A stretch of DNA of 64,000 bases from Candidatus Eiseniibacteriota bacterium. Lineage in GTDB: Bacteria > Eisenbacteria > RBG-16-71-46 > JAFGJU01. Positions 1 to 64,000 of the stretch are shown here, piece after piece. The position numbers and the translations under genes are program-made. Within the stretch, counting starts at the first letter, position 1, and each line of letters opens with the position of its first letter. The notes beneath the pieces are model-generated. The model was not told the DNA's origin. It did no database searches and saw nothing but the letters and a program-made list of their open reading frames with translations. The stretch covers positions 1,604,242 through 1,668,241 of the forward strand of contig CP070702.1 of the NCBI GenBank assembly GCA_020349905.1. The letters are read 5' to 3'.

Positions 1-18
1 AGGCGAGAAGCGAGCAGA

Positions 19-2439
19 ATGCGCCTGGAGGAGGGGAAGACGCTGGATTTTGTCTTTGTCCTTCAATGTAACCCTTGTCCGAACAACCTGACCCTGAGGG
101 GAGCGATCGACGCCTACTACGACGTCCGTTTGTCCGGCGGACCGTTTCGACATACCTGTTTTGTGCTCGCCAACGCCAGCCACGTGCTAGCAGCGGGGAA
201 GCGGCTCGACGGAGATTTCGGGTGTAGTGCGGTCTCTTTGCCTCCCAAATGCGCTAGCCCGGAATCAGAATGTTCTCTGGTTATTAGAGATGACTCGGAC
301 GGCCAGGACAGGCTGAGGGTGGCGTGCGCAGAGCCTTGCGTCGTGCACTTCAGGTGTCGACTGCTGCGCGACTTCCAGGCGGCGGACCTGGAAGTGCCCG
401 GCCCGGAGGCGACTCGGTACGGCCCGGTCTCTGACCTGAAAGTCTTCACCCTCACGGAGTCGGGCATTCAGGCCAGCGACTCTGAGCTGCCTGCATCTCT
501 GTCCCGGGAGGCGGGCCCGCCTCTGAAATCACTCGACGTCGACTCGCTTCGCACGAAGCTGGGCATAGACGCTCGATTGGGTGATACGGACATCGTTGTT
601 CCGAAGGCCTGGGAATCCCGGCTTAAGAATGCCGTGGGGAAGGTTCTGGGCAAGGAAGAGAAAGGCGGAATCGTCTTCGTCACAGGGCAGCCCGGCTCAG
701 GGAAGACCGTCTTCCTTTATCTGGTGTGCAAAGAGCTGCTGGCGAGAGGCGGAAATGTCTCGTGGCTGTCGGGGCCGCTGGTTGAACATAACGAAGACGT
801 TGTTCTCTTCGACGACCTGGACAGGCTGGCGTCGAACGTGTTTTCTTCTCTTGTCTCGCGACCTCCTTCACGAGCGTTGTTCTCCTGCCGCGTTCACGAA
901 CTGGAGTACCTGAAGAGTCTCCTGGGAGAGAGATTCTTCAGCCACTCCGAGGTTTCGGTGGAGCTCTCTGGTGTTGAGAACCGTCGGTTCATCCGGGACG
1001 TGGCCGGCAACATGGCCAGGAATATGGACATCGATATCCTGCCTGGGGCGCTATCTGCGCTGGCCAGAAGGAAGGGCATTGTCCCCCTTTTCGTAACGAC
1101 CCTCCTTGAAGAAATCCGGGCCAAGGGCGGCAGCAAACTGACCGTGGCGCTCGCGAGTCGAATGCCGACTGCTTTTGCCCAGGTCATCCTGAGGGCGCTC
1201 GATTCCACTCTGCGAGCTCTGAACACACAGAAGGAGCGGAAGGTGAGAGTCCTCGTTCTTGCGGCTCTTGCCCTCTACGGGAAGCCGATTAACTTCCTGC
1301 ACCTCAGGGCCGTGGAGTTACAGCTCGCCAAGAGAATCGAGGAAGGGGCACCAAGAGTGAAGAGGTTCAAGCGCGGACATCTGCCGCTTCCTCTGCGGGA
1401 GGCCCCCGATACGGGGAGAATCTGGTTCATTCACGACGCGTGGTCCGACGTCCTTAGAAGTCCTGAGATGGTCTCGCAGAAATCCGCGACCGGACGGCTG
1501 CTCTCCGGTCTAATGCAGAGAGTCGAGCTGGGACAGTTTCTCCGCAGCAGCCTGAGAGAAGCCATCGATGAGTCCACGCGTGCGGCAAGGGAGAGTGCGA
1601 AGGAAGGAAGAGAGCTGACTTCTCTCATCAGGGACGCGGTTGAGAGAAAGTGGTTTGACATACTGCCATCGGATTTTCCGGCGGCGCTGGTGGAATACGA
1701 GGGTGGAAATCTCTCAAAGGGAACGCTCGACCTCTTCAAAGAGTGTTCGTGGAAATGCATGGAAGCATCCAGACCGGGTCGTAAGTCCGAGAGAGATCTC
1801 AAGCTCTCCGCGGACGCTCTCTCCGAGGCGGCAAACTACTACAAACGTCGCGCGGACTGGAGCGCTTACGCCGGAATCAGGGGTGGTCTCGGGCTAGTCC
1901 ACTTGCGGCTGGCTGAGATGGGGGTAGAACCGGCGAAGAATCTGGGTGAGGCTCGAGTTCTTCTCGAGGAAGCTGCTGACCTCCACAGAAGAGAGGAGAG
2001 TTGGCTGGACTATCCTGAGGCCCTCGGCAGCCTGTGGCGGGTCTACTTCGGGCTTGCCGAGATGGGCATCGAGTCACAACGGTACCTTGACCTTTCGGTT
2101 CAGGTTCTCTCGGAGGCCCTCGGATTGTACGAGCGGCAGGAGAGGTGGGGACACTACGCCAGGGCGAGTCAAGACTTGGGACGCACGTATGCTACACTTG
2201 CCGAGGCTGGATTTGAACCCGAGACGAACTTGAAGTCGGCGGTCGAGACTCTGTCGAAGGCCAAGGAACTTCACGAAGAGCAGGAAGACTGGAAGAGCTA
2301 CGCAAAGACTGTGACCTTCCTCGCAGACGGCTATGCCAGGCTGGCCGAGATGGGGGTAGAGTCAAAGAAGAACGAGGCACTGGCGGCAACCGCGACTCTC
2401 GAGATAGAACGTGCCAGGGACAAGCTGTCAACGTCGTGA
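19..2439 (+). CDS. P-loop ATPase with C-terminal helical repeats (STAND-like)
   Basis: Large protein of at least 806 residues. A Walker A motif GQPGSGKT lies at residues 223-230 and a Walker B-like VVLFDDLDRL near 263, so the centre is an NTP-binding module. The C-terminal third (about 600-790) holds four repeats of roughly 47 residues, each with a LAEMG(V/I)E-type core followed by charged helices, resembling TPR/SEL1-like protein-binding repeats. This architecture (N-terminal region of unknown fold, NTPase, helical repeats) fits STAND-type signalling ATPases, but I cannot assign a partner or signal. The reading frame is open back to base 1 with no stop, so the ATG at 19 may be internal and the gene may extend upstream. 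No membrane segment is visible. Function unknown. Confidence 0.7.
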   Translation: MRLEEGKTLDFVFVLQCNPCPNNLTLRGAIDAYYDVRLSGGPFRHTCFVLANASHVLAAGKRLDGDFGCSAVSLPPKCASPESECSLVIRDDSDGQDRLRVACAEPCVVHFRCRLLRDFQAADLEVPGPEATRYGPVSDLKVFTLTESGIQASDSELPASLSREAGPPLKSLDVDSLRTKLGIDARLGDTDIVVPKAWESRLKNAVGKVLGKEEKGGIVFVTGQPGSGKTVFLYLVCKELLARGGNVSWLSGPLVEHNEDVVLFDDLDRLASNVFSSLVSRPPSRALFSCRVHELEYLKSLLGERFFSHSEVSVELSGVENRRFIRDVAGNMARNMDIDILPGALSALARRKGIVPLFVTTLLEEIRAKGGSKLTVALASRMPTAFAQVILRALDSTLRALNTQKERKVRVLVLAALALYGKPINFLHLRAVELQLAKRIEEGAPRVKRFKRGHLPLPLREAPDTGRIWFIHDAWSDVLRSPEMVSQKSATGRLLSGLMQRVELGQFLRSSLREAIDESTRAARESAKEGRELTSLIRDAVERKWFDILPSDFPAALVEYEGGNLSKGTLDLFKECSWKCMEASRPGRKSERDLKLSADALSEAANYYKRRADWSAYAGIRGGLGLVHLRLAEMGVEPAKNLGEARVLLEEAADLHRREESWLDYPEALGSLWRVYFGLAEMGIESQRYLDLSVQVLSEALGLYERQERWGHYARASQDLGRTYATLAEAGFEPETNLKSAVETLSKAKELHEEQEDWKSYAKTVTFLADGYARLAEMGVESKKNEALAATATLEIERARDKLSTS

Positions 2440-2466
2440 CCGGTCGGTAAGAGCGGCGGGTGGTTT

Positions 2467-2535
2467 ATGATAGGCAAGACCGTCTCTGTCTCTGGCCATT
2501 CAATCCTCAAGACACCCTTCCGAGGGGGCGAGTAG
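2467..2535 (+). pseudogene. Remnant of a Ser/Thr kinase N-terminus
   Basis: A 22-codon frame begins MIGKTVS, then reads HSILK before a TAG. The first 21 bases match the start of the kinase gene at 16303 at 19 positions, and both kinases in this window begin MIG(K/R)xxSHYxxLEK. It looks like the decayed or truncated 5' end of a third member of this kinase family, 27 bases after the preceding gene. A chance match or a real micropeptide cannot be excluded. Confidence 0.4.
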
Positions 2536-2917
2536 TGTAGTCTAGGGGGAACTGTCTACTTTTCAATAGATTACGGGCCGGCAGGCTCTGTGACGAGACA
2601 GTCCTCACCATGGAGTGCAGACATTTCGCCACCTCCCAGGAGCTACCGGAGAATATTACACAATATTCAAGTCTATTCTACATTTGTGGGCATCTGAGTG
2701 CGCCTGTCTGTCCGTAACTCTTTGTCTATTAAGGAGATAGATTTCTGGCACAAAGCTTGTTTAGTGATTGCTGAGGATGGAAACACATGGACGCCCGGCA
2801 GAGAGACAGCGCGCCCGTCGTGCGGGGTCTCATGTCTATGGGGACGCACACGGCACACAGCGGGAAGAGCACGACCCCGAGACCAGGGGCCATGCTTATG
2901 AGGACGCACAGGGACTT
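2536..2917. other. Intergenic region before the efflux operon
   Basis: No convincing gene. An AT-rich patch at about 2651-2690 is the best place for the efflux-operon promoter, but I see no good -35/-10 pair. A 20-base block with the core TATG-N-GGACGCACA occurs twice, at 2831-2850 and 2891-2910, exactly 60 bases apart; the second copy sits just before the chosen TolC-family start. Confidence 0.4.
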
Positions 2918-4288
2918 ATGAGACGGTTAATGACTTTGGCTTTGGCGGTGGCTCTCGTCGTTCTGGCTTGGACCTATTACGGAACGGCTCTGGCCGGAGA
3001 ACGCTCCGACGCCAAGAGAAGGGCTCGCTCCGTCGGCGCGATGCTGGAATCGGAGAGACGGGCAGATCTGACTTTCGATTCTACTGCGACAGTGGAAGAC
3101 TATCTCGCGCTGGCGATGGAACGCAGTCCTGCTCTCAGAGCCGCCTACAACCGGTGGGTCGCCGCGCTGCGTAACTCCGACCACGCGGGCGCGCTTCCGG
3201 ATCCCGTATTCTCCTACGGCTACTTCCTTGAAAGCATCGAGACGAGGGTCGGGCCTCAGGAACAGAGATTCGGTCTGCGGCAGGCGTTTTCGTGGTTCGG
3301 GACACTCGGGGCGAAGAGAGACATGTCGTTCGCCGCCTCCGAGGCCGCCTTCCAGAAGTTCGAGTCGGAGCGGTTGAAGCTTTTTTATCAGGTCAAGGTC
3401 GCGTACTACGACTACTACTTCATAGGGCAGGACCTCAGTATAACTCGAGAGAACCTGGAGCTGCTCAAGTTCTGGGAGTCGGTCGTCCGCTCCAAGTACA
3501 AGGTCGGGTTGAAGCAACACCCGGACTTGATAAAGGTGCAGGTGGAGCTCGGAAAGCTGGAGGTCCATCTGCGCACGCTGGAGGAGAAGACGGAGCCGGC
3601 CGCGGCGAGAATGAGGGCGTTACTCAATCTGCAAGAGAACGAGCCCATACCGGTCCCCTCAGTAGTCACCGTGGAAGAGGCAGCACTGCAGGAGGAGTTG
3701 GTCATTGCGGCCGTGAAGTTAAACAACCCGGACCTGCGGGCGCTGTCGCATCTTGTCGAGCGTGAGGAGGCCGGAGTTCGGCTGGCGAAGAAGCTCTCCA
3801 TGCCGAGTTTCTCCGTCGGAGTTGACTATATCCAGACGGGCGAGGCGCTCAATCCGGACATGCCCGAGGGCGGGAAAGACCCGTGGATGGTGGGAGCCAG
3901 TGTTACGCTGCCGCTCTGGCTCGGCAAGAACAGTGCGCGCACGGCTGAAGCGACGGCTCGCAGGGAGGCGGCGAAGTACGGCGCTCTCGATGCTGAGAAC
4001 CGGCTGGCGGCAGCAACAGAGAAGGTGTTGTTTGAGTACTCCGATGCCCTGCGCAAGACGAAACTGTATCGCGACGGCCTGGTGCCGAAGGCACAGCAGT
4101 CGCTCAACTCCAGCTATGCGGCGTACCAGGCCGGCGAGACCGATTTCCTCAATGTCCTGGACGCCCAGCGCCAGCTCCTGGATTTTCAGCTGACCGTGGC
4201 ACGAGAGAAGACCCGGCTGGCCACGAAGCGCGCCGAGCTGGAGATGCTGACCGGGTCGGAAATTGGCGACGACCTTCTTGGAGAGTGA
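2918..4288 (+). CDS. TolC/CusC-family outer-membrane efflux protein
   Basis: Outer-membrane channel component of a tripartite efflux pump. The chosen ATG at 2918 gives a clean signal peptide (MRRLMTLALAVALVVLAW…) ahead of the helical barrel protein; the frame continues upstream to a TTG at 2768, but that stretch is low-complexity and hydrophilic. The mature part has the two-fold repeated long helices of the OEP family, including a LPDPVFSYG-like segment near the N-terminus and the C-terminal YQAGETDFLNVLDAQRQLLDFQ segment typical of these channels. It is followed after 31 bases by the periplasmic adaptor and then the RND pump, so the three genes form one operon. Substrate is taken from the neighbours: monovalent heavy metal (Cu/Ag-type). 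Confidence 0.85.
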   Translation: MRRLMTLALAVALVVLAWTYYGTALAGERSDAKRRARSVGAMLESERRADLTFDSTATVEDYLALAMERSPALRAAYNRWVAALRNSDHAGALPDPVFSYGYFLESIETRVGPQEQRFGLRQAFSWFGTLGAKRDMSFAASEAAFQKFESERLKLFYQVKVAYYDYYFIGQDLSITRENLELLKFWESVVRSKYKVGLKQHPDLIKVQVELGKLEVHLRTLEEKTEPAAARMRALLNLQENEPIPVPSVVTVEEAALQEELVIAAVKLNNPDLRALSHLVEREEAGVRLAKKLSMPSFSVGVDYIQTGEALNPDMPEGGKDPWMVGASVTLPLWLGKNSARTAEATARREAAKYGALDAENRLAAATEKVLFEYSDALRKTKLYRDGLVPKAQQSLNSSYAAYQAGETDFLNVLDAQRQLLDFQLTVAREKTRLATKRAELEMLTGSEIGDDLLGE

Positions 4289-4319
4289 AGTGGAGATCCT
4301 TCTTTGAGGGAACAGCGTT

Positions 4320-6395
4320 ATGAATAGCAAAAGGACGACTCGTATTGACTGGCGCGGGCTGATACCGCGCGGACGTCTCGCGATAATCGCGCTGATTGTC
4401 GTGGCAGGTGTGGCGTTCACGCTGGGTGGGCTCTTGCTGGGTGGCGGAAAATCGAGAGAGCCGGCTCACGGAATCTCGCTTGAGCAAAGCGCCTCCGAAT
4501 CATCGAAACACACGCTGTGGACGTGCTCCATGCACCCGCAGATTCAATTGCCTAAACCTGGCAAATGTCCCATCTGTTTCATGGACCTCATCCCCGTGGA
4601 AACGGGTAGCGACGGAGACGAGCTGGACCCCAACCAGATTCGCATGTCCGAGACGGCCGTCAAGCTCGCGAATATCCAGACAACGCCGGTGATAAGAGCC
4701 TACGCGGAGCGCTCCATTCGCATGGTGGGTAAGCTGGACTACGACGAGACCAGAGTCGCCTACATGACGGCCTGGGTACCGGGTCGTCTGGATCGTCTCT
4801 TCGTGGACTACACGGGGGCTCGCGTTTCCAAGGGCGATCACATGGTTCACATGTATTCACCCGAGCTCATCGCGACACAGGAAGAGCTGCTGCAGGCCAT
4901 CAAGGCGGTCCGGGCGCTGGACAACGGCGGAAGCATCGTGCTGAAGAACACGGCAAGGGAGACCGTTACCTCGGCCCGCGAGAAGCTTCGCCTCTACGGT
5001 CTTTCTGACGAACAGATAGCTGAGATAGAGAGCGCCGGCGAACCCAGATCCCACCTGACAATACAGGCGCCCATAGGCGGTGTCGTCGTTCACAAGGACG
5101 CGCGAGAGGGAATGTACGTCCAGACCGGTACTCGCATCTACACCATCGCAGACCTGTCGAAGCTGTGGGTGCTTCTGGAGGCGTACGAATCCGACCTGCC
5201 TTGGCTCAAGTACGGCCAGCACATCGCGTTCACGTCCCCGTCTTTTCCGGGCGAGACCTTCGACGCCGTCATCAGCTTCATCGATCCGGTCGTGGACCCC
5301 AAGACCCGAACCGTGGACGTTCGGGCCGTGGTTTCAAACGAGGACGGCCGCCTGAAACCGCAGATGTTCGTGAGCGGAGTGGTGTTCTCGCAATTGGGCG
5401 GTAACGGTAACGTCATGTCGTTGAAGCTCGCCGGAAAGTGGATTTGCCCGACGCATCCCGAGATCGTCAAGGACGGCCCGGGTAAGTGCGACGTCTCCGG
5501 AAGGGACCTGGTGCCTGCCGAACAGCTGGGTTTCACGGCGGGTGAGAGCACCTCTGCCGGGGCGCCGCTGCTCATCCCGGCCACCTCCCCCCTGGTCACG
5601 GGTAAGCGAGCCGTGGTGTACGTCCAGATTCCGAGTGAGAGAGGACCCATTTTCGAGGGTCGCCAGGTCGTGCTGGGTCCGCGAGCGGGCGAATACTACG
5701 TCGTCGCAGAGGGTCTCGAGGAAGGCGAGCTGGTTGTCACGAACGGGGCGTTCAAGATTGACAGCGAGCTGCAGATTCAGGCGAAGCCCAGCATGATGTC
5801 TCCGGAAGGAGGGGTGGCGGTGGCCGTTCACGACCACGGTCAGGAGACATCGCCGAAGGCACAGGAGAAGGTGCCTGTCTCTGAGGCAGAGGACGAGGGA
5901 GAGCACGCAGAACGGCTGGAGGTTTCAGAAGAAGCGCGAGCGGCTCTAACGCCCCTGTACGACGCATACTTCAAGACACAGATGGCGCTGGCCAACGACG
6001 AGCTTGAAACAGCCAAGAAAGGGTTCGCCGAGCTGGCGAGCGGTGTCGAGTCCACAGACATGGGACTTTTCGCGGGTGAGGCCCACGCACCCTGGATGAA
6101 GATGTCAGGAGCACTGACGGCCGCCAGCAAGACGGGCAAATCTGCGAAGGAAATCGAAACTGCGCGCGACGCCTTCTTCCACGTCTCTCTGGCAATCATC
6201 GACCTGCATGACGCCTTCGGTCATGCGACTGGTGATACGTACTATCTAGTTTTTTGTCCGATGGCTCGTGACAACGAGGGCGCACACTGGCTCCAAAAGG
6301 AAGACGTCGTCTGGAACCCGTTCTACGGCGAATCCATGCTGCGTTGCGGAGAGATCAAACAGGAACTGCACGCTCAGAAGCTGACGACGGAGTAG
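4320..6395 (+). CDS. CusB-type periplasmic adaptor with two heavy-metal-binding domains and a DUF3347-like tail
   Basis: Membrane-fusion protein of 691 residues linking the RND pump to the outer-membrane channel. After one N-terminal membrane helix (about 20-42) comes a heavy-metal-binding domain with WTCSMHP and CPICFMDL motifs (about 60-90), then the adaptor hairpin and barrel domains. A second copy of the metal-binding domain (WICPTHP…CDVSGRDL) is inserted near residue 375, and the C-terminus (about 540-690) looks like DUF3347, ending with an FCPMA segment. Ordinary CusB proteins are about 400 residues, so this is a strongly elaborated form. In the second domain the usual CPxC pair is reduced to C-D-V-S, so one metal ligand may be lost. 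Seven bases separate it from the pump gene. Confidence 0.88.
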   Translation: MNSKRTTRIDWRGLIPRGRLAIIALIVVAGVAFTLGGLLLGGGKSREPAHGISLEQSASESSKHTLWTCSMHPQIQLPKPGKCPICFMDLIPVETGSDGDELDPNQIRMSETAVKLANIQTTPVIRAYAERSIRMVGKLDYDETRVAYMTAWVPGRLDRLFVDYTGARVSKGDHMVHMYSPELIATQEELLQAIKAVRALDNGGSIVLKNTARETVTSAREKLRLYGLSDEQIAEIESAGEPRSHLTIQAPIGGVVVHKDAREGMYVQTGTRIYTIADLSKLWVLLEAYESDLPWLKYGQHIAFTSPSFPGETFDAVISFIDPVVDPKTRTVDVRAVVSNEDGRLKPQMFVSGVVFSQLGGNGNVMSLKLAGKWICPTHPEIVKDGPGKCDVSGRDLVPAEQLGFTAGESTSAGAPLLIPATSPLVTGKRAVVYVQIPSERGPIFEGRQVVLGPRAGEYYVVAEGLEEGELVVTNGAFKIDSELQIQAKPSMMSPEGGVAVAVHDHGQETSPKAQEKVPVSEAEDEGEHAERLEVSEEARAALTPLYDAYFKTQMALANDELETAKKGFAELASGVESTDMGLFAGEAHAPWMKMSGALTAASKTGKSAKEIETARDAFFHVSLAIIDLHDAFGHATGDTYYLVFCPMARDNEGAHWLQKEDVVWNPFYGESMLRCGEIKQELHAQKLTTE

Positions 6396-6402
6396 CGACC
6401 TG

Positions 6403-9400
6403 ATGACTCAACAATCACGACAAACAGATTCACAGCGACCGTCATTCCTGGACCGTGTCATTCGATATTGCCTCGAGAACAAGCTCGTCGTCGTGATGGT
6501 GATGCTCGTCCTGGTGGCCTGGGGCACAATGGTCGCCCCCTTCGACTGGCGAATCCCGGGCCTCGTGCGTGACCCTGTGCCCGTGGATGCGATTCCCGAC
6601 ATCGGCGAGAACCAGCAAATTGTCTTCACCGAGTGGATGGGGCGCTCTCCCCAGGACGTGGAAGACCAGATAACCTATCCTCTCACCGTGTCCATGCTCG
6701 GCATCCCCGGTGTCAAAACCATCCGGAGCTACTCTTTCTTCGGCTTCTCCAGCATATACGTGATCTTCAAGGACGACGTAGAGTTCTACTGGTCCAGGGC
6801 CAGAGTGCTTGAAAAGCTCAATTCGTTGCCTGGCGGGACAATCCCGGAGGGAGTCCAGCCCGCGCTCGGCCCAGACGCCACGGCTCTTGGTCAGGTGTTC
6901 TGGTACACACTGGAAGGCCGTGACGAAGACGGTCAGCCCACCGGCGGGTGGGACTTGCACGAGCTGCGTTCGATTCAGGATTGGACGGTGCGGTACGCCC
7001 TCCAGTCGGCGGACGGGGTGTCTGAAGTAGCCTCCGTGGGCGGCTTCATCCAGGAATACCAGGTCGACGTCAACCCGGATGCGATGCGGGCACACGGAGT
7101 GACCCTGAACGAGATCTTTAACGCCGTGAGGATGTCCAACGTCGACGTGGGCGCGAAGACCATAGAGATAAACAGGGCCGAATACGTTATCCGAGGTCTG
7201 GGATTCATCAAGGGCGTGGAAGACATCGAGAAGACCGTCGTGAGACAGTCCGGCCACGTGCCGATCCGGGTCTCCGACGTGGCGACTGTCTCTCTGGGCC
7301 CGGCGCTGCGCCGGGGCGCGCTCGACAAGGGAGGCGCTGAGGTAGTCGGTGGAGTAGTGGTCGTTCGCTACGGCGAGAATCCCCTGGCCACAATCAAGAA
7401 CGTCAAGGTGAAGATAGAAGAGATATCCCCCGGCCTTCCGAAGAAGACCCTCCCTGACGGGAGCATTTCGAAGGTGACCATCGTTCCGTTCTACGACCGC
7501 ACAGGGCTCATCTACGAGACCCTGGGCACGCTCAACACGGCCCTGGTGGACGAAATACTGGTCACCATCATCGTCATCATAATCATGGTCATGCACCTCC
7601 GCAGCTCCCTGCTCATCTCCGGTCTGTTGCCTCTGACGGTGCTCATGACCTTCATCGCCATGAAGCTCTTCGGCGTGGATGCCAACATCGTGGCCCTGTC
7701 GGGCATCGCGATAGCCATCGGCACGATCGTGGACATGGGAATCGTCATTTGCGAGAACATTCTCAAGCACATGGACGCCGCTCATCCCGACGAGAACCGC
7801 CTGGAGGTTGTGTTCAGGGCCGCCTCAGAGGTGGGGAGTGCCGTTCTCACGGCCATCGCCACTACCGTGGTCTCGTTTTTACCGGTTTTCACCATGGAGG
7901 CGGCAGAAGGCAAACTGTTTAAGCCCCTGGCGTTCACGAAGACCTTCGCCCTCATAGCTTCGGTCATAGTTGCGCTCACGATCATACCTCCGCTGGCCCA
8001 CCTGCTGTTCACGAGAGGCAAGGAGCTCGGCCGCTCTAGAAACCTGTGGCCGCTGGGGCTCATTCTGGCCGGGCTCGCCGCGTTCGTGTTCTCTTTCTGG
8101 TTCACTGGTCTGCTGCTTGTGGCTGTGGCGGCGTACCTGCGCTTGAAGCACCGGCTGCCCGGTAGGGTCACGTCAAGGGTGCAGCGCTACTTCAACTACG
8201 TGGTCGTGGTCATCGTGGCGTGGCTCCTGGCCGGACACTGGGAACCTCTCGGCGTGGGAAAAGGCGTTGTCATAAACTTCATATTCGTGGTCTTGCTGCT
8301 CGGCGGCATTCTTATCCTCTTTCAGCTCTTCATACGGGTCTACGAACCGATACTTCGCTGGTGCCTGTCGCACAAGCTGCTGTTTCTCTCCATGCCGGCT
8401 CTTCTCGTGCTGCTGGGGCTGACCGTGTGGCTCGGGTTCGGCAAGGTGCTCGGCTGGGCGCCCGGCTGGGTTCGTTCCTCGGGTCCCTTCGTGGCCGCGA
8501 GCCATGCCTTCCCGGGGCTGGGCAAGGAATTCATGCCCGATCTGGACGAGGGTTCGTACCTGTGGATGCCCACGACCATGCCGCACGCTTCGATAGGGGA
8601 AGCGCTGGACGTGCTCCAGCAACAGGACAAGGCCTTCAGTTCGATCCCGGAGATCGAGTCCGCCGTGGGCAAGCTGGGACGTGCAGATTCGCCGCTCGAC
8701 CCGGCCCCGATATCCATGGTGGAGACGGTCATCAACTACAAGCCCGAGTACATAGTGGACGAGGATGGACATCGTCTCAGGTTCAAGTACGACCTAGAGA
8801 AGCAAGAGTTCGTCCGCGACGCGTTCGGTGAGCTCATTCCTGACGAGCGCGGCAAACCTTACCGCAATTGGCGAGACCACATCCGAACGCCGGACGACAT
8901 ATGGGACGAGATAGTCAAGGCCGGGAAGCTCATCGGTACAACGTCGGCGCCCAAGTTGCAGCCGATTGCAGCACGCATCGTGATGCTCCAGTCCGGCATG
9001 CGTGCCCCGATGGGTGTAAAAGTGAGGGGTCCTGACCTGGAGACCATCGAGACGGTCGGCCTGGAGATTGAGAAATACCTCAAACAGGTTCCGTCTGTTG
9101 AACCGACAGCCGTTGTGGCGGACCGCATCGTGGGCAAACCCTACCTGGAAATCGACATCGATCGTGAGAAGATAGCACGCTACGGGATCAGTGTGCGCGC
9201 CGTGCAGGACGTCATCGAGGTGGCGGTGGGCGGGCGACGCCTGACGACCACGGTGGAAGGCCGGGAAAGGTATCCGGTCCGAGTCCGTTACCAGCGCGAG
9301 TTGCGCAACAGCATAGAGGAACTGGAGAAGGTACTGGTCTCCGCCAGCGACGGCACCCAGATTCCCATCATCGAACTTGCAGAGATAAGGTTCGTGCGAG

Positions 9401-10191
9401 GCCCCATGGTGATAAAGTCGGAGAACACGTTTCTTACCGGATACGTGATTTTCGACAAGAAGCCCGGTTTCGCCGAAGTCGACGTGGTGCAGGACGCGCA
9501 GGAACTGCTCAAGAGCAAGATGGCGTCCGGCGAATTCGACGTCCCGGCCGGTGTGAGCTACGAGTTCGCCGGTTCGTTCGAGAACCAGGTGCGTTCGGAA
9601 AAAAAGCTCATGGTCGTCCTGCCGTTGTCCCTGATAATCATCTTCCTGATACTGTATTTCCAGTTCAAGAACGTTCCGACAACACTGCTGGTCTTCTCCG
9701 GCATCTTCGTGGCCTGGTCCGGAGGCTTCCTCATGCTGTGGCTCTACGGCCAGGATTGGTTCCTGAATTTCTCGATCCTGGGCGTGAACATGCGGGAGCT
9801 GTTCCAGGTGAGGAGCTTCAATCTCTCCGTCGCTGTCTGGGTTGGGTTTCTCGCTCTGTTTGGCATCGCCACGGACGACGGCGTGGTTATCTCCACATAC
9901 ATCAAGCAGGTCTTCGAGAGAAGGAAGCCCTCCACAGTTGAGGAGGTCCGAGAGGCGGTCGTGGAGGGCGGCAAGCGGCGAATCCGACCTGCCCTGATGA
10001 CCGTGGCTACTACGATTCTGGCCCTCATACCGGTGCTGACGTCCACTGGACGAGGTTCCGACGTAATGGTGCCCATGGCGATACCATCGTTCGGGGGCAT
10101 GACCGTGGTGCTCGTGACGGTCTTCACGGTTCCGACCCTTTACTGTCTGCTGGCCGAGATGAAGGTGAGACGTGATCTCAAACGGAAGTAG
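6403..10191 (+). CDS. CusA/CzcA-family heavy-metal efflux RND permease
   Basis: Inner-membrane proton-driven pump (1262 residues) exporting metal ions through the adaptor and channel encoded just upstream. It has the RND plan: one N-terminal helix, a periplasmic porter domain, a bundle of helices with the GTIVDMGIVICEN proton-relay segment, a second porter domain and a second bundle with the FGIATDDGVVIS segment. The DEGSYLWMPTTMPHAS and MLQSGMRAPMGVKV segments carry the methionines expected for Cu(I)/Ag(I) pumps. It is about 200 residues longer than E. coli CusA, mostly through extra hydrophobic sequence after the first helix bundle (about residues 545-700) and an insertion after the porter MPTTMP segment (YIVDEDGHRL…). 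Long CusA forms are common in Bacteroidota and relatives. Confidence 0.93.
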   Translation: MTQQSRQTDSQRPSFLDRVIRYCLENKLVVVMVMLVLVAWGTMVAPFDWRIPGLVRDPVPVDAIPDIGENQQIVFTEWMGRSPQDVEDQITYPLTVSMLGIPGVKTIRSYSFFGFSSIYVIFKDDVEFYWSRARVLEKLNSLPGGTIPEGVQPALGPDATALGQVFWYTLEGRDEDGQPTGGWDLHELRSIQDWTVRYALQSADGVSEVASVGGFIQEYQVDVNPDAMRAHGVTLNEIFNAVRMSNVDVGAKTIEINRAEYVIRGLGFIKGVEDIEKTVVRQSGHVPIRVSDVATVSLGPALRRGALDKGGAEVVGGVVVVRYGENPLATIKNVKVKIEEISPGLPKKTLPDGSISKVTIVPFYDRTGLIYETLGTLNTALVDEILVTIIVIIIMVMHLRSSLLISGLLPLTVLMTFIAMKLFGVDANIVALSGIAIAIGTIVDMGIVICENILKHMDAAHPDENRLEVVFRAASEVGSAVLTAIATTVVSFLPVFTMEAAEGKLFKPLAFTKTFALIASVIVALTIIPPLAHLLFTRGKELGRSRNLWPLGLILAGLAAFVFSFWFTGLLLVAVAAYLRLKHRLPGRVTSRVQRYFNYVVVVIVAWLLAGHWEPLGVGKGVVINFIFVVLLLGGILILFQLFIRVYEPILRWCLSHKLLFLSMPALLVLLGLTVWLGFGKVLGWAPGWVRSSGPFVAASHAFPGLGKEFMPDLDEGSYLWMPTTMPHASIGEALDVLQQQDKAFSSIPEIESAVGKLGRADSPLDPAPISMVETVINYKPEYIVDEDGHRLRFKYDLEKQEFVRDAFGELIPDERGKPYRNWRDHIRTPDDIWDEIVKAGKLIGTTSAPKLQPIAARIVMLQSGMRAPMGVKVRGPDLETIETVGLEIEKYLKQVPSVEPTAVVADRIVGKPYLEIDIDREKIARYGISVRAVQDVIEVAVGGRRLTTTVEGRERYPVRVRYQRELRNSIEELEKVLVSASDGTQIPIIELAEIRFVRGPMVIKSENTFLTGYVIFDKKPGFAEVDVVQDAQELLKSKMASGEFDVPAGVSYEFAGSFENQVRSEKKLMVVLPLSLIIIFLILYFQFKNVPTTLLVFSGIFVAWSGGFLMLWLYGQDWFLNFSILGVNMRELFQVRSFNLSVAVWVGFLALFGIATDDGVVISTYIKQVFERRKPSTVEEVREAVVEGGKRRIRPALMTVATTILALIPVLTSTGRGSDVMVPMAIPSFGGMTVVLVTVFTVPTLYCLLAEMKVRRDLKRK

Positions 10192-10216
10192 GGGGAGAAA
10201 GGTCGCAAGGCGGCCC

Positions 10217-10645
10217 CTATCTCGATTGCTCCGGTACTTGCTCGTAGTAGCGGGCAGAGATGTCGGTGGCGTCGGAGACGGCGTGGGCCGCCAGTTCTTC
10301 AGCCGGCGGCGAGAGGGTCACGTAGGAGGCTGAGAGAAAGACAGGCTCACGCTGCTGGGTGCGGGTCGAGGCGCCGACTCCCACGAGAAAGCCTATTGCC
10401 ACGAACGCCGCCGCTCTGAGTACCGAGTAGGCGATAGACTCTCGAAGGCGCGGTGTGGGGATATTGAAAGGTTGCCGGCAGGGTCTTAGACCGCCGATTA
10501 GCTCGATATCCTTCTTAAGACTCTCGAGCTGGCCGCGGCACTCGGGGCAGGCGTCGAGATGCTCTTCTATACCGGCCCGTTGCTCTTCGTCATCAATTAC
10601 CTCCAGCGCGTACGCCAGAAGCTCGTCTTCACTCTTGTGGCTCAT
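10217..10645 (-). CDS. Zinc-finger anti-sigma factor
   Basis: Membrane-bound anti-sigma factor of 142 residues. An HxxxCxxC zinc-binding motif (H29, C33, C36) in the N-terminal cytoplasmic region marks the zf-HC2/ZAS family, followed by a single membrane helix at about 75-95 and a short extracytoplasmic tail. Its ATG overlaps the stop of the ECF sigma gene by four bases (ATGA), so the two are translationally coupled and the pair presumably forms a regulator in which this protein holds the sigma factor inactive until an envelope signal arrives. Confidence 0.85.
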   Translation of the reverse strand: MSHKSEDELLAYALEVIDDEEQRAGIEEHLDACPECRGQLESLKKDIELIGGLRPCRQPFNIPTPRLRESIAYSVLRAAAFVAIGFLVGVGASTRTQQREPVFLSASYVTLSPPAEELAAHAVSDATDISARYYEQVPEQSR

Positions 10646-11190
10646 TTCAGAACTCCTCTCTCTCGTAACGTGTTGCGACAGGACTTGACGGCGTGAAAGA
10701 CGCGGGACTTCACGGTACCCAACGGGATGTCCAGAATTTTGGCGATTTCTTCGTAGCTATAGCCTCCGTAGAAGCGCAGCGTGAGCACGTCGCGTTGCCT
10801 AGCGTCTAGAGCTCCTATGGCCTCGGCAACGAGCCGGTCACGTTCGTTCTCCAGAACTCTCTCCAGGGCATCCTGGCTTCCGTCTGAGGGTTCCAGTCCC
10901 TCCAGCTCCACGCACCTGCGGGCTCTCTTTGCCTCTTTGAGTGCCAGGCGGTAGGCAATAGTACCGAGAAAGCCCTGCACCGTGCCCTTCGTGTGTCTGA
11001 TCCTAGCGCGGAGCGCCCGCACGAAAGTCTCCTGTACGACATCCTCTGCGGCCGCCGGAGAACCGGTGACGAACAAGGCCAGCGCAGCGAGGCGCGTCTG
11101 GTGTTGTCCGACGAGAACGCGCCACGCCACCTCGTCTCCGCGCCGCGCCTTAAAGAAGCATTCCCACTCAAAGTTCACTGCTTCTTGCAT
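10642..11190 (-). CDS. ECF-family RNA polymerase sigma factor
   Basis: Sigma-70 region 2 (with AAEDVVQETFVRALRA, about 48-65) and region 4 (DARQRDVLTLRFYGGYSYEEIA…GTVKSRVFHA, about 125-170) are both clear, with no region 3, as in extracytoplasmic-function sigma factors. 182 residues is the normal length. Its 5' end overlaps the 3' end of the upstream gene by 16 bases and its 3' end overlaps the anti-sigma gene, so all three genes are one tightly coupled operon. The upstream orphan protein is therefore probably connected to the stress this sigma factor senses or answers. Confidence 0.92.
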   Translation of the reverse strand: MQEAVNFEWECFFKARRGDEVAWRVLVGQHQTRLAALALFVTGSPAAAEDVVQETFVRALRARIRHTKGTVQGFLGTIAYRLALKEAKRARRCVELEGLEPSDGSQDALERVLENERDRLVAEAIGALDARQRDVLTLRFYGGYSYEEIAKILDIPLGTVKSRVFHAVKSCRNTLRERGVLK

Positions 11191-12467
11191 TCCAGACCTT
11201 GTTCCTTACACCACGCGGCAATCTCCTTCACGTCCGACGCGCCGCAGCACCAGGCCTGTGCAACCTTGTGCCTGAATTCCTCTGAGATAAGTTGCTCTAC
11301 GTTCTGCACGTACCATTGGAACAGCTTGCCGCGCAGTTCCGGCGCCTTTTCCTTCAGGGGCTCTATGGCGAGCATCGCGCCGGCAGCGTAGTTGAGAGTC
11401 AACATCCGCCCAGCGTCCGTCGCAGGCGCGTTCCGGAGCCGCCAACTCTGGAGGCCACCGGTGCGAAACGTTTCAACCCACGTGCGATACATCTTGCGGA
11501 GCTGGTCTGCGTAGGAAGCCTGGGACGGCGTCACGAGCGTGACGAGTCCGAGCTCTCTTCCGTCTTCGGCCAGCTTCTTCAATTCCTCGGTCGGGTAGAG
11601 CGTCTTCGCGAAATACACTGGGCGGCCAGCTCGCTTGGCCGACTCGACGATCTTGACTATGAGCGTATCACCGAACGGGCCCCCTGCAGAAGGCCCGGTC
11701 TTCTTCCTCTTCAATTCCTGGAGGATAGACTCCCGCAGGTCCTCAAGCTCTGTCTTGCCTATGAATCGCGGGAGGCCGCGCTCGATTACGTAGAGCGGAT
11801 ACCACTCTGTGTTCAGCAGGCTACGGTTGACGATGTTCACATCCGGCCGCACGTTCAGAATGCGGGTCAGAATCCAGCCGGGATACGTATCGTTGTCTCC
11901 GTTGGTGATGACAATGGCGTCCTTTTCCAGGCCCACCAGCATGTTGTAGTTGAGGTCCATCACTTCGTCCGTGATGACCCCGCTCTCCAGAAGGCGTCTG
12001 AGCGCGAGGTCCAACCGCTCCATGTCTCCAGAGTCCATGTAGTGTATGACGAGTGAGAACCACGGGTCCGTGTAGTTGGGGTCGATAGCGATAGCACGTT
12101 CCAGGAACTTGCGGCCCTCCAAGTCTTCGTGAGCTCCGGGATGCTCGGTGGCCTTGAGATATAGCAAGGTAGGATTCGCCGGATACTCTTTGACCCCCTT
12201 GGCCAGAAGGGTAGAGTAGTTCTTGTCCTTTGCGTAGCGGGCGGCATACATCCAGTTGGCGTATGCATACTCGGACGGATACTGGTCGTAGTATTCCTTC
12301 CACAGTTCGGCCAGCTTCGCGTAGGTCTCCGGGTCGTAGACCACGACACGCATGCTCTTGATTTCTTCCGGTCGCACTACCTCCTTGGCCGAGGGGCTGC
12401 TAGGGGTCACGACTGCTGCGGCCACAGCCAGTACCAGGGCGAAAATCCAGATTTGCTTCGGCTTCAT
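11175..12467 (-). CDS. Secreted protein with TPR-like region and DUF2723-type GDNDT domain
   Basis: A 430-residue exported protein: signal peptide 1-27, a helical region with TPR character (about 45-180), then a segment ITNGDNDTYPGW…VNRSLLNTEWYP (188-223). In my recollection that segment is diagnostic of the C-terminal soluble part of DUF2723 (GT117-like) membrane proteins, where it reads GDNDTFPLWY…NLSLLNTxWY; here it occurs without the polytopic membrane part. The C-terminus is cysteine-rich (WCCG…WCKEQGLECKKQ). A strong GGAGGGG ribosome site precedes the ATG. It heads the operon with the ECF sigma and anti-sigma factors, overlapping the sigma gene by 16 bases. A TATACT box on the minus strand at 12494-12489, with GAACC at 12517-12513 upstream, could be its promoter. 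Function unknown; a substrate-handling or sensory role in the envelope is inference. Confidence 0.75.
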   Translation of the reverse strand: MKPKQIWIFALVLAVAAAVVTPSSPSAKEVVRPEEIKSMRVVVYDPETYAKLAELWKEYYDQYPSEYAYANWMYAARYAKDKNYSTLLAKGVKEYPANPTLLYLKATEHPGAHEDLEGRKFLERAIAIDPNYTDPWFSLVIHYMDSGDMERLDLALRRLLESGVITDEVMDLNYNMLVGLEKDAIVITNGDNDTYPGWILTRILNVRPDVNIVNRSLLNTEWYPLYVIERGLPRFIGKTELEDLRESILQELKRKKTGPSAGGPFGDTLIVKIVESAKRAGRPVYFAKTLYPTEELKKLAEDGRELGLVTLVTPSQASYADQLRKMYRTWVETFRTGGLQSWRLRNAPATDAGRMLTLNYAAGAMLAIEPLKEKAPELRGKLFQWYVQNVEQLISEEFRHKVAQAWCCGASDVKEIAAWCKEQGLECKKQ

Positions 12468-12735
12468 GGAATCCCCCTCCTTTCTAATAGTATAATCCCG
12501 AACCCTGGAAAAGGTTCATCCATGTGTGGACTCCCTTGTCAGTGCTTCTGAGGCGATGTTCTCGCTATTGTTTGAGACCCAGTGGCTTCAGAGCCCCCAC
12601 CTTCTCGTCTCTCGGGTGTGCCAACCTTGGCTTGAATCGGCGGTCCCGCGACTGTAGAATCCTCTCGGTCGCTCCCACTGAGCCGACCGACTGGTGAGAA
12701 TCTTAGCTCCTTCACGGTTGAATGGCCCAGGGACT

Positions 12736-13593
12736 ATGCGAGGCATTCTTGTTCACTTCACGAACCTAGGAAAGCTTCTCTATCACTCCGTGCTTGCTCT
12801 GAGGGAGAACGAAATCCCGGTGAGGGCGGCCGCGCTCACTTACACCACGATGCTCGCCGGTGTGCCCTTTCTCATCCTCGTTTCCATCGTTGCGGCCAAG
12901 GCGGGGTACCTGCCGCTGTTGTCCAGCGTGCTGCCCGAGCTGCAGGAGACCTTCGGCCTGGAAGTGCCTCTGGAGAGGCTCGAGGAGATAATCGAGCAAG
13001 CCCAGTCGGTGAGACTTGGGCGATTGGGAATCGTGGGGAGCGTCTCTTTGCTGGCGATTTCCCTGCTTGCCATAAGCAGCCTCGAGCAGACCGTGAACGT
13101 CATCTGGGGAATCCAAAGGCATCGCAATTGGCTCTTGAGGATGCGGGACTTCGTTCCCTTCCTGTTCTTTCTGGTGCTGTTCTTCCTGCTCATTTCGTGG
13201 ATGCTGGTAGAACTGAGAGCCTATCTCCACGCGCTCGCACTTGCGGCTCCGGAGCACAAGAGAAACCTGGACGCCCCGTACCGCACTATCGTGATTTCCG
13301 TGACTGCGTTCAGTTGGTTTGCCATTGGCTTCATCTTCTACCTGATTCCACACACGAAGGTCCGGGTCGCTTCAGCGTTCGCTGGTGCCACATTGTCTAC
13401 GGTTGTTTTGTTTGCGTTTGTGCACCTGACGCTCAAGTTCCAGACTTTTCTCTTTGCAAGGTATTCCGCGGTCTACGGTTCACTTGCAGTGTTTCCGGTC
13501 CTGATGATCCTGCTCTATTTCGGCTGGATGATCCTGCTCTACGGCGTCATATTCGCGCAAGGGCATCAGAAACTTGTGGCGAGGCGTCCATGA
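12736..13593 (+). CDS. YihY/virulence factor BrkB-family membrane protein
   Basis: Integral membrane protein with five to six predicted helices: the segment ALTYTTMLAGVPFLILVSIVAA near the N-terminus, a central VIWG segment and the C-terminal helices with LYFGWMILLYGVIFA are typical of the YihY/BrkB (UPF0761) family. The family was once called ribonuclease BN, which is now considered wrong; its real role is unclear. I chose the ATG at 12736 because it lies nearer the conserved N-terminal helix; a GTG at 12694 in the same frame is possible and neither has a strong ribosome site. It stands alone between the minus-strand sigma operon and the kinases. Confidence 0.8.
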   Translation: MRGILVHFTNLGKLLYHSVLALRENEIPVRAAALTYTTMLAGVPFLILVSIVAAKAGYLPLLSSVLPELQETFGLEVPLERLEEIIEQAQSVRLGRLGIVGSVSLLAISLLAISSLEQTVNVIWGIQRHRNWLLRMRDFVPFLFFLVLFFLLISWMLVELRAYLHALALAAPEHKRNLDAPYRTIVISVTAFSWFAIGFIFYLIPHTKVRVASAFAGATLSTVVLFAFVHLTLKFQTFLFARYSAVYGSLAVFPVLMILLYFGWMILLYGVIFAQGHQKLVARRP

Positions 13594-13643
13594 ACGGGGA
13601 GAGTCCCTGCGGCGATGCCGTCAACGCTGCCGCTAACGTTGTC

Positions 13644-13672
13644 TTGAGTTAGTTTCTTTCCGGCTGTACAAT
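13644..13672 (+). promoter_or_regulatory. Predicted sigma-70 promoter for the first kinase gene
   Basis: TTGAGT (13644-13649), a 17-base spacer, then TACAAT (13667-13672). This predicts a transcript start near 13679 and a 5' leader of about 95 bases before the kinase ATG at 13774. Confidence 0.55.
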
Positions 13673-13773
13673 TCTGTAAACGAGCGAGGCCGTTCGCATT
13701 CTCGTCAATCCGGACGGATGAGCGGACGCCTTGCGTCGCTCAGCTTGCCGAACGGCACGGTGGCGAGTTTCTA

Positions 13774-16176
13774 ATGATTGGCAAGAGCTTTTCCCACTAC
13801 AAGATCCTGGAGAAGATCGGCCAAGGCGGGATGGGCGTGGTGTACAAGGCGCAGGACACCAGGCTCGACCGCACGGTGGCCCTGAAGTTTCTTCCTCCCG
13901 AGCTGACACGCGACGCTGACGCAAGGACGCGTTTCACGCACGAGGCAAAGCTGGCCGCCTCGCTCAACCATCCCAACATCTGCACAATCTTCGAGATTGA
14001 CGAGGCGCAGGGGCAGACGTTCATCGCCATGGAGCACGTTGAGGGACAGAGCCTCAAGGAGAAGATTCGCTTGGCTCCCCTGAAACTGGAGCAGGCGCTT
14101 GAGGTCGCCGCGCAGGTCGCGGAGGGATTGCGCAGGGCGCACGAGAGAGGCGTGGTTCATCGAGACATCAAGAGTGCAAACATCATGATTCGTCCTGACG
14201 GGCAGGTCAAGGTGATGGATTTTGGGCTCGCGAAGCTCACCGGCAGAACGAGGCTGACCAGAACCGGCACGCCAGTGGGCACCGTCGCCTACATGTCTCC
14301 GGAGCAAGCCAGGGCCGAAGACGTGGATCACCGTACGGACGTCTGGTCGTTAGGTGTGGTCATCTACGAGATGGTGACGGGTCAGCTGCCCTTCAGGGGC
14401 GATTATGAGCCCGCCGTTGTGTACTCAATCCTCAACGAGGAACCGGAACCCGTCACGTCTCTCCGGTCCGCCGTGCCCATGGAGCTGGAGCGGCTGGTGC
14501 GCAAAGCGGTGGCGAAAGACCCGAACCGTCGCTACCAGAGCGTCTCGGACATGCTGGTTGACTTGAGGGCGGTAAGAACACGGCCGGAAGAGACGAGCAC
14601 GCCCCAACGGTTGATAAGAGCCGAGTCCGGCAGGAAGGCCATAGCGGTTCTGCCGTTCGCCAGTCTCAGCGACAGCAAAGAGGACGAGTATTTCAGCGAC
14701 GGGACCACCGAAGACATCATAACGCAGCTCTCCAAGATCGGCGACCTGAAGGTCATCTCCAGGACTTCTGTGATGTCGTACAAGAACAGCAAGAAGACTC
14801 TAAAGGAAATCGGAAGAGAGCTAGGTGTGGGGGCGATTCTGGAGGGAAGCGTGCGACGGGCAGGCGACAGGGTCCGCATCGTGAGCCAGCTTGTGGACGC
14901 GCAGACCGACGAGCACATCTGGGTGGAGACGTACGATCGTGAATTGAAGGACATCTTCGCCATACAGAGCGAGGTGGCCCAAAAGATCGCCGCCGCCCTG
15001 AAGGCAAGACTCTCTCCGGAAGAGAAGCAGCTTATCGAGAAGAGACCCACGGAGAACCTCACGGCCTACGATTACTATCTCATGGGGCGGGAGTACTACT
15101 ACCGCTATCAGAAGAAGGACAACGAGAACGCCATCGAGCTCTTCAAGAAGGCGCTGAAGCTGGACCCGTCGTACGCTCTTGCGTGTGCCGGTCTGGGCGA
15201 CGCCTATGCTCAGAGGACGCTCAGGTTTGGATTCGACCACTCGTGGGTAGAATCTGCGATTGAGGCAAGCACGACAGCCATTTCGCTTGACGCGGCATGT
15301 GCGGAGGCGCACAAGGCACTGGGGCTTGCGTATTCCGTCAAGGGATGGTGGCGCAAAGCCCTGGGAGCGACTCGACGGGCCATCGAGCTGAACCCCAACT
15401 ACCACCCCGCGGTCGCCAACATGGGAGGACTGAGCCTCAATACGGGTGATCTGAACGATGCACTCAAGTGGCGGAAGAAGGCGCTGGCCCTGAATCCCAG
15501 GTTCGCCTACTCGTACCACGGGGTCGGAGTCGTCTACAGGTACCTTGACGATCACGAGCAGGCGCAGCGCTGGTTTGGCAGGGCGCTGGAGCTCCAACCG
15601 GACTTGATTCACACTCATGGTGCGCTCATCTACATGTACCTGGCGCAGGGAGATCACGAACAGGCAGCGTCTCACAGTCGAACGCTGCTCTCTATCGCTC
15701 CCGAAGACGTGTATGCTCTCCACTATTCGGGATACGCCGAGCTCTTTGCGGGTAACTTCGACCGGGCCAGGGAGCGCTTTCGAAAGGCCGTGGAGGTCTC
15801 CTCCACCGAGCTGCCCGTACTGACCAACATGTTCCTCACGAGTCGCCTCGGCTACCTTCTCTGGAGAGAGGAGAAGCAGGATGAAGCGCGGGACATGTTT
15901 GACCAGACCCTGGCGCTTGCCCAGAGCAAGCTTGACCAGGGCGACGAATCCTGGGAGATTCCGTACGAAATAGCCGCCATAAACGCTATACAGGGTAGCA
16001 ACAAGGAGGCATATGCCTCCTTGCAGAAGGCGATTGATGTCGGCTGCAGGGACTACCGAATCTGTTGCGTGGACCCGCTGTTCGAGAACATCCGCGAGGA
16101 CGAGCAGTTCAAGAGGATGATGGCCGAATTGAAGGGCATGGTTGCCGAGATACGCGGCAGGGCAAAGGGAGAGTGA
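13774..16176 (+). CDS. Ser/Thr protein kinase with TolB-like domain and TPR array
   Basis: Eukaryotic-type kinase fused to a sensory/effector tail, 800 residues, no membrane helix. Kinase domain 1-275: glycine loop GQGGMG (16-21), ATP-binding lysine K38, catalytic HRDIKSAN with D131, DFG at 149-151 and an activation segment TRTGTPVGTVAYMSPEQ. Residues about 288-420 (AVLPFASLSDSKEDEYFSDG… LEGSVRRAGDRVRI) match the TolB N-terminal-like region found in many such kinases and in adenylate-cyclase-linked proteins. The rest is TPR repeats (EYYYRYQ… to about 780). The ribosome site is weak. It lies 126 bases upstream of a closely related kinase, so the two are a tandem family pair. Targets are unknown. 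Confidence 0.9.
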   Translation: MIGKSFSHYKILEKIGQGGMGVVYKAQDTRLDRTVALKFLPPELTRDADARTRFTHEAKLAASLNHPNICTIFEIDEAQGQTFIAMEHVEGQSLKEKIRLAPLKLEQALEVAAQVAEGLRRAHERGVVHRDIKSANIMIRPDGQVKVMDFGLAKLTGRTRLTRTGTPVGTVAYMSPEQARAEDVDHRTDVWSLGVVIYEMVTGQLPFRGDYEPAVVYSILNEEPEPVTSLRSAVPMELERLVRKAVAKDPNRRYQSVSDMLVDLRAVRTRPEETSTPQRLIRAESGRKAIAVLPFASLSDSKEDEYFSDGTTEDIITQLSKIGDLKVISRTSVMSYKNSKKTLKEIGRELGVGAILEGSVRRAGDRVRIVSQLVDAQTDEHIWVETYDRELKDIFAIQSEVAQKIAAALKARLSPEEKQLIEKRPTENLTAYDYYLMGREYYYRYQKKDNENAIELFKKALKLDPSYALACAGLGDAYAQRTLRFGFDHSWVESAIEASTTAISLDAACAEAHKALGLAYSVKGWWRKALGATRRAIELNPNYHPAVANMGGLSLNTGDLNDALKWRKKALALNPRFAYSYHGVGVVYRYLDDHEQAQRWFGRALELQPDLIHTHGALIYMYLAQGDHEQAASHSRTLLSIAPEDVYALHYSGYAELFAGNFDRARERFRKAVEVSSTELPVLTNMFLTSRLGYLLWREEKQDEARDMFDQTLALAQSKLDQGDESWEIPYEIAAINAIQGSNKEAYASLQKAIDVGCRDYRICCVDPLFENIREDEQFKRMMAELKGMVAEIRGRAKGE

Positions 16177-16302
16177 GCGGTCCCCAAGCGTATGGAACGC
16201 GACCACGCGGCGGACACAAGGTGCACTAGCGACGGAGACTGAGCGAAGGGTGAAAGCGTTTAGAAGGTTTGTCGCACTGCGGACAGACAAGGGAACTCAT
16301 CC

Positions 16303-18543
16303 ATGATCGGCAGGACCGTCTCTCACTACAGACTCCTCGAGAAGCTCGGCGAAGGAGGTATGGGTGTCGTCTACAAAGCTCATGACCTCACGCTGAAACG
16401 TACCGTCGCCCTCAAGTTTCTCCCCCCACACGCTCTCAGTACGGAAGAACAGATGACCCGCTTCCTCCAGGAGGCACGTGCTGCCGCGGCCTTGAGTCAC
16501 CCGAATATCTGCACAATCTTCGAAATTGGCGACGCTGAGGGGCAAACGTTCATTGCCATGGAATACCTTGGCGGGGGCAGTCTCAAAGAGAAGATTCGCT
16601 CCGCCCCCCTGAAACCAGAGGAGATTGTCCGCATCGGCGTCCAGATCGCCGAAGGTCTCTGCGAAGCGCAGGCCAAAGGCATCGTTCACCGTGACATAAA
16701 GCCGGCCAACATCATGATGACGGAGCGAGGAACGGTCAAGATTCTGGACTTTGGCCTCGCCAAGTTGGCAGGGCAGGGCGAAATCACTAGGACCGGCACA
16801 ACCGTTGGCACGGTGGCTTACATGTCGCCCGAACAGGCCCAGGGAAAAGAGGTAGACCACAGAACCGACATCTGGTCGCTGGGTGTCGTGCTGTACGAGA
16901 TGAGCAGCGGTCAGCTTCCCTTCAGGGGGGACTACGAGCAGGCGACGGTCTATTCCATTCTCAATGAAGCCCCGCTTCCCATAAGCAGGGATCTGCGCCT
17001 CCCGGCTGAATTGCTATCGATTATCAGCAAAGCCCTCTCAAAGGATCCCGATCACCGCTACGAAAGTGCGGCCGACATCTCCCGAGAGCTCAAGTTCCTC
17101 AGAAACAGGCCTGGCGTTGTGAGCGAGGGAACGACCGCTTTTGGCAGGCGTGAGCCCTCCATCGCAGTGCTTCCGTTAGCCAATCTGAGTGCTGATAAGG
17201 AGCAGGAGTACTTCTGTGACGGTATGGCAGAGGAGATAATCAATGCCCTGACGAACGTGGGAGGGTTGCGCGTTGTCTCTAGAACCTCGGCGTTCATGTT
17301 CAAGGACAGGCAAGAGGACATCCGTGAGATCGGAAGAAGGCTCAACGTGGAAACCCTACTTGAAGGGAGTGTCCGTAAGTCGGGAAAAAGACTGCGGATC
17401 ACCGCCCAGTTGGTCAACGTCTCCAATGGTTATCACCTCTGGTCGCAGCGCTACGATAGGGAGATGGAGGATGTCTTTGCCATACACGACGAGATATCCC
17501 TGGCCATAGTCGACGAATTGAAGGGAAAGCTCCTGGGAAAGGAAAAGGAGGCAATAGTCAGGCGTCACACGAACGATCCAGAGGCATACAACTCCTATCT
17601 CAGGGGGCGCTACTACTGGAACAAGAGAACAGACGAAGGATTCAGGAAGGGGATAGAGTGTTTCCAGGCCGCCATAGAAAGGGACGCCGGCTACGTGCTG
17701 GCCTACGCAGGGTTGGCCGACTGCTACAATCTGCTGGGCTGGTATTGCTTCGAGCATCCAAAGGAAACGTTCCCAAAGGCGAAGGCGGCTGCCGAAAAGG
17801 CACTGCAGATTGACTGCAATCTGGCTGAGGCATTGACCTCACTTGCATACGCCAGATTGTTCTACGACTGGGACTACTCGGATGCAGAGAGCAAGTTCAA
17901 GTTGGCCATGCGGCTTAACCCCGGCTACGGCACGGTTCATCAGTGGTACGCTGAATATCTTCTGGTCACAGGCCAGGCAGAAGAGGCCATTGAAGAGGCA
18001 AGAAAGGCCTTAGAGCTGGACCCGTTATGTCTTGTCTTTCACGCGGTCCTTGGGTTGGCCTACTACATCTCGTTTCAATTCGAGCGAGCGATAGACCAAT
18101 TCAAAAAGATGATAGAGATGGACCCGAATTTCTTTGTGGCACACTTCGGTCTGGGTGAGGCATACACACTTAGCGGTCAGCACAAAGAGGCCGTTGCGGA
18201 GTTCAAGAAGGCCATCGCCCTTCTGGGACGAAGCAGCTTGATGTTGAGCTTTCTTGCGCAAGCCTACGCGGCGTGGGGAAAGAGAAACGAAGCAGAGAAG
18301 GTGCTCGATGAACTTGACGAAATATCCCGCACCAAAGCCGCGTACGTCCCACCTTATTTCAGAGCAGTAGTGCACGTGAACCTCGGCGACCTTGACGAGG
18401 CATTTGAGCGGCTGAACACGGCCCACAGCGAGCATGACCCATGGTTGCTCTATCTCAAGGTAGACCCTGCCTGGATAGACCTTCGTTCTGACCCGCGCTA
18501 CGTGTCCGTTCTCCGGCGGATGGGTTTGCGTGAGGCCTCTTAG
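16303..18543 (+). CDS. Ser/Thr protein kinase with TolB-like domain and TPR array (paralogue)
   Basis: Same architecture as the preceding gene, 746 residues. Kinase domain with GEGGMG (16-21), K38, HRDIKPAN with D131, DFG at 149-151; all catalytic residues are present, so it should be active. A TolB-like region follows (AVLPLANLSADKEQEYFCDG…, about 286-420), then TPRs to about 730. It ends RMGLREAS. The two kinases are clearly paralogous yet diverged along their whole length, implying different substrates or inputs rather than a recent duplication. Start ATG has an AAGGGA sequence about nine bases upstream. Confidence 0.9.
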   Translation: MIGRTVSHYRLLEKLGEGGMGVVYKAHDLTLKRTVALKFLPPHALSTEEQMTRFLQEARAAAALSHPNICTIFEIGDAEGQTFIAMEYLGGGSLKEKIRSAPLKPEEIVRIGVQIAEGLCEAQAKGIVHRDIKPANIMMTERGTVKILDFGLAKLAGQGEITRTGTTVGTVAYMSPEQAQGKEVDHRTDIWSLGVVLYEMSSGQLPFRGDYEQATVYSILNEAPLPISRDLRLPAELLSIISKALSKDPDHRYESAADISRELKFLRNRPGVVSEGTTAFGRREPSIAVLPLANLSADKEQEYFCDGMAEEIINALTNVGGLRVVSRTSAFMFKDRQEDIREIGRRLNVETLLEGSVRKSGKRLRITAQLVNVSNGYHLWSQRYDREMEDVFAIHDEISLAIVDELKGKLLGKEKEAIVRRHTNDPEAYNSYLRGRYYWNKRTDEGFRKGIECFQAAIERDAGYVLAYAGLADCYNLLGWYCFEHPKETFPKAKAAAEKALQIDCNLAEALTSLAYARLFYDWDYSDAESKFKLAMRLNPGYGTVHQWYAEYLLVTGQAEEAIEEARKALELDPLCLVFHAVLGLAYYISFQFERAIDQFKKMIEMDPNFFVAHFGLGEAYTLSGQHKEAVAEFKKAIALLGRSSLMLSFLAQAYAAWGKRNEAEKVLDELDEISRTKAAYVPPYFRAVVHVNLGDLDEAFERLNTAHSEHDPWLLYLKVDPAWIDLRSDPRYVSVLRRMGLREAS

Positions 18544-18627
18544 TGCGCTAATATTGAACGATTGGTTTCTGGTGTGGGACTGTCTCATCCCGAAGTGGAC
18601 GTGTCCCGCATCTCTGGGGAGGCAAGC

Positions 18628-18948
18628 ATGCCGTCTATCGAAGTCGGAGATAAGAGAATTGAGCTCAACGAAGAGGGATTCCTGCTCAATCACGAGGAGT
18701 GGGGTCGAGAGGTGGCGGAGACCCTGGCAAGGGAAGAGGAGGGGTTGGAGGTGTTGACCGATGACCACTGGAAGGTAGTGAGTTATATCAGGGACTACTA
18801 CCTGGAGAAGAACCTGGCCCCCATGATACGCAGGCTCTGCCAGAATACGGGCTTTCAGCTGCGTTACATATATGAGTTGTTTCCCTCCGGGCCGGCCAAA
18901 GGGGCCTGCAAGATAGCGGGCCTTCCAAAACCCGACGGCTGCGTCTAG
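18628..18948 (+). CDS. dsrC: DsrC/TusE-family sulfur carrier protein
   Basis: Small (106-residue) sulfur-relay protein. The C-terminal arm SGPAKGACKIAGLPKPDGCV holds both conserved cysteines, C94 and C105 (CX10C), the hallmark of true DsrC, which carries a trisulfide between them; TusE-type members keep only the last one. The ATG at 18628 has a GGGGAGG site eight bases upstream and gives the usual length; an in-frame extension to 18562 is unlikely. It begins a three-gene operon with a DsrM-like membrane subunit and a DsrK-like iron-sulfur subunit, its known redox partners. No dsrAB sulfite reductase lies in the window. Confidence 0.9.
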   Translation: MPSIEVGDKRIELNEEGFLLNHEEWGREVAETLAREEEGLEVLTDDHWKVVSYIRDYYLEKNLAPMIRRLCQNTGFQLRYIYELFPSGPAKGACKIAGLPKPDGCV

Positions 18949-18962
18949 GAAGCGGAGGTAGG

Positions 18963-19598
18963 ATGACCCCGTTTCTTAGATACGCCGTGTTTCTTTCCTC
19001 GGGCTTCTGTCTGGTCTCGCTTCTCATCCTACTCATCAAGACCTTTGCCTTCGGCAGGAGAACGAACTACGCCAAGCACAGAGGAAGCGCTGTGCGGGGC
19101 GTCCTCTATGCATTCGGACGCGGCATGATGCCGACGGAGAAGGAGAGTGCTCGAAGGCACCTCTTCACTTACTCTGCCGGCGTCACGTACCACGGCGGCA
19201 TATTGGCAGCGCTCGTCTATCTCGTGCTCCTCCTGCTTGAGTACGAATTGCCTGCTCCTCTCCTCTCGCTATTTCGCCTGCTGCTCACGCTGGGCTTTGT
19301 GGCGGGGTTCTTTCTTCTCTTACGAAGAATTCTCCTGCCCGCTCCTAGGAAACTCAGCTGTCCCGACGATTTTGCGGCGAACATCCTGGTCACGGCCTTC
19401 GTCCTGCTTGGAGCCGTGCATTCGCAGTGGGAGAGTGGCCTTCCGCTCTTCTTTCTGACTGCCACAGCGGTGTTCCTCTACGTCCCACTCGGGAAGATTC
19501 GACATTGCGTATTCTTCTTCTATTCCAGGGTCTTGTTCGGCCTGTTCTATGGAAGCAGGGGAGTTCTGCCCCAAGAGAAGAAACAGGAGGCCGCTTGA
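18963..19598 (+). CDS. DsrM/TmcC-like membrane cytochrome b subunit
   Basis: Integral membrane protein of 211 residues with about five to six helices, resembling the NarI-like quinone-interacting subunits DsrM, HmeC and TmcC. Histidines placed for heme b ligation occur at RRHLF and TYHGG in the early helices and at KIRH late. It is nested between dsrC and the DsrK-like gene; its stop overlaps the TTG start of the latter (TTGA), so the subunits are made together. It should pass electrons between membrane quinones and the cytoplasmic iron-sulfur partner that acts on DsrC. Confidence 0.75.
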   Translation: MTPFLRYAVFLSSGFCLVSLLILLIKTFAFGRRTNYAKHRGSAVRGVLYAFGRGMMPTEKESARRHLFTYSAGVTYHGGILAALVYLVLLLLEYELPAPLLSLFRLLLTLGFVAGFFLLLRRILLPAPRKLSCPDDFAANILVTAFVLLGAVHSQWESGLPLFFLTATAVFLYVPLGKIRHCVFFFYSRVLFGLFYGSRGVLPQEKKQEAA

Positions 19599-20959
19599 GA
19601 GAACACGGAACTACTTCCCAACGAATGCCTCTCGAAGGAGACGCGCCTCTCGAGGGAGGCGCGGGGAGACTCACTCCAGAAGAGCTCAGGCGTTCGCTTC
19701 AGATATTCCGGGAGAAGCTCTCGTCCGATGAAGTTGCCTACATCAACTCGTGTGTCCGATGCGGCCTCTGCGCTGATTCCTGCCACTACTATCTTGCCGA
19801 GCCGCAGACGGAATGCATCCCGGCCTACAAGCTCGGTCTGGTGACCGGTGTCTTCAAGATGTACTTCGGCTCTGTCGGGAAGGTTTTTCCCCGGTGGATG
19901 GGCGCCAGAAGGTTGGACCGGCAGACTCTGGAGGCATGGGTGGACTCGCTCTTCGGGCGATGCACGCTCTGCGGAAGGTGCTCCCTCAACTGTTCGGTGG
20001 GCCTGGACGTCACCCGGCTCATCCGTCTGGCCAGAAGCACGTTAGTTTCCGTGGGGCTCGTGCCCCGGGGTTTACAGTCCACCGTGGACACCGCTCTCCA
20101 GAAGGGAAACAACATGGGGATTCCCAGGCAGGAGTGGGTCGAGACGGTGGAATGGCTCGAACAGGAGCTTCGCGGCGAGCTAAATGACGAACGGGCGAGG
20201 CTTCCTCTGGACGTTCAGGGAGCCAGGCTTCTTTGTACGGTCAATCCCCGGGAGCCCATGTTCTTTCCGCTTTCCATCGTTGCAGCGGGGAAGATTCTTC
20301 ATGCGGCGGGGGAGAGCTGGACCTTCTCGAGTGAGAACTACGACGTGACCAATTACGGTCTCTTCAGTGGCGACGATGATGCGGCGCGTGTAATGGCAGA
20401 GCGCCTGGTCGAGTCCATGGAGCGGCTGGGCTGCGAGACGCTCGTTCTCGCGGAGTGCGGGCACGGCTTCAACTCCAACAGGTGGAAGGGCCCTCAGTGG
20501 CTCCGCAAGAGATACGGCTTTGAGGTGAGGAGTATCCTGGAAGTAGTGGCGGACTACGTTCGTGAAGGCCGCATCAAACTGGATCCTTCTCTTAATCCGG
20601 ACCTCGTCACTCTTCACGACCCCTGCAACCTCGTTCGATTGGGCGGGGTGGTGGAAGACCAGCGCTACCTGCTGGAGCGTTCGAGCTTACACTTCGTGGA
20701 GATGGTTCCCAACAGGGAGAAGAACTTCTGCTGCGGAGGAGGAGGGGGCCAGCTGTCGATGAGTGAGTTCAGCGAAAGGCGTCTGAGCGCAGGCAAGATA
20801 AAAGCGGAGCAGATTCGTGCGACCGGCGCCAGGGTCGTAGCAGCTCCGTGCCACAACTGCATCGACCAGATCTCGGAGCTCAACAAGCACTACAAACTCG
20901 GCGTAGAAACCAAGACCGTGTGCGAGGTGGTAGCTGCGGCTCTGGTTACGGAGGGATGA
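19595..20959 (+). CDS. DsrK/HdrD-like iron-sulfur oxidoreductase subunit
   Basis: Cytoplasmic catalytic subunit of a heterodisulfide reductase-type complex, 454 residues from the TTG at 19595. That start has an AGGAGG five bases upstream and overlaps the previous stop; an ATG at 19625 is the alternative. Two 4Fe-4S ferredoxin motifs (CVRCGLCADSC and CTLCGRCSLNC) are followed by a C-terminal CCG domain with the spacing CX34CCX38CxxC (from HDPC through FCCGGGG to PCHNC), which in HdrB/HdrD binds the noncubane cluster that cleaves disulfides. The first CCG repeat is degenerate (ECGHGF), as in DsrK. With DsrC next door, the likely substrate is the DsrC trisulfide or disulfide. Confidence 0.85.
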   Translation: MREHGTTSQRMPLEGDAPLEGGAGRLTPEELRRSLQIFREKLSSDEVAYINSCVRCGLCADSCHYYLAEPQTECIPAYKLGLVTGVFKMYFGSVGKVFPRWMGARRLDRQTLEAWVDSLFGRCTLCGRCSLNCSVGLDVTRLIRLARSTLVSVGLVPRGLQSTVDTALQKGNNMGIPRQEWVETVEWLEQELRGELNDERARLPLDVQGARLLCTVNPREPMFFPLSIVAAGKILHAAGESWTFSSENYDVTNYGLFSGDDDAARVMAERLVESMERLGCETLVLAECGHGFNSNRWKGPQWLRKRYGFEVRSILEVVADYVREGRIKLDPSLNPDLVTLHDPCNLVRLGGVVEDQRYLLERSSLHFVEMVPNREKNFCCGGGGGQLSMSEFSERRLSAGKIKAEQIRATGARVVAAPCHNCIDQISELNKHYKLGVETKTVCEVVAAALVTEG

Positions 20960-21017
20960 ACCGGGATCGGTCGGGGTCCCACGGCCCGGAGTTGCGCTGC
21001 CCTACAGGCCCTTCGAG

Positions 21018-22232
21018 TCAGCTCTTAGACTTCCTTGAAGCCGAGGGAATCGTGTTGCCCGCCCGCACGCGCCTTCTTGCGGACCCGGCTATTTCCCCGA
21101 CTGCGGCGACTGTCGCGCGTATGTGCTCCTCCGTGTTGAAGGGCCCTATGCCACATCTCACGGCACCGTGAATCTTGTCCGTTCCCAGTTGTTCGTGGAC
21201 CAGGGGTGCGCAGTGAAGGCCGGTTCGGCACGCGATGTTGTGGTCAACGTCGAGCATGGTCCCGGTGTCGAGAGCTTCCAGGCCGTCCACGTTGAAGAGG
21301 AGAACGCTTATGTGATTCGTGAGGTCGTCCTGGCAATAGAGGGTCACCCCGTCGATGTCTCTCAACCCGTCCCGGAGCATCGCCGTCAGCCTCATCTCCT
21401 GTTCGTGGATGCTCTCCATGCCTCTCTTTTTGATCCACTTCAAGCCAGCGTGAAGCCCGGCCACCCCGAGCGTGTTCAGGGTCCCGTACTCCAGCCGGTA
21501 AGGGTATTCCGTCAGGTGGGTCCGCACCGCAGAACGGACACCTGTTCCGCCTGCCCTCGTGAGGTCTATCTCGATTCCCTCTCTTACGTATAGCCCGCCG
21601 ATTCCGGTGGGCCCGAGGAGGGACTTGTGCCCGGTGAACGCCACGATGTCCACGCTGAACTCCTTCACGTCAACCGGAACGTTTCCGGCTGACTGGGAGG
21701 CATCGACAGCAAGCGTTATTCCCCTCGCCCTGCAGTGCGAGCCGATCTCTTTGAGCGGCTGGACGGTACCTATCACGTTGGAGGCGTGGTTGACGACGAC
21801 CAGTTTAGTGTTCTTCTTGAACTTCTTGGGGAAATCGTCAGGGTCCACGAATCCCTTCTCGTCAAACGGGACGTAGTTGATTTCCACGCCTTCGTCCATC
21901 TGCCTGTGATAGAGGGGTCTCAACACTGAGTTGTGCTCTATCGTAGTTGTGACCGCGTGGTCTCCCCTTTTCAACATTCCGTTTACTATTAGATTCAGTG
22001 CGTCAGTGGAGTTGTAGGAGAAACACAGCCGGTTCGGGTCGTCGCCGTTAAACATGTCCGCTAGCATCTTTCGAGTGGTCTCCACTATCTCGCCGGCCTC
22101 CATGCACAGGTCGTATCCCGAGCGGCCCGGATTTACACCGTATCCTCTGTAGAAGCTGTCCATGAAGTCATAGACCTCGTCGGGCTTGGGAAACGACGTG
22201 GCCGCGTTGTCGAGATAGATTAGCTTGTCCAT
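21018..22232 (-). CDS. Cysteine desulfurase / aminotransferase class V family enzyme
   Basis: PLP enzyme of 404 residues. Features: YLDNAATSFPKP at the N-terminus, ASQSAG with the cofactor-contacting Asp (D177), the Schiff-base lysine in AFTGHKS (K203), and the RTGLHCAPL loop with candidate catalytic cysteine C341. This combination matches the SufS/CsdA-like group known as the TIGR01977 family. The ATG at 22232 has GGGAGG upstream; a longer frame to 22316 has no support. It follows the DUF819 gene after 25 bases on the same strand and converges on the DsrK-like gene 58 bases away. It could release sulfur from cysteine for the DsrC system, which is inference from position. Confidence 0.88.
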   Translation of the reverse strand: MDKLIYLDNAATSFPKPDEVYDFMDSFYRGYGVNPGRSGYDLCMEAGEIVETTRKMLADMFNGDDPNRLCFSYNSTDALNLIVNGMLKRGDHAVTTTIEHNSVLRPLYHRQMDEGVEINYVPFDEKGFVDPDDFPKKFKKNTKLVVVNHASNVIGTVQPLKEIGSHCRARGITLAVDASQSAGNVPVDVKEFSVDIVAFTGHKSLLGPTGIGGLYVREGIEIDLTRAGGTGVRSAVRTHLTEYPYRLEYGTLNTLGVAGLHAGLKWIKKRGMESIHEQEMRLTAMLRDGLRDIDGVTLYCQDDLTNHISVLLFNVDGLEALDTGTMLDVDHNIACRTGLHCAPLVHEQLGTDKIHGAVRCGIGPFNTEEHIRATVAAVGEIAGSARRRVRAGNTIPSASRKSKS

Positions 22233-22257
22233 TCGAATCCTCCCGATCGTCAATGTC

Positions 22258-23427
22258 TCACGCCATAAGACTACAGAGGAACGCCGCGAAGAACGCAGCG
22301 TAGTTACCCAGCGCATAGCCGATCAGGGCCATGAGTATGCTCACGGGCACCAGGCGTTCGTCGTGGTAGGCAGCCACTATGGGCGCACTGGCCGCGCCTC
22401 CGATGTTGGCTGCGCTGCTTATGGCCGCAGTGTGGACGTCTATGCGAAAGAGCCGGGCCGCAACCAGGATGAACACGCCGTGGATGGCGATCCACACGAA
22501 TCCTCCTGCAACGAACGGGATTGCCTGGCCGGCCAGGCCGGCGATTGCAGTCTTTGCCCCCATCCGGGCAACGAAGAGGTAGACCAGGGCCATCGCGAGC
22601 TGATGGCTTCCCGGAATCCTTCTCGCCGGGGAGTGTGAAAGCACAAGGCCGAACGTGGTCACAAGGAGTATCTTGTACGTCCCCGCCGTGAGCACCGGAG
22701 GGAACTCGGTCAAGCGCGCGGCTATGAACCCGCAGGCGTAAGTCACCCCGAAGCCGATGGCGATGAGATACAACAGGTGTCGCATCTCCGCCACACTCTT
22801 CTTCACGGTGAGTTCCTCTGCCGCGTCTTTGAGCCGTGCCAGGCGCTCGTCTGTCACTCTCGTGAATCTGTGAAACCACCTGGCCATGTTCTTGGATTGA
22901 AGGAGCAGCGGAAGCCACACAAGATAGACCACGTTGTCCGCTATGACTGCCAGGCCGAAATCTGTGCCGGAGGTCCCCAGCCCTTCGGCGACCGCTGCCA
23001 TGTTTCCGGTTCCACCTATCCAGGAACCCGCCAGGGCGCCGAAACCTTTCCACGCTTCCGGGCCCAACCAGTTCTTCACAAGAAAGTACGCGACGGGTGC
23101 ACCGAGCACCACGCCCACGGTGCCCAGTAGCATCACGAAGACCCCGCGACCGGTGGCCCTTATCGTGGAGCGCAGGTCCACACCGAGAAGCAACAAGACC
23201 AGAAAGAAAGGCAGGATGTTGTCTCCCAGCCAGTCGTAGACCGGGGCCTTGGAAGGGATGAGGCCCAGGTTGGAGTAGAACACCGGGAGGACGTATATGA
23301 AGATGAGGGGAGGGAGATAGTTGAAGAGCTTCCAGCCCGTCTTCTTTTCCAGGAAGAACCACAGGGCGGCGTTGGCTGCCAGCACGAACAGGATCCCGGT
23401 CGAATTGTTAACGAGTGGGCCGTCCAC
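22258..23427 (-). CDS. DUF819-family membrane transporter
   Basis: Polytopic membrane protein of 389 residues with about ten helices. The segments GALAGSWIGGTGNMAAVAEGLG and SAANIGGAASAPIVAAYHDERLVPVSILMALIGYALGNY are typical of DUF819 (YjcL-like) proteins, a family related to sodium-coupled transporters with no firm substrate. The start is GTG, with GCGGGAG about 10 bases upstream. It leads a two-gene minus-strand operon with the cysteine desulfurase, which might hint at a sulfur compound or amino acid as substrate (inference). Confidence 0.8.
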   Translation of the reverse strand: MDGPLVNNSTGILFVLAANAALWFFLEKKTGWKLFNYLPPLIFIYVLPVFYSNLGLIPSKAPVYDWLGDNILPFFLVLLLLGVDLRSTIRATGRGVFVMLLGTVGVVLGAPVAYFLVKNWLGPEAWKGFGALAGSWIGGTGNMAAVAEGLGTSGTDFGLAVIADNVVYLVWLPLLLQSKNMARWFHRFTRVTDERLARLKDAAEELTVKKSVAEMRHLLYLIAIGFGVTYACGFIAARLTEFPPVLTAGTYKILLVTTFGLVLSHSPARRIPGSHQLAMALVYLFVARMGAKTAIAGLAGQAIPFVAGGFVWIAIHGVFILVAARLFRIDVHTAAISSAANIGGAASAPIVAAYHDERLVPVSILMALIGYALGNYAAFFAAFLCSLMA

Positions 23428-23646
23428 CGTCTGGCTCCCGCCTGCCGTTACCCTACGCTAGTGAAGAAATTACAGATGCGGACGCGCGCTGCCCGAAGCT
23501 GGCGAGCAGAAACCTCGGGATGCGCAGGGCCCTCACCCAGGCTATTGCCCCGAAGCGCATCGCCCGCGCGACGCAGAAGCCTATCACACTGAGGGCGGTC
23601 GCGACAGAGCATTTCTGAGAGCCTCCCTCGTAGCGGGATAAACTCC
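23428..23646. other. Intergenic region, nothing recognised
   Basis: Space between the divergent DUF819 gene and the promoter at 23647. Short frames here are not supported by ribosome sites or family resemblance. Confidence 0.4.
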
Positions 23647-23675
23647 TTGACTTTGCTGCGCTTATGCTGTAGACT
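23647..23675 (+). promoter_or_regulatory. Strong predicted sigma-70 promoter
   Basis: TTGACT (23647-23652), exactly 17 bases, then TAGACT (23670-23675). It predicts a start near 23682 and an 80-base leader before the first small secreted protein, whose ATG at 23764 is preceded by GAAAGGAG. Confidence 0.65.
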
Positions 23676-23763
23676 ACGGCCCACGTCAAGGTGTTCGCAC
23701 GGCGCACAGAGTGGTTGCTTAACCATCTGCCTTGTTGTCCCCTCGACCGAAAGGAGTACATCT

Positions 23764-24306
23764 ATGAGGCACTTTGCTAAAGCAACTGGTCTTCTTCTTC
23801 CCCTTCTTGTGGGCCTGTTCCTCATGACGGGAGTTGTTTTCGCCGCTCCCCCTGAGGCCACGGTGACTGCCTACCTTACGTACTTGTCGGGACCTCCGGG
23901 TAACAAGACCTATCTCTTCGAGTACACCATAGAGAACATCAGTCTCACGCCCTCAATATCCGGCTTCGTCATCCACTTTGACGACGATGGCCTGGACCGT
24001 TCAGATTTTGTCTCTTACGAGTACCCGGAGGGATGGGACGACGTATTTGTAACTCCCGAGGCCCCGGACGGTTCGTGGGCCGTCGAGTGGAACGAGCTTT
24101 TTGGAACAAACAGGATTCTCCCCGGAGAGACGAAGAACGGCTTTTCCGTTACTTTCATCTGGAACGACCCGGAGGCGACGCCCGGTCCACAGGAATTCGA
24201 AGTGTGGAACGGCGGAGCTTACGTTGGTGAAACGGAGGTCATTCCTACTAATCCTACTGCTACCGAACTTACATCATGGGGTGCGATCAAGTGTCTGTTC
24301 AGGTAG
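23764..24306 (+). CDS. Small secreted protein with C-terminal T/S-x-W-G tag
   Basis: 180-residue exported protein: signal peptide 1-27 (ending GVVFA-APP), then a beta-rich domain with the segments YLFEYTIEN, GFVIHFDDDGL, PEGWDDVF and PGETKNGFSVTFIWND. That pattern resembles a bacterial Ig/cohesin-like fold, but I cannot name a family. It ends TELTSWGAIKCLFR. The next gene encodes a paralogue with the same domain plan and a matching tail, and the two genes share one promoter and a terminator. No enzymatic residues are evident; a surface or matrix role is a guess. Confidence 0.7.
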   Translation: MRHFAKATGLLLPLLVGLFLMTGVVFAAPPEATVTAYLTYLSGPPGNKTYLFEYTIENISLTPSISGFVIHFDDDGLDRSDFVSYEYPEGWDDVFVTPEAPDGSWAVEWNELFGTNRILPGETKNGFSVTFIWNDPEATPGPQEFEVWNGGAYVGETEVIPTNPTATELTSWGAIKCLFR

Positions 24307-24339
24307 GCTAAAAAGGTGGGTAGCGAAGGGGGGCATGAC

Positions 24340-24930
24340 ATGACACGATTGCTACTAGTTGTTTCTGTGGCGCTTACTCTGGGGCTGCTTCTGATTCCCA
24401 GCGGGGTCGATGCTATGCCCGAGGGTGCCGTCGGTTTCAAGCTCTACCATTATGAGGGCGATGAGTGGGTGAGATACACCCAGGGCGATCCCTTTCCTCC
24501 GGGAGGAGGGACCCCGGGAACGAATGTGTGGAAATACACCTACTGTGCGATGAACCTGGAGTTCACCGGTGGCGTCTATCAGCTCCTGGTATTCTTCAAT
24601 TCGGATGCCGTCGTTGACAGGGCCCAATATGTATCAGCTACGTCCCCAGAGGGCTGGGGCACCACGTACTTCCCCCCGGTGGCCCCCAACACGAACTGGA
24701 AGGTGCGCTTCCGAACCACGAATTCAGCTTACTACATTATGCCGACCGACACTCTTTGCGGCTTTGAGGTCGAGTTCACGTGGACTGATCCCGATATGCC
24801 GTCTCCGCAGAACTACGATCTGGTCGCTACGTCGGGCTCGGAACCCGGTGTGACCCACGAGTTGCCCCCTGACATTACACCTGTGGAATCCACCACCTGG
24901 GGCAGATTGAAGAGCCTTCTCTTTAGATAG
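24340..24930 (+). CDS. Small secreted protein with C-terminal T/S-x-W-G tag (paralogue)
   Basis: 196-residue paralogue of the upstream protein. A signal peptide (MTRLLLVVSVALTLGLLLIPS…) precedes a beta-rich domain with the parallel landmarks LLVFFNSDAVVD, SPEGWGTTY, APNTNWKVRF and CGFEVEFTWTDPD. It ends STTWGRLKSLLFR. The spacing from PEGW to the tail matches the first protein closely, so this is tandem duplication with strong divergence. A consensus terminator follows 39 bases after the stop, closing the two-gene unit. Confidence 0.7.
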   Translation: MTRLLLVVSVALTLGLLLIPSGVDAMPEGAVGFKLYHYEGDEWVRYTQGDPFPPGGGTPGTNVWKYTYCAMNLEFTGGVYQLLVFFNSDAVVDRAQYVSATSPEGWGTTYFPPVAPNTNWKVRFRTTNSAYYIMPTDTLCGFEVEFTWTDPDMPSPQNYDLVATSGSEPGVTHELPPDITPVESTTWGRLKSLLFR

Positions 24931-24969
24931 CTTCCCGGCGGCCTCAGAGGCGCCCGCCGAATAATGAGA

Positions 24970-25006
24970 GGCAGGAGCGAGATTTCGCTTCTGCCTTTTC
25001 TGTTTT
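24970..25006 (+). terminator. Rho-independent terminator of the secreted-protein pair
   Basis: An 11-bp stem with one G-U pair (24970-24980 with 24985-24995) and a GATT loop, then TTTTCTGTTTT. Textbook intrinsic terminator. Confidence 0.85.
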
Positions 25007-25233
25007 CACGGCGGGTCAGGGTTCAGAACCCTCCTCGAACGGACGATATATGACAGTGTGGGGCAAAGACTCACGAAGCAGCGCTCTCGCCCAGTCGAAG
25101 CGAGTTGGGGTGAAGACTTACGAAGCGGCGCATGTCGCCCGGTCGGAGTGAGTTGGGGCGAGGGCGGTGGATGAGGAAGTGCAGCGTTGGCGGGAAACAG
25201 GGCGCCCGGCACAGCCCCGGAGAGGCTGAGGTC

Positions 25234-25866
25234 ATGATTGCCTGTCTTGGACGTTTTCTGAAGCACGGTCTTTACATCGTTCCCATTGTCGTTGGCGCGT
25301 ATCTCTGGGCCAGCGGCCGACCCGTAACTCACGGGCCGGGAGTCCTTGTTCCGGACCAACCCGTCCAGCAGGTGGTGAGCGAGCCAAAGGGGTTCATACA
25401 CGGGGACTACCTCGTCTCACATCTGGCCAAGTTCGAGATCACCGCGCGAGTCCTGTCTCGAAAGAACTACTCCCTGGGCCGCGAATCCAACCTGTCTCCG
25501 GTGGACCTGGCCCTCGGATGGGGACCGATGTCGGACGAGCAAGTCCTGGAGAAGATATCCATTTCACAGGGCGGCCGCTGGTACAGATGGTGTGTCAAAG
25601 AGTTTCCCATCCCCCAGCGCGACATAGAAAGAAACAGCGCGAACATGCACATGATACCATCGACACCAAGAGTCAGAAGGCAGCTCAGACAGGTGAGAGA
25701 AGGTGACGTCATCAGGTGCAGGGGCTATCTCGTGGAGGTGAACGCTTCGGATGGGTTTGCCTGGAAGAGTTCTCTCACCAGAAATGACACGGGTGACGGT
25801 TCGTGCGAGATAGTGTGGGTCGAGGAGTTCAACATACTGGAGAATCCCCGTGTGCACCTTGACTGA
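25234..25866 (+). CDS. Conserved membrane-anchored protein of unknown function
   Basis: 210 residues from the ATG at 25234 (GGAGAGGCTGAGG upstream; an earlier ATG at 25171 and the frame start at 25132 are less likely). One N-terminal membrane helix (about 10-28), then a domain with GRWYRWCVKEFPIPQRDI, SANMHMIPSTPRV, GDVIRCRGYLVEV and SSLTRNDTG…CEIVWVEE. I recall this set of motifs from widespread uncharacterised bacterial proteins, which usually have this one-helix plus exported domain layout. The GDxIRCRGYLVEV segment looks OB-fold-like. It lies between a terminator and the trp leader promoter, so it is probably transcribed alone. Function unknown. Confidence 0.6.
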   Translation: MIACLGRFLKHGLYIVPIVVGAYLWASGRPVTHGPGVLVPDQPVQQVVSEPKGFIHGDYLVSHLAKFEITARVLSRKNYSLGRESNLSPVDLALGWGPMSDEQVLEKISISQGGRWYRWCVKEFPIPQRDIERNSANMHMIPSTPRVRRQLRQVREGDVIRCRGYLVEVNASDGFAWKSSLTRNDTGDGSCEIVWVEEFNILENPRVHLD

Positions 25867-25899
25867 GTATGGGAAAGGGCACGGCAACACAGAATCGGC

Positions 25900-25928
25900 T
25901 TGACTTCCGACCATCTTCGGTGTATATT
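25900..25928 (+). promoter_or_regulatory. Sigma-70 promoter of the trp-attenuated operon
   Basis: TTGACT (25900-25905), exactly 17 bases, then TATATT (25923-25928). Predicted start near 25935, giving a short untranslated stretch before the leader-peptide ribosome site AAGGAG at 25945-25950. Confidence 0.8.
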
Positions 25929-25958
25929 ATTGATACGAACCTGAAAGGAGAGCGTGAA

Positions 25959-26063
25959 GTGAGACTCTCGAATTCCCCTGCGACCGTGCGTTCAGTCACC
26001 CGCTCCTGGTGGAGCTGGTGGTGGCAGAACTGTGGCCGTAGTGGGGAGAGAGTCCTCGAGTAG
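25959..26063 (+). CDS. trpL: Tryptophan leader peptide
   Basis: A 34-codon frame starting GTG at 25959, eight bases after AAGGAG, ending TAG at 26061-26063. Five of six consecutive codons, 26007-26024, are TGG for Trp (residues read WWSWWW). Trp is the rarest residue in most proteins, so this clustering in a short frame upstream of a Trp-synthesis gene and before a U-tract hairpin is diagnostic of transcription attenuation by ribosome stalling. The peptide itself needs no function. It precedes, by 107 bases, the serine-kinase-like gene rather than the trpB gene directly. Confidence 0.9.
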   Translation: MRLSNSPATVRSVTRSWWSWWWQNCGRSGERVLE

Positions 26064-26126
26064 ACGAGCGAACGACCTACAAGCTAACGGGAGTCACCCA
26101 CTATGGCGAGCCATGGTGGGTTTTTT
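25999..26126 (+). promoter_or_regulatory. trp attenuator with mutually exclusive hairpins
   Basis: Three competing pairings can be drawn. Region 1 (CCCGCT, 25999-26004) pairs with region 2 (AGTGGG, 26040-26045), looping out the Trp codons. Region 2 extended (CCGTAGTGGG, 26036-26045) pairs over 10 bp with region 3 (CCCACTATGG, 26097-26106), forming the antiterminator. Region 3 pairs with region 4 (CCATGGTGGG, 26111-26120) to form the terminator. Stalling at scarce charged tRNA-Trp would cover region 1 and free region 2, allowing readthrough; abundant Trp lets 1:2 and 3:4 form. All three structures are seen directly by complementarity; behaviour is inferred from the E. coli model. Confidence 0.85.
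26096..26126 (+). terminator. Attenuator terminator hairpin
   Basis: A 10-bp stem (26097-26106 with 26111-26120; one T-G wobble), a CGAG loop, then six T residues. It sits 34 bases after the leader stop codon and 45 bases before the next start codon. Confidence 0.9.
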
Positions 26127-26170
26127 GTTGCCCGCACCGCGGACCCTGTTTCGAAGGGGAGCTTTGGATA

Positions 26171-27013
26171 ATGGAGAACCAAGATGAACTCAAGATAGGC
26201 CAGCTACCACGGCTGAGCATCATGCCCATAGGGGACATCCTGGTTCACGAGGAGCCGGACGTGGGACGCGTCGCGCGGCTTATCGATTGTTTCGGGCAAC
26301 AGGGCATTCTCCGGAACCCGGTGGTCGTTGCGGTTGTGGACGGCAATCCCCGGCGGCTCCTTCTCGATGGCACAAACCGCAGCGCGGCGTTGACGAAGCT
26401 GGGTGTGGCGGACGTTCTCGTTCAGGAGGTCGAACTGGAGGACCGGGGGCTTATCGTTTCCCAGTGGCACCACGCGATCGAGAATCTGGCCAGCGACGCT
26501 CTGCGCGAGCACCTGGCCAGGGTGCCAGGGCTGTTTCGCATCAACAGCGGCAGCGGCGCTGAGGACGGAAACCGGAACTTCGTATGCAGGATTGGGTTCA
26601 GCGACGGCGCTGTTGCCAGCCTGGCCGGCACGGGTGACCTCCTGCAGGACGCCGGGCTGCTGCGACGGTTCACGAGCCTGTACTCCGGTTCGTCTCAAAT
26701 GGACCGCGTGAGTTACACGAATCCCGCCGACCTGAGAAGGAACTACCCTCGCCTTTCGGCTCTAGTCAGCTTCAGGCGATTCACGAAAGCAGACATCGTG
26801 AGGCTCACCGACGCGGGCGAGCGACTGCCGAGTGGAATTACGCGCGTGCTCCTGCCGAAGCGAGCGCTCAATTTCAATCTGCGCCTTGACGTTCTGAAAT
26901 CCGGCCTCTCCACGGCTGAGAAGAACGAGTGGCTACAAAACACGATTCGTCACAGGGTGATGAACAAGTCGATACGTTTCTACCGGGAGCCCACGTTCTC
27001 TTTCGACGAATGA
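26171..27013 (+). CDS. SbnI/SerK-like ParB-fold free-serine kinase (predicted)
   Basis: 280 residues with a ParB/sulfiredoxin-fold N-terminus, but with the motifs of the serine kinases SbnI and SerK rather than partition ParB: HEEPD (26-30, with candidate catalytic Glu), DGTNR (66-70) where ParB has GERR, and QEVELEDRGLIVSQWHH (85-101). No helix-turn-helix DNA-binding domain is seen. The C-terminal half (YSGSSQMDRVSY; GERLPSGITRVLLPKRALNFNL) agrees with what I recall of SbnI, and the length is close (SbnI about 254). SbnI and SerK phosphorylate free L-serine to O-phospho-L-serine. It is the first gene after the trp attenuator and is followed after 66 bases by TrpB2, a reported O-phosphoserine user. 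Assignment is by remembered motifs; the phosphate donor (ATP or ADP) cannot be told. Confidence 0.75.
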   Translation: MENQDELKIGQLPRLSIMPIGDILVHEEPDVGRVARLIDCFGQQGILRNPVVVAVVDGNPRRLLLDGTNRSAALTKLGVADVLVQEVELEDRGLIVSQWHHAIENLASDALREHLARVPGLFRINSGSGAEDGNRNFVCRIGFSDGAVASLAGTGDLLQDAGLLRRFTSLYSGSSQMDRVSYTNPADLRRNYPRLSALVSFRRFTKADIVRLTDAGERLPSGITRVLLPKRALNFNLRLDVLKSGLSTAEKNEWLQNTIRHRVMNKSIRFYREPTFSFDE

Positions 27014-27079
27014 TTCTCTCTCATGCCCGTCACCGGCGGCAGGAGGACTTGAGGGTTCACTCAACACAAGGAGGTAGTT

Positions 27080-28444
27080 ATGGACAGGACCAAGATCCTA
27101 CTGGGCGAAAACGAGCTGCCCAGACAGTGGTACAACGTGCTGGCGGACCTGCCTTTTCCACCTGCGCCGTACCTTCATCCGGTCACGTTCGAGCCGATAA
27201 CGCCACAGGACCTGGCTCCGCTCTTTCCCCAGGAACTCATCAAGCAAGAGGTCAGCCAGGACCGTTTCGTGGACATCCCGGACGAGCTTCTAGACATCTA
27301 CTCGTTGTGGAGACCGACGCCTCTGTACAGGGCTCGGCGGTGGGAGAGAGCGCTGGGCACACCTGCGAGGATATACTACAAGTGGGAAGGCGTCAGTCCC
27401 CCCGGGAGTCACAAACCCAACACTGCCGTGGCCCAGGCCTACTACAACAAGAAGGAAGGCATCAATCGTCTCAGCACGGAAACCGGAGCCGGGCAGTGGG
27501 GCAGTGCGCTGGCCTTCGCGTGCAACATTTTCAACATGGAGTGCAAGGTCTACATGGTGAACGTGAGCTACCGTCAGAAGCCCTATCGTCGCATCCTTAT
27601 GGAGACGTGGGGAGCGACCGTCGTTCCCAGCCCCAGCAAGGACACGAACTACGGGCGAGCACTGCTCGCTGAGAACCCGGACGCCTCGGGGAGCCTCGGC
27701 ATCGCCATCAGCGAGGCGGTAGAAGACGCCGCGCAGCGAGACGACACGAAGTACTCGCTGGGCAGCGTGCTCAATCACGTGCTGATGCATCAGACAGTCG
27801 TGGGTCTGGAGGCCAAGAGACAGCTGGAAATGGCCGGTGACTATCCGGACGTCCTGGTCGGTTGTGTCGGCGGCGGAAGTAACTTCGGCGGTTTCTTTCT
27901 GCCCTTCGTGCCGGACAAGCTGAGCGGAAAGGCCGAGTCCCTGCGCATCGTGTGTGTTGAGCCAGAGGCCTGCCCGACTCTCACCGGAGGCCTGTACGCG
28001 TTCGACTGGGGTGACACTGCGAAGACGGGGCCCATAGCCCGGATGCACACGCTTGGCCACGGCTTCGTTCCCCCGCCCATACACGCAGGCGGCCTGCGTT
28101 ATCATGGCATGGCGCCGATAATCTGCGCCCTCTATGACCGAGGACTGGTGGAGGCGATAGCCCTGGCACAGACGAAGGTCTTCGAGGCCGCCGTCAGCTT
28201 CGCCCGGGCCGAGGGATTCGTTGTGGCGCCTGAGACGGCTCACGCGGTGAAGGCAGTCATGGACGAGGCGCTCAGCTGCAAGGAATCGGGAGAGGCCAAG
28301 GTGATAGCGTTCAACAGCAGCGGGCACGGCCACTTCGATCTGGGAGCGTACGAGTCCTTCCTGTCAAACGAGCTGGAGGACTACAGGTATCCCACTGAGC
28401 AGATCAGGGCCTCGCTGGAGGAGCTGCCCAGAATAGACCAGTGA
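27080..28444 (+). CDS. trpB2: TrpB2-type tryptophan synthase beta chain
   Basis: PLP enzyme of 454 residues joining indole to a serine-derived aminoacrylate to make L-tryptophan. The PLP lysine is in [10 protein letters not shown] (K112), the substrate loop reads ETGAGQWG (134-141) rather than the ETGAGQHG of TrpB1, and the phosphate-binding loop is GGGSN (264-268). The long N-terminal extension ([13 protein letters not shown]…PAPYLHPVT) and overall length are typical of TrpB2, which does not form the standard complex with TrpA. No trpA is nearby. Archaeal TrpB2 enzymes have been reported to prefer O-phospho-L-serine over serine, which fits the kinase-like gene upstream. A strong AAGGAGGT precedes the ATG. 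Expression should follow tryptophan supply through the attenuator. Confidence 0.93.
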
Positions 28445-28457
28445 TTCCTGCCGAGCT

Positions 28458-28487
28458 CGGGCGCCGCACGTTGTGCGGTCGCGCCCG
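28458..28487 (+). terminator. Strong hairpin after trpB2, no U-tract
   Basis: CGGGCGC (28458-28464) pairs with GCGCCCG (28481-28487), with an inner GC-rich stem around a GTT loop. A second hairpin (GGGCCAGC 28528-28535 with GCTGGCCC 28541-28548) follows. Neither has a run of T, so they may mark the transcript end or protect it rather than act as intrinsic terminators. Confidence 0.45.
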
Positions 28488-28680
28488 GCGTGTGGTGAAA
28501 GGAGTTACTGCGCACAAGTAAGCCAAAGGGCCAGCATCGGGCTGGCCCTCGGTCTCGTCTACGTCTATGTTTTGAGTAAGCCTTCCAGCCCGAACAGACC
28601 GGTCTGTCGAGCTGGACAGGGCACCAGAGCATCTATTAGAAAGACGCAGCACCCGGCAGAAGCAATCGATTCGCCGCGGC

Positions 28681-29256
28681 CTACCTGCCGTCGTGGTCCA
28701 GGACGTGGTAGATCAGCAGGCCCGCCACGCCGATCTCCAGAAGCGTCTTCGCGGTATCGAAGACGGTCCGCTTCTCAAGCCTCGCGCGCAGGGCGTCAAT
28801 CTCACGCTTCTGGTCCACCACCGTGTTGTTCATCTCCTGCTTCTCGGCCTCGAACTTTGCAGTGAGTTCCGACTCCTGCTTCTTCAAGGCGTCATCCACG
28901 ACCAGTCGCAGGTTCGTTATCTGGCTGCTGCTGCCCTGGGTCGCGGTTTCCAGGTTGGTCATTCCTGCCTGGATAAGGCCCATCTGTTGGCCAATGAGAG
29001 CGACTTCCTCTTCGATGGTCCCAAGCTGATCCGACATTGACGCAAACCTGAGATTGAACGAATCCGCCATGCTCTCCATCCTGGGCAGAAGCCTTGCCTG
29101 AGCCTTCGCCGCACCCACGTTGGCTATCTCCTGTGACTTCTTGTTGAGTATGTCGTTGATGTCGGCTCGAGTGAGAGGCGGCGCCGCCAGAGCGGAGCTC
29201 GCCACGATAAGAGAACCGAAGAAGATCAAAGCCAACAGAATAGTCATCCTTCTCAT
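28681..29256 (-). CDS. Exported coiled-coil protein with C-terminal membrane helix
   Basis: 191 residues: signal peptide 1-24 (ALA-APP), a long helical region with heptad-like spacing (about 40-160, rich in Q, E, K and L), and a hydrophobic stretch near the end (TLLEIGVAGLLIYHVLD, about 170-187) with the tail HDGR. The layout suggests a periplasmic coiled coil held in the membrane at its C-terminus. No family recognised and no catalytic motif. It is transcribed toward the trp operon and stands alone; its ATG is preceded by AGGAGGTGAA on the minus strand. Confidence 0.7.
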   Translation of the reverse strand: MRRMTILLALIFFGSLIVASSALAAPPLTRADINDILNKKSQEIANVGAAKAQARLLPRMESMADSFNLRFASMSDQLGTIEEEVALIGQQMGLIQAGMTNLETATQGSSSQITNLRLVVDDALKKQESELTAKFEAEKQEMNNTVVDQKREIDALRARLEKRTVFDTAKTLLEIGVAGLLIYHVLDHDGR

Positions 29257-29618
29257 ACATTCACCTCCTAATCCGATGAAGTACTTCTATCTGTCTGATT
29301 CCTTGAGCGACATCGGGCCTCGTTCCCAGGACCACACAGACCGCCCCAACGGCCTGCAAGATAATCCTCAGCGCGCCAGACGCCACCGAATCCGAACAAT
29401 CATACGCCATCGCCGGAAGTTGTGCAAGCCTTCAGTTTGAGGCCCCAGAGATGGCCCCCGAGGGTTGCTCCCCGCGCCTCGATGGCCCCGTTGAGCCGGC
29501 GCCAAGTTCCGTGTCCTCGCAAGCGGCACGGGTCTTCCATCCACGCGGACTGCGCCGTTCCCTCTGTTCAGTTCCCCTCCTCTTTCGATGCGTGCTTCTC
29601 CTATCTTCCTTTACATCG
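29257..29618. other. Divergent intergenic region
   Basis: No gene that I can support between the coiled-coil gene (minus) and the GH57-like gene (plus). It ends with the promoter at 29619-29647. Confidence 0.4.
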
Positions 29619-29647
29619 TTGAGTTACGCGCCCGAATGTGGTAGAAT
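29619..29647 (+). promoter_or_regulatory. Predicted sigma-70 promoter for the GH57-like gene
   Basis: TTGAGT (29619-29624), 17 bases, TAGAAT (29642-29647). Predicted start near 29654. Confidence 0.6.
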
Positions 29648-29737
29648 ATAGGAGGTCGGGTTGAGGGAAGGCCGCATTTGCCTGCCTTCTTGACTGCTCC
29701 TGGAAATCAGTGTCGTTCTTGTTCCCAGAGGTGTGAA

Positions 29738-32560
29738 TTGCCGCGTTCCGGAACCTCTGCCACTCTTCTCCTCTCGGTGCTGTTGGCCGTCTCTGCGCCT
29801 GCGGTTGCAGTGGCCGCCCCCGTTCACACCACCTATCTCTGGCACATGCATCAGCCCATCTACTGGCCCGAGCGGAGTACGTGGTATCCCTCGAGGTACG
29901 AGACCGCCTACGAGACGATAACGCTAGGACACTCGGAGAGCGACGTATACGGGATATTCAACAAGGACGACCGGGTCCACGACTACCAGGATTATCCAAA
30001 GACGGCCGTGGCCTCGATTCTGGACATCCCTGACGCCGGTGCTCAGGTGAGCTTCGCGTCGGCGCTCATAGAGAACGTCAAGAGCCTGGCCGACGCCGGC
30101 TGGAACGGAGGACGCTACGCCCCGGATTGGTACAGCGACTACCGCACGGCGCGCTCGTGGACTACGTCGGGCGGACGCTCCAGGCTGGAGCAGGTCCTGG
30201 TGGCGGCACATCATCCCATCGCCCCGCTGATGGACGAGAACGCGTTGCGCAGGGAGATTCAAGTCTCGAAGGTGGCTCACGTGGTGGCGTGGGGGGACAC
30301 CAACTTCTCGAAGGGCTATTTCCCGGCCGAAACCTGTTTCTCCGAACGCATGATTCCCGTGCTGGTGGAGCAGGGAATCGAGTGGGTCATCGTGGCAGAC
30401 GTGCACATATCCCGGGCGTGCCAGGATTACCCGTACGCGGCTCACGAAGACAATTGCGACCCCCCCAATCCGGCAGACCAGTTGAACCCGGCCCAGGGTT
30501 ACTACGAGAGCATCTCCATCAGCAGGGGAGTGACAGTGAAGACGCCGCCCCCGTTCGGGTTCAGGCCTCACTACGCGCGGTACGTGGAGCCCGGCTCAGG
30601 TGTTGCGCACCTCATTAAAGTGGTTCCCGCGGCGAACGCAATGAGCTGGAACGAAGGCTACGGCCTGTACGGAACGGGAGAGGTGGACGCCATAGCTGGT
30701 TACAACGACCCGGCCCGTCCCATGCTCATCCTCTTTGCGCACGACGGGGACAACGCGTGGTCGGGTGGCTACTCGTACTACAACGAGAACGTCACCAACT
30801 TCTGTCACGCGGCGGTGTCAAGCGGGTACGAACCCACGACGATAGCCGAGTACCTCGCAGACCATCCTGTCGCTGTCGACGACATAGTGCACGTCGAAGA
30901 CGGCGGGTGGGTCAACGCGGACGGCGACTTCGGTTCACCTCAGTTCATAAACTGGAACTGGCCGCTGGTGGACGCCAGCGGGAACTTCGACATTCCAGGT
31001 GGTTGGACCGAGGACGAGCGGAACTGGGCGGTGCTCACTGCCGCCCAGAACCGGGTGGAGACTGCCGAGGCCGCGGCGGGGACCGAACCCGACCCTTCCA
31101 AGATATTCGACCCCACTATGGGGGCCAACAACGTCGAGAAGGCGTGGCACCACCTCCTCTCCGGATACGAGAGCGGCTACATGTACTACGGTACGTCGCT
31201 CGACATGGAAGTTAAGGCCACGCTGGCGGCAAACGCGGCCGTCCTTTATGCGGACCCGGTCATCGCAGGAGGGGCCGACACCGTTGCTCCCACCGTCTGG
31301 CTTCCGCAGCGCCTTCCCTGGAATCCCGGAGGAAGGGGCGGAGGTTCGCTCTGGGGTTATCCCAGCGGGGAAGGGGCCGCGATGCCGAGCGACTTCTGGG
31401 TGTGGACCTTCGCCTACGACGTCTCTGGCCTGGCACGAGTCGATTTCAAATACAGGGTAGACGCCGACGGCGTCAATTCCATGTCGGACGACGAAAACGA
31501 GGTCTACGCCGGCGGCCCCGGAGTAGGCCCGTGGCAGACACTCGCCATGACGTGGAGGGATTTTCCGGAAGGCAACTTCTTCGGAGCCCCTGACATCAAT
31601 TTCTCTGTGCTCCCCGTCTACATCGCCGACGAGTACTACGTTCACGTGACTGGACTCTCTGAGGTCTTACTGGACTACTACGTGGAGGCCGAGGACTCGC
31701 ACGGCCGCGTCAAGCGCAGTCCGATCCAGCACGTCTGGGTCGGAGAGGCGTCAGGCAGCGCGTCCCACGTCATGGACGGCCAGCTGGATACGAACTCCGT
31801 GCTCGTGGCCTCGAGCGCGGCCCTCAACCTGTATGCAGACTGGGACGGCGAGTATCTCTACGTTGCCACCGAAGGTGTCGGGAGCACCTCGGGCTGGGAT
31901 CACTTCGTGGTCCTGGGCGTAGACCTTTCGAGTCCTGTTTCCGCGCCGTGGGCGAAGACCGGGACCGTGGCGGGCAGGGTGCTCTACCTCGGAAACGAAA
32001 ACTCCAACAACTGGTCCGGCTGGTTCGACGAGCTCGAGACTTTGCTCTCGGACGCCGTCGAGAGCGCGTCCGGAGACTTTCTGGAGGGCCTGGTGAGACT
32101 TGAGACGCACCTGGGCAATCCCCTCCCGGACGGCGTGTATCTGGCGGTGGCCGCCTATCAGTCTCCTGACGGCGGTTCTCTCAGCGCGCAGGCTCCGTCC
32201 GGCAACGGTAACGGAAACGTCGAGGAGGCCGAGTACGCCTATTTTCCTCTGGGGGTGGTGGGAGTCGAGCCGCCACTCACTTCTCCGGTGCCCATTGCCG
32301 TGCGCGCTCACCCCAACCCCTTCAAGACCAGTACAAACATTGAATTCCACGTTTCCCGTCCTCAGACGGTGACCCTGGAGATATACGATGTTCGGGGAAG
32401 GCGGGTCAGAGCTATGAGCAGCGTCGCGACCCGGGGAGTGCACTCGACTACTTGGGACGGTCGCGACGAGAACGGGATAGACGTTTCACCGGGAGTTTAC
32501 GTGATTCGGCTTCGCGGTGAAGCGGGCGGTCGTTGTGCGAAGGTCGTTCTTCTAAGATGA
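29738..32560 (+). CDS. Secreted GH57-like glycoside hydrolase with FlgD-like sorting domain
   Basis: About 940 residues. The N-terminal domain is GH57-like: YLWHMHQP (about 33-40), PAETCFSERMIPVL with candidate nucleophile E198, and LILFAHDGDNAWSGG with the candidate acid Asp near 336. This family cleaves alpha-glucans and related polymers. A beta-rich middle follows, and the C-terminus (about 860-940: AHPNPFKTST…LEIYDVRGRRV…WDGRDENG…SPGVYVIRL) is the FlgD-Ig/T9SS type A-like module used for export or cell-surface attachment in FCB bacteria. The TTG at 29738 has AGAGGTG upstream and gives a clean signal peptide; the frame also offers a TTG at 29678 with a longer cysteine-containing leader. 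Confidence 0.8.
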   Translation: MPRSGTSATLLLSVLLAVSAPAVAVAAPVHTTYLWHMHQPIYWPERSTWYPSRYETAYETITLGHSESDVYGIFNKDDRVHDYQDYPKTAVASILDIPDAGAQVSFASALIENVKSLADAGWNGGRYAPDWYSDYRTARSWTTSGGRSRLEQVLVAAHHPIAPLMDENALRREIQVSKVAHVVAWGDTNFSKGYFPAETCFSERMIPVLVEQGIEWVIVADVHISRACQDYPYAAHEDNCDPPNPADQLNPAQGYYESISISRGVTVKTPPPFGFRPHYARYVEPGSGVAHLIKVVPAANAMSWNEGYGLYGTGEVDAIAGYNDPARPMLILFAHDGDNAWSGGYSYYNENVTNFCHAAVSSGYEPTTIAEYLADHPVAVDDIVHVEDGGWVNADGDFGSPQFINWNWPLVDASGNFDIPGGWTEDERNWAVLTAAQNRVETAEAAAGTEPDPSKIFDPTMGANNVEKAWHHLLSGYESGYMYYGTSLDMEVKATLAANAAVLYADPVIAGGADTVAPTVWLPQRLPWNPGGRGGGSLWGYPSGEGAAMPSDFWVWTFAYDVSGLARVDFKYRVDADGVNSMSDDENEVYAGGPGVGPWQTLAMTWRDFPEGNFFGAPDINFSVLPVYIADEYYVHVTGLSEVLLDYYVEAEDSHGRVKRSPIQHVWVGEASGSASHVMDGQLDTNSVLVASSAALNLYADWDGEYLYVATEGVGSTSGWDHFVVLGVDLSSPVSAPWAKTGTVAGRVLYLGNENSNNWSGWFDELETLLSDAVESASGDFLEGLVRLETHLGNPLPDGVYLAVAAYQSPDGGSLSAQAPSGNGNGNVEEAEYAYFPLGVVGVEPPLTSPVPIAVRAHPNPFKTSTNIEFHVSRPQTVTLEIYDVRGRRVRAMSSVATRGVHSTTWDGRDENGIDVSPGVYVIRLRGEAGGRCAKVVLLR

Positions 32561-32654
32561 GTGCCCTCCTGAGGGCGCACTGTTCTGGCCGGCTGGGAGG
32601 GGCCAGCCGTGCACTGCACGCGCATTCTGCGCGCTACAAACTAGGGAGTCAGCG

Positions 32655-34529
32655 ATGAGGTTTCTATCTTATTCCGCAGTCCTGCTTCTCTGTGCCTTTT
32701 CCGCCTGGTTCGTAACCGTGCAGGGCGTGAGTGCGAGCATCCGTCCGGAGACGAACGCGAACGCATTGACCGGTCTGTCCGAGCTCTATCAGCAGGAGAT
32801 GGAAGCCCGGCGGGGACCTCTCTACGAGAGGCTTCTCAGGAGCGTCGAGCCTCCGCAGAGTGTTCTCAACGAAGATACCAACATCCAGCTCATGTTCGTC
32901 GAGAGCGGCCGTCCCTTCTACTACCGGATGTTAAATCTGAACGCGGCGAAGACGGTCGGGACGGACAAGGTCTGGCCGGGGGGAGGTTACGGCCACGCGC
33001 TGACCGGTTCCGGTACGGCGGTTGGGAAGATGTGCGTCTGGGACGGCGGCGGCGTGATGACCAATCATCAGGAGCTCACAGGGCGCGTGACCCAGATGGA
33101 CAGCCCAGGAGCCACGCACTTTCACTCGACTCACGTGGCGGGGACCATGATGGCCAGTGGAGTGACGGCTTCTGCAAAGGGGATGTCGTTCGAGGCGAAC
33201 CTGGCCGCCTACGACTGGGACAACGACCTCTCGGAGATGGCCGGCGCTGCGGCCGGAGGAATGGTCGTCTCCAATCACTCGTACACGTTTGTGACCGGCT
33301 GGTACTTTCCTCTCTTTCTCTGGTACTGGTACGGCGACGTGGACGTCAGTCCCACGGAAGACTATTACTTCGGATTCTACAGCTCCGTGGCTCAGGACTG
33401 GGACCAGCTCGCCCACAACGCACCTTACTACACCATCGTGGTAGCGGGAGGCAACGATAGGCAGGACGCGGGTCCGGGCCCGGGAGGTGTCCATTACTAC
33501 TGGGACAACGTGCTGGAGGATTGGGTGTTCAGCATGGATACGCGAGACCCCGACGGAGGTGCCGACGGCTACGATTCCATGTCGCACATGGCGGTGGCCA
33601 AGAACGTGGTCTCCGCAGGTGCGGTGAACGACATTCCGGGCGGCTATTCCTCGCCCGGGGACGTTGTGATGAGTGCCTTCAGCGGCTGGGGGCCCACGGA
33701 CGACGGCCGCATAAAACCGGACCTCGTCACAAACGGGATAGACCTCTATTCATGCACCAACACGACCACCACGTCCTACGGGACCTACAGCGGAACCTCG
33801 ATGGCGGCCCCCAATCTCTCGGGCTCTCTCAATCTGCTCATCCGACAGTACGAGGACACTCACGGCGGTTCGACGCCGCTTTCCTCAACCATGAAGGCCA
33901 TAATGATCCAGACCGCGAACGAAGCCGGAGCGAACCCTGGGCCCGATTACCGCTTCGGATGGGGGCTGCTGAACACGCTGGCCGCTGCGGACCTGATAGC
34001 CGAGGACGCCTCGGACCCCTTCCTGGTACTAGAAGACTCCCTGGCAAACGGAGACGCAGACACTCTCTATCTCTCGAGCGACGGTATCACCCCCCTTCGC
34101 CTCACGCTCGTCTGGACGGACCCTCCCGCAACGCCTCCGTCGCCTTCGCTCAATCCCACCACGTTGATGCTCGTCAACGACTTGGACCTTCGGCTGAAGC
34201 ACGTATCCAGCTCGACCGTCTATTATCCTTACGTGCTGGACCCAGGGAGTCCGGCCAGCGCGGCCACGACAGGCGATAACGTTCGGGACAACGTGGAACA
34301 GGTCTACGTGGGGGTCCCCCCTGCCGGAGAGTACATCGTGAGTATCAGCCACAAGGGGACCCTGTCCGGTGGACAGTGGTACTCACTCGTGGCCTCCGAA
34401 CAACTGAGCACGGGTGTCTCTATCACTCCGGTGCCTGCGCTGAGCATCTGGGGACGGTTTGCACTCGCTTTCTTCCTGGCGCTGGCGGTCGTCACGTACC
34501 TCTGGCGAGTTCGGCGGACCGCGTCTTGA
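32655..34529 (+). CDS. Secreted subtilisin-like (S8) protease with IPTL-CTERM-like tail
   Basis: 624 residues with a signal peptide (1-27). The catalytic triad is visible: Asp130 in MCVWDGGGV, His157 in HFHSTHVAGT and Ser382 in YSGTSMAAP. After the S8 domain comes a beta-sandwich of the P/proprotein-convertase-like kind (about 455-590). The end, PVPALSIWGRFALAFFLALAVVTYLWRVRRTAS, has the pattern x-P-x-L-S-x-W-G, a hydrophobic helix and a basic tail, as in IPTL-CTERM sorting signals. It probably acts at the cell surface or after sorting. It follows the glycosidase after 94 bases that contain several GC hairpins. Confidence 0.85.
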   Translation: MRFLSYSAVLLLCAFSAWFVTVQGVSASIRPETNANALTGLSELYQQEMEARRGPLYERLLRSVEPPQSVLNEDTNIQLMFVESGRPFYYRMLNLNAAKTVGTDKVWPGGGYGHALTGSGTAVGKMCVWDGGGVMTNHQELTGRVTQMDSPGATHFHSTHVAGTMMASGVTASAKGMSFEANLAAYDWDNDLSEMAGAAAGGMVVSNHSYTFVTGWYFPLFLWYWYGDVDVSPTEDYYFGFYSSVAQDWDQLAHNAPYYTIVVAGGNDRQDAGPGPGGVHYYWDNVLEDWVFSMDTRDPDGGADGYDSMSHMAVAKNVVSAGAVNDIPGGYSSPGDVVMSAFSGWGPTDDGRIKPDLVTNGIDLYSCTNTTTTSYGTYSGTSMAAPNLSGSLNLLIRQYEDTHGGSTPLSSTMKAIMIQTANEAGANPGPDYRFGWGLLNTLAAADLIAEDASDPFLVLEDSLANGDADTLYLSSDGITPLRLTLVWTDPPATPPSPSLNPTTLMLVNDLDLRLKHVSSSTVYYPYVLDPGSPASAATTGDNVRDNVEQVYVGVPPAGEYIVSISHKGTLSGGQWYSLVASEQLSTGVSITPVPALSIWGRFALAFFLALAVVTYLWRVRRTAS

Positions 34530-34658
34530 ATTTGACCCTCCGGTCGGTTAGAATCTCTGACACGGATTCAGTCTGCTCCTGCCCGCAGACAGGCGCCGCA
34601 CGGCGGTCGCCTGCCGGGTAGAGGGACGTCACGAGCACACGACCTGAAACGGGCCACC

Positions 34659-35474
34659 ATGGACGAAGTCAAGACGTTGACCCGAGAGAGGATCGTACAG
34701 GCAGTCATCGCCGCACTCAGGCCGCTGGATTTCGTTAACGCTGCGTGGGAGATGGGAGCCATTGCCTTCGGGCGCCTCGACGATTGGTCCGACATAGACA
34801 TATGCGTGGACGCCCAGGATGACAGGGTACCGGACGTCTTCCCCGTGGTAGAGGGCGCCCTGGAGAAACTGACCCCCATAGAGTTCAAGTATGAAGTTCC
34901 CCTTCCGCCGGCACACCACTACTCCCAGGCGTTCTATCGACTGAAAGGAACCAGCCAATTCCTCCTTGTCGATTTCGCCGTGTTCAAGACCTCCGCCGAG
35001 GACAAGCTCCTGGAGCCCGAGATACACGGAAGGGTTCGCTTTCACTTCAACAAGAACGACACCGTGAAGCTTCCTTCGCTTGACCGGCGCAAGTTCGTGG
35101 ACGGAATGAAGAAGCGGGTGGAGCGGATACGGGGGCGGTTCCAGATGTTCAACTGCTTTTTCGCCAAGCAGATGAGCAGGGGCAATTACATCGAGGCGCT
35201 GGAGTTGTACTACAGGCTGGTGCTGGACATGCTCGTAGAGGTCCTGCGGATGAAGCACACACCCGCCCGTTACACTTTCAAGACGTACTACGTGAACTAC
35301 GATCTGCCTGCGGAGGTCGTTGAGAAACTCAGGGCGCTCTATTTCGTCCGGGACGAGCGGGACCTGGAGGAGAAGTTCCGAGCCGGCGAAAAGTGGCTTC
35401 TCGACACGATAAGAGAACTCGATTTTAAAGACATAGAACAGAAGCTCGTGGCGCCGGAGCGACCTGCCATGTAG
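34659..35474 (+). CDS. Nucleotidyltransferase-domain protein
   Basis: 271 residues. The N-terminal part has the pol-beta-type nucleotidyltransferase signature: MGAIAFGRLDDWSDIDICVDA (about 32-52), where the Asp pair would bind metal, although the usual GS before it reads MGA. A second acidic site may be VDFAVF (about 107). The remainder is helical (VERIRGRFQMFNCFFAKQMSRGNYIEALELYYRLVLDMLVEVLR), resembling the HEPN-like or substrate-binding helices fused to such enzymes. Stand-alone proteins of this sort include antibiotic nucleotidyltransferases and toxin-antitoxin MNT proteins, but no HEPN partner gene is adjacent. Substrate unknown. Confidence 0.7.
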   Translation: MDEVKTLTRERIVQAVIAALRPLDFVNAAWEMGAIAFGRLDDWSDIDICVDAQDDRVPDVFPVVEGALEKLTPIEFKYEVPLPPAHHYSQAFYRLKGTSQFLLVDFAVFKTSAEDKLLEPEIHGRVRFHFNKNDTVKLPSLDRRKFVDGMKKRVERIRGRFQMFNCFFAKQMSRGNYIEALELYYRLVLDMLVEVLRMKHTPARYTFKTYYVNYDLPAEVVEKLRALYFVRDERDLEEKFRAGEKWLLDTIRELDFKDIEQKLVAPERPAM

Positions 35475-35553
35475 GGGCGTGGGGGTCCGTGTCACCCGAG
35501 CAGGGCGCAAAGTAGAGGCGTGGCGGCCCGTGCCGCGCAACGCGCGATTAACG
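35472..35553 (+). repeat. Two-copy imperfect 41-base tandem repeat
   Basis: Copies begin TAG-N-GGCGTGG at 35472 and 35513. The first 22 bases agree at 18 positions; the second copy can fold on GCGGC/GCCGC. It spans the stop of the nucleotidyltransferase gene and lies upstream of the S46 peptidase. Confidence 0.4.
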
Positions 35554-35603
35554 CAGACGATACTGTCCTGGTTCCTGCAGACTCTGGTTCGAGGGAGGAA
35601 GAA

Positions 35604-37790
35604 ATGACGAAGAGACTTCGCGTGAAGGTGTTCCGTGCCGGCTATGTTCTCGTTCTCGCGTGCGTGCTTTGCGTCTCGTCGGCGCCGTGCGACGAGGGCA
35701 TGTGGATTCCTCAGGAGCTGCCCGACGAGGTCATGAGCGAGATGAAGGATAGAGGATGTCAGCTCAGCAGAGAGGATATCTACAACACGAAGGGAACAGG
35801 TGTGGCGAACGCGGTGGTCAGACTCGGTTCCACCGGCTCCTTCGTCTCTCCTGATGGACTCATTCTCACCAACCACCACGTGGCGTTCGGAGCCGTGCAG
35901 CGCATGAGCAGTCCCGAGAAGGACTACATCGAGCTCGGATTCCTGGCAAGGACCAAGGCCGACGAGGCTCCTGCCGTGGGCTACGTGGCGTACGTCGTGC
36001 AGTCTGTTCAGGACGTGACCGAAGACATCCTGTCAGCTGTTCAGCCGTCGATGTCTCCGCTGGAACGCCACGAGGCCCTGGAGAGGAGAATCAAGGAGTC
36101 CGTGAGAGAAGCCGAAGCAGGCAGAGACGTATACTGCGAGATACGCCCCTTCTTCGGAGGGTCCAAGTACCTTCTCTACACGTTTCTCAAGATAAAGGAC
36201 GTGCGCGTCGTGTACGTCCCGTCGCGCGCAATAGGGGAGTATGGTGGGGACATCGACAACTGGATGTGGCCCCGTCACACGGGGGATTTTTCTTTTCTTC
36301 GGGCATACGTTGCCCCGGACGGAGAGACAGCCGAGTTCTCGGAGCAGAACGTTCCCTACAGGCCGAAGAGACACCTCAAGATAGCCCCGGAGGGACTTAA
36401 CGACGGTGATTTCGCGATGGTCATCGGCTTCCCGGGCAGCACCAACCGGTACCTGACATCTTATGCCCTCGCTGACTTCGAGCATTTCGAGTACCCCCAG
36501 AGGATTCGTCTGTACAAGAAGATGCTGGAGATTCTGGAGGCGCAGTCGGGGGCCGAGCGCGAGGCCTCGGTCAGGGTGGCGTCTCGCATAAAGGGCATAA
36601 ACAACCGGCTGAAGAACAACGAGGGGATGCTCGAGGGGTTTCAGAGGTTTTCCCTGGTGCGCCGGCAGAACGATGAAGAGAGGGAGTATCGTACGAAGCT
36701 TCAGACCGACCCCGAGGCGAGCGAGGCTTACCGCGGTCTGCTTGCCGAATTCGCGTCGCTTTACGCCGAGCGTTCGTCCCACGCGATGAAGGACCTCCTT
36801 CTGGACTTCGCCGTTTCGCGGTACTCGCTGTTGGGGCAGGCCATGATGCTCTACAAGTGGAGCGTAGAGAAACAGAAGGACGACCTGGACCGCGACCCCG
36901 ACTACATGAACCGCAGAATCCCGGACCTTAAGAGAGACCTTAAGGTCTTCCAGACCCAGCTGCACGTGGCAAGCGACAGGGAGCTTCTGGGCATGTATCT
37001 TCGTGAGATGCTGGCTCTTCCCAACGGGCAGAGGGCGGCACCGGTAGACGAGCTTCTCGAGGGTAAGAGCGGGGTGGAACTGGAGTCCGCGCTGAAAGCT
37101 TTCCTCGACGAGTTTTACGGCAGCACCAAGTTGCATAGGGTGGAAGAGCGGCTGCGCATGTTCGATCTCTCACACGAAGAGCTCGTGGAGCAGGGTGATT
37201 CGTTCATAGAGCTGGCCGCGAAACTCTTCCCGGAGAACGAGGCCAGGATAGAGAGAAAGAAGAGCTTCTCGGGGAAACTCCACGTGCTCGCCCCCAAGTG
37301 GATAGAGACGGTCACTGCCGTATCCGGGCGCAGTCTATACTCCGATGCCAACGGGACCATGCGATTGAACTTTGGTGACGTGACGGGTTATTCTCCTCGG
37401 GACGCCGTAGAGATGCACCCGTTCACGACGTTTCGGGGCGTGGTGGAGAAGCACACGGGTGTGGCACCCTTTGACTGCCCCTCCAAGATCATGGAACTGG
37501 GCGGTGTCCCGCGCACGGGTGCGTACGTGTCTGCGGAGTTGGGCGACGTACCCGTGAATCTGCTCACGACGCACGATTCCACGGGCGGAAACTCCGGCAG
37601 CCCTCTTCTCAACAGCAGGGGAGAACTCGTTGGCTGCCTGTTCGACGGAAACTACGAATCCATGACGAGCGACTTTCTCTTCCAGAACGACATCACGAGG
37701 TCAATACACGTCGACATCCGCTACATACTGTACGTGACGGAGTTCGTAGACGGTGCGGACAACGTTCTGGCAGAGCTCGGGCTCAAGTAG
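35604..37790 (+). CDS. S46-family dipeptidyl peptidase (DPP7-like)
   Basis: Exported serine peptidase of 728 residues that removes dipeptides from peptide N-termini. A signal peptide (about 1-29) is followed by GMWIPQELP, the standard start of mature S46 enzymes. Catalytic residues: His in LTNHH (91-92), Asp in the GGDIDNWMWPRHTGDF block, and Ser664 in TGGNSGSP. Eighteen residues after the catalytic Ser, at the position that is Gly in DPP7 and Arg in acidic-specific DPP11, this protein has Gly (LFDGNYE), predicting preference for hydrophobic rather than acidic P1 residues. The ATG at 35604 has GGGAGGA upstream; an upstream in-frame GTG at 35520 is unlikely. Likely used to feed on proteins in the periplasm. 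Confidence 0.93.
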   Translation: MTKRLRVKVFRAGYVLVLACVLCVSSAPCDEGMWIPQELPDEVMSEMKDRGCQLSREDIYNTKGTGVANAVVRLGSTGSFVSPDGLILTNHHVAFGAVQRMSSPEKDYIELGFLARTKADEAPAVGYVAYVVQSVQDVTEDILSAVQPSMSPLERHEALERRIKESVREAEAGRDVYCEIRPFFGGSKYLLYTFLKIKDVRVVYVPSRAIGEYGGDIDNWMWPRHTGDFSFLRAYVAPDGETAEFSEQNVPYRPKRHLKIAPEGLNDGDFAMVIGFPGSTNRYLTSYALADFEHFEYPQRIRLYKKMLEILEAQSGAEREASVRVASRIKGINNRLKNNEGMLEGFQRFSLVRRQNDEEREYRTKLQTDPEASEAYRGLLAEFASLYAERSSHAMKDLLLDFAVSRYSLLGQAMMLYKWSVEKQKDDLDRDPDYMNRRIPDLKRDLKVFQTQLHVASDRELLGMYLREMLALPNGQRAAPVDELLEGKSGVELESALKAFLDEFYGSTKLHRVEERLRMFDLSHEELVEQGDSFIELAAKLFPENEARIERKKSFSGKLHVLAPKWIETVTAVSGRSLYSDANGTMRLNFGDVTGYSPRDAVEMHPFTTFRGVVEKHTGVAPFDCPSKIMELGGVPRTGAYVSAELGDVPVNLLTTHDSTGGNSGSPLLNSRGELVGCLFDGNYESMTSDFLFQNDITRSIHVDIRYILYVTEFVDGADNVLAELGLK

Positions 37791-37799
37791 GGGCAGGTG

Positions 37800-38555
37800 A
37801 TGTTGACTCTCGAAGACAAGGTGGCCCTCATCACGGGCGGCTCCAGGGGGATAGGAAGGGCAGTGGCTCTTCTTTTCGCCGAGGCAGGCTGTGACTTGGT
37901 AATCAATTACCGGGCGGACCGGCGAAGCGCGGAGGCGGTCAGACGTGCGGCGGAGGAGTCTGGCGTGCGAGCGATGGAACTGAAGGCGGACGTGGCAGAC
38001 CGCGCACAGGTCGACAGGATGGTGGAGTCTGCCCTGCAAGAGTTCGGCAAGATAGACGTTCTGGTCTGCAATGCCGGCATCTGGAAGCGTAACCCCATCG
38101 ACGCGATGTCAGAGGAGGAGCTGAGGGAGACGATCGGCATAAACCTGCTCGGGACCTTTCATCCCATCGCAGCAGTGGTTCCGTACATGAAGAAACAACG
38201 GTCGGGCGTCATAATCAACGTCTCGTCCACCTCTGGCCAGCGGGGGGAGGCGTTCTATTCTCCGTATTCGGCAACGAAAGGCGCGCTCATAAGTCTCACG
38301 AAGTCCCTGGCGCTCGAGCTGGCGCCGCATAACATTCGCGTCAACTGCGTGGCGTCCGGCTGGGTGCAGACCGACATGACCGAGGAGGTGCTTCGCGGGG
38401 AGGAGGGCGCTACGGTACTGAGTCAGATTCCCATGGGAAGAGTGGCGTCTCCGGTGGAGCTGGCCGGACCTATCCTGTTTCTGGCCTCAGAGCTTTCCAG
38501 TTTCATCACCGGCGAAGTGCTGAACGTCAACGGAGGGGCGGTCCTGTGCGGGTAA
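37800..38555 (+). CDS. FabG-like short-chain dehydrogenase/reductase
   Basis: NAD(P)-dependent oxidoreductase of 251 residues with the Rossmann motif TGGSRGIG (about 12-19), NAG (near 87), catalytic YSPYSATK (Tyr/Lys near 151-155) with the upstream Ser in VSSTSG, and the C-terminal LNVNGGAVL. This is the FabG fold group, but substrate cannot be told. It starts nine bases after the peptidase stop (GTG at 37797 is an alternative) and overlaps the following xdhC frame by ten bases if the latter starts at GTG 38546. It sits at the head of the molybdenum-hydroxylase cluster. Confidence 0.88.
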   Translation: MLTLEDKVALITGGSRGIGRAVALLFAEAGCDLVINYRADRRSAEAVRRAAEESGVRAMELKADVADRAQVDRMVESALQEFGKIDVLVCNAGIWKRNPIDAMSEEELRETIGINLLGTFHPIAAVVPYMKKQRSGVIINVSSTSGQRGEAFYSPYSATKGALISLTKSLALELAPHNIRVNCVASGWVQTDMTEEVLRGEEGATVLSQIPMGRVASPVELAGPILFLASELSSFITGEVLNVNGGAVLCG

Positions 38556-38560
38556 GAGAC

Positions 38561-39337
38561 ATGGACATACACAGGCTCATAGCGGAAAAGCGCGAAGCCG
38601 GAGAGACCTTCGCCGTGGCTTTGATAGTCCGCACCGCCGGCTCTTCCCCACGGGACGCGGGCGCACGGATGCTGGTACATCCGGACGGGTCCATCCTCGG
38701 GACCATCGGAGGAGGCAAGTTTGAAAAGCTGGTCATCGACGATTGCGTCGCATTATTCTCGGACAAGAGTCCACACCTTCTTAAGACCTATCGGTTCTCT
38801 TCGAGCGGTCCCGACGCGACGGGTATGTGCTGCGGCGGAGAGGCAGACGTATTCATGGAGGTCTTCGTGAGGCCGGACAGACTTCTCGTTTTCGGGGGAG
38901 GGCACGTCGGCAAAGAGCTGGTGAGAATCGCGGAGTCGCTGGACTTCAGGATCACCGTCGTAGACGACAGGAAGGACATCCTGCAGCAGTACCACGAGCC
39001 GGTCGAAACCATTCTGACCGACGAGCAATACGAGAAGAACTTCCCCTCGCTGGGCAGGGATACTTACGTCGACATTCTTACGCGCAGCCACGCGTGCGAC
39101 AGGTAGGTCCTGAAAAGGGTCATCGAAAAGTACGTGGCGTACGTTGGGATGATAGGGTCCGAGAGAAAGATATCCCGCACGTTCTCCCTTCTGGCGGAGA
39201 GCGGCACTGATGAATCCCTCTTCAGCAAGGTACACGCGCCCATAGGCCTGGACGTCGGAGCGGAGGGTCCGGGGGAGATAGCGGTGGCGGTGGCCGCTGA
39301 ACTCATCGCGACCAGGAGAAAGAGGACGAGAAGCTGA
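38561..39337 (+). pseudogene. xdhC: XdhC-family molybdoenzyme maturation protein, interrupted by an in-frame TAG
   Basis: XdhC inserts the sulfurated molybdenum cofactor into xanthine dehydrogenase-type enzymes. The N-terminal part shows GSSPRDAGARMLVHPDGSILGTIGGG and the Rossmann part FGGGHVGKELVRIAE, up to DILTRSHACDR. There a TAG (39104-39106) interrupts the frame, and without any shift the sequence continues VLKRVIEKYVAYVGMIGSERK… KVHAPIGLDVGAE…AVAAELIA to 39335-39337. Intact homologues read ILTR(G)HAxDxxVL at this point, so one sense codon (one base from GAG, AAG or CAG) has become TAG. Either the gene is newly broken, the TAG is read through, or it is a sequencing error. TAG terminates other genes here, so global recoding is unlikely. 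Confidence 0.8.
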
Positions 39338-39379
39338 CGGGGCGAAGAGCTGACGGTGCGGGCAGCTGACGGGGTGAGG
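39332..39379 (+). repeat. Three-copy 16-base tandem repeat
   Basis: AGCTGACGG begins at 39332, 39348 and 39364, giving three 16-base units with small differences in their second halves. The array begins at the last codons of xdhC and runs to 20 bases before the MocA-like start. Confidence 0.7.
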
Positions 39380-39398
39380 AGCTCTGCCGAGGTCCTGA

Positions 39399-39986
39399 AT
39401 GAATCCGCAAGCTGGAGAGGTCGCGGGAGTGATTCTCGCGGCCGGAGAAGGAAGACGAATCGGAAGAAGCAAGGCTCTTCTCGAGATTGACGGTGTCAAG
39501 TTCTTGGAGAGAGTCGTTCTCGCCATCCGCGCAGCCGGATGCGAGCCGGTCGTCGTCGTGGGCGGAGCTGACGCCGATGCCGTGCGCGCCGAGGCGCAGA
39601 GGCTCGATGCGCGATTCGCGCTCAATTCCGACTGGGAGCGGGGCCAGTTCTCATCACTCAAAGTCGGCCTGGCAGGGTCGGGGTCGGAGCCGCAGGGCGT
39701 CATGGTGGCTCTGGTCGACCATCCCTTCGTTGCCGAAGAGACGTACCGGTTGCTCTTCGAAGCCTTCAAGGCCGCTCCGCAGAAGATATTCATTCCCAGT
39801 CACAGGGGCACGCGCGGGCATCCCGTGGTCGTCCCGCGGAAGATAGTGGACGAGATAGTGCGTTCTTCGGACGACTTGACCCTGAGAGACGTTATGAAGA
39901 AGCACGCAGACCTGATCGTAGAACTCGAGGTTAAAGACCCCGGGATTCTGAAGGACGTTGATACGGCAGTGGACCTGGAGAGATGA
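39399..39986 (+). CDS. MocA-like molybdenum cofactor nucleotidyltransferase
   Basis: 195-residue NTP_transferase-3 enzyme: VILAAGEGRRIGRSKALLEIDG (10-31) is the nucleotide-binding signature, QFSSLKVGL and VALVDHPFV (near 100) hold the metal-binding Asp, and RGHPVVVP (near 140) is typical of MocA, which links CTP to molybdopterin to make the cytosine dinucleotide cofactor. Such enzymes prepare the cofactor for xanthine dehydrogenase-type proteins, two of which are encoded directly downstream. The GHP motif favours the CTP enzyme over the GTP-using MobA. Ribosome site GAGGT lies upstream of the ATG. Confidence 0.88.
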   Translation: MNPQAGEVAGVILAAGEGRRIGRSKALLEIDGVKFLERVVLAIRAAGCEPVVVVGGADADAVRAEAQRLDARFALNSDWERGQFSSLKVGLAGSGSEPQGVMVALVDHPFVAEETYRLLFEAFKAAPQKIFIPSHRGTRGHPVVVPRKIVDEIVRSSDDLTLRDVMKKHADLIVELEVKDPGILKDVDTAVDLER

Positions 39987-40024
39987 CTTTGCGACGGCTC
40001 TGAGAAGCCCGCGGGTCAAGGCCG

Positions 40025-42325
40025 GTGTCCCTGAGTCGACGAACGATGGCGGTAGTCGGTAGAAGAGTCAGACGAGTAGAAAGCCTGGACCGTGTGAAGG
40101 GGGTCGGGTCCTTCACGGACGACCTCACTTACGCGGGAATGCTTCACGCTGCCGTGGTGCGCTCGCCGGTCGCCAGGGCCAGGATCAAACACATCGAGAC
40201 CGGCAGGGCCCTCAGGAGAGCCGGCGCCGAGGCGGTGTTCACGTTCCAAGACATCCCCGGCCGCAACGTAGTGCCCATCATCCTGGAGGATCAACCTTTC
40301 CTGGCAGAGGAGTATGTGAACTACGTCGGAGAACCGATAGCCGTGGTATTGGCGAGCGAGCGTGAAACGGCTCGGGCCGCGGCCAAAGAGGTCAGTGTTA
40401 GGCTGGAAGAGCTCCCTCCCATCCTGGACCTCTTGAAGGCCCGGCGCCATCCTCGAGTCCACCTCTTCGGCGAGGACAACGTGTTCAAGCACCTGAGAAT
40501 CAGGCGCGGAGACACGGCGGCCGCCTTTTCGTCCTGCGACGTGATAGTCGAGAACGAATATCGCACGCCTTACCAGGAGCACGCGTACATAGAGCCCGAG
40601 GCCATGATTGCCATTCCGCATCCCGACGGCACGATCGAGATCCGCGGTTCCATGCAGTGCCCGTTCTACGTTCGAAAAGCGGTCACGAGCGTGCTCGGGC
40701 TTCCGGAGAGCAGGGTGTGGGTCGTGCAGGCCGCCACGGGCGGCGCGTTCGGCGGAAAGGAAGACGTTCCTTCGCTCCTGGCCTGCCAGGTCGCCCTGCC
40801 CGCATGGAAGCTCAAGAAACCGGTGAAGCTGGTCTACGACCGCACTGAAGACATGGTCTCCACCTCGAAGCGCCATCCCTCCTGGGTCCGGTACAAGTCC
40901 GGAGCCACCAGGGACGGCGTACTCAAGGCGGTCGAGGTCGAGTACGTCATAGACGGGGGGGCCTACTCCACCCTGTCGCCGGCGGTGCTTTATCGGGGCA
41001 CCGTCCACGCCGCCGGTCCGTACCGCTGCGACAATGTGAAGGTGGACAGCTACGTAGTGGCCACGAACAGAGTTCCCACAGGGGCGTTCCGGGGATTCGG
41101 GTCTCCCCAGATTCTCTTTGCCGCAGAATCTCAGATGGACCAGCTGGCAGAGAGGCTGGGCCTCCACCCGGCCGAGTTGAGACGCAGGAATCTCCTCAGA
41201 GCCGGCGACACCACCATCACGGGGCAGAAACTTACCGTCAGCGTGGGTCTGGAGGAAACGCTCGACAGAGTCCTCGAGGCCTCCGGCTGGCCGACAGGCC
41301 AGAAAAGGGACGACGGAGTCGGCTACGGTCTCTCCACCGTTTTCTACGGCGTGGGCCTGGGTGCGGCGGGCAAGCATCTTGCGCGCACCGGAGCCAGGGT
41401 CATCGTCCATGCCGACGGCTCGGTGACGTTCTCTGTCGGCACCACCGAGTTGGGCCAGGGTATGACCACCGTTTTGTCGCAGATAGTCTCTGAAGAACTG
41501 GGTACTCCTCTGGAGTGTGTACAGATGATAGCGCCCGACACGAGCCGCGTGCCCGACTCCGGCCCGACCGTTGCGTCCAGGTCCACTACGATGTCGGGGA
41601 ACGCGCTCAAGGACGCCTGTGGGAAGATACGTGACGTCTTGCTGGCGGAGGCGTCCAGGGCTCTGAGGATTCCCGTATCGGACCTCCGCATCGTGGAGGG
41701 GGCCATCGTGCCGGCCAAGGAAGAAGGGCCTTCAATGCCCATCGACGAGGCCATCAAGTCCTGCACGACGGCCAGGCTTCCCCTGTCTGCAGAGGGGTGG
41801 CACGTTTCCACTTCCACCAGTTGGGACGACAGGACAGGTCAGGGGGATGCGTACGTTACGTACGCGTGGGCAACAAACCTGGCCAAGGTAAGAGTGGACA
41901 GGGAGACGGGCGAAGTAACTGTTCTCAAGATGTGGGCGGCCCACGACGTGGGTAAGGCAGTGAACCCCACCCTAGCAGAAGGCCAGATAGAAGGAGGCAT
42001 TCTGCAGGGGCTCGGGTTTGCTCTCACAGAAAACATGTTCACCGACGAGCGCGGCGTCATAGTCAACCCGGACTTTTCCACTTACATCATCCCCACTGCA
42101 GCCGACTCTCCTGAAATCGTCTCGTTGCTTGTGGAGCATCCCTATCCTGACGGCCCGCACGGGGCGAAGGGATTCGGTGAGCAGCCTCTGATGGGAGTCG
42201 CTCCGGCAGTGGCAAACGCTGTCCGCGATGCCGTGGGCGTGCGAATCACGGAGTTGCCCATCACGCCGGAGAAGATCTGGAACGCATTGAGGAGCTCGCG
42301 GCGAGTTCCTGTAACGCAGAGATGA
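40025..42325 (+). CDS. Molybdenum-binding subunit of a xanthine dehydrogenase-type hydroxylase (set 1)
   Basis: Large catalytic subunit of 766 residues. It shows GGAFGGKED (molybdopterin region), AFRGFGSPQ with the Arg of the active site, GTTELGQGMTTVL, and near the end GAKGFGEQP with the catalytic Glu719 (numbered from the GTG at 40025; an ATG at 40046 gives a shorter N-terminus MAVVGRRVRRVESLD). Electrons should pass to the 2Fe-2S and FAD subunits encoded next. Substrate within the family (xanthine, hypoxanthine, other N-heterocycles or aldehydes) cannot be read directly, though the purine permease downstream suggests a purine. Confidence 0.92.
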   Translation: MSLSRRTMAVVGRRVRRVESLDRVKGVGSFTDDLTYAGMLHAAVVRSPVARARIKHIETGRALRRAGAEAVFTFQDIPGRNVVPIILEDQPFLAEEYVNYVGEPIAVVLASERETARAAAKEVSVRLEELPPILDLLKARRHPRVHLFGEDNVFKHLRIRRGDTAAAFSSCDVIVENEYRTPYQEHAYIEPEAMIAIPHPDGTIEIRGSMQCPFYVRKAVTSVLGLPESRVWVVQAATGGAFGGKEDVPSLLACQVALPAWKLKKPVKLVYDRTEDMVSTSKRHPSWVRYKSGATRDGVLKAVEVEYVIDGGAYSTLSPAVLYRGTVHAAGPYRCDNVKVDSYVVATNRVPTGAFRGFGSPQILFAAESQMDQLAERLGLHPAELRRRNLLRAGDTTITGQKLTVSVGLEETLDRVLEASGWPTGQKRDDGVGYGLSTVFYGVGLGAAGKHLARTGARVIVHADGSVTFSVGTTELGQGMTTVLSQIVSEELGTPLECVQMIAPDTSRVPDSGPTVASRSTTMSGNALKDACGKIRDVLLAEASRALRIPVSDLRIVEGAIVPAKEEGPSMPIDEAIKSCTTARLPLSAEGWHVSTSTSWDDRTGQGDAYVTYAWATNLAKVRVDRETGEVTVLKMWAAHDVGKAVNPTLAEGQIEGGILQGLGFALTENMFTDERGVIVNPDFSTYIIPTAADSPEIVSLLVEHPYPDGPHGAKGFGEQPLMGVAPAVANAVRDAVGVRITELPITPEKIWNALRSSRRVPVTQR

Positions 42326-42383
42326 GACGGCACTCGAGTAGGCGACGTGCCGTGCAACCGAGCTGTTGCATCCAGAGGCCGGA

Positions 42384-42866
42384 ATGAAACTGAAGTTCAC
42401 AGTGAATCGAAGAGCGACCACCCTCGAGGTCACCGGCGCAGAGCGCGTGATAGACCTTCTGCGCGAGAGACTCGGTCTGGTCGGGACCAAAGAGGGGTGC
42501 GGCAAGGGAGAATGCGGTGCGTGCACGGTCCTTCTGGACGGTTCCCCGGTCTGCTCCTGTCTCTTGCTCTCTTCCCAGGTGGCCGGAAGAGAGATAACGA
42601 CAATAGAAGGTCTGAGTGAGGGAGAATCGTTACACCCCGTGCAAGCGGCCTTCGCCGAGACCGGTGCGGTGCAGTGCGGTTTCTGCACACCCGGTCTGGT
42701 GCTGTCGTCCGCTGCGCTGCTGGCAGATATTCCCGCTCCCTCGAGGGAACAGATGAAAAGGGCTCTCGCGGGAAATCTATGCCGGTGCACCGGATACCAG
42801 AAGATATTTGAGGCGGTCGAGCTGGCCTCAAGGAACATGAGAAGGGAGAAGCGAAGGCGACGATGA
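42384..42866 (+). CDS. 2Fe-2S subunit of the molybdenum hydroxylase (set 1)
   Basis: 160-residue electron-transfer subunit with the plant-type cluster motif GCGKGECGACTVLLDGSPVCSC (about 35-56) and the second helical cluster motif CGFCTPG…NLCRCTGY (about 95-140). ATG at 42384 has AGAGG upstream; a TTG at 42366 is in frame. It overlaps the next gene by four bases (ATGA), as usual in these operons. Confidence 0.93.
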   Translation: MKLKFTVNRRATTLEVTGAERVIDLLRERLGLVGTKEGCGKGECGACTVLLDGSPVCSCLLLSSQVAGREITTIEGLSEGESLHPVQAAFAETGAVQCGFCTPGLVLSSAALLADIPAPSREQMKRALAGNLCRCTGYQKIFEAVELASRNMRREKRRRR

Positions 42867-43711
42867 GAGAAGCGTCCGTCATCGCGCCGAGGTCTCTGAG
42901 GGAAGCCCTCAGGGCCGTAGGCCGCAAGGGCGTCGTGGCCGTGGCAGGTGGAACTGACCTGTTGGTCCGGCTGCACGATGTCGCTGCCGGTGAGCGGCCG
43001 TCGTTTCTAGTGCTGGACGGCGTCAGGACCCTCCACAGCATCGCTCCTCGAGGAAAGGGACTCGCGCTGGGGCCGCTGGTCACTTTCTCCGAGATAGAGC
43101 GTTCCTCGCTCCTCAGAACGCTCGCTCCCCAGCTCGTGGAGGCCGCGTCCGTCGCAGGGTCCGTACAGATAAGGAACCGGGCCACGTTGGGTGGAAATAT
43201 CGCCAACGGGTCTCCTGCGGGCGACCTGCTCCCCCCTCTCTATGTGCTCTCCGCAAGACTGGAGCTGTCGTACTCCGGAGGTAGGCGGCAGGTGATGATC
43301 GAAGATTTCTTCAAGGGGCCCGGAGAGACCGTTCTCAGAAGGAACGAGCTAATCACGCGAGTCGTATTTGAGAGGAGTCAGAATCGGGGATTCTTCTTGC
43401 GCCTGGCGGTCAGAAGGGCCCTGGCCATCAGCAAAGTCTCGGTGGCCGCAAACGTCTCGCTTCGAAACGGGCGAGTGCAGAGCGTGAGAATCGCCCTGGG
43501 GGCCGTCGCGCCGACCGTGCTCAGGGCTTCACGAACCGAGGAGTATCTGTTGGGCAGGGAGCTGGACCGGGACTCGATAGAGACGGCCTGCGGGCTGGCC
43601 AGTGGCGAAGCCGCACCCATAGACGACATCCGCTCGGAGGCCGACTACAGACGAGAGATGGTCGGCGTACTTCTCGGAAGGGGGCTCCTTAGAATCGCAA
43701 GCGCGAGGTAG
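42863..43711 (+). CDS. FAD-binding subunit of the molybdenum hydroxylase (set 1)
   Basis: 282-residue CoxM/XdhB-like subunit. AVAGGTDLLVRLHD (about 28-41) and RNRATLGGNIANGSPAGDLLP (about 104-124) are the two FAD-binding segments of the family, and the C-terminal four-helix CO-dehydrogenase flavoprotein domain follows. It completes the Mo, FeS, FAD trio with the two genes upstream, to which it is coupled by an ATGA overlap. Confidence 0.92.
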   Translation: MREASVIAPRSLREALRAVGRKGVVAVAGGTDLLVRLHDVAAGERPSFLVLDGVRTLHSIAPRGKGLALGPLVTFSEIERSSLLRTLAPQLVEAASVAGSVQIRNRATLGGNIANGSPAGDLLPPLYVLSARLELSYSGGRRQVMIEDFFKGPGETVLRRNELITRVVFERSQNRGFFLRLAVRRALAISKVSVAANVSLRNGRVQSVRIALGAVAPTVLRASRTEEYLLGRELDRDSIETACGLASGEAAPIDDIRSEADYRREMVGVLLGRGLLRIASAR

Positions 43712-43737
43712 CACTTCTGCACAGAGGAAGAGGTAGC

Positions 43738-46116
43738 ATGCCTGCACCGAGGAAAAAGAGGACCGCGTTCGCTGCCATCGGAACCAGCGTTCCCAACGTA
43801 GACGCCGTCGACAAGGTGACGGGTCGGGCCAAGTACGGCGCCGACCACGACCGGAAGGGACAGCTCTACGGCCGCGTGAAGTACTCGGAGCATCCTCACG
43901 CCCTGATACTTTCGATCGACGTGTCCCGAGCCGTCAATCTGAGTGGTGTGCGGGCCGTGCTGACCCACGCAGACATACCGGGCGAGAACAGCTTCGGTAC
44001 GGCCGTTCCTCACCAGGTGGTCTTGTGCTCCGAGAAGGTGAGATACCTCGGCGACGTGGTAGCGATAGTCGCCGCTGACAGCGAAGAGATCGCTGCCAAG
44101 GCGGTAGAGTCGATCACCGTGAAGTACAAGATCCTCCCCGTCGTGAGCGACCCGGTGGAGGCGCTCAGTCCGCGGTCGCCTGCGGTTCATGCGGGCGGTA
44201 ACCTCTGCGTTCACCAAAAAGTGCGAAAGGGCGACGTCGGGACAGGGTTCTCGCAGTCCGAGGTCGTCCTGGAGCGAGAGTACGCGACGCAGAAGGTGGA
44301 ACACGCCTACATGGAGCCGGAAGCCGTACTTGCCGAGCCAGGCGAGAACGGTGGAATCACGGTCACCGGCTCGGTGCAGAACCTCTATTCCATCAGGCGG
44401 GGATTGGCCAGGGTCCTAGCTCTTCCGCTGGGTCGCGTTCGCGTCAGGCAGGCGACCCTGGGCGGTTCGTTCGGCGGAAAGGACGAGGCCATGACGGCGC
44501 TTTGCTGCAGGGCGGCGCTCCTGGCCCTGAAGACCGGACGGCCGGTCAAGATGGTCAACACTCGCGAGAACTCGATGAGAGAATCCTACAAGCGCCACCC
44601 TTACAGGATGAAATACAAGGTGGGCGCGGACCGGCGCGGGTTCCTCAAAGCCATGGAGATTACGATTCACGCAGACGCAGGAGCCTACGCCGCGATGTCA
44701 CCTTTCGTTACTTGGCGCTCCACGGTGCAGGCCACCGGACCGTACGTGGTGCCGAACGTCAGGACCGACGTCTACGCCGCTTACACGAACAACTGCTACA
44801 CGAGCGCCATGAGGGGATTCGGTTCCCCGCAGGTCTGCTTCGGTTCCGAGTCCCTGATGGATGAGCTGGCCGAGAAGCTGGGGATGGACCCTCTGGAGGT
44901 GCGACTTAAGAACACGCTGCGAGGCCGCTCAACGACTGCCACGGGGCAGAAACTCAACCACACGGTCAGCGTGGGCGAGGCCCTCCTCAACGTGACGAAG
45001 AAGGGGCGTTTCCTGAAGACGCGCGCCTCCAATCGGAAGCACAACGAGCGTTCGCACCCGAAGAAGGGAGTAGGGATATCCTGCAGCTACAGGGGAGTCT
45101 CACTGGGTGCCGAGGGCGTGGATGCAGCGGGTGTGACCGTGTCCCTTCAGACGGACGGTTCCGTGGTGGCGTCGTCAGGCCTTGTGGACATGGGGCAGGG
45201 AGCGGCCACGACGATATCCCTCATGGTGGCTGAGGAGCTCGGCGTGACCGTCGATAGGATAAGATTCTTGGGGGCAGACACCTCTCGACTTCCGGACTCA
45301 GGTCCCACCGTGGCTTCCAGGACGAGTTTCATGGCCGGGCAAGCTGCCAGGCGCGCATGCAAGGAGATAGTGGAAAGAATCAGACCCGTGGCATCGGAGG
45401 TCCTGGGCTGTCCAGTTGACTCTCTGCTTTTCAGAAACAATTGGGTTTCGCACTCAACTGAGAGAACCCGTCGGGGTCCTGGATCACGGAAGGCGGGGAG
45501 GGGACGCGCGGGAAGGAAGAGGCTTCGACTCGGGGAGCTAGCTTCTCTCTGCTTCGCGAGAGGCGTCTCGCTCTTCGCTCACGGGTGGTACCGCGCCCCC
45601 GCCACTTCCTGGGACGAAAGGACCGGCCAGGGCGACGCGTACTTCACGTTCGTGTACGGTGCGAACCTGGCGGAAGTTGAAGTGGACACCGAGACGGGCA
45701 CGGTGCGCGTTACCAGATTCGTGAGTTCACACGACGTGGGCCGCGTACTGAACTTGAACGGCGCCAGGGGGCAGGTGTACGGAGGGGTAGCCATGGGACT
45801 CGGCTACGCCTTGTTCGAGGAATACGCGGAGCAGGACGGACGGCCGTCTCTGGAGAATTTCGACGAATATCTACTCCCTACCGTGTCTGACGTTCCGGAG
45901 ACCGAGATCGTCTTCATAGAGAATCCCGACAGGCTGGGTCCCTACGGGGCCAAGTCTCTGGGTGAGCCCGCGTGCGAGATTGCCGCGCCTGCAATTGCCA
46001 ACGCCGTGTGCGACGCCCTGGGAATGAGAGTGCGCGAGCTGCCCCTGACACTGGAGAGAGTGCGGTTGGGCAGGGGCCTGTCCAGAAAGGAGAAACGCGG
46101 GTCTGCCGGCCCCTGA
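43738..46116 (+). CDS. Molybdenum-binding subunit of a xanthine dehydrogenase-type hydroxylase (set 2)
   Basis: 792-residue paralogue of the set 1 catalytic subunit. It has GGSFGGKDE, AMRGFGSPQ, GLVDMGQGAATTI and YGAKSLGEPA with the catalytic Glu743. An extra strongly basic stretch near residues 575-600 (rich in R, K and G) is absent from the set 1 protein. The set 1 and set 2 proteins are similar in plan but diverged throughout, so they likely act on different substrates or steps, such as hypoxanthine to xanthine to urate, or purine and a related heterocycle. Confidence 0.9.
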   Translation: MPAPRKKRTAFAAIGTSVPNVDAVDKVTGRAKYGADHDRKGQLYGRVKYSEHPHALILSIDVSRAVNLSGVRAVLTHADIPGENSFGTAVPHQVVLCSEKVRYLGDVVAIVAADSEEIAAKAVESITVKYKILPVVSDPVEALSPRSPAVHAGGNLCVHQKVRKGDVGTGFSQSEVVLEREYATQKVEHAYMEPEAVLAEPGENGGITVTGSVQNLYSIRRGLARVLALPLGRVRVRQATLGGSFGGKDEAMTALCCRAALLALKTGRPVKMVNTRENSMRESYKRHPYRMKYKVGADRRGFLKAMEITIHADAGAYAAMSPFVTWRSTVQATGPYVVPNVRTDVYAAYTNNCYTSAMRGFGSPQVCFGSESLMDELAEKLGMDPLEVRLKNTLRGRSTTATGQKLNHTVSVGEALLNVTKKGRFLKTRASNRKHNERSHPKKGVGISCSYRGVSLGAEGVDAAGVTVSLQTDGSVVASSGLVDMGQGAATTISLMVAEELGVTVDRIRFLGADTSRLPDSGPTVASRTSFMAGQAARRACKEIVERIRPVASEVLGCPVDSLLFRNNWVSHSTERTRRGPGSRKAGRGRAGRKRLRLGELASLCFARGVSLFAHGWYRAPATSWDERTGQGDAYFTFVYGANLAEVEVDTETGTVRVTRFVSSHDVGRVLNLNGARGQVYGGVAMGLGYALFEEYAEQDGRPSLENFDEYLLPTVSDVPETEIVFIENPDRLGPYGAKSLGEPACEIAAPAIANAVCDALGMRVRELPLTLERVRLGRGLSRKEKRGSAGP

Positions 46117-46222
46117 GATGAGGAAGGCAGAAGGCCGGAGGGGAATGCGTTCTCGAGACACAGAGGTCCTCCGGAAGGCGAAGTCCATGCCGGTGCGTCT
46201 CGTCCCGCGAGGAACTTACTAG

Positions 46223-47083
46223 ATGATAGACGTGACCACGTACATCAGACCTGGCTCTCTCGAGGAGGCCCTGGATGTTCTGGCGTCGGGGGAGTTCACT
46301 CCGCTGGCCGGCGGGACGGACCTGATTCCCCATGCGCGGGGCCGCGGTCCAAGGAAGATGCTGGACCTCAGCGGATTGAGCCTCGATAGAGTCACGCGGA
46401 CCGCCTCTTCCATAGAGGTGGGCGCCTGTGCCACGCATTCGGAGCTCTGCAGGGACGCGGTTGTCACGAAAGCGCTGCCCCTACTGTCCAAAGCGGCGGC
46501 TCTTGTGGGCACGAAACAGGTAAGGAACCGGGGCACGCTCGGAGGGAACGTGGTGAATGCGTCGCCGTGCGCAGACACCGTACCGGCTCTTCTTAACCAC
46601 GACGCGGTAGCAGTGCTGGTCTCAAAAGACGCCAGACGAAAGGTGCCCGTGGAGGCATTTATAACGGGTCCCTACGCCACGTGCATAGGACCGAACGAGC
46701 TCCTGACCTCCATTGTCTGCGAGCCGCTGGAGAAGCCAACGTTCGTGTCTTTCTTGAAGTTGGGTCGTCGGCAGGCCGTGAACATCTCCCGGATGTCCCT
46801 GGCCGTCTGCCTGATGATGGACGGAAAAGGTTCCATCAAGGGGGCGCGTGTCTCGGCGGGGGCGGTATTTCCGGTGGCCAGAAGGATGAGAGAGGTGGAA
46901 CGTCTCCTGGCGGGAGAGTCCCCGTCCAAACGGCTGTTCGCGGAGGCAGGAGCCCTGGCCGCACAGCTCATGGTCAAGGAGAGCGGGGTCCGATGGTCGA
47001 CGCCGTACAAGAGACCTGTCCTGGCGGCACTGTTGGAGAGAGCTCTGGCTGAGGCGGCGAGCGGGAACTTCGGGGAGCAGTAG
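46223..47083 (+). CDS. FAD-binding subunit of the molybdenum hydroxylase (set 2)
   Basis: 286-residue flavoprotein subunit with PLAGGTDLIPHARG (about 29-42) and RNRGTLGGNVVNASPCADTVP (about 95-115), the FAD-binding signatures. The sequence begins MIDVTTYIRPGSLEEALDVLASG. It lies 106 bases after the second Mo subunit. Gene order in set 2 is Mo, FAD, FeS, whereas set 1 is Mo, FeS, FAD, so the sets are not a simple recent tandem copy. Confidence 0.92.
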   Translation: MIDVTTYIRPGSLEEALDVLASGEFTPLAGGTDLIPHARGRGPRKMLDLSGLSLDRVTRTASSIEVGACATHSELCRDAVVTKALPLLSKAAALVGTKQVRNRGTLGGNVVNASPCADTVPALLNHDAVAVLVSKDARRKVPVEAFITGPYATCIGPNELLTSIVCEPLEKPTFVSFLKLGRRQAVNISRMSLAVCLMMDGKGSIKGARVSAGAVFPVARRMREVERLLAGESPSKRLFAEAGALAAQLMVKESGVRWSTPYKRPVLAALLERALAEAASGNFGEQ

Positions 47084-47114
47084 CCGAGTGAGAGGGCGAG
47101 AGGAAGAACCAGGA

Positions 47115-47654
47115 ATGAAAGGCCCGCAAGACAGCGCGACCGTCGCTCGCGTCCAGGTGAGCTTTCGGCTCAACGGAGTTTCGTTCCGTAAGCGCGTTCC
47201 GGTTGACTGGACGCTGCTTCGGTACCTGCGCGAGGGACTGGGCTACTACGGCACGAAGTGCGGTTGTGAGATAGGGGATTGCGGTGCCTGTACCGTGCTC
47301 TATGACGGTGTGGCACTCAACGCGTGTCTCATCCTGGCGCCCCAGGTGGATGGGGTGGACATCTGGACGATTGAAGGGGTGGCGCCGCAGGGTGAAAGGG
47401 GGCTCCATCCGGTGCAGCAGGCGTTCGTCGAGCGTGGAGCCGTGCACTGCGGCTTCTGCACACCCGGCTTCGTCATGTCGACCATTGCCCTGTTTCTGGA
47501 GACGAGAAACCCCTCCAGGCAGGAAATCAAAGAGGCTCTCGCCGGCAACCTGTGCCGATGCACGGGCTACATTCAAATTCTCGACGCCGTCAAGACTGCG
47601 GCGTCGAGGTTACGCGATCGGGACCTGAAGAAGTTCGTCTCGAGAAGACGATAG
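47115..47654 (+). CDS. 2Fe-2S subunit of the molybdenum hydroxylase (set 2)
   Basis: About 179 residues with CGCEIGDCGACTVLYDGVALNAC (first 2Fe-2S cluster) and CGFCTPGFVMS…NLCRCTGYIQIL (second cluster). The ATG at 47115 has a CAGGA upstream; a GTG at 47088 is in frame. It precedes the purine permease by ten bases, placing the transporter in the same transcription unit. Confidence 0.92.
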   Translation: MKGPQDSATVARVQVSFRLNGVSFRKRVPVDWTLLRYLREGLGYYGTKCGCEIGDCGACTVLYDGVALNACLILAPQVDGVDIWTIEGVAPQGERGLHPVQQAFVERGAVHCGFCTPGFVMSTIALFLETRNPSRQEIKEALAGNLCRCTGYIQILDAVKTAASRLRDRDLKKFVSRRR

Positions 47655-47664
47655 GGAGAACCTG

Positions 47665-48978
47665 GTGAGAAGATTCTTCAGATTCGACGAGCTGGGCACC
47701 GACTACAGAAGAGAGATAGTAGGCGGGATAACCACCTTCATCGCGATGGCATACATCATCATAGTCAACCCGGCCATTCTCGCCCAGGGCGGTATCCCGC
47801 GCGACGCGTGTACGACCGCCACCATCGTGGCCGCCGCGGTCGGCACGCTCCTCATGGCAATCTACGCGAGACGCCCCTTCGCCGTGGCCCCATACATGGG
47901 GGAGAACGCCTTCATCGCGTTTACCGTCTGCATCGGAATGGGATACAGCTGGGAGAAAGCCCTGGGGGCCGTGTTCATAGGCGGCATCATATTCGTCGTG
48001 ATAACTGCCCTCAAAATAAGAAGCTGGATTGCCGCAGCGATTCCGGACAGCCTGAAGCGGAGCTTCGCCGCGGGAATTGGACTGCTCATAATGTTCATAG
48101 GGCTCAACATCACCGGGATAATCAGGGTGGACCCGGATACGGTGGTCGGCCCCGTGAAGATCGGAATGCTCTCCACGACCGGGCCGCTGCTTTCAGTCTT
48201 CGGCCTTCTACTCATCTGCGTGCTGATGATAAGAAGAGTACCGGGCGCGATCCTTATAGGGATCCTGGCCACGACGGTCCTGTCCCACGTGGCGGGTGCG
48301 AGCGAGTGGCCATCCAAACTGGCGGCGGCTCCGCCCTCCCTCTCCCCCACACTGTTCAAGCTCGATATCGCTGGAGCTCTCACGCTGGATTTCCTGCCTG
48401 TCATCCTGGTCGTGTTCATTCTGGATTTTGTGGACACGATGGGAACACTCGTGGGCGTTTCGGCGAGGGCCAGGCTGCTAGATAAGAACCTGGACCTGCC
48501 GGAGCTGGAGAAGCCGATGATGGCCGATGCAGTTGCCACCGTCGCGGGAGCGGTAGCGGGGACCTCAACGACCGGGACGTTCATCGAGTCTGCTGCGGGC
48601 ATCGAGGCAGGGGCCAGGAGCGGGTTCTCCTCCGTGGTGACCGCGTTCATGTTCCTACTGTGTCTCTTCTTCGCCCCGCTCTTCGTCTCTGTGCCGGCCG
48701 TGGCTTACGGAGGAGCGCTGATAGTGGTCGGCTTCCTGATGCTTTCGCCGGTGAGGGAGATTCCGTTTGACGATTACTCCGAACTCTTTCCCTCCGTGGC
48801 GACGATAGTGTTGATGAGTTTCACTTACAACATCGGGTTCGGAATGGCCGCCGGCTTCGTCATGTATCCGCTGTTCAAGATCGTCGCCGGGAGGGGCAAG
48901 GAACTGTCCCCCGGCATCTGGATTCTTTTCGCCGTTTCGGTTCTGCTGTTCGTGTTTTATCCTTATAACAGGACCTGA
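47665..48978 (+). CDS. AzgA-type (NCS2) purine permease
   Basis: Membrane transporter of 437 residues with about 12-13 helices. FDELGTDYRREIVGGITTFIAMAYIIIVNPAIL at the N-terminus, PFAVAPYMGENAFIAFTVC near 72-90 and GTSTTGTFIESAAGIEAGARSG near 300-320 are hallmarks of the AzgA branch of NCS2, which imports hypoxanthine, adenine or guanine with protons. Start is GTG with AGGGAG upstream. Its place at the end of two molybdenum-hydroxylase sets supports purine uptake and oxidation as the purpose of the cluster. Confidence 0.92.
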   Translation: MRRFFRFDELGTDYRREIVGGITTFIAMAYIIIVNPAILAQGGIPRDACTTATIVAAAVGTLLMAIYARRPFAVAPYMGENAFIAFTVCIGMGYSWEKALGAVFIGGIIFVVITALKIRSWIAAAIPDSLKRSFAAGIGLLIMFIGLNITGIIRVDPDTVVGPVKIGMLSTTGPLLSVFGLLLICVLMIRRVPGAILIGILATTVLSHVAGASEWPSKLAAAPPSLSPTLFKLDIAGALTLDFLPVILVVFILDFVDTMGTLVGVSARARLLDKNLDLPELEKPMMADAVATVAGAVAGTSTTGTFIESAAGIEAGARSGFSSVVTAFMFLLCLFFAPLFVSVPAVAYGGALIVVGFLMLSPVREIPFDDYSELFPSVATIVLMSFTYNIGFGMAAGFVMYPLFKIVAGRGKELSPGIWILFAVSVLLFVFYPYNRT

Positions 48979-49068
48979 AAGCCAGGACCGGGAGATACTG
49001 GAGAAACGACCGTGAGCTACCGTGAGGGCGCTCTGGATTTCAGAGAGTAGAAGAGGAGGGCATCAGCA

Positions 49069-50283
49069 ATGTCGCAAGACTGCTATCGTTCCATGAACGA
49101 CATGTTCAACATCAGGCGGCGCGACTTTTTGAAGATAGGCGGGGTAGTCGGGGCAGGCCTGGTGCTTGGTACCCCTTCCGCCTGGGCACAGGAGAAGGAA
49201 AAGGAGGAGAAGCCGCCGAGGATCAAGACCAACATAGACGACGCCCTGAAGGTCCCCAGGACCGCGCACTCGCTGCCCGGTCCGTTTCCCGGTAAGGTCG
49301 TGGAAGTCCACGACGCCGGTGCGATGGCTGACGACAAGCCCGCGCCCGATGTCGTGAAGGCCATGTTTGAAAAGGGCATCGGGAAGTTGACGGGCAAGAA
49401 CCTGAAGGAGAGCTTCGCTCTGTTCTTCGAAGAGGGCGACGTCGTAGGAATAAAGGTCAACCCCGTCGGCCCCGGTCTCATAAGCACCCGGCTGGAAGTG
49501 GTTGACGTCATCATCGACTGGCTCACTGCGAGCGGCATCAGACGAGAGGACATCGTAATATGGGACAGGTTTGACTATATGCTCGCGGATGCAGGTTTCA
49601 CTCCCGAGAGATATCCTGGAATCGGCATCGAGGGACTTCAAACCATGGACGAGGCCGCGGCTTCCGGAGAGAGCGAGGACGACAGTCACTGGCTGGATGA
49701 GGACGGCAATCACGTGAGCGCCGGCAAGTTCGACATGAACGTCTACTACTGGGCCGATGTTGAAGGGCCCAAGGACAAGGCCTACCTCAACCAGCACGTG
49801 TTCAATGGGAAGCACTCCTATTTCGGAAAGCTGCTCACCAAGAAGTTGACCAAGATCATAAACGTCCCGGTCTTCAAGAACACGGGAAACGGCATTTCCA
49901 TGGCCACCAAGAACCTGGGCTACGGCGCCATCTGTAACACCAATAGGCTTCACAGGCCGCTCTTCTTCGACGTGTGCACGGAGGTTCTTGCGTTTCCGGT
50001 CATAAGGGACAAGCTGGTCCTGAACGTCACGGACGGACTGAGGGCACAGTACGACGGCGGCCCCATGCCTGCGGCGAAATTCGCCTATCTGTTCAACACG
50101 CTCTTCTTTGCGACCGACCCGTTTGCGCTGGACATGGTGTGCCAGCACCTCATGGTGGAGAAGCGGAAGAGCATGAAGGTCGACGTCAACGAGCATCCCA
50201 TGTACACCGACTATCTCCGGTATGCCGAGCGCCTGGAACTGGGAGTGGCAGACACCGAGAAGATAGAGCACGTGCGTCTCTAG
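49069..50283 (+). CDS. DUF362 protein with Tat-type signal
   Basis: 404 residues. A twin-arginine signal (IRRRDFLKIGG, about 15-25) followed by a hydrophobic stretch directs export of a folded, perhaps metal-containing protein. The body has GDVVGIKVNPVGPGL, DIVIWDRFD and KLTKIINVPVFKNTGNGISMATKNLGYGA, as in DUF362 proteins. Many DUF362 members carry a 4Fe-4S ferredoxin tail; none is present here. Function of the family is not established. The next gene is 28 bases downstream and probably works with it. Confidence 0.82.
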   Translation: MSQDCYRSMNDMFNIRRRDFLKIGGVVGAGLVLGTPSAWAQEKEKEEKPPRIKTNIDDALKVPRTAHSLPGPFPGKVVEVHDAGAMADDKPAPDVVKAMFEKGIGKLTGKNLKESFALFFEEGDVVGIKVNPVGPGLISTRLEVVDVIIDWLTASGIRREDIVIWDRFDYMLADAGFTPERYPGIGIEGLQTMDEAAASGESEDDSHWLDEDGNHVSAGKFDMNVYYWADVEGPKDKAYLNQHVFNGKHSYFGKLLTKKLTKIINVPVFKNTGNGISMATKNLGYGAICNTNRLHRPLFFDVCTEVLAFPVIRDKLVLNVTDGLRAQYDGGPMPAAKFAYLFNTLFFATDPFALDMVCQHLMVEKRKSMKVDVNEHPMYTDYLRYAERLELGVADTEKIEHVRL

Positions 50284-50311
50284 GCCGTGGGGGCGGGGAG
50301 AAGGTAATCCG

Positions 50312-51217
50312 ATGAACAGATACGTCACCCTGTGTATCGTTATGCTTCTTTCTCTTGTCTCAGTCGCGGAGCGTCCCGTTCCGAGGGACGACTTCGCGCC
50401 CGGATGGACCCTCTCCGGCAGAGCGCTTCGTTTTGCCCAGGAGAATCTCTATGACTACATCGATGGCGGGGCGGAGCTGTTCCTGGAGTTCGGATTCGAG
50501 GAGCTGGCAGTCTACAGGTACGCCAGGGGCGAGGAAGAAATCACGCTGGAGATGTATCGCATGGAAAGCCCGGCATCGGCCCTGGGCATCTACCTGATGA
50601 GGTGCGGAGAGGAGACGCCGGTGGAGGGAATAAGGGCGAGGAACTCCGGAGACAGGTATCAGTTCAACGTTCTCAAGGGAAGCCACTTCGTTCAGGTGAA
50701 CAGCTTCGAGGGAGACGAATCGCTCGTCCCGGTCATGGTGGCCTTGACGCAGCGGGCGCTTCAGGGTGTCCCGGAAGGCGATTCGGTCAGGCTCTTCGAG
50801 CATCTGCCCCGAGAGGGGCTGGTGCGCGGCTCGGAGCTCTTAATCCGGGGCCCGTACGGGTTGCAGGCCGTCTTCACCTTCGGGAAGGGGGACGTGCTCA
50901 AGCTGGGTGGGGAAGTGTTCGGGGTGGTAGGAAACTACGAGCTCGGGGACTCCGGGGCCGGTGGGTGCGGTGAGGAGGACGGTCGAACCTATTCCAAGAT
51001 ATTCATTCCGTACTCGGACGCAGAGGCTGCGCGGTCCGCGTACGAGAGCCTCGTCCAGAACCTTGATGAGCATGTCACGGTCCTTGCCCGGTCCGAGAGC
51101 GGATTCGTCTTCAGGGATTACCGCGGCAAGTTCGGCTCGGCCGAGCTGAAAGGCCGCCTGCTGGAGCTCAGGGTGAATCTGCCGGAGAGGCCGGTTTCTG
51201 CTTCTGAAGAACCGTGA
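50312..51217 (+). CDS. DUF6599-like exported protein
   Basis: 301 residues with a signal peptide (1-19). The segment LRFAQENLYDYIDGGAELFLEFGFEELAVYRY, then MYRMESPASALGIYL and NVLKGSHFVQVNSF, match what I recall of DUF6599, a family often beside DUF362 genes. The C-terminal half repeats a similar fold (KIFIPYSDAEAARSAYESL). It forms a two-gene unit with the DUF362 gene. No catalytic residues recognised; a lipid- or protein-binding periplasmic role is a guess. Confidence 0.65.
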   Translation: MNRYVTLCIVMLLSLVSVAERPVPRDDFAPGWTLSGRALRFAQENLYDYIDGGAELFLEFGFEELAVYRYARGEEEITLEMYRMESPASALGIYLMRCGEETPVEGIRARNSGDRYQFNVLKGSHFVQVNSFEGDESLVPVMVALTQRALQGVPEGDSVRLFEHLPREGLVRGSELLIRGPYGLQAVFTFGKGDVLKLGGEVFGVVGNYELGDSGAGGCGEEDGRTYSKIFIPYSDAEAARSAYESLVQNLDEHVTVLARSESGFVFRDYRGKFGSAELKGRLLELRVNLPERPVSASEEP

Positions 51218-51360
51218 GCGTCTCTGCCGGGAGTCCTCACGGCACATCAACACTTCCCTGTCGAGTCGGCCCTCTTCTGAACGCGGCGTCTCCCCTGGTA
51301 CCCTCAAGACTTTTGTATCAGATTGGTTTTCTTCTGAGCGCCGTGTCTCCTCGTGCTTCG
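51218..51360. other. Intergenic region with an imperfect direct repeat
   Basis: CTTCTGA(A/G)CG starts at 51274 and again at 51331, followed in each case by a similar stretch ending in GTCTCC. The second copy abuts the -35 box at 51361. It could bind a regulator; otherwise nothing seen. Confidence 0.35.
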
Positions 51361-51389
51361 TTGATTCTGCGGCGGTTCTCTGCTATAAT
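51361..51389 (+). promoter_or_regulatory. Near-consensus sigma-70 promoter
   Basis: TTGATT (51361-51366), exactly 17 bases, then perfect TATAAT (51384-51389). Start predicted at about 51395, giving a long (about 200-base) 5' leader before the ATG at 51594. Confidence 0.8.
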
Positions 51390-51393
51390 GCAA

Positions 51394-51541
51394 ACACAGA
51401 GGGCTTGAGGGAGACCAGGTTTTTCGGTTATAGGACGTGCAAGGGCTCCGAGGGAGTCCGGGGCGATTACGATTCCTCTGTGTCTCTCCGTTCTGTGGTT
51501 GGCCGACACGCTGAGGGGGTCGGAGATTCTGCCCCCTCTTT
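51394..51541 (+). promoter_or_regulatory. Structured 5' leader: closed multi-helix fold plus terminator-like hairpin
   Basis: The first transcribed bases, ACACAGAGG (51394-51402), pair perfectly with CCTCTGTGT (51475-51483), closing an 80-base domain. Inside it GGGCTCC (51443-51449) pairs with GGAGTCC (51453-51459), and a weaker stem ACC/GGT lies near 51414-51428. Downstream GAGGGGG (51513-51519) pairs with CCCCCTC (51532-51538) and is followed by TTT. The order aptamer-like domain, then terminator-like hairpin, then gene resembles a riboswitch. I compared it by eye with GEMM, fluoride, guanidine and M-box consensus features and found no convincing match. Confidence 0.45.
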
Positions 51542-51593
51542 GACGTTCTGGGGCCGGCCGGGTGCGTGGACGCGGTGTCCGTAAGGAGGCCGG

Positions 51594-53585
51594 ATGGGGT
51601 TTGTGGAAGATTCCTTGACGTACGGAAAACGGGTACGTGCACTGCTATTGCTCGTGCCGATTTTGCTCCTGCCGGCGTACGCAGCCGCATCGTGGCAGGA
51701 GAACGGCAATCCGGTTTGTGTCGAGACAGGTACCCAGCAGTTCCCGGACGTAATGCCCGACGGTGAGGGCGGCGCGTTCATCGTGTGGGAGGATTACAGG
51801 GGCTCTGACTTGGACATCTACGCCCAGCGACTGGGCCCGTCCGGTGCGGCCCTGTGGCCCGCGAACGGCGTTCCCATCTGCACGACCAGCGGCGGGCAGA
51901 TCTTTGCCGAGATAGCGCCGGACGGCGCGGGGGGCGCCATAATAGTGTGGGAGGATCGCAGGGCGCCGGGAGGTGACATCTACGCACAGCGGGTCGACGC
52001 CTCGGGTGCCGTCCTCTGGGCCGAGAACGGCGTTCCCGTCTGCACTCACTCCGCCTCCCAGATAAACCCCGAAATCACGTCCGACGGTGAGGGCGGCGCG
52101 GTCGTCGTGTGGCAGGATCTTCGGGGAGGCGGCGACACGGGCTGGGAGATATACACGCAACGCCTGAACGCATCCGGAAGCGCCCTGTGGACCCAGGACG
52201 GAGTTGCCGTTTCCACGGCCTGGGGGACGCAGTGGTATCCGGAACTCGTTTCGGACGGGGCGGGAGGCGCCATCATCACCTGGGCCGACAGGCGCAATTG
52301 GAACAGCGACATTTTCGTTCAACGCGTGGACGCCTCTGGCAACGTGTTGTGGGCGGCGAACGGCGCCACCGTGTGCATAGTCCCCGAGAACCAGCGTTAT
52401 CCCGACATCATCTCAGACGGTGTTGGCGGTGCCGTCATTGGCTGGCACGATTTCCGGGTGGATGCAGGTTCTCCGGACATCTACATCCAGCGGGTGGACG
52501 CGTTCGGCACGATGTTGTGGACCGAGGGTGGAGTCTCCGTATGCAGCGCGACCGATGACCAGTACGAGGCCGCGCTCGCGCCTGACGGCGCCGGAGGTGC
52601 CATCGTCACCTGGTATGACCGCCGCAGCGGAGTCGACTACGACATCTACGTTCAACGGGTGAACTCTCTGGGAGTACCGCTCTGGACGATGGACGGGGTG
52701 AGTGTGTGTACTGCCACTAACAACCAGGAGTGGCCGGTCATAACCGCTGACGGTTCCGGCGGTGCCGTCGTTGCCTGGCACGACCTTCGCAGTAACAGCA
52801 ATTACGACGTTTACGGGCAGAGGGTGGACTCGCTGGGGACCGTGCTGTGGACGCCTGACGGCGTTGCCATGTGCACCGCTCCCGGCCACCAGAGGCTTCC
52901 GGGTATCGCGCCAGACGGCGACGGTGGCGCCATCCTTGCATGGTACGACGGCCGTTCGGGCAACGACGACGTGTACGCCCAGAGAGTGAGTTCCGAAGGT
53001 TGCAGTGGTCCTACCGGCGTGACGTTTGCGTCCGTCTCTGCCACGGGGCAAAACGGCTACGTCCGTCTCTCCTGGTGGATGGGAGTGGAAGTATCTGCCG
53101 CGGATTTTGCCGTTCAACGTTCCGACTCGCCGGACGGCCAATTTGCGGCGCTCGACGTAACCGTGTCCGCTGAGGGAAGGGCATCGTTTTCCTGCACGGA
53201 CCGAAGTGTTCTTTCGGGCAGGAGTTACTGGTACCGCATAGCTCTGAGGGGGTTCTCCGGTACGGAGTACTATGGACCGGTAGGGGTCTACGTGGAACCG
53301 GCTCCGCTCGCATACAGGATCTACCAGAGCTATCCGAATCCCTTCAATCCTTCGTGTACCATAAGATTTGATGTCCCGGTCGCGGCTCGGGTGACTATGA
53401 GAGTCTTTGACGTCAGGGGCTCGATCGTTCGCACGCTCGTGGATGCGAGGATGGAGCCCGGGACGTACAACGAAGTGTGGGACGGTAGAGACGAGAGTGG
53501 CGGGGAGGTGCCGTCAGGTGTATATTTCTATCGGCTCGAGGCGGCGGGCTTCGTAGCGGTCCGCAAAGCCACTCTTCTCAGATAG
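51594..53585 (+). CDS. Secreted protein with eight beta-propeller-like repeats and FlgD-like sorting domain
   Basis: 663 residues. After a signal peptide (about 1-32) come eight repeats of 50-54 residues with the core NGxxVC…Q…P-x-I-x-x-DG-x-GGA-(I/V)-x-W-x-D-x-R…DIYxQRVDxxGxxLW (about 36-460). Eight such units could close into a propeller. A fibronectin-like domain follows and the C-terminus (YPNPFNPSCTIRF…VFDVRGSIVRTL…WDGRDESG…SGVYFYRLEA) is the FlgD-Ig/T9SS type A-like sorting module. A signal peptide and good GGAGG ribosome site support the ATG. No enzymatic motif; binding or surface-layer role is likely. Expression is possibly controlled by the structured leader. Confidence 0.85.
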   Translation: MGFVEDSLTYGKRVRALLLLVPILLLPAYAAASWQENGNPVCVETGTQQFPDVMPDGEGGAFIVWEDYRGSDLDIYAQRLGPSGAALWPANGVPICTTSGGQIFAEIAPDGAGGAIIVWEDRRAPGGDIYAQRVDASGAVLWAENGVPVCTHSASQINPEITSDGEGGAVVVWQDLRGGGDTGWEIYTQRLNASGSALWTQDGVAVSTAWGTQWYPELVSDGAGGAIITWADRRNWNSDIFVQRVDASGNVLWAANGATVCIVPENQRYPDIISDGVGGAVIGWHDFRVDAGSPDIYIQRVDAFGTMLWTEGGVSVCSATDDQYEAALAPDGAGGAIVTWYDRRSGVDYDIYVQRVNSLGVPLWTMDGVSVCTATNNQEWPVITADGSGGAVVAWHDLRSNSNYDVYGQRVDSLGTVLWTPDGVAMCTAPGHQRLPGIAPDGDGGAILAWYDGRSGNDDVYAQRVSSEGCSGPTGVTFASVSATGQNGYVRLSWWMGVEVSAADFAVQRSDSPDGQFAALDVTVSAEGRASFSCTDRSVLSGRSYWYRIALRGFSGTEYYGPVGVYVEPAPLAYRIYQSYPNPFNPSCTIRFDVPVAARVTMRVFDVRGSIVRTLVDARMEPGTYNEVWDGRDESGGEVPSGVYFYRLEAAGFVAVRKATLLR

Positions 53586-53700
53586 GAGCCCGTCCGAGGC
53601 CGGCAGAGCCTGGCGTTGAGGGACGGCCCGCCTGTAACCGTGCGGGTGGTGGGGACGACGCGCCCGGCAGGTCAACGTAGGCAAAGAGGAGACCCAGACA

Positions 53701-54777
53701 ATGAGCGCCCTTCTTGATAGTGCACGTACCCTCTCTCCCTGGATAACGGGTCCGGTTGCCTTCGCCATCTGGGTCGCGGTTCTGGTGGTCCTGCAGAGGG
53801 TCGTCATCTCTAGGATCAGGGCCTTTGCTGACAGGAGCGCGTCCGAGATAGACGACGTGATAGTCTTCTCTATCTCGCGTCCCCTGACTCTTCTCATTCT
53901 GGGCAGCGGTTTCCTCCTTCTCTCGAGGATTCTGCCCCTCAGTCCCGGCGTCGACAGGGGTTTCGGCATCGCCTTCGGTGTCCTCGCACTGTTCGCCGTC
54001 ATCCTGTTCATAGACAGGCTGGTGCGGGGCCTCATCGGCTTCTACGCGCCGCGAGTGGATTTCCTGCGGACCTCCAAGACGTTGCTGGTGGGTACAACCA
54101 GGGCTCTCGTCATACTGACGGCTCTCTTCATCCTTCTTGCGAACCTGGGCGTCTCCATCACACCGCTCGTCGCCTCGCTGGGAATCGGCAGCTTGGCCGT
54201 GGCCCTGGCCCTCAAGGACACGCTGGCCAATTTCTTCGCGGGGATTCAGGTGCTGATAGACAAGCCGGTCGCGGTCGGAAACTTCGTGAAACTGGACTCG
54301 GGAGAGGACGGCTACGTCACGAAGGTGGGCTGGCGCAGCACGCACATAAGGATGATACCCAACAACCTCGTGATAGTGCCCAACTCCAAGCTCATAGACA
54401 GCGTGATCAGAAACTACAGCCTGCCTCAGGATGAGCTCACGGTGCGAGTCCAGGTCGGAGTGCACTACGCGAGCGACCTGGAGAAGGTCGAGAAGATCAC
54501 GTGCGAAGTCGGCAAGCAGATAATGCAGACGACCGAGGGGGCCTTTGCGGATTTTGAACCCTACATCCGTTACCACACGTTCGCCGACTTCAGCATAAAC
54601 TTCATGGTGATACTGAAGGCAAGAACGTTCTGGGACAGCTACCGCGTGAAGCACGAGTTCATCAAGCTGCTTCAAAGGCGTTTCAAAGAGGAGGGCATCG
54701 TAATCCCGTTCCCGATACGAACCCTCGACTTCGAGAAAGAAGACCTGGCTGCGCTGGCAGGGAAGAAGGGGGGCTAA
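53701..54777 (+). CDS. MscS-family mechanosensitive ion channel
   Basis: 358 residues with about three to four N-terminal membrane helices. The pore-lining and beta-domain signature SLGIGSLAVALALKDTLANFFAGIQVLIDKPVAVGNFVKL (about 158-200) and VGWRSTHIRMIPNNLVIVPNSKL are diagnostic of MscS channels, which open under membrane tension to release solutes. The AGGAG ribosome site precedes the ATG by 11 bases. Convergent with the SLC12-type transporter gene, with no clear terminator between. Confidence 0.92.
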   Translation: MSALLDSARTLSPWITGPVAFAIWVAVLVVLQRVVISRIRAFADRSASEIDDVIVFSISRPLTLLILGSGFLLLSRILPLSPGVDRGFGIAFGVLALFAVILFIDRLVRGLIGFYAPRVDFLRTSKTLLVGTTRALVILTALFILLANLGVSITPLVASLGIGSLAVALALKDTLANFFAGIQVLIDKPVAVGNFVKLDSGEDGYVTKVGWRSTHIRMIPNNLVIVPNSKLIDSVIRNYSLPQDELTVRVQVGVHYASDLEKVEKITCEVGKQIMQTTEGAFADFEPYIRYHTFADFSINFMVILKARTFWDSYRVKHEFIKLLQRRFKEEGIVIPFPIRTLDFEKEDLAALAGKKGG

Positions 54778-54806
54778 AGAGGGGAGCGACAGGTCTTACG
54801 GTGACG

Positions 54807-57095
54807 TCACGCCTTCTCGTCCTTCTCCTCTTCCGCCGAGTCCGGCTCGGCCTCTTCGGACGCTTCCGTCTGGTTGGGTTCCACCAGCTCGCCCGTGAAC
54901 ATGCTGGCGTTCTTCACGAAGAACACCGCAGGCAGGTCGCCCGCCAGGTTGTCCAGCCGTTCTGCGTAGTCCTCTTCTTCTCCGGCGTTCGGTGTGGCGA
55001 GTCCCATGAACACGACCTCGGCCCGTGCGCTCTCCTTCTGTATCAGTTCCTGAACGGAGCTCTCCTTCGGCTTGACTATGACGTGCGGCTTCGCGTCGAT
55101 GCGAATCCTGGGAATGAGCTGGTTGAGAAAGGTCTCGGTCTGCACCTTCGTCAGTTCGTTTGAGGCAATGCTCATGACTTTGACCTGCGACTGCCGCCAT
55201 TCCGGGTTCTGCGTGAGCAGGTGGGCCAGGAGCAGCATGAGGTCTCCGTTGCGCTGAAGTCCTCCCCACCACACGTGCACGGTCCGGACGACGCCCTCTC
55301 TCGGGAACAGGTGGCGCGGCTGAATGCGGCCGATGATGAGCGACTTCTTGAGCCGCTCCAGGCGCTTCATGGCGTGCAAGAACTCGGCGAGCCGCGCTTT
55401 CTCCTTGGCCCAACCTATGACGACGGTGTTGCTCTCGATGCCAGCCATGCCGTTGGCCTGAGCCACGTCCACTATTCCGTCCACTACGTCTCTCACCACG
55501 CCGACTTCTGCGAAGGCCACGAGCCCTTCCTGGTCCAACGCCTCCTGCATTTCGGTCTGCATCTTGATTACGTCCACGTTCTCGTCGAGAAGATCGCCCA
55601 CCACGAGCTGGCAAGCGGTCACGACCCCGCGGCCCTGACTGAACCAATTCCCGAAGCGGATGAGGTCCAGATGTTGTATGGGGTCAGCGGCGAAGACCAG
55701 CACGTGAGGCCGCCAGTTGCGTGCGCTCATCGGCCGGCGTGCCAGTCGCACGAGAGTCCAGCGGACCAGCGACTCGTAGATGCCTCTGCGGGCGTCTCCC
55801 CATCTCACTTTGCGCTCCCTTCGCGAGAGATACTGCCACAGGGATATCTCCGCAAGTATGGCGAAAGCTCCCGCGAGTGGGTTTATGAGAAACATCGCAA
55901 ATATGCACGCCGCTCCACCCAGAAGATTGACCGGCCACGGAGTGCGCACCCTGGGCCGCCAGGACGGGTCGCGGCTGAGAGTCTCGACGGCGGCCGCTAT
56001 GTTGATGGTCCCGTAGACCGTGAGAAAGAACATGGTCACGACGCCCGCCACCGCGTTCAGGTTGCCCAGGAGTGCGGCTGCAAGGGCCAGCACAACCGCG
56101 GCGGTTATCCCCGGCGCCAGTTCCTTCCAGTCTCCTGTTCGCCTTCCGAGAAAGCGGGGAGCCAGGCGGTCTCTCGCCAGCGCCTGAAGCGTGCGAGGCG
56201 CTCCCAGAATCGAGCCGACGGCGGAGGAGAAGATTGCCGACCAGATGCCCGGCAGCACGAGCAGGAGTCCGAACGGGGCTATGCGCGTCCAGATGAGAGA
56301 GTCTTCCCGCAAGTCGGCCGAGCTGGCCGCCATTACGAGCAGCACGGGGACAATCAGGTACACCGCGAAACCTGTCAGGACCGCAGCGATTGCGCCCAGG
56401 GGGATGGCCCGGCCGGGATCCCGCAGGTCGCCGGACAACCCGAGTCCCGCCATCACGCCGGTCACTGCGGGGAAGAATACGGCGAAACCCGCCCAGAACG
56501 TGATCTCCCCGGAAGGCACGGTGGTGCGGAACGAACCTCCGGAGAACTTCAAGAACGCGCCGATTGCGAACGCCACGAGCGAGAGCCCCACGAGGGCCAT
56601 GAGTGGCAGCTGGACCCTCAGCGCGAACTTGGCGCCGAGGAAAGCCAGGAAGCCAACCAGTATCACGATGACGAACGCCGTGGCCTGAACCGGGACCTCC
56701 GGCCAGACGATGCGAAGCGACTCCGCCAGACCGTACGAGTAGAGGGTCACCGATATTGTCTGGGACAGGAAGAGAGGTACACCTATTGCGCCCCCGATCT
56801 CGAGTCCCAGACTTCTGGAGATGATGAAGTACGCTCCGCCCACGCCCACGTGGGTGTTGGTCGCGATGGACGAGAACGAGAGAGCGGTTATGAGCGTTAT
56901 CAGGTTGGCGAGCGCCACTACCACGAGTGTCTGGCTGAGGCCCAGGTGGCCCACGAGCCACCCGGAGCGCAGATACATGATGACGCCCAGGATGGTCAGA
57001 ATCGTGGGAGTGTAGACTCCCAGGAACGTACCCAGGTTCCTTCTTTCAGGAGCACTCTTCGAGGCGGCAACTCCGCCGGTGTTGGATAAGGCCAC
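54807..57095 (-). CDS. SLC12-type cation-chloride cotransporter-like permease
   Basis: 762 residues. The amino half has about 12 helices of the APC superfamily, starting RRNLGTFLGVYTPTILTILGVIMYLRSGWLVG, with GGAYFIISRSLGLEIGGAIG and VGSILGAPRTLQALARDRLAP, segments shared with eukaryotic Na-K-Cl and K-Cl cotransporters. The C-terminal cytoplasmic domain (about 480-730, PHVLVFAADP…) resembles the regulatory domain of that family. Bacterial members are poorly characterised; amino-acid transport has been proposed for some, so substrate is uncertain. Start is GTG with AAGGTG upstream. The extreme C-terminus is highly acidic. Confidence 0.85.
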   Translation of the reverse strand: MALSNTGGVAASKSAPERRNLGTFLGVYTPTILTILGVIMYLRSGWLVGHLGLSQTLVVVALANLITLITALSFSSIATNTHVGVGGAYFIISRSLGLEIGGAIGVPLFLSQTISVTLYSYGLAESLRIVWPEVPVQATAFVIVILVGFLAFLGAKFALRVQLPLMALVGLSLVAFAIGAFLKFSGGSFRTTVPSGEITFWAGFAVFFPAVTGVMAGLGLSGDLRDPGRAIPLGAIAAVLTGFAVYLIVPVLLVMAASSADLREDSLIWTRIAPFGLLLVLPGIWSAIFSSAVGSILGAPRTLQALARDRLAPRFLGRRTGDWKELAPGITAAVVLALAAALLGNLNAVAGVVTMFFLTVYGTINIAAAVETLSRDPSWRPRVRTPWPVNLLGGAACIFAMFLINPLAGAFAILAEISLWQYLSRRERKVRWGDARRGIYESLVRWTLVRLARRPMSARNWRPHVLVFAADPIQHLDLIRFGNWFSQGRGVVTACQLVVGDLLDENVDVIKMQTEMQEALDQEGLVAFAEVGVVRDVVDGIVDVAQANGMAGIESNTVVIGWAKEKARLAEFLHAMKRLERLKKSLIIGRIQPRHLFPREGVVRTVHVWWGGLQRNGDLMLLLAHLLTQNPEWRQSQVKVMSIASNELTKVQTETFLNQLIPRIRIDAKPHVIVKPKESSVQELIQKESARAEVVFMGLATPNAGEEEDYAERLDNLAGDLPAVFFVKNASMFTGELVEPNQTEASEEAEPDSAEEEKDEKA

Positions 57096-57140
57096 GTTGA
57101 AATCACCTTTCTCACACTATTTCCGGCCAAAACGACCCCA

Positions 57141-57170
57141 ATATTAGAGCGCATCTCGCGAGAAAGGCAA
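57141..57170 (-). promoter_or_regulatory. Predicted promoter of the SLC12-type gene with a palindromic spacer
   Basis: On the minus strand TTGCCT (57170-57165), 18 bases, then TAATAT (57146-57141). The spacer contains the perfect 10-base palindrome TCTCGCGAGA at 57154-57163, placed where a repressor would block polymerase. Confidence 0.5.
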
Positions 57171-57321
57171 TCTGAATCTGAACCCGGGCACGAGGAAGAT
57201 GTGAACCGTGGCGCACAGTGGGGCTCCCAGGAAGTTGCGAGGGTAGTCGCGAAACACGTACACGGGCGCGTTAGTGCTCTGGAAGCTCCTGGCGGGGCTC
57301 GCCCCTCCTGTTAACCTGGCG
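57171..57321. other. Divergent intergenic region, nothing recognised
   Basis: Between the SLC12-type and CorA promoters. GC-rich, no supported frame. GGCGGGGCTCGCCCC near 57291-57305 can form a small hairpin. Confidence 0.35.
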
Positions 57322-57350
57322 TTGATTTCTTAGGCGCAAGTCGCTACATT
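57322..57350 (+). promoter_or_regulatory. Predicted sigma-70 promoter of corA with a long structured leader
   Basis: TTGATT (57322-57327), 17 bases, TACATT (57345-57350); start near 57357. The resulting 160-base leader is GC-rich with a repeated CCGGAACG block (57364-57371 and 57412-57419), a GGGC-CAAA-GCCC hairpin near 57380-57390, and GGCTG near the 5' end able to pair with CAGCT near 57460. A metal-responsive leader is possible, but it does not match the M-box consensus I know. Confidence 0.5.
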
Positions 57351-57516
57351 GGCCGTGGCTGCCCCGGAACGTGCTCGCGGGCCAAAGCCCTGTCTCTGCG
57401 CGAAAGAGCGTGCCGGAACGCCGAAGAGCCGCCCCTGAGGAGTATTTTGCAGGAAATCCAGCTCCGTCAATGGCCGGTCGGCTTAGCGTCGTGAGAAATG
57501 GAAGGGGGTCGTTACC

Positions 57517-58581
57517 ATGATGCAGTTTCTGAAGAGAATGTCCAAAAAGACGGGATTGTCTCCGGGATCCCTCATATACGTGGGGGAGAAGAAGGTCGAA
57601 AGCGTGAAGGTTAACGTCATCGACTACGACGAGGAGCACGTCCTGGAAAAAGAGGTAACCGACGTGCATGAGTGCTTCGAATTCAAGGACACGGAGACGG
57701 CGACGTGGATAAACATCAGCGGCATCCACGACGTCGGAATCCTGGAGAAGATAGGTGACCACTTCGGGATTCACCCTCTTGTCCTGGAAGACGTTATGAA
57801 TACTCACCAGCGTCCCAAAATGGAGGACTTTGAAGACTACGTGTTCATCGTGCTCAAGATAATTCGATTCGACGTGGAGAAGAACGAGATCAACTCTGAG
57901 CAGGTCAGCCTGATAGTGGGTCCCAGGTTTGTCATCTCCTTCCAGGAACGGGAGGGAGACATCTTCGATCCCGTGAGAGAAAGGATCAGGAAAGGGAAGG
58001 GTCGTATAAGGCGGATGGGTCCCGGTTACCTTGCCTATGCTCTGGCTGACTCCGTTGTCGACAACTACTTTGGATTGCTGGAGAGACTGGGAGACGTTCT
58101 CGAGAAGATGCAGCTGGAGCTGATGGACGCTCCCAGAACCGAGACGTTGCAGTCCATCTACGAGCTCAGGAGAGAGACCATTCTTCTGCGCAAGTCGATA
58201 TGGCCGCTGAGAGAAGTGGTTGGAGGGCTCGAGAGAGGGGAGAGCTCGTTGTTCGCCGAGTCCACGAGACCTTTCTTGAGGGACCTGTACGATCATACTA
58301 TCCAGGTCATCGACACAGTTGAAACTGTGAGGGACATGCTCTCCGGGATGTTGGACCTCTATCTCTCAAGCGTGAGCAACAGAATGAACGAGGTCATGAA
58401 GGTACTCACGATCATCGCAACCATATTCATTCCCGTCACTTTCGTGGCCGGGATATACGGCATGAACTTCGAGAACATGCCGGAATTGAGGTTCCCGTTT
58501 GGCTATCCCGTGGCTCTGCTGGTGATGCTCGGCATCGGCATCGCGATGCTGGTGTATTTCAGGAAGAAAGGATGGATTTGA
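57517..58581 (+). CDS. corA: CorA-family magnesium/cobalt transporter
   Basis: 354-residue channel with a large cytoplasmic N-terminal domain and two C-terminal membrane helices; the selectivity motif GMN is at 315-317 (YGMNFENMPEL), and the tail ends in the basic FRKKGWI, as normal. The cytoplasmic part has the expected WINISGIHD, HPLVLEDVMNTHQRPK and long QSIYELRRE helix segments. GGAAGGGGG lies 12 bases upstream of the tandem ATG-ATG start. Confidence 0.95.
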   Translation: MMQFLKRMSKKTGLSPGSLIYVGEKKVESVKVNVIDYDEEHVLEKEVTDVHECFEFKDTETATWINISGIHDVGILEKIGDHFGIHPLVLEDVMNTHQRPKMEDFEDYVFIVLKIIRFDVEKNEINSEQVSLIVGPRFVISFQEREGDIFDPVRERIRKGKGRIRRMGPGYLAYALADSVVDNYFGLLERLGDVLEKMQLELMDAPRTETLQSIYELRRETILLRKSIWPLREVVGGLERGESSLFAESTRPFLRDLYDHTIQVIDTVETVRDMLSGMLDLYLSSVSNRMNEVMKVLTIIATIFIPVTFVAGIYGMNFENMPELRFPFGYPVALLVMLGIGIAMLVYFRKKGWI

Positions 58582-58917
58582 GCTGGTGCCGAACGCGGCC
58601 CCTAAGAGTGCACGGCGGGAGTCTCACAGGCTTTGAAGCATCTGCCTCAGATAACGCGGCCCCGAAGCCTCCAGAGCAGGGGGCCGGACCCCCCGGTCCC
58701 GTGCTCTGGGGACAGGCTGGTTCCCTACCGCGCGAGGCGCTGGGCCGAACCGGGCGGTCGCGGGCCACCCCTTCAGCTCTCACCCGCCTGCCAGGCGCTG
58801 CGCATCTCGGACGCCAGCAGGCACACCTGGCGCCCCCAGCAGCGGCAGGCTCCTGGCACCCCATTCTCATAACCGTATAAGAATAAAAGAATTAGCCGCA
58901 CAAAACCCAAATCCCAT
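58582..58917. other. Intergenic region with a strong hairpin after corA
   Basis: CCAGAGCA (58671-58678) pairs perfectly with TGCTCTGG (58702-58709), enclosing a GC-rich inner stem (GGGGG with CCCCC). There is no T-tract. It may end or stabilise the corA transcript. I found no match to SRP RNA, 6S RNA, tmRNA or RNase P landmarks in the region, and no supported protein-coding frame. Confidence 0.45.
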
Positions 58918-58946
58918 TTGACACGAGGGACTTCCGGCGTTATTCT
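58918..58946 (+). promoter_or_regulatory. Predicted sigma-70 promoter of the rubrerythrin gene
   Basis: Perfect TTGACA (58918-58923), 17 bases, TATTCT (58941-58946). Predicted start near 58953, leaving a 39-base leader with AAGGAGG before the ATG. Confidence 0.75.
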
Positions 58947-58991
58947 TTTGCTCTAACCGATTTTCTCGCAGACCCCCACAAGGAGGAGCTC

Positions 58992-59510
58992 ATGAAGGTT
59001 TACAGGTGTCGGATTTGCGGTCAGTCCTTCGTAGGCAGACGAAAACCGGCCAATTGTCCCTTCTGCGGCGCCCCTGAGAAGTATGCGGTCCTCGCCCGAA
59101 ACTGGAAAGAGGACATGATATCGACGCTCACAGACATATCTGAGAAGAACCTCAAGATCGCTCTGCGGTTGGAGATAGACAATTCTGGCTTTTACAGGTG
59201 TGCGGCCAGAGTGGCGGTGGACGAGGAGCTTAAGGCCATGTTCTCGGCCATGGGCAGAATAGAGGCAGAGCACGCCTCCACGGTCCGCCGGATGCTGGGG
59301 CTTCCGAGATCCTCAAGGTACGATCACCAGGGACGCTGCTATCCCACCGACGACCAGAATCTCCAGGAAGCGCTTAGAAGAGAAGAACTTACTGCCTCTC
59401 TGTACGAGCAGGCCGCCAAGCAGGCAAGCGAGAAACGGGTGCGAGAGGTCCTTCTGGCCCTGACGGAGATAGAGAAAGAGCACCTGGCCATGAATTCGAG
59501 GAAGGCTTAG
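58992..59510 (+). CDS. Rubrerythrin-type protein with N-terminal rubredoxin-like domain
   Basis: 172 residues. Two CxxC knuckles (CRIC and CPFC, within the first 27 residues) make a rubredoxin-like iron site, followed by a ferritin-like helical bundle with spaced Glu and His residues (AMGRIEAEHAS, ALTEIEKEHLAM). Rubrerythrins usually carry the rubredoxin domain at the C-terminus; this is the reversed order seen in some anaerobes. They reduce hydrogen peroxide, protecting oxygen-sensitive cells. Transcribed alone from a strong promoter. Confidence 0.85.
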   Translation: MKVYRCRICGQSFVGRRKPANCPFCGAPEKYAVLARNWKEDMISTLTDISEKNLKIALRLEIDNSGFYRCAARVAVDEELKAMFSAMGRIEAEHASTVRRMLGLPRSSRYDHQGRCYPTDDQNLQEALRREELTASLYEQAAKQASEKRVREVLLALTEIEKEHLAMNSRKA

Positions 59511-59531
59511 GTCGGGGTCGATCTGACCCAC

Positions 59532-60263
59532 TCAGCACGTGGAAGACGTGCAGAGACTTTCCACCACACACGCTTCACAGCCAGGTCTTCTGGCCCTGCA
59601 GACGGCTCTTCCGTGCAGTATGAGAGCGTCGGAGAAAGGCCTCCAGGCGTCCTCTGGCAGCAGCTCCATGAGGTCCTGTTCGATTCTGTCGGGGTCGGTG
59701 TTCCAGGTGAGTCCCAATCTCAGCGACAGGCGCTTGACGTGAGTGTCAACGACCACGACAGGCTTTCCGTGGACGCTGCCCAGGACCACGTTCGCGGTCT
59801 TGCGTCCAACTCCTCGCAGAGACGTGAGTCCCTCCAGCGTGTCGGGAACGCGGCCTCCGTGTCTCTCTGCTATGTCCCCGCAGCACTGGATGATGTTCCT
59901 GGTCTTCTGCCTGAAGAAGCCAAGCGAGTGAATTTCCTGCTCCAGCTCCGCCGGGTCCGCTGCCGCGAAATCTGCCGCCGTCTTGTACTTTCGGAAGAGC
60001 TCTTTCGTGACCTGGTTTACCCGCGCGTCGGTGCACTGCGCAGAAAGGATGGTGGCCACGAGAAGCTGAAGGGGGGATTTGTGCTTGAGTGCGGTCTTTG
60101 CGTGCGGATACTCCTTGAGCAGCATCGAGGCGATTCGGCGGGCCCTTTTCTTCAGGCCCGGCCCGGACGTGGAGAGGGACCGCCTACCTGGACGCCCCCG
60201 GCGTACTCTCTTCTTTCCGGCGGCTCTATCCCGCACCCAGTCTCTCCGTGGTGGTCGGCCCAC
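59532..60263 (-). CDS. nth: Endonuclease III
   Basis: DNA glycosylase/AP lyase of base-excision repair, 243 residues. Helix-hairpin-helix and catalytic lysine in RGVGRKTANVV (K155), catalytic Asp in VVDTHVKR (D173), and the 4Fe-4S cluster C222-X6-C229-X2-C232-X5-C238. The core begins near residue 38 (KKRARRIASMLLKEYPHAK); the first 37 residues are a basic, Arg/Gly-rich extension that overlaps the upstream gene by 38 bases, so the true start may be an internal one. Confidence 0.93.
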   Translation of the reverse strand: MGRPPRRDWVRDRAAGKKRVRRGRPGRRSLSTSGPGLKKRARRIASMLLKEYPHAKTALKHKSPLQLLVATILSAQCTDARVNQVTKELFRKYKTAADFAAADPAELEQEIHSLGFFRQKTRNIIQCCGDIAERHGGRVPDTLEGLTSLRGVGRKTANVVLGSVHGKPVVVVDTHVKRLSLRLGLTWNTDPDRIEQDLMELLPEDAWRPFSDALILHGRAVCRARRPGCEACVVESLCTSSTC

Positions 60264-61392
60264 GGCCGAAGGCCCGGGCGCTGTGGGCTGCCCCGGTGCC
60301 CGCGAGGGCCTCTCTCGACTTGAGCTGCTTTCTGCGGACTATCAGGTCCACGAACGCTTCCAGCCGCGTGCTGATGCCGCCCTCGTCGGAGTGCTCGTCG
60401 ATGGGAAGCGGCAGGACCGGTATGCCGTGGTCCTCTGAAACCCTGTGCATCACGCTCTGGGCCAGAACCTCTGGCATGCACGTGAAGGGCATGATAAGGA
60501 TGACGCCGTCGAAGTTTCGACGCACGGCCTGGATGGTCTCGCCTATGCTCTGGCATCCGGTGCAGAGGTCCGGGTAGCGCATGTAAGGAGTAGCGTCTCG
60601 AATGGCTTTCTCGTGCTCGCGCCTTCCCTTTCTGTCCAGCCTTATGGCTCTCACGACGCTCTTTCCGAGCCAGTAGGACCTTTCGGTCTCCACGCCCATG
60701 TCGCCCAGCTTCTGCTGAAGGTGGAAGTTCACGTTGGGCTCTGCCATCATGTACGCTTCTCCGACGATGCGAATCCGGGCCACCGGCTCCCTGGACTCGG
60801 CCCTCGCTTCCAGGAAGCCCTTCCTGGCTTGCTGCCTCACCTGCTTCAGGGTGCTGCTGTCCGGCGCGTTGTCAACGGCCGCCTGCCATTTCCTGAAGAG
60901 TCTCGTGGTGAGACCGGACTCCCTTTCCCTGGGCCGCGTCTCCATGCAGAGGACTTCCAGCTCCTCAAGAGCCAGGAGCTTCCTTATGCCGAACATGAAG
61001 GCAGGAAGCACGTCCTTCCACCCCTTTCCGCCTCCGAAGCGACGGAATTCTCCCACGAATTCGAGGGGCCTGTCGTAGTTTATGGGAATCATCTCAAACT
61101 GAAACCCGAGGTCCTTAAGGATTATCTCCTGAGCCGGCCAGTAGAAGCCCAGCCTGCAATTCCCGTGGCTCGTGGCCATGGCAACGGTGTCGGCGCCCCT
61201 CTCCAGACCCTCTATCATGTTCCCCAGGGTCACCTTGAAAGGCATGCAGACCAGCTCCGGTGCATACCTGGCCCCCAGACTGATGGTCCTGTGGCTGGTC
61301 GGTGGCGGCACGACTATCTCCTGCCCCAGCCGCCTGAAGATGGACTTGATGGCCACGGTCAGTGGCCCCATGTGTGGGAAGGTGACTGTCAT
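60226..61392 (-). CDS. Acyl-CoA dehydratase activase-related protein
   Basis: 388 residues. Cysteine-bearing segments APELVCMPFKVTLGN, DLCTGCQSIGETIQ and ILIMPFTCMPE, with the C-terminal DEHSDEGGISTRLEAFVDLI, match the activase-related/HgdB-like parts of large 2-hydroxyacyl-CoA dehydratase activase systems (CoA-substrate-specific enzyme activase, DUF2229-type). The cysteines probably bind a 4Fe-4S cluster. It is the last gene of a four-gene minus-strand run and overlaps nth. Confidence 0.78.
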   Translation of the reverse strand: MTVTFPHMGPLTVAIKSIFRRLGQEIVVPPPTSHRTISLGARYAPELVCMPFKVTLGNMIEGLERGADTVAMATSHGNCRLGFYWPAQEIILKDLGFQFEMIPINYDRPLEFVGEFRRFGGGKGWKDVLPAFMFGIRKLLALEELEVLCMETRPRERESGLTTRLFRKWQAAVDNAPDSSTLKQVRQQARKGFLEARAESREPVARIRIVGEAYMMAEPNVNFHLQQKLGDMGVETERSYWLGKSVVRAIRLDRKGRREHEKAIRDATPYMRYPDLCTGCQSIGETIQAVRRNFDGVILIMPFTCMPEVLAQSVMHRVSEDHGIPVLPLPIDEHSDEGGISTRLEAFVDLIVRRKQLKSREALAGTGAAHSARAFGRGPTTTERLGAG

Positions 61393-61459
61393 CTCTGGAT
61401 TCGGTGCGCGTCGGACGGAGCAGGGCGGCCGGCGTCTTCCCCCCTGTGGGGGAGTGTCC

Positions 61460-62440
61460 CTATCGCACCCCGGCGACCGTCACGCGGCTTGTCCTCTTTC
61501 TCCTGGCTATTGCGTCCAAAAAGGCCTCGACACGAGTCTCTACTCCGGCTTCTCCGGTGTGCTCGTCGAGGACGAGCGACATGTAGGCCACGTGGGGAGA
61601 CTTCTTGGACTCAGAGTCTATGAGCACCTTCAACAGGGCGTCCGGCCCGCACTCGAAGGCGATGAGGTACACGATCCCGTCCACCAGGTCAGACCTGAAG
61701 AACAGGCGCGCTCCTGCAAGGAGTTCCTTCGCAGCCGTCCAGTATGGCGGGTAGTCCAGGCAGGCGGCCTCCTCTTCTATGGACGAGGGTTCCAGGTGCT
61801 TGAGCGTCAGTATCTCTATGCCCATGGAAGCAAGTTTCTCTCTCAGGTTGAAATTGATGAACGAGTCGAAGAGATTGTAGGGGTGGCCCAGAAGGGCTAT
61901 CCTGAGGCCTCGCCAGCTGGCGCTTCCCACTTCCTTGAAGAGAAAGGAGGCTTCCTTCTTGGCCTCCGGCTCGGCCTCGAACCAGTTGCTCTGGGCTCTG
62001 AGGGCTTCTCGGGACGCCTTCTTGAGAAGGTGGGACTTGCCGAGTGTCTCCGCCACCTCTCGTAGTTGCCTTTCGTGACTGACGACCTTCTTCCTGAGGT
62101 CGATGACGGGATCCAGTATCTTCGGTATGCCCGGGATGTTAAGCCGGACCATGTCAGGAAACGCGACGATCTTCGGGCACGTGTAGGCGTCTTTCTCAAC
62201 ACTGAGAACTCTAGGGAGGAACAGGTAATCGACCTTGGAGGCGATTGCTGCGACGTGCCCGCAGGCCAGTTTCACGGGCAGGCAGATGTCGGTCAGGCTG
62301 TGCTGAACTCCCAGCTCGAGGATGCCCTTGTTGGTGGGAGGGGAAACCATGACTTCTTCCTCGAGCCCCCGGAAGAAGGTTTCCCAGAGAAGATGATACC
62401 TGTGATAAAGAAGAGCCCTGGGGATACCGATTCTCGCCAT
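61460..62440 (-). CDS. Acyl-CoA dehydratase activase-related protein (DUF2229-type)
   Basis: 326 residues beginning MARIGIPRALLYHRYHLLWETFF, the typical start of DUF2229 domains, with DICLPVKLACGHVAAI, FLPRVLSVEKDAYTCPKIVAFPDMV and FECGPDALL supplying conserved cysteines, then LDEHTGEAGVETRVEAFLDAI, which parallels the end of the neighbouring protein. Such domains are usually found in one long polypeptide with the BadF-type ATPase; here they are separate genes. Starts 19 bases after the ATPase stop. Confidence 0.82.
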   Translation of the reverse strand: MARIGIPRALLYHRYHLLWETFFRGLEEEVMVSPPTNKGILELGVQHSLTDICLPVKLACGHVAAIASKVDYLFLPRVLSVEKDAYTCPKIVAFPDMVRLNIPGIPKILDPVIDLRKKVVSHERQLREVAETLGKSHLLKKASREALRAQSNWFEAEPEAKKEASFLFKEVGSASWRGLRIALLGHPYNLFDSFINFNLREKLASMGIEILTLKHLEPSSIEEEAACLDYPPYWTAAKELLAGARLFFRSDLVDGIVYLIAFECGPDALLKVLIDSESKKSPHVAYMSLVLDEHTGEAGVETRVEAFLDAIARRKRTSRVTVAGVR

Positions 62441-62459
62441 GACGTTTGCCTGGTCTCCT

Positions 62460-63467
62460 TCAGGAGCTGCTGGGCGTGGTGACGCATTCCTCGCAAGCAG
62501 GAACTTCTTTCTTCTCTGTCTGGTATCGCCCGCACCTGTCTCCCCAGCCTGCGATCTTGGAGCCGTTCATCAGCACCTCGATGACCTCGCACAGATTGGG
62601 GCACTCGTTACACTGTAAGCTCGTGGTCCTGTAGGCCACGTCCCCTATTGCAAAGCCTCTGAAGCGGCTACGGGCTCCGGTCTCGCTCCTCCACTCGTGC
62701 GCCAGCAGCGCGGCGCCCACGGCGCCCATCACCCCGAACTTGTCCGGCACTATGATGTCCGTTCGCAGCTCCTCGGCGAGGGCCTTTCTGATTCCGGCGT
62801 TGGCAGCCACTCCCCCCTGAAAGACCACGGGAGGCAGGATTTCCTTTCCCTTGGCTACGTTGCCCAGGTAGTTGCGGACCAGGGCCTGGCACAGGCCGGC
62901 AACGATGTCCTCGACCCTGTGTCCCATCTGCTGCTTGTGAATCATGTCGCTCTCGGCGAAGACCGTGCACCTTCCAGCGATTCTTACGGGACTCTCGGAG
63001 GCGAGGGCGAGCTCTCCGAATTCCTCTATCGGCACTGTCAACCGGTTGGCCTGCTGGTCCAGGAACGAGCCCGTGCCTGCAGCGCAAATCGTGTTCATCG
63101 CGAAGTCGACAGCGACCTGGTTGCGGATGATGATTATCTTGGAGTCCTGCCCGCCTATCTCGATCACGGTGTGCACGTCGGGGGCCAGATGAATTGCCGC
63201 TACGGAGTGGGCGGTTATCTCGTTCTTGACAATGTCGGCTCCGACCAGCTCGCCCGCGAGTCGCCTGGCGCTGCCCGTGGCACCTGCCGCGACCACTCCG
63301 GAGCCCTGGGGGAGGACCCCGGCCAGTGGGGAAATGGCTCTTTGCACGGCGTCTATAGGACGCCCGGAGGTGCGGAGGTACTTGTCGTAGATTACCTCCA
63401 GATTGTCGTTCAACACCGCCAGGTTGGTGCTTACCGAGCCGACGTCTATGCCCAGAAAAACATCCAT
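62460..63467 (-). CDS. BadF/HgdC-family ATPase, acyl-CoA dehydratase activase
   Basis: 335-residue ASKHA-fold ATPase that injects an energised electron into radical acyl-CoA dehydratases or reductases. Nucleotide-binding GIDVGSVSTNLAVL (6-19), VIEIGGQDSK (101-110), and the two cluster-bridging cysteines C128 (ICAAGTGSF) and C167 (GRCTVFAESD), which in HgdC dimers hold one 4Fe-4S. The C-terminus adds a cysteine-rich tail (LQCNECPNLCEV… DRCGRY…ACEECV), suggesting a second cluster. No dehydratase subunits are in the window. Confidence 0.9.
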   Translation of the reverse strand: MDVFLGIDVGSVSTNLAVLNDNLEVIYDKYLRTSGRPIDAVQRAISPLAGVLPQGSGVVAAGATGSARRLAGELVGADIVKNEITAHSVAAIHLAPDVHTVIEIGGQDSKIIIIRNQVAVDFAMNTICAAGTGSFLDQQANRLTVPIEEFGELALASESPVRIAGRCTVFAESDMIHKQQMGHRVEDIVAGLCQALVRNYLGNVAKGKEILPPVVFQGGVAANAGIRKALAEELRTDIIVPDKFGVMGAVGAALLAHEWRSETGARSRFRGFAIGDVAYRTTSLQCNECPNLCEVIEVLMNGSKIAGWGDRCGRYQTEKKEVPACEECVTTPSSS

Positions 63468-63504
63468 TTGACAGTCTCCCGGGGGAAAGAGGGGGCCCTG
63501 GGTA

Positions 63505-63999
63505 CTAGTGCGGGGAAGATTGATTTCTCTTTGAGTATTCTCTTGCCTGATGCATGAACGCCTGAAGCCGAGTCACCGTGTTGGACTGTTCAGTGCCGTC
63601 GTAAACCATGTTGAGGAACGGGAATCCTCCCTCGTTCTTCTGAACCAGCTTCATTATAGCATGGGAGATGGTCCCCGGCATACACGTAAACGGCATCGCG
63701 CTCACAACACCCGAGAGCCCCTTTCCGAGAAAGTCGATCGCCTTGCCCACCGTGAGCACGGCTTCTCCCTCGAAGCTCTGGTGGACGTAGGGTGCGGCCA
63801 TGGCCAGCACTTCCTTAGAAGAGGGCTCCTTCACGTTGCTGATGAGTCCGTCGAACGGGTGGGAAAGGGAATGTTCGTCTCTTCTCATGAAGAAGTCCTT
63901 GATGAAGTTCCTCGCCATGAGCCTGTAGTCTTGTTTGAGGGCGCTTCGCATCTGCCGTCTCACGTTGCGATAGAGAAACCACTCGTAAATGGGAGCCAT
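63505..63999 (-). CDS. Activase-related protein, C-terminal part (runs off the window)
   Basis: 164 residues visible; the ATG at 63999 is the last possible codon, so the gene very likely continues beyond base 64000. VVSAMPFTCMPGTISHAIM and NMVYDGTEQSNTVTRLQAFMHQA correspond to the MPFTCMP and DEHSDEGGISTRLEAF segments of the gene at 60226, making it another activase-related protein of the same family truncated by the window edge. Confidence 0.75.
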   Translation of the reverse strand: MAPIYEWFLYRNVRRQMRSALKQDYRLMARNFIKDFFMRRDEHSLSHPFDGLISNVKEPSSKEVLAMAAPYVHQSFEGEAVLTVGKAIDFLGKGLSGVVSAMPFTCMPGTISHAIMKLVQKNEGGFPFLNMVYDGTEQSNTVTRLQAFMHQAREYSKRNQSSPH

Positions 64000-64000
64000 C

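Follow-up and report, generated by a model that had tools for sequence, protein, structure and literature searches.

Ribosome-mediated attenuators of the E. coli trpL type are built from a leader peptide whose Trp codons stand in tandem, from three alternative pairings (1:2, 2:3 and 3:4) and from an intrinsic terminator. Among ParB-fold proteins, SbnI requires Glu20 and Asp58 for its kinase activity (Verstraete 2018, as cited in PMC9641203), and the role of SerK lies in cysteine synthesis (PMC5120207). TrpB2 enzymes are described as O-phosphoserine-dependent tryptophan synthases (Busch 2014, as cited in PMC11917138). Finally, the indole salvage operon trpRBA of Chlamydia, as presented in PMC7755916 and PMC6504234, combines Trp-controlled synthase genes with salvage in the absence of a full pathway. 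Features of these systems meet in the stretch of DNA analysed here (64,000 nucleotides, hereafter the window), which belongs to a Candidatus Eiseniibacteriota genome of 2.69 Mb, assembled in one contig and 90.65% complete. The locus very probably carries a ribosome-mediated attenuator responsive to charged tRNA-Trp, by which an operon of a serine kinase and TrpB2 for indole-dependent tryptophan synthesis is controlled. While this class of attenuation is already known, its target and the kinase-TrpB2 pairing are new; the open-licence papers found mention neither this pairing nor trpB2 under Trp attenuation.

The promoter, Shine-Dalgarno sequence, leader, TGG codons and T6 tract listed in the original prediction were all found in place (Table 1). 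The leader peptide, VRLSNSPATVRSVTRSWWSWWWQNCGRSGERVLE, is served by the Shine-Dalgarno sequence AAGGAG, reads from GTG at 25959 to a stop codon at 26061, and has TGG codons at 26007, 26010, 26016, 26019 and 26022, i.e. five within six codons. An in-frame ATG at 25869 precedes the promoter, so that the GTG is the likely start; in the homologous locus of a second genome of the phylum (genome G016, locus L007) an ATG occupies the equal position. The short leader ORF with its Shine-Dalgarno sequence and tandem Trp codons is conserved there as well. Rfam covariance models, Trp_leader included, gave no match to the element above gathering threshold, and the sub-threshold matches were spurious.

Table 1 Features of the attenuator and of the genes behind it, in window coordinates
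Feature	Coordinates	Strand	Basis or remark
Sigma-70-type promoter, TTGACT-N17-TATATT	25900..25928	+	sole promoter-like match in 25600-28700
Trp leader peptide ORF, 34 codons, GTG start	25959..26063	+	Trp codons at 26007-26024 (WWSWWW)
Strand 1 (corrected), pause/anti-antiterminator hairpin with ~26038-26058	25960..25982	+	pairing probability; homologous pairing in L007
Strand 2, 5' arm of antiterminator	26036..26045	+	2:3 duplex, -23.5 kcal/mol
Strand 3, shared arm, CCCACTATGG	26097..26106	+	identical in G016
Strand 4 of terminator, with T6	26111..26126	+	3:4 hairpin, -18.3 kcal/mol; terminator scan
ParB-fold, probable free-serine kinase (SbnI/SerK-like), 280 aa	26171..27013	+	NCBIfam; profile against PDB
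TrpB2 (trpB_rel), tryptophan synthase beta-like, 454 aa	27080..28444	+	NCBIfam; PDB TrpB2 chains

Chance controls confirmed a complete tryptophan attenuator, as had been predicted, at a level well above chance. Five TGG codons in six were seen at a single place in the window and were absent from all 50 dinucleotide shuffles, and none of 1000 shuffles formed a 2:3 duplex as good as the real one (shuffle mean -11.4 kcal/mol). A detector demanding a short ORF, a Shine-Dalgarno sequence, at least three Trp in six codons and a terminator returned four matches when run on 1.49 Mb of other loci; among these was one genuine element (L078, see below). In the GC-rich locus L036 the 2:3 duplex did not differ significantly from shuffled sequence, as 107 of 1000 shuffles were as good.

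Folding of 25935-26130, which the original prediction had named as a check, spoke in its favour (z = -2.67). Of the pairings it proposed, the antiterminator (2:3) and the terminator (3:4, with strand 4 at 26111-26120 and T6 at 26121-26126) stood and are mutually exclusive; the 1:2 pairing had to be moved. The strand 1 first proposed (25999-26004) can base-pair with 26040-26045, but the folds do not favour this pairing, G016 does not conserve it, and the strand had probably been placed wrongly. Folding prefers a longer pairing further upstream, in which strand 2 joins ~25973-25982, with ~25960-25969 and 26047-26058 as an extension (most of the paired bases have a probability of ~1); the G016 locus forms a homologous pause hairpin. 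When the fold was computed for a ribosome halted on the first Trp codon and a polymerase just past strand 3, before strand 4 is made, the 2:3 helix was the best fold in all four loci tested. Once strand 4 is present, the equilibrium model favours 3:4 even with a stalled ribosome; therefore, the choice between 2:3 and 3:4 must be kinetic. Kinetic switching is usual for ribosome-mediated attenuation. In five of six loci, strand 2 follows the last Trp codon at a distance of 9-18 nt; in the exception, L078, the computed duplex has extra upstream pairs and begins 3 nt after that codon. When the 3' edge of the ribosome is placed by the standard footprint, it would reach no further than ~26035 at any Trp codon of the window leader, leaving strand 2 free.

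Homologous leaders were found in the window's phylum and beyond. G016 keeps the promoter (TTGACT-N17-TATACT, at the equivalent position), a 34-codon leader (MTISNPNMGTRACASFWCGWLWRSCDHSGRRAMK; Trp region WCGWLW), the stems and the gene order, with a kinase identity of 64%. A scan of genome contigs with TrpB2 yielded 80 loci, L078 and L118 among them. In L078 (Longimicrobiales, Gemmatimonadota; genome G047), the leader MKSKGIHTWWWWRSHPSGGRGVDFFD and a terminator are followed by the kinase and then trpB2, and the stem sequences differ from those of the window yet still pair. The predicted order of genes behind the attenuator, a ParB-fold kinase-like gene and then trpB2, is present in the window, G016 and L078. 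A Trp leader lies immediately 5' of trpB2 in L036 of the window's phylum (MLRISRNRWWWCSRQSSGRSVGARIT) and, together with a terminator, in L118 of Caldithrix. In L073 (genome G009, window's phylum), an attenuator with a Trp leader lies 5' of trpE; it was the only one among the four trpE loci inspected first, and a further 29 trpE-family matches of the phylum, some below cut-off, showed none. Across six loci, strand 3 ranges from CCCACTATGG-like to CCCGCTGCAG-like and strands 2 and 4 change with it: at positions 4, 7 and 8, strand 3 swaps A/G or T/C, with matching swaps in both partners. The exception is L118, where 2:3 is broken at positions 7 and 8 and the helix comprises six pairs. The Trp codons and coordinated stem changes by which the prediction was to be judged in homologous loci were thus present in G016, L078, L036 and L073. 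The range of ribosome-mediated trp attenuation would hereby include, in at least three lineages, trpB2 genes with or without the kinase.

Most other trpB2 loci from the scan had no such leader, which marks the element as rare. When a covariance model was built from the leader, it retrieved just its two training loci in the phylum, and its matches elsewhere were weak (E 0.015-0.5); on inspection, the two best of these lacked a convincing Trp leader. At L159 (G239, Gemmatimonadota), which encodes a kinase homologue of 51% identity, a promoter-like and a terminator-like stretch were present upstream, without a Trp-rich leader.

The ParB-fold protein is likely a free-serine kinase, judging from homology and conserved residues. 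A profile of 12 kinase homologues matched PDB chains of SbnI over nearly the full length (E = 3.7e-29 to 1.7e-26) and SerK at 4e-14. Its residues E27 (Glu of the HE motif) and D66 (Asp of the DG motif) align with the two kinase residues of SbnI and are invariant in the 12 homologues. The window protein alone matched NCBIfam SbnI at 4e-14, below cut-off; with 52.6 of 350 bits for the curated SbnI and 28.3 of 380 bits for the curated SerK equivalog, it is to be regarded as a relative and not as an equivalog of either. An AlphaFold model built from four sequences reached a pLDDT of 42, and no evidence was drawn from it. The kinase is encoded in 28 of 47 genomes of the phylum; in the fetched stretches it adjoins trpB2 in the window and G016 only, both with the leader. 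A protein scan of genome contigs with the kinase alone gave no matches. In Chloroflexota, a kinase gene was found directly 3' of trpB2 (L122:6454-7335 and L097:6471-7295); in L122, an apparent tryptophanyl-tRNA synthetase gene (trpS), identified by eye, lies 5' of trpB2.

The second protein is a clear TrpB2, above both NCBIfam cut-offs (PRK12391, 5e-216, 717 bits for a cut-off of 366; TIGR01415, 6e-194, 645 for 519) and with the PLP lysine motif SHKPNTA. It may also accept serine as substrate. In Dehalococcoidia, T-boxes lie 5' of trpB2 (L120:4689-4952, L135:4201-4455, and, identified by eye with TGG at the expected specifier position, L093:4560-5000). In L093, a short Trp-rich ORF (MIIWQRRWWPPRPKEK) is situated between the T-box and trpB2. 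Second copies of trpB2 were also noted: one (G000:C1:1439037-1440308, L160; ~48-50% identical), which lacks a Trp leader, is followed by homocysteine S-methyltransferase/MTHFR genes, and that of G016 contains one TAA within the matched stretch. Elsewhere in the window, 29678-32560 encode a glycosyl hydrolase 57-like protein with a C-terminal FlgD_ig/Por_Secre_tail sorting domain.

The window bacterium appears to be without a normal tryptophan pathway. Neither trpA nor trpE was detected in its genome or in G016, nor trpC in the window genome; in the same pathway-gene searches, controls were positive in 14 of 14 reference genomes. At the completeness given above, absent genes could have been missed. 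G047, which carries L078, has trpA, so the kinase-trpB2 operon is not confined to genomes without the pathway. As for O-phosphoserine, the kinase and SerC (TIGR01364) never occurred together among the 47 genomes of the phylum: 28 encoded the former and 8 the latter (seven above cut-off and one strong fragment), with no overlap (Fisher p=2.4e-4, a statistic that ignores kinship in a phylogenetically clustered distribution). The exclusion recurs inside families f2 and f10. One genome (G032) has leader and trpB2, no kinase, and serC; a Caldithrix genome with leader-trpB2 and no kinase (G048) gave no full serC match. Most sampled Gemmatimonadota genomes lack TIGR01364-type SerC, which makes the comparison uninformative there, and outside the window's phylum SerC carries no information as a general predictor. 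Within the phylum, the exclusion suggests non-orthologous replacement of SerC by the kinase as O-phosphoserine source.

From the computed leader, stems, covariation, gene order and homology, and the non-detection of trpE, trpC and trpA, the following model is proposed. When Trp is short, the ribosome would stall at the Trp codons, strand 2 would stay free and pair with strand 3, and the polymerase would read through. When Trp is plentiful, the ribosome would reach the stop codon and cover the end of strand 2, allowing 3:4 to form and transcription to terminate. The kinase would then convert free serine into O-phospho-L-serine, and TrpB2 would join this with indole to yield tryptophan. Indole is probably imported, as genes for making it (trpE, trpC, trpA) were undetected in the window genome. 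That the route from serine through O-phosphoserine to tryptophan, fed by scavenged indole, forms one unit under Trp attenuation, and that the kinase generally replaces SerC in the phylum, seems to us a reasonably probable extension of the model.

Other readings of the locus have to be weighed against Trp attenuation of a tryptophan-synthesis operon. It is hardly credible that a Trp-rich ORF lies by chance beside the ordinary terminator of an upstream gene: the element does follow immediately on a same-strand ORF (25132-25866), but it has its own promoter, a conserved 34-codon leader and a conserved 2:3 pairing, a rare combination. More serious is the case of a real attenuator in which the kinase is merely carried along with trpB2 and has another role, either regulatory or the supply of O-phosphoserine for cysteine, as SerK has in Thermococcus (PMC5120207). 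Of the 28 genomes of the phylum with a kinase, 26 showed no trpB2 beside it in the fetched stretches, and for this reason the role of the kinase family must be broader. However, in two phyla the gene next in line after a Trp sensor is the kinase, a supported clade of the tree joins the kinases of the window, G016 and Gemmatimonadota, and the presumed kinase product is the substrate of TrpB2 enzymes; on balance we regard a separate role as unlikely.

Still less can be said for an operon of indole detoxification or degradation, with TrpB2 using serine or making another indole product. Although searches for trpA, trpE and trpC detected no indole-making genes, induction on Trp shortage through Trp codons fits synthesis and not disposal, as do the T-boxes on other trpB2 genes, which makes such an operon very improbable. 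Trp attenuation of kinase-trpB2, as originally interpreted, is thus the supported reading. The accompanying claim that the leader proves a place of the ParB-like gene in tryptophan metabolism was too strong in its wording, but the assignment itself gained from trpB2 linkage in further lineages, from SbnI/SerK homology including the catalytic residues and from the SerC exclusion. It would give the orphan ParB-fold kinase family a metabolic role that does not depend on homology alone, suggests a possible origin of O-phosphoserine for TrpB2 in bacteria without SerC, and predicts that tryptophan synthesis in the window bacterium depends on indole.

Compared with the known systems, the window element differs from the E. 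coli trpL type in its target, kinase-trpB2 instead of trpE, and in its architecture, with a 34-codon leader and strand 2 inside the leader ORF 3' of the Trp codons. The kinase shares near full-length profile homology and the two kinase residues with SbnI/SerK, a group whose known roles lie in the synthesis of staphyloferrin B or cysteine, whereas it is paired with trpB2, Trp-controlled and far below the curated cut-offs. Unlike other TrpB2, that of the window stands under Trp-codon attenuation together with a dedicated kinase, in a genome with trpE, trpC and trpA undetected. Finally, while the Chlamydia operon, according to PMC7755916 and PMC6504234, consists of trpBA under control of TrpR and YtgR, the window combines trpB2 and a kinase with a ribosome-mediated attenuator.
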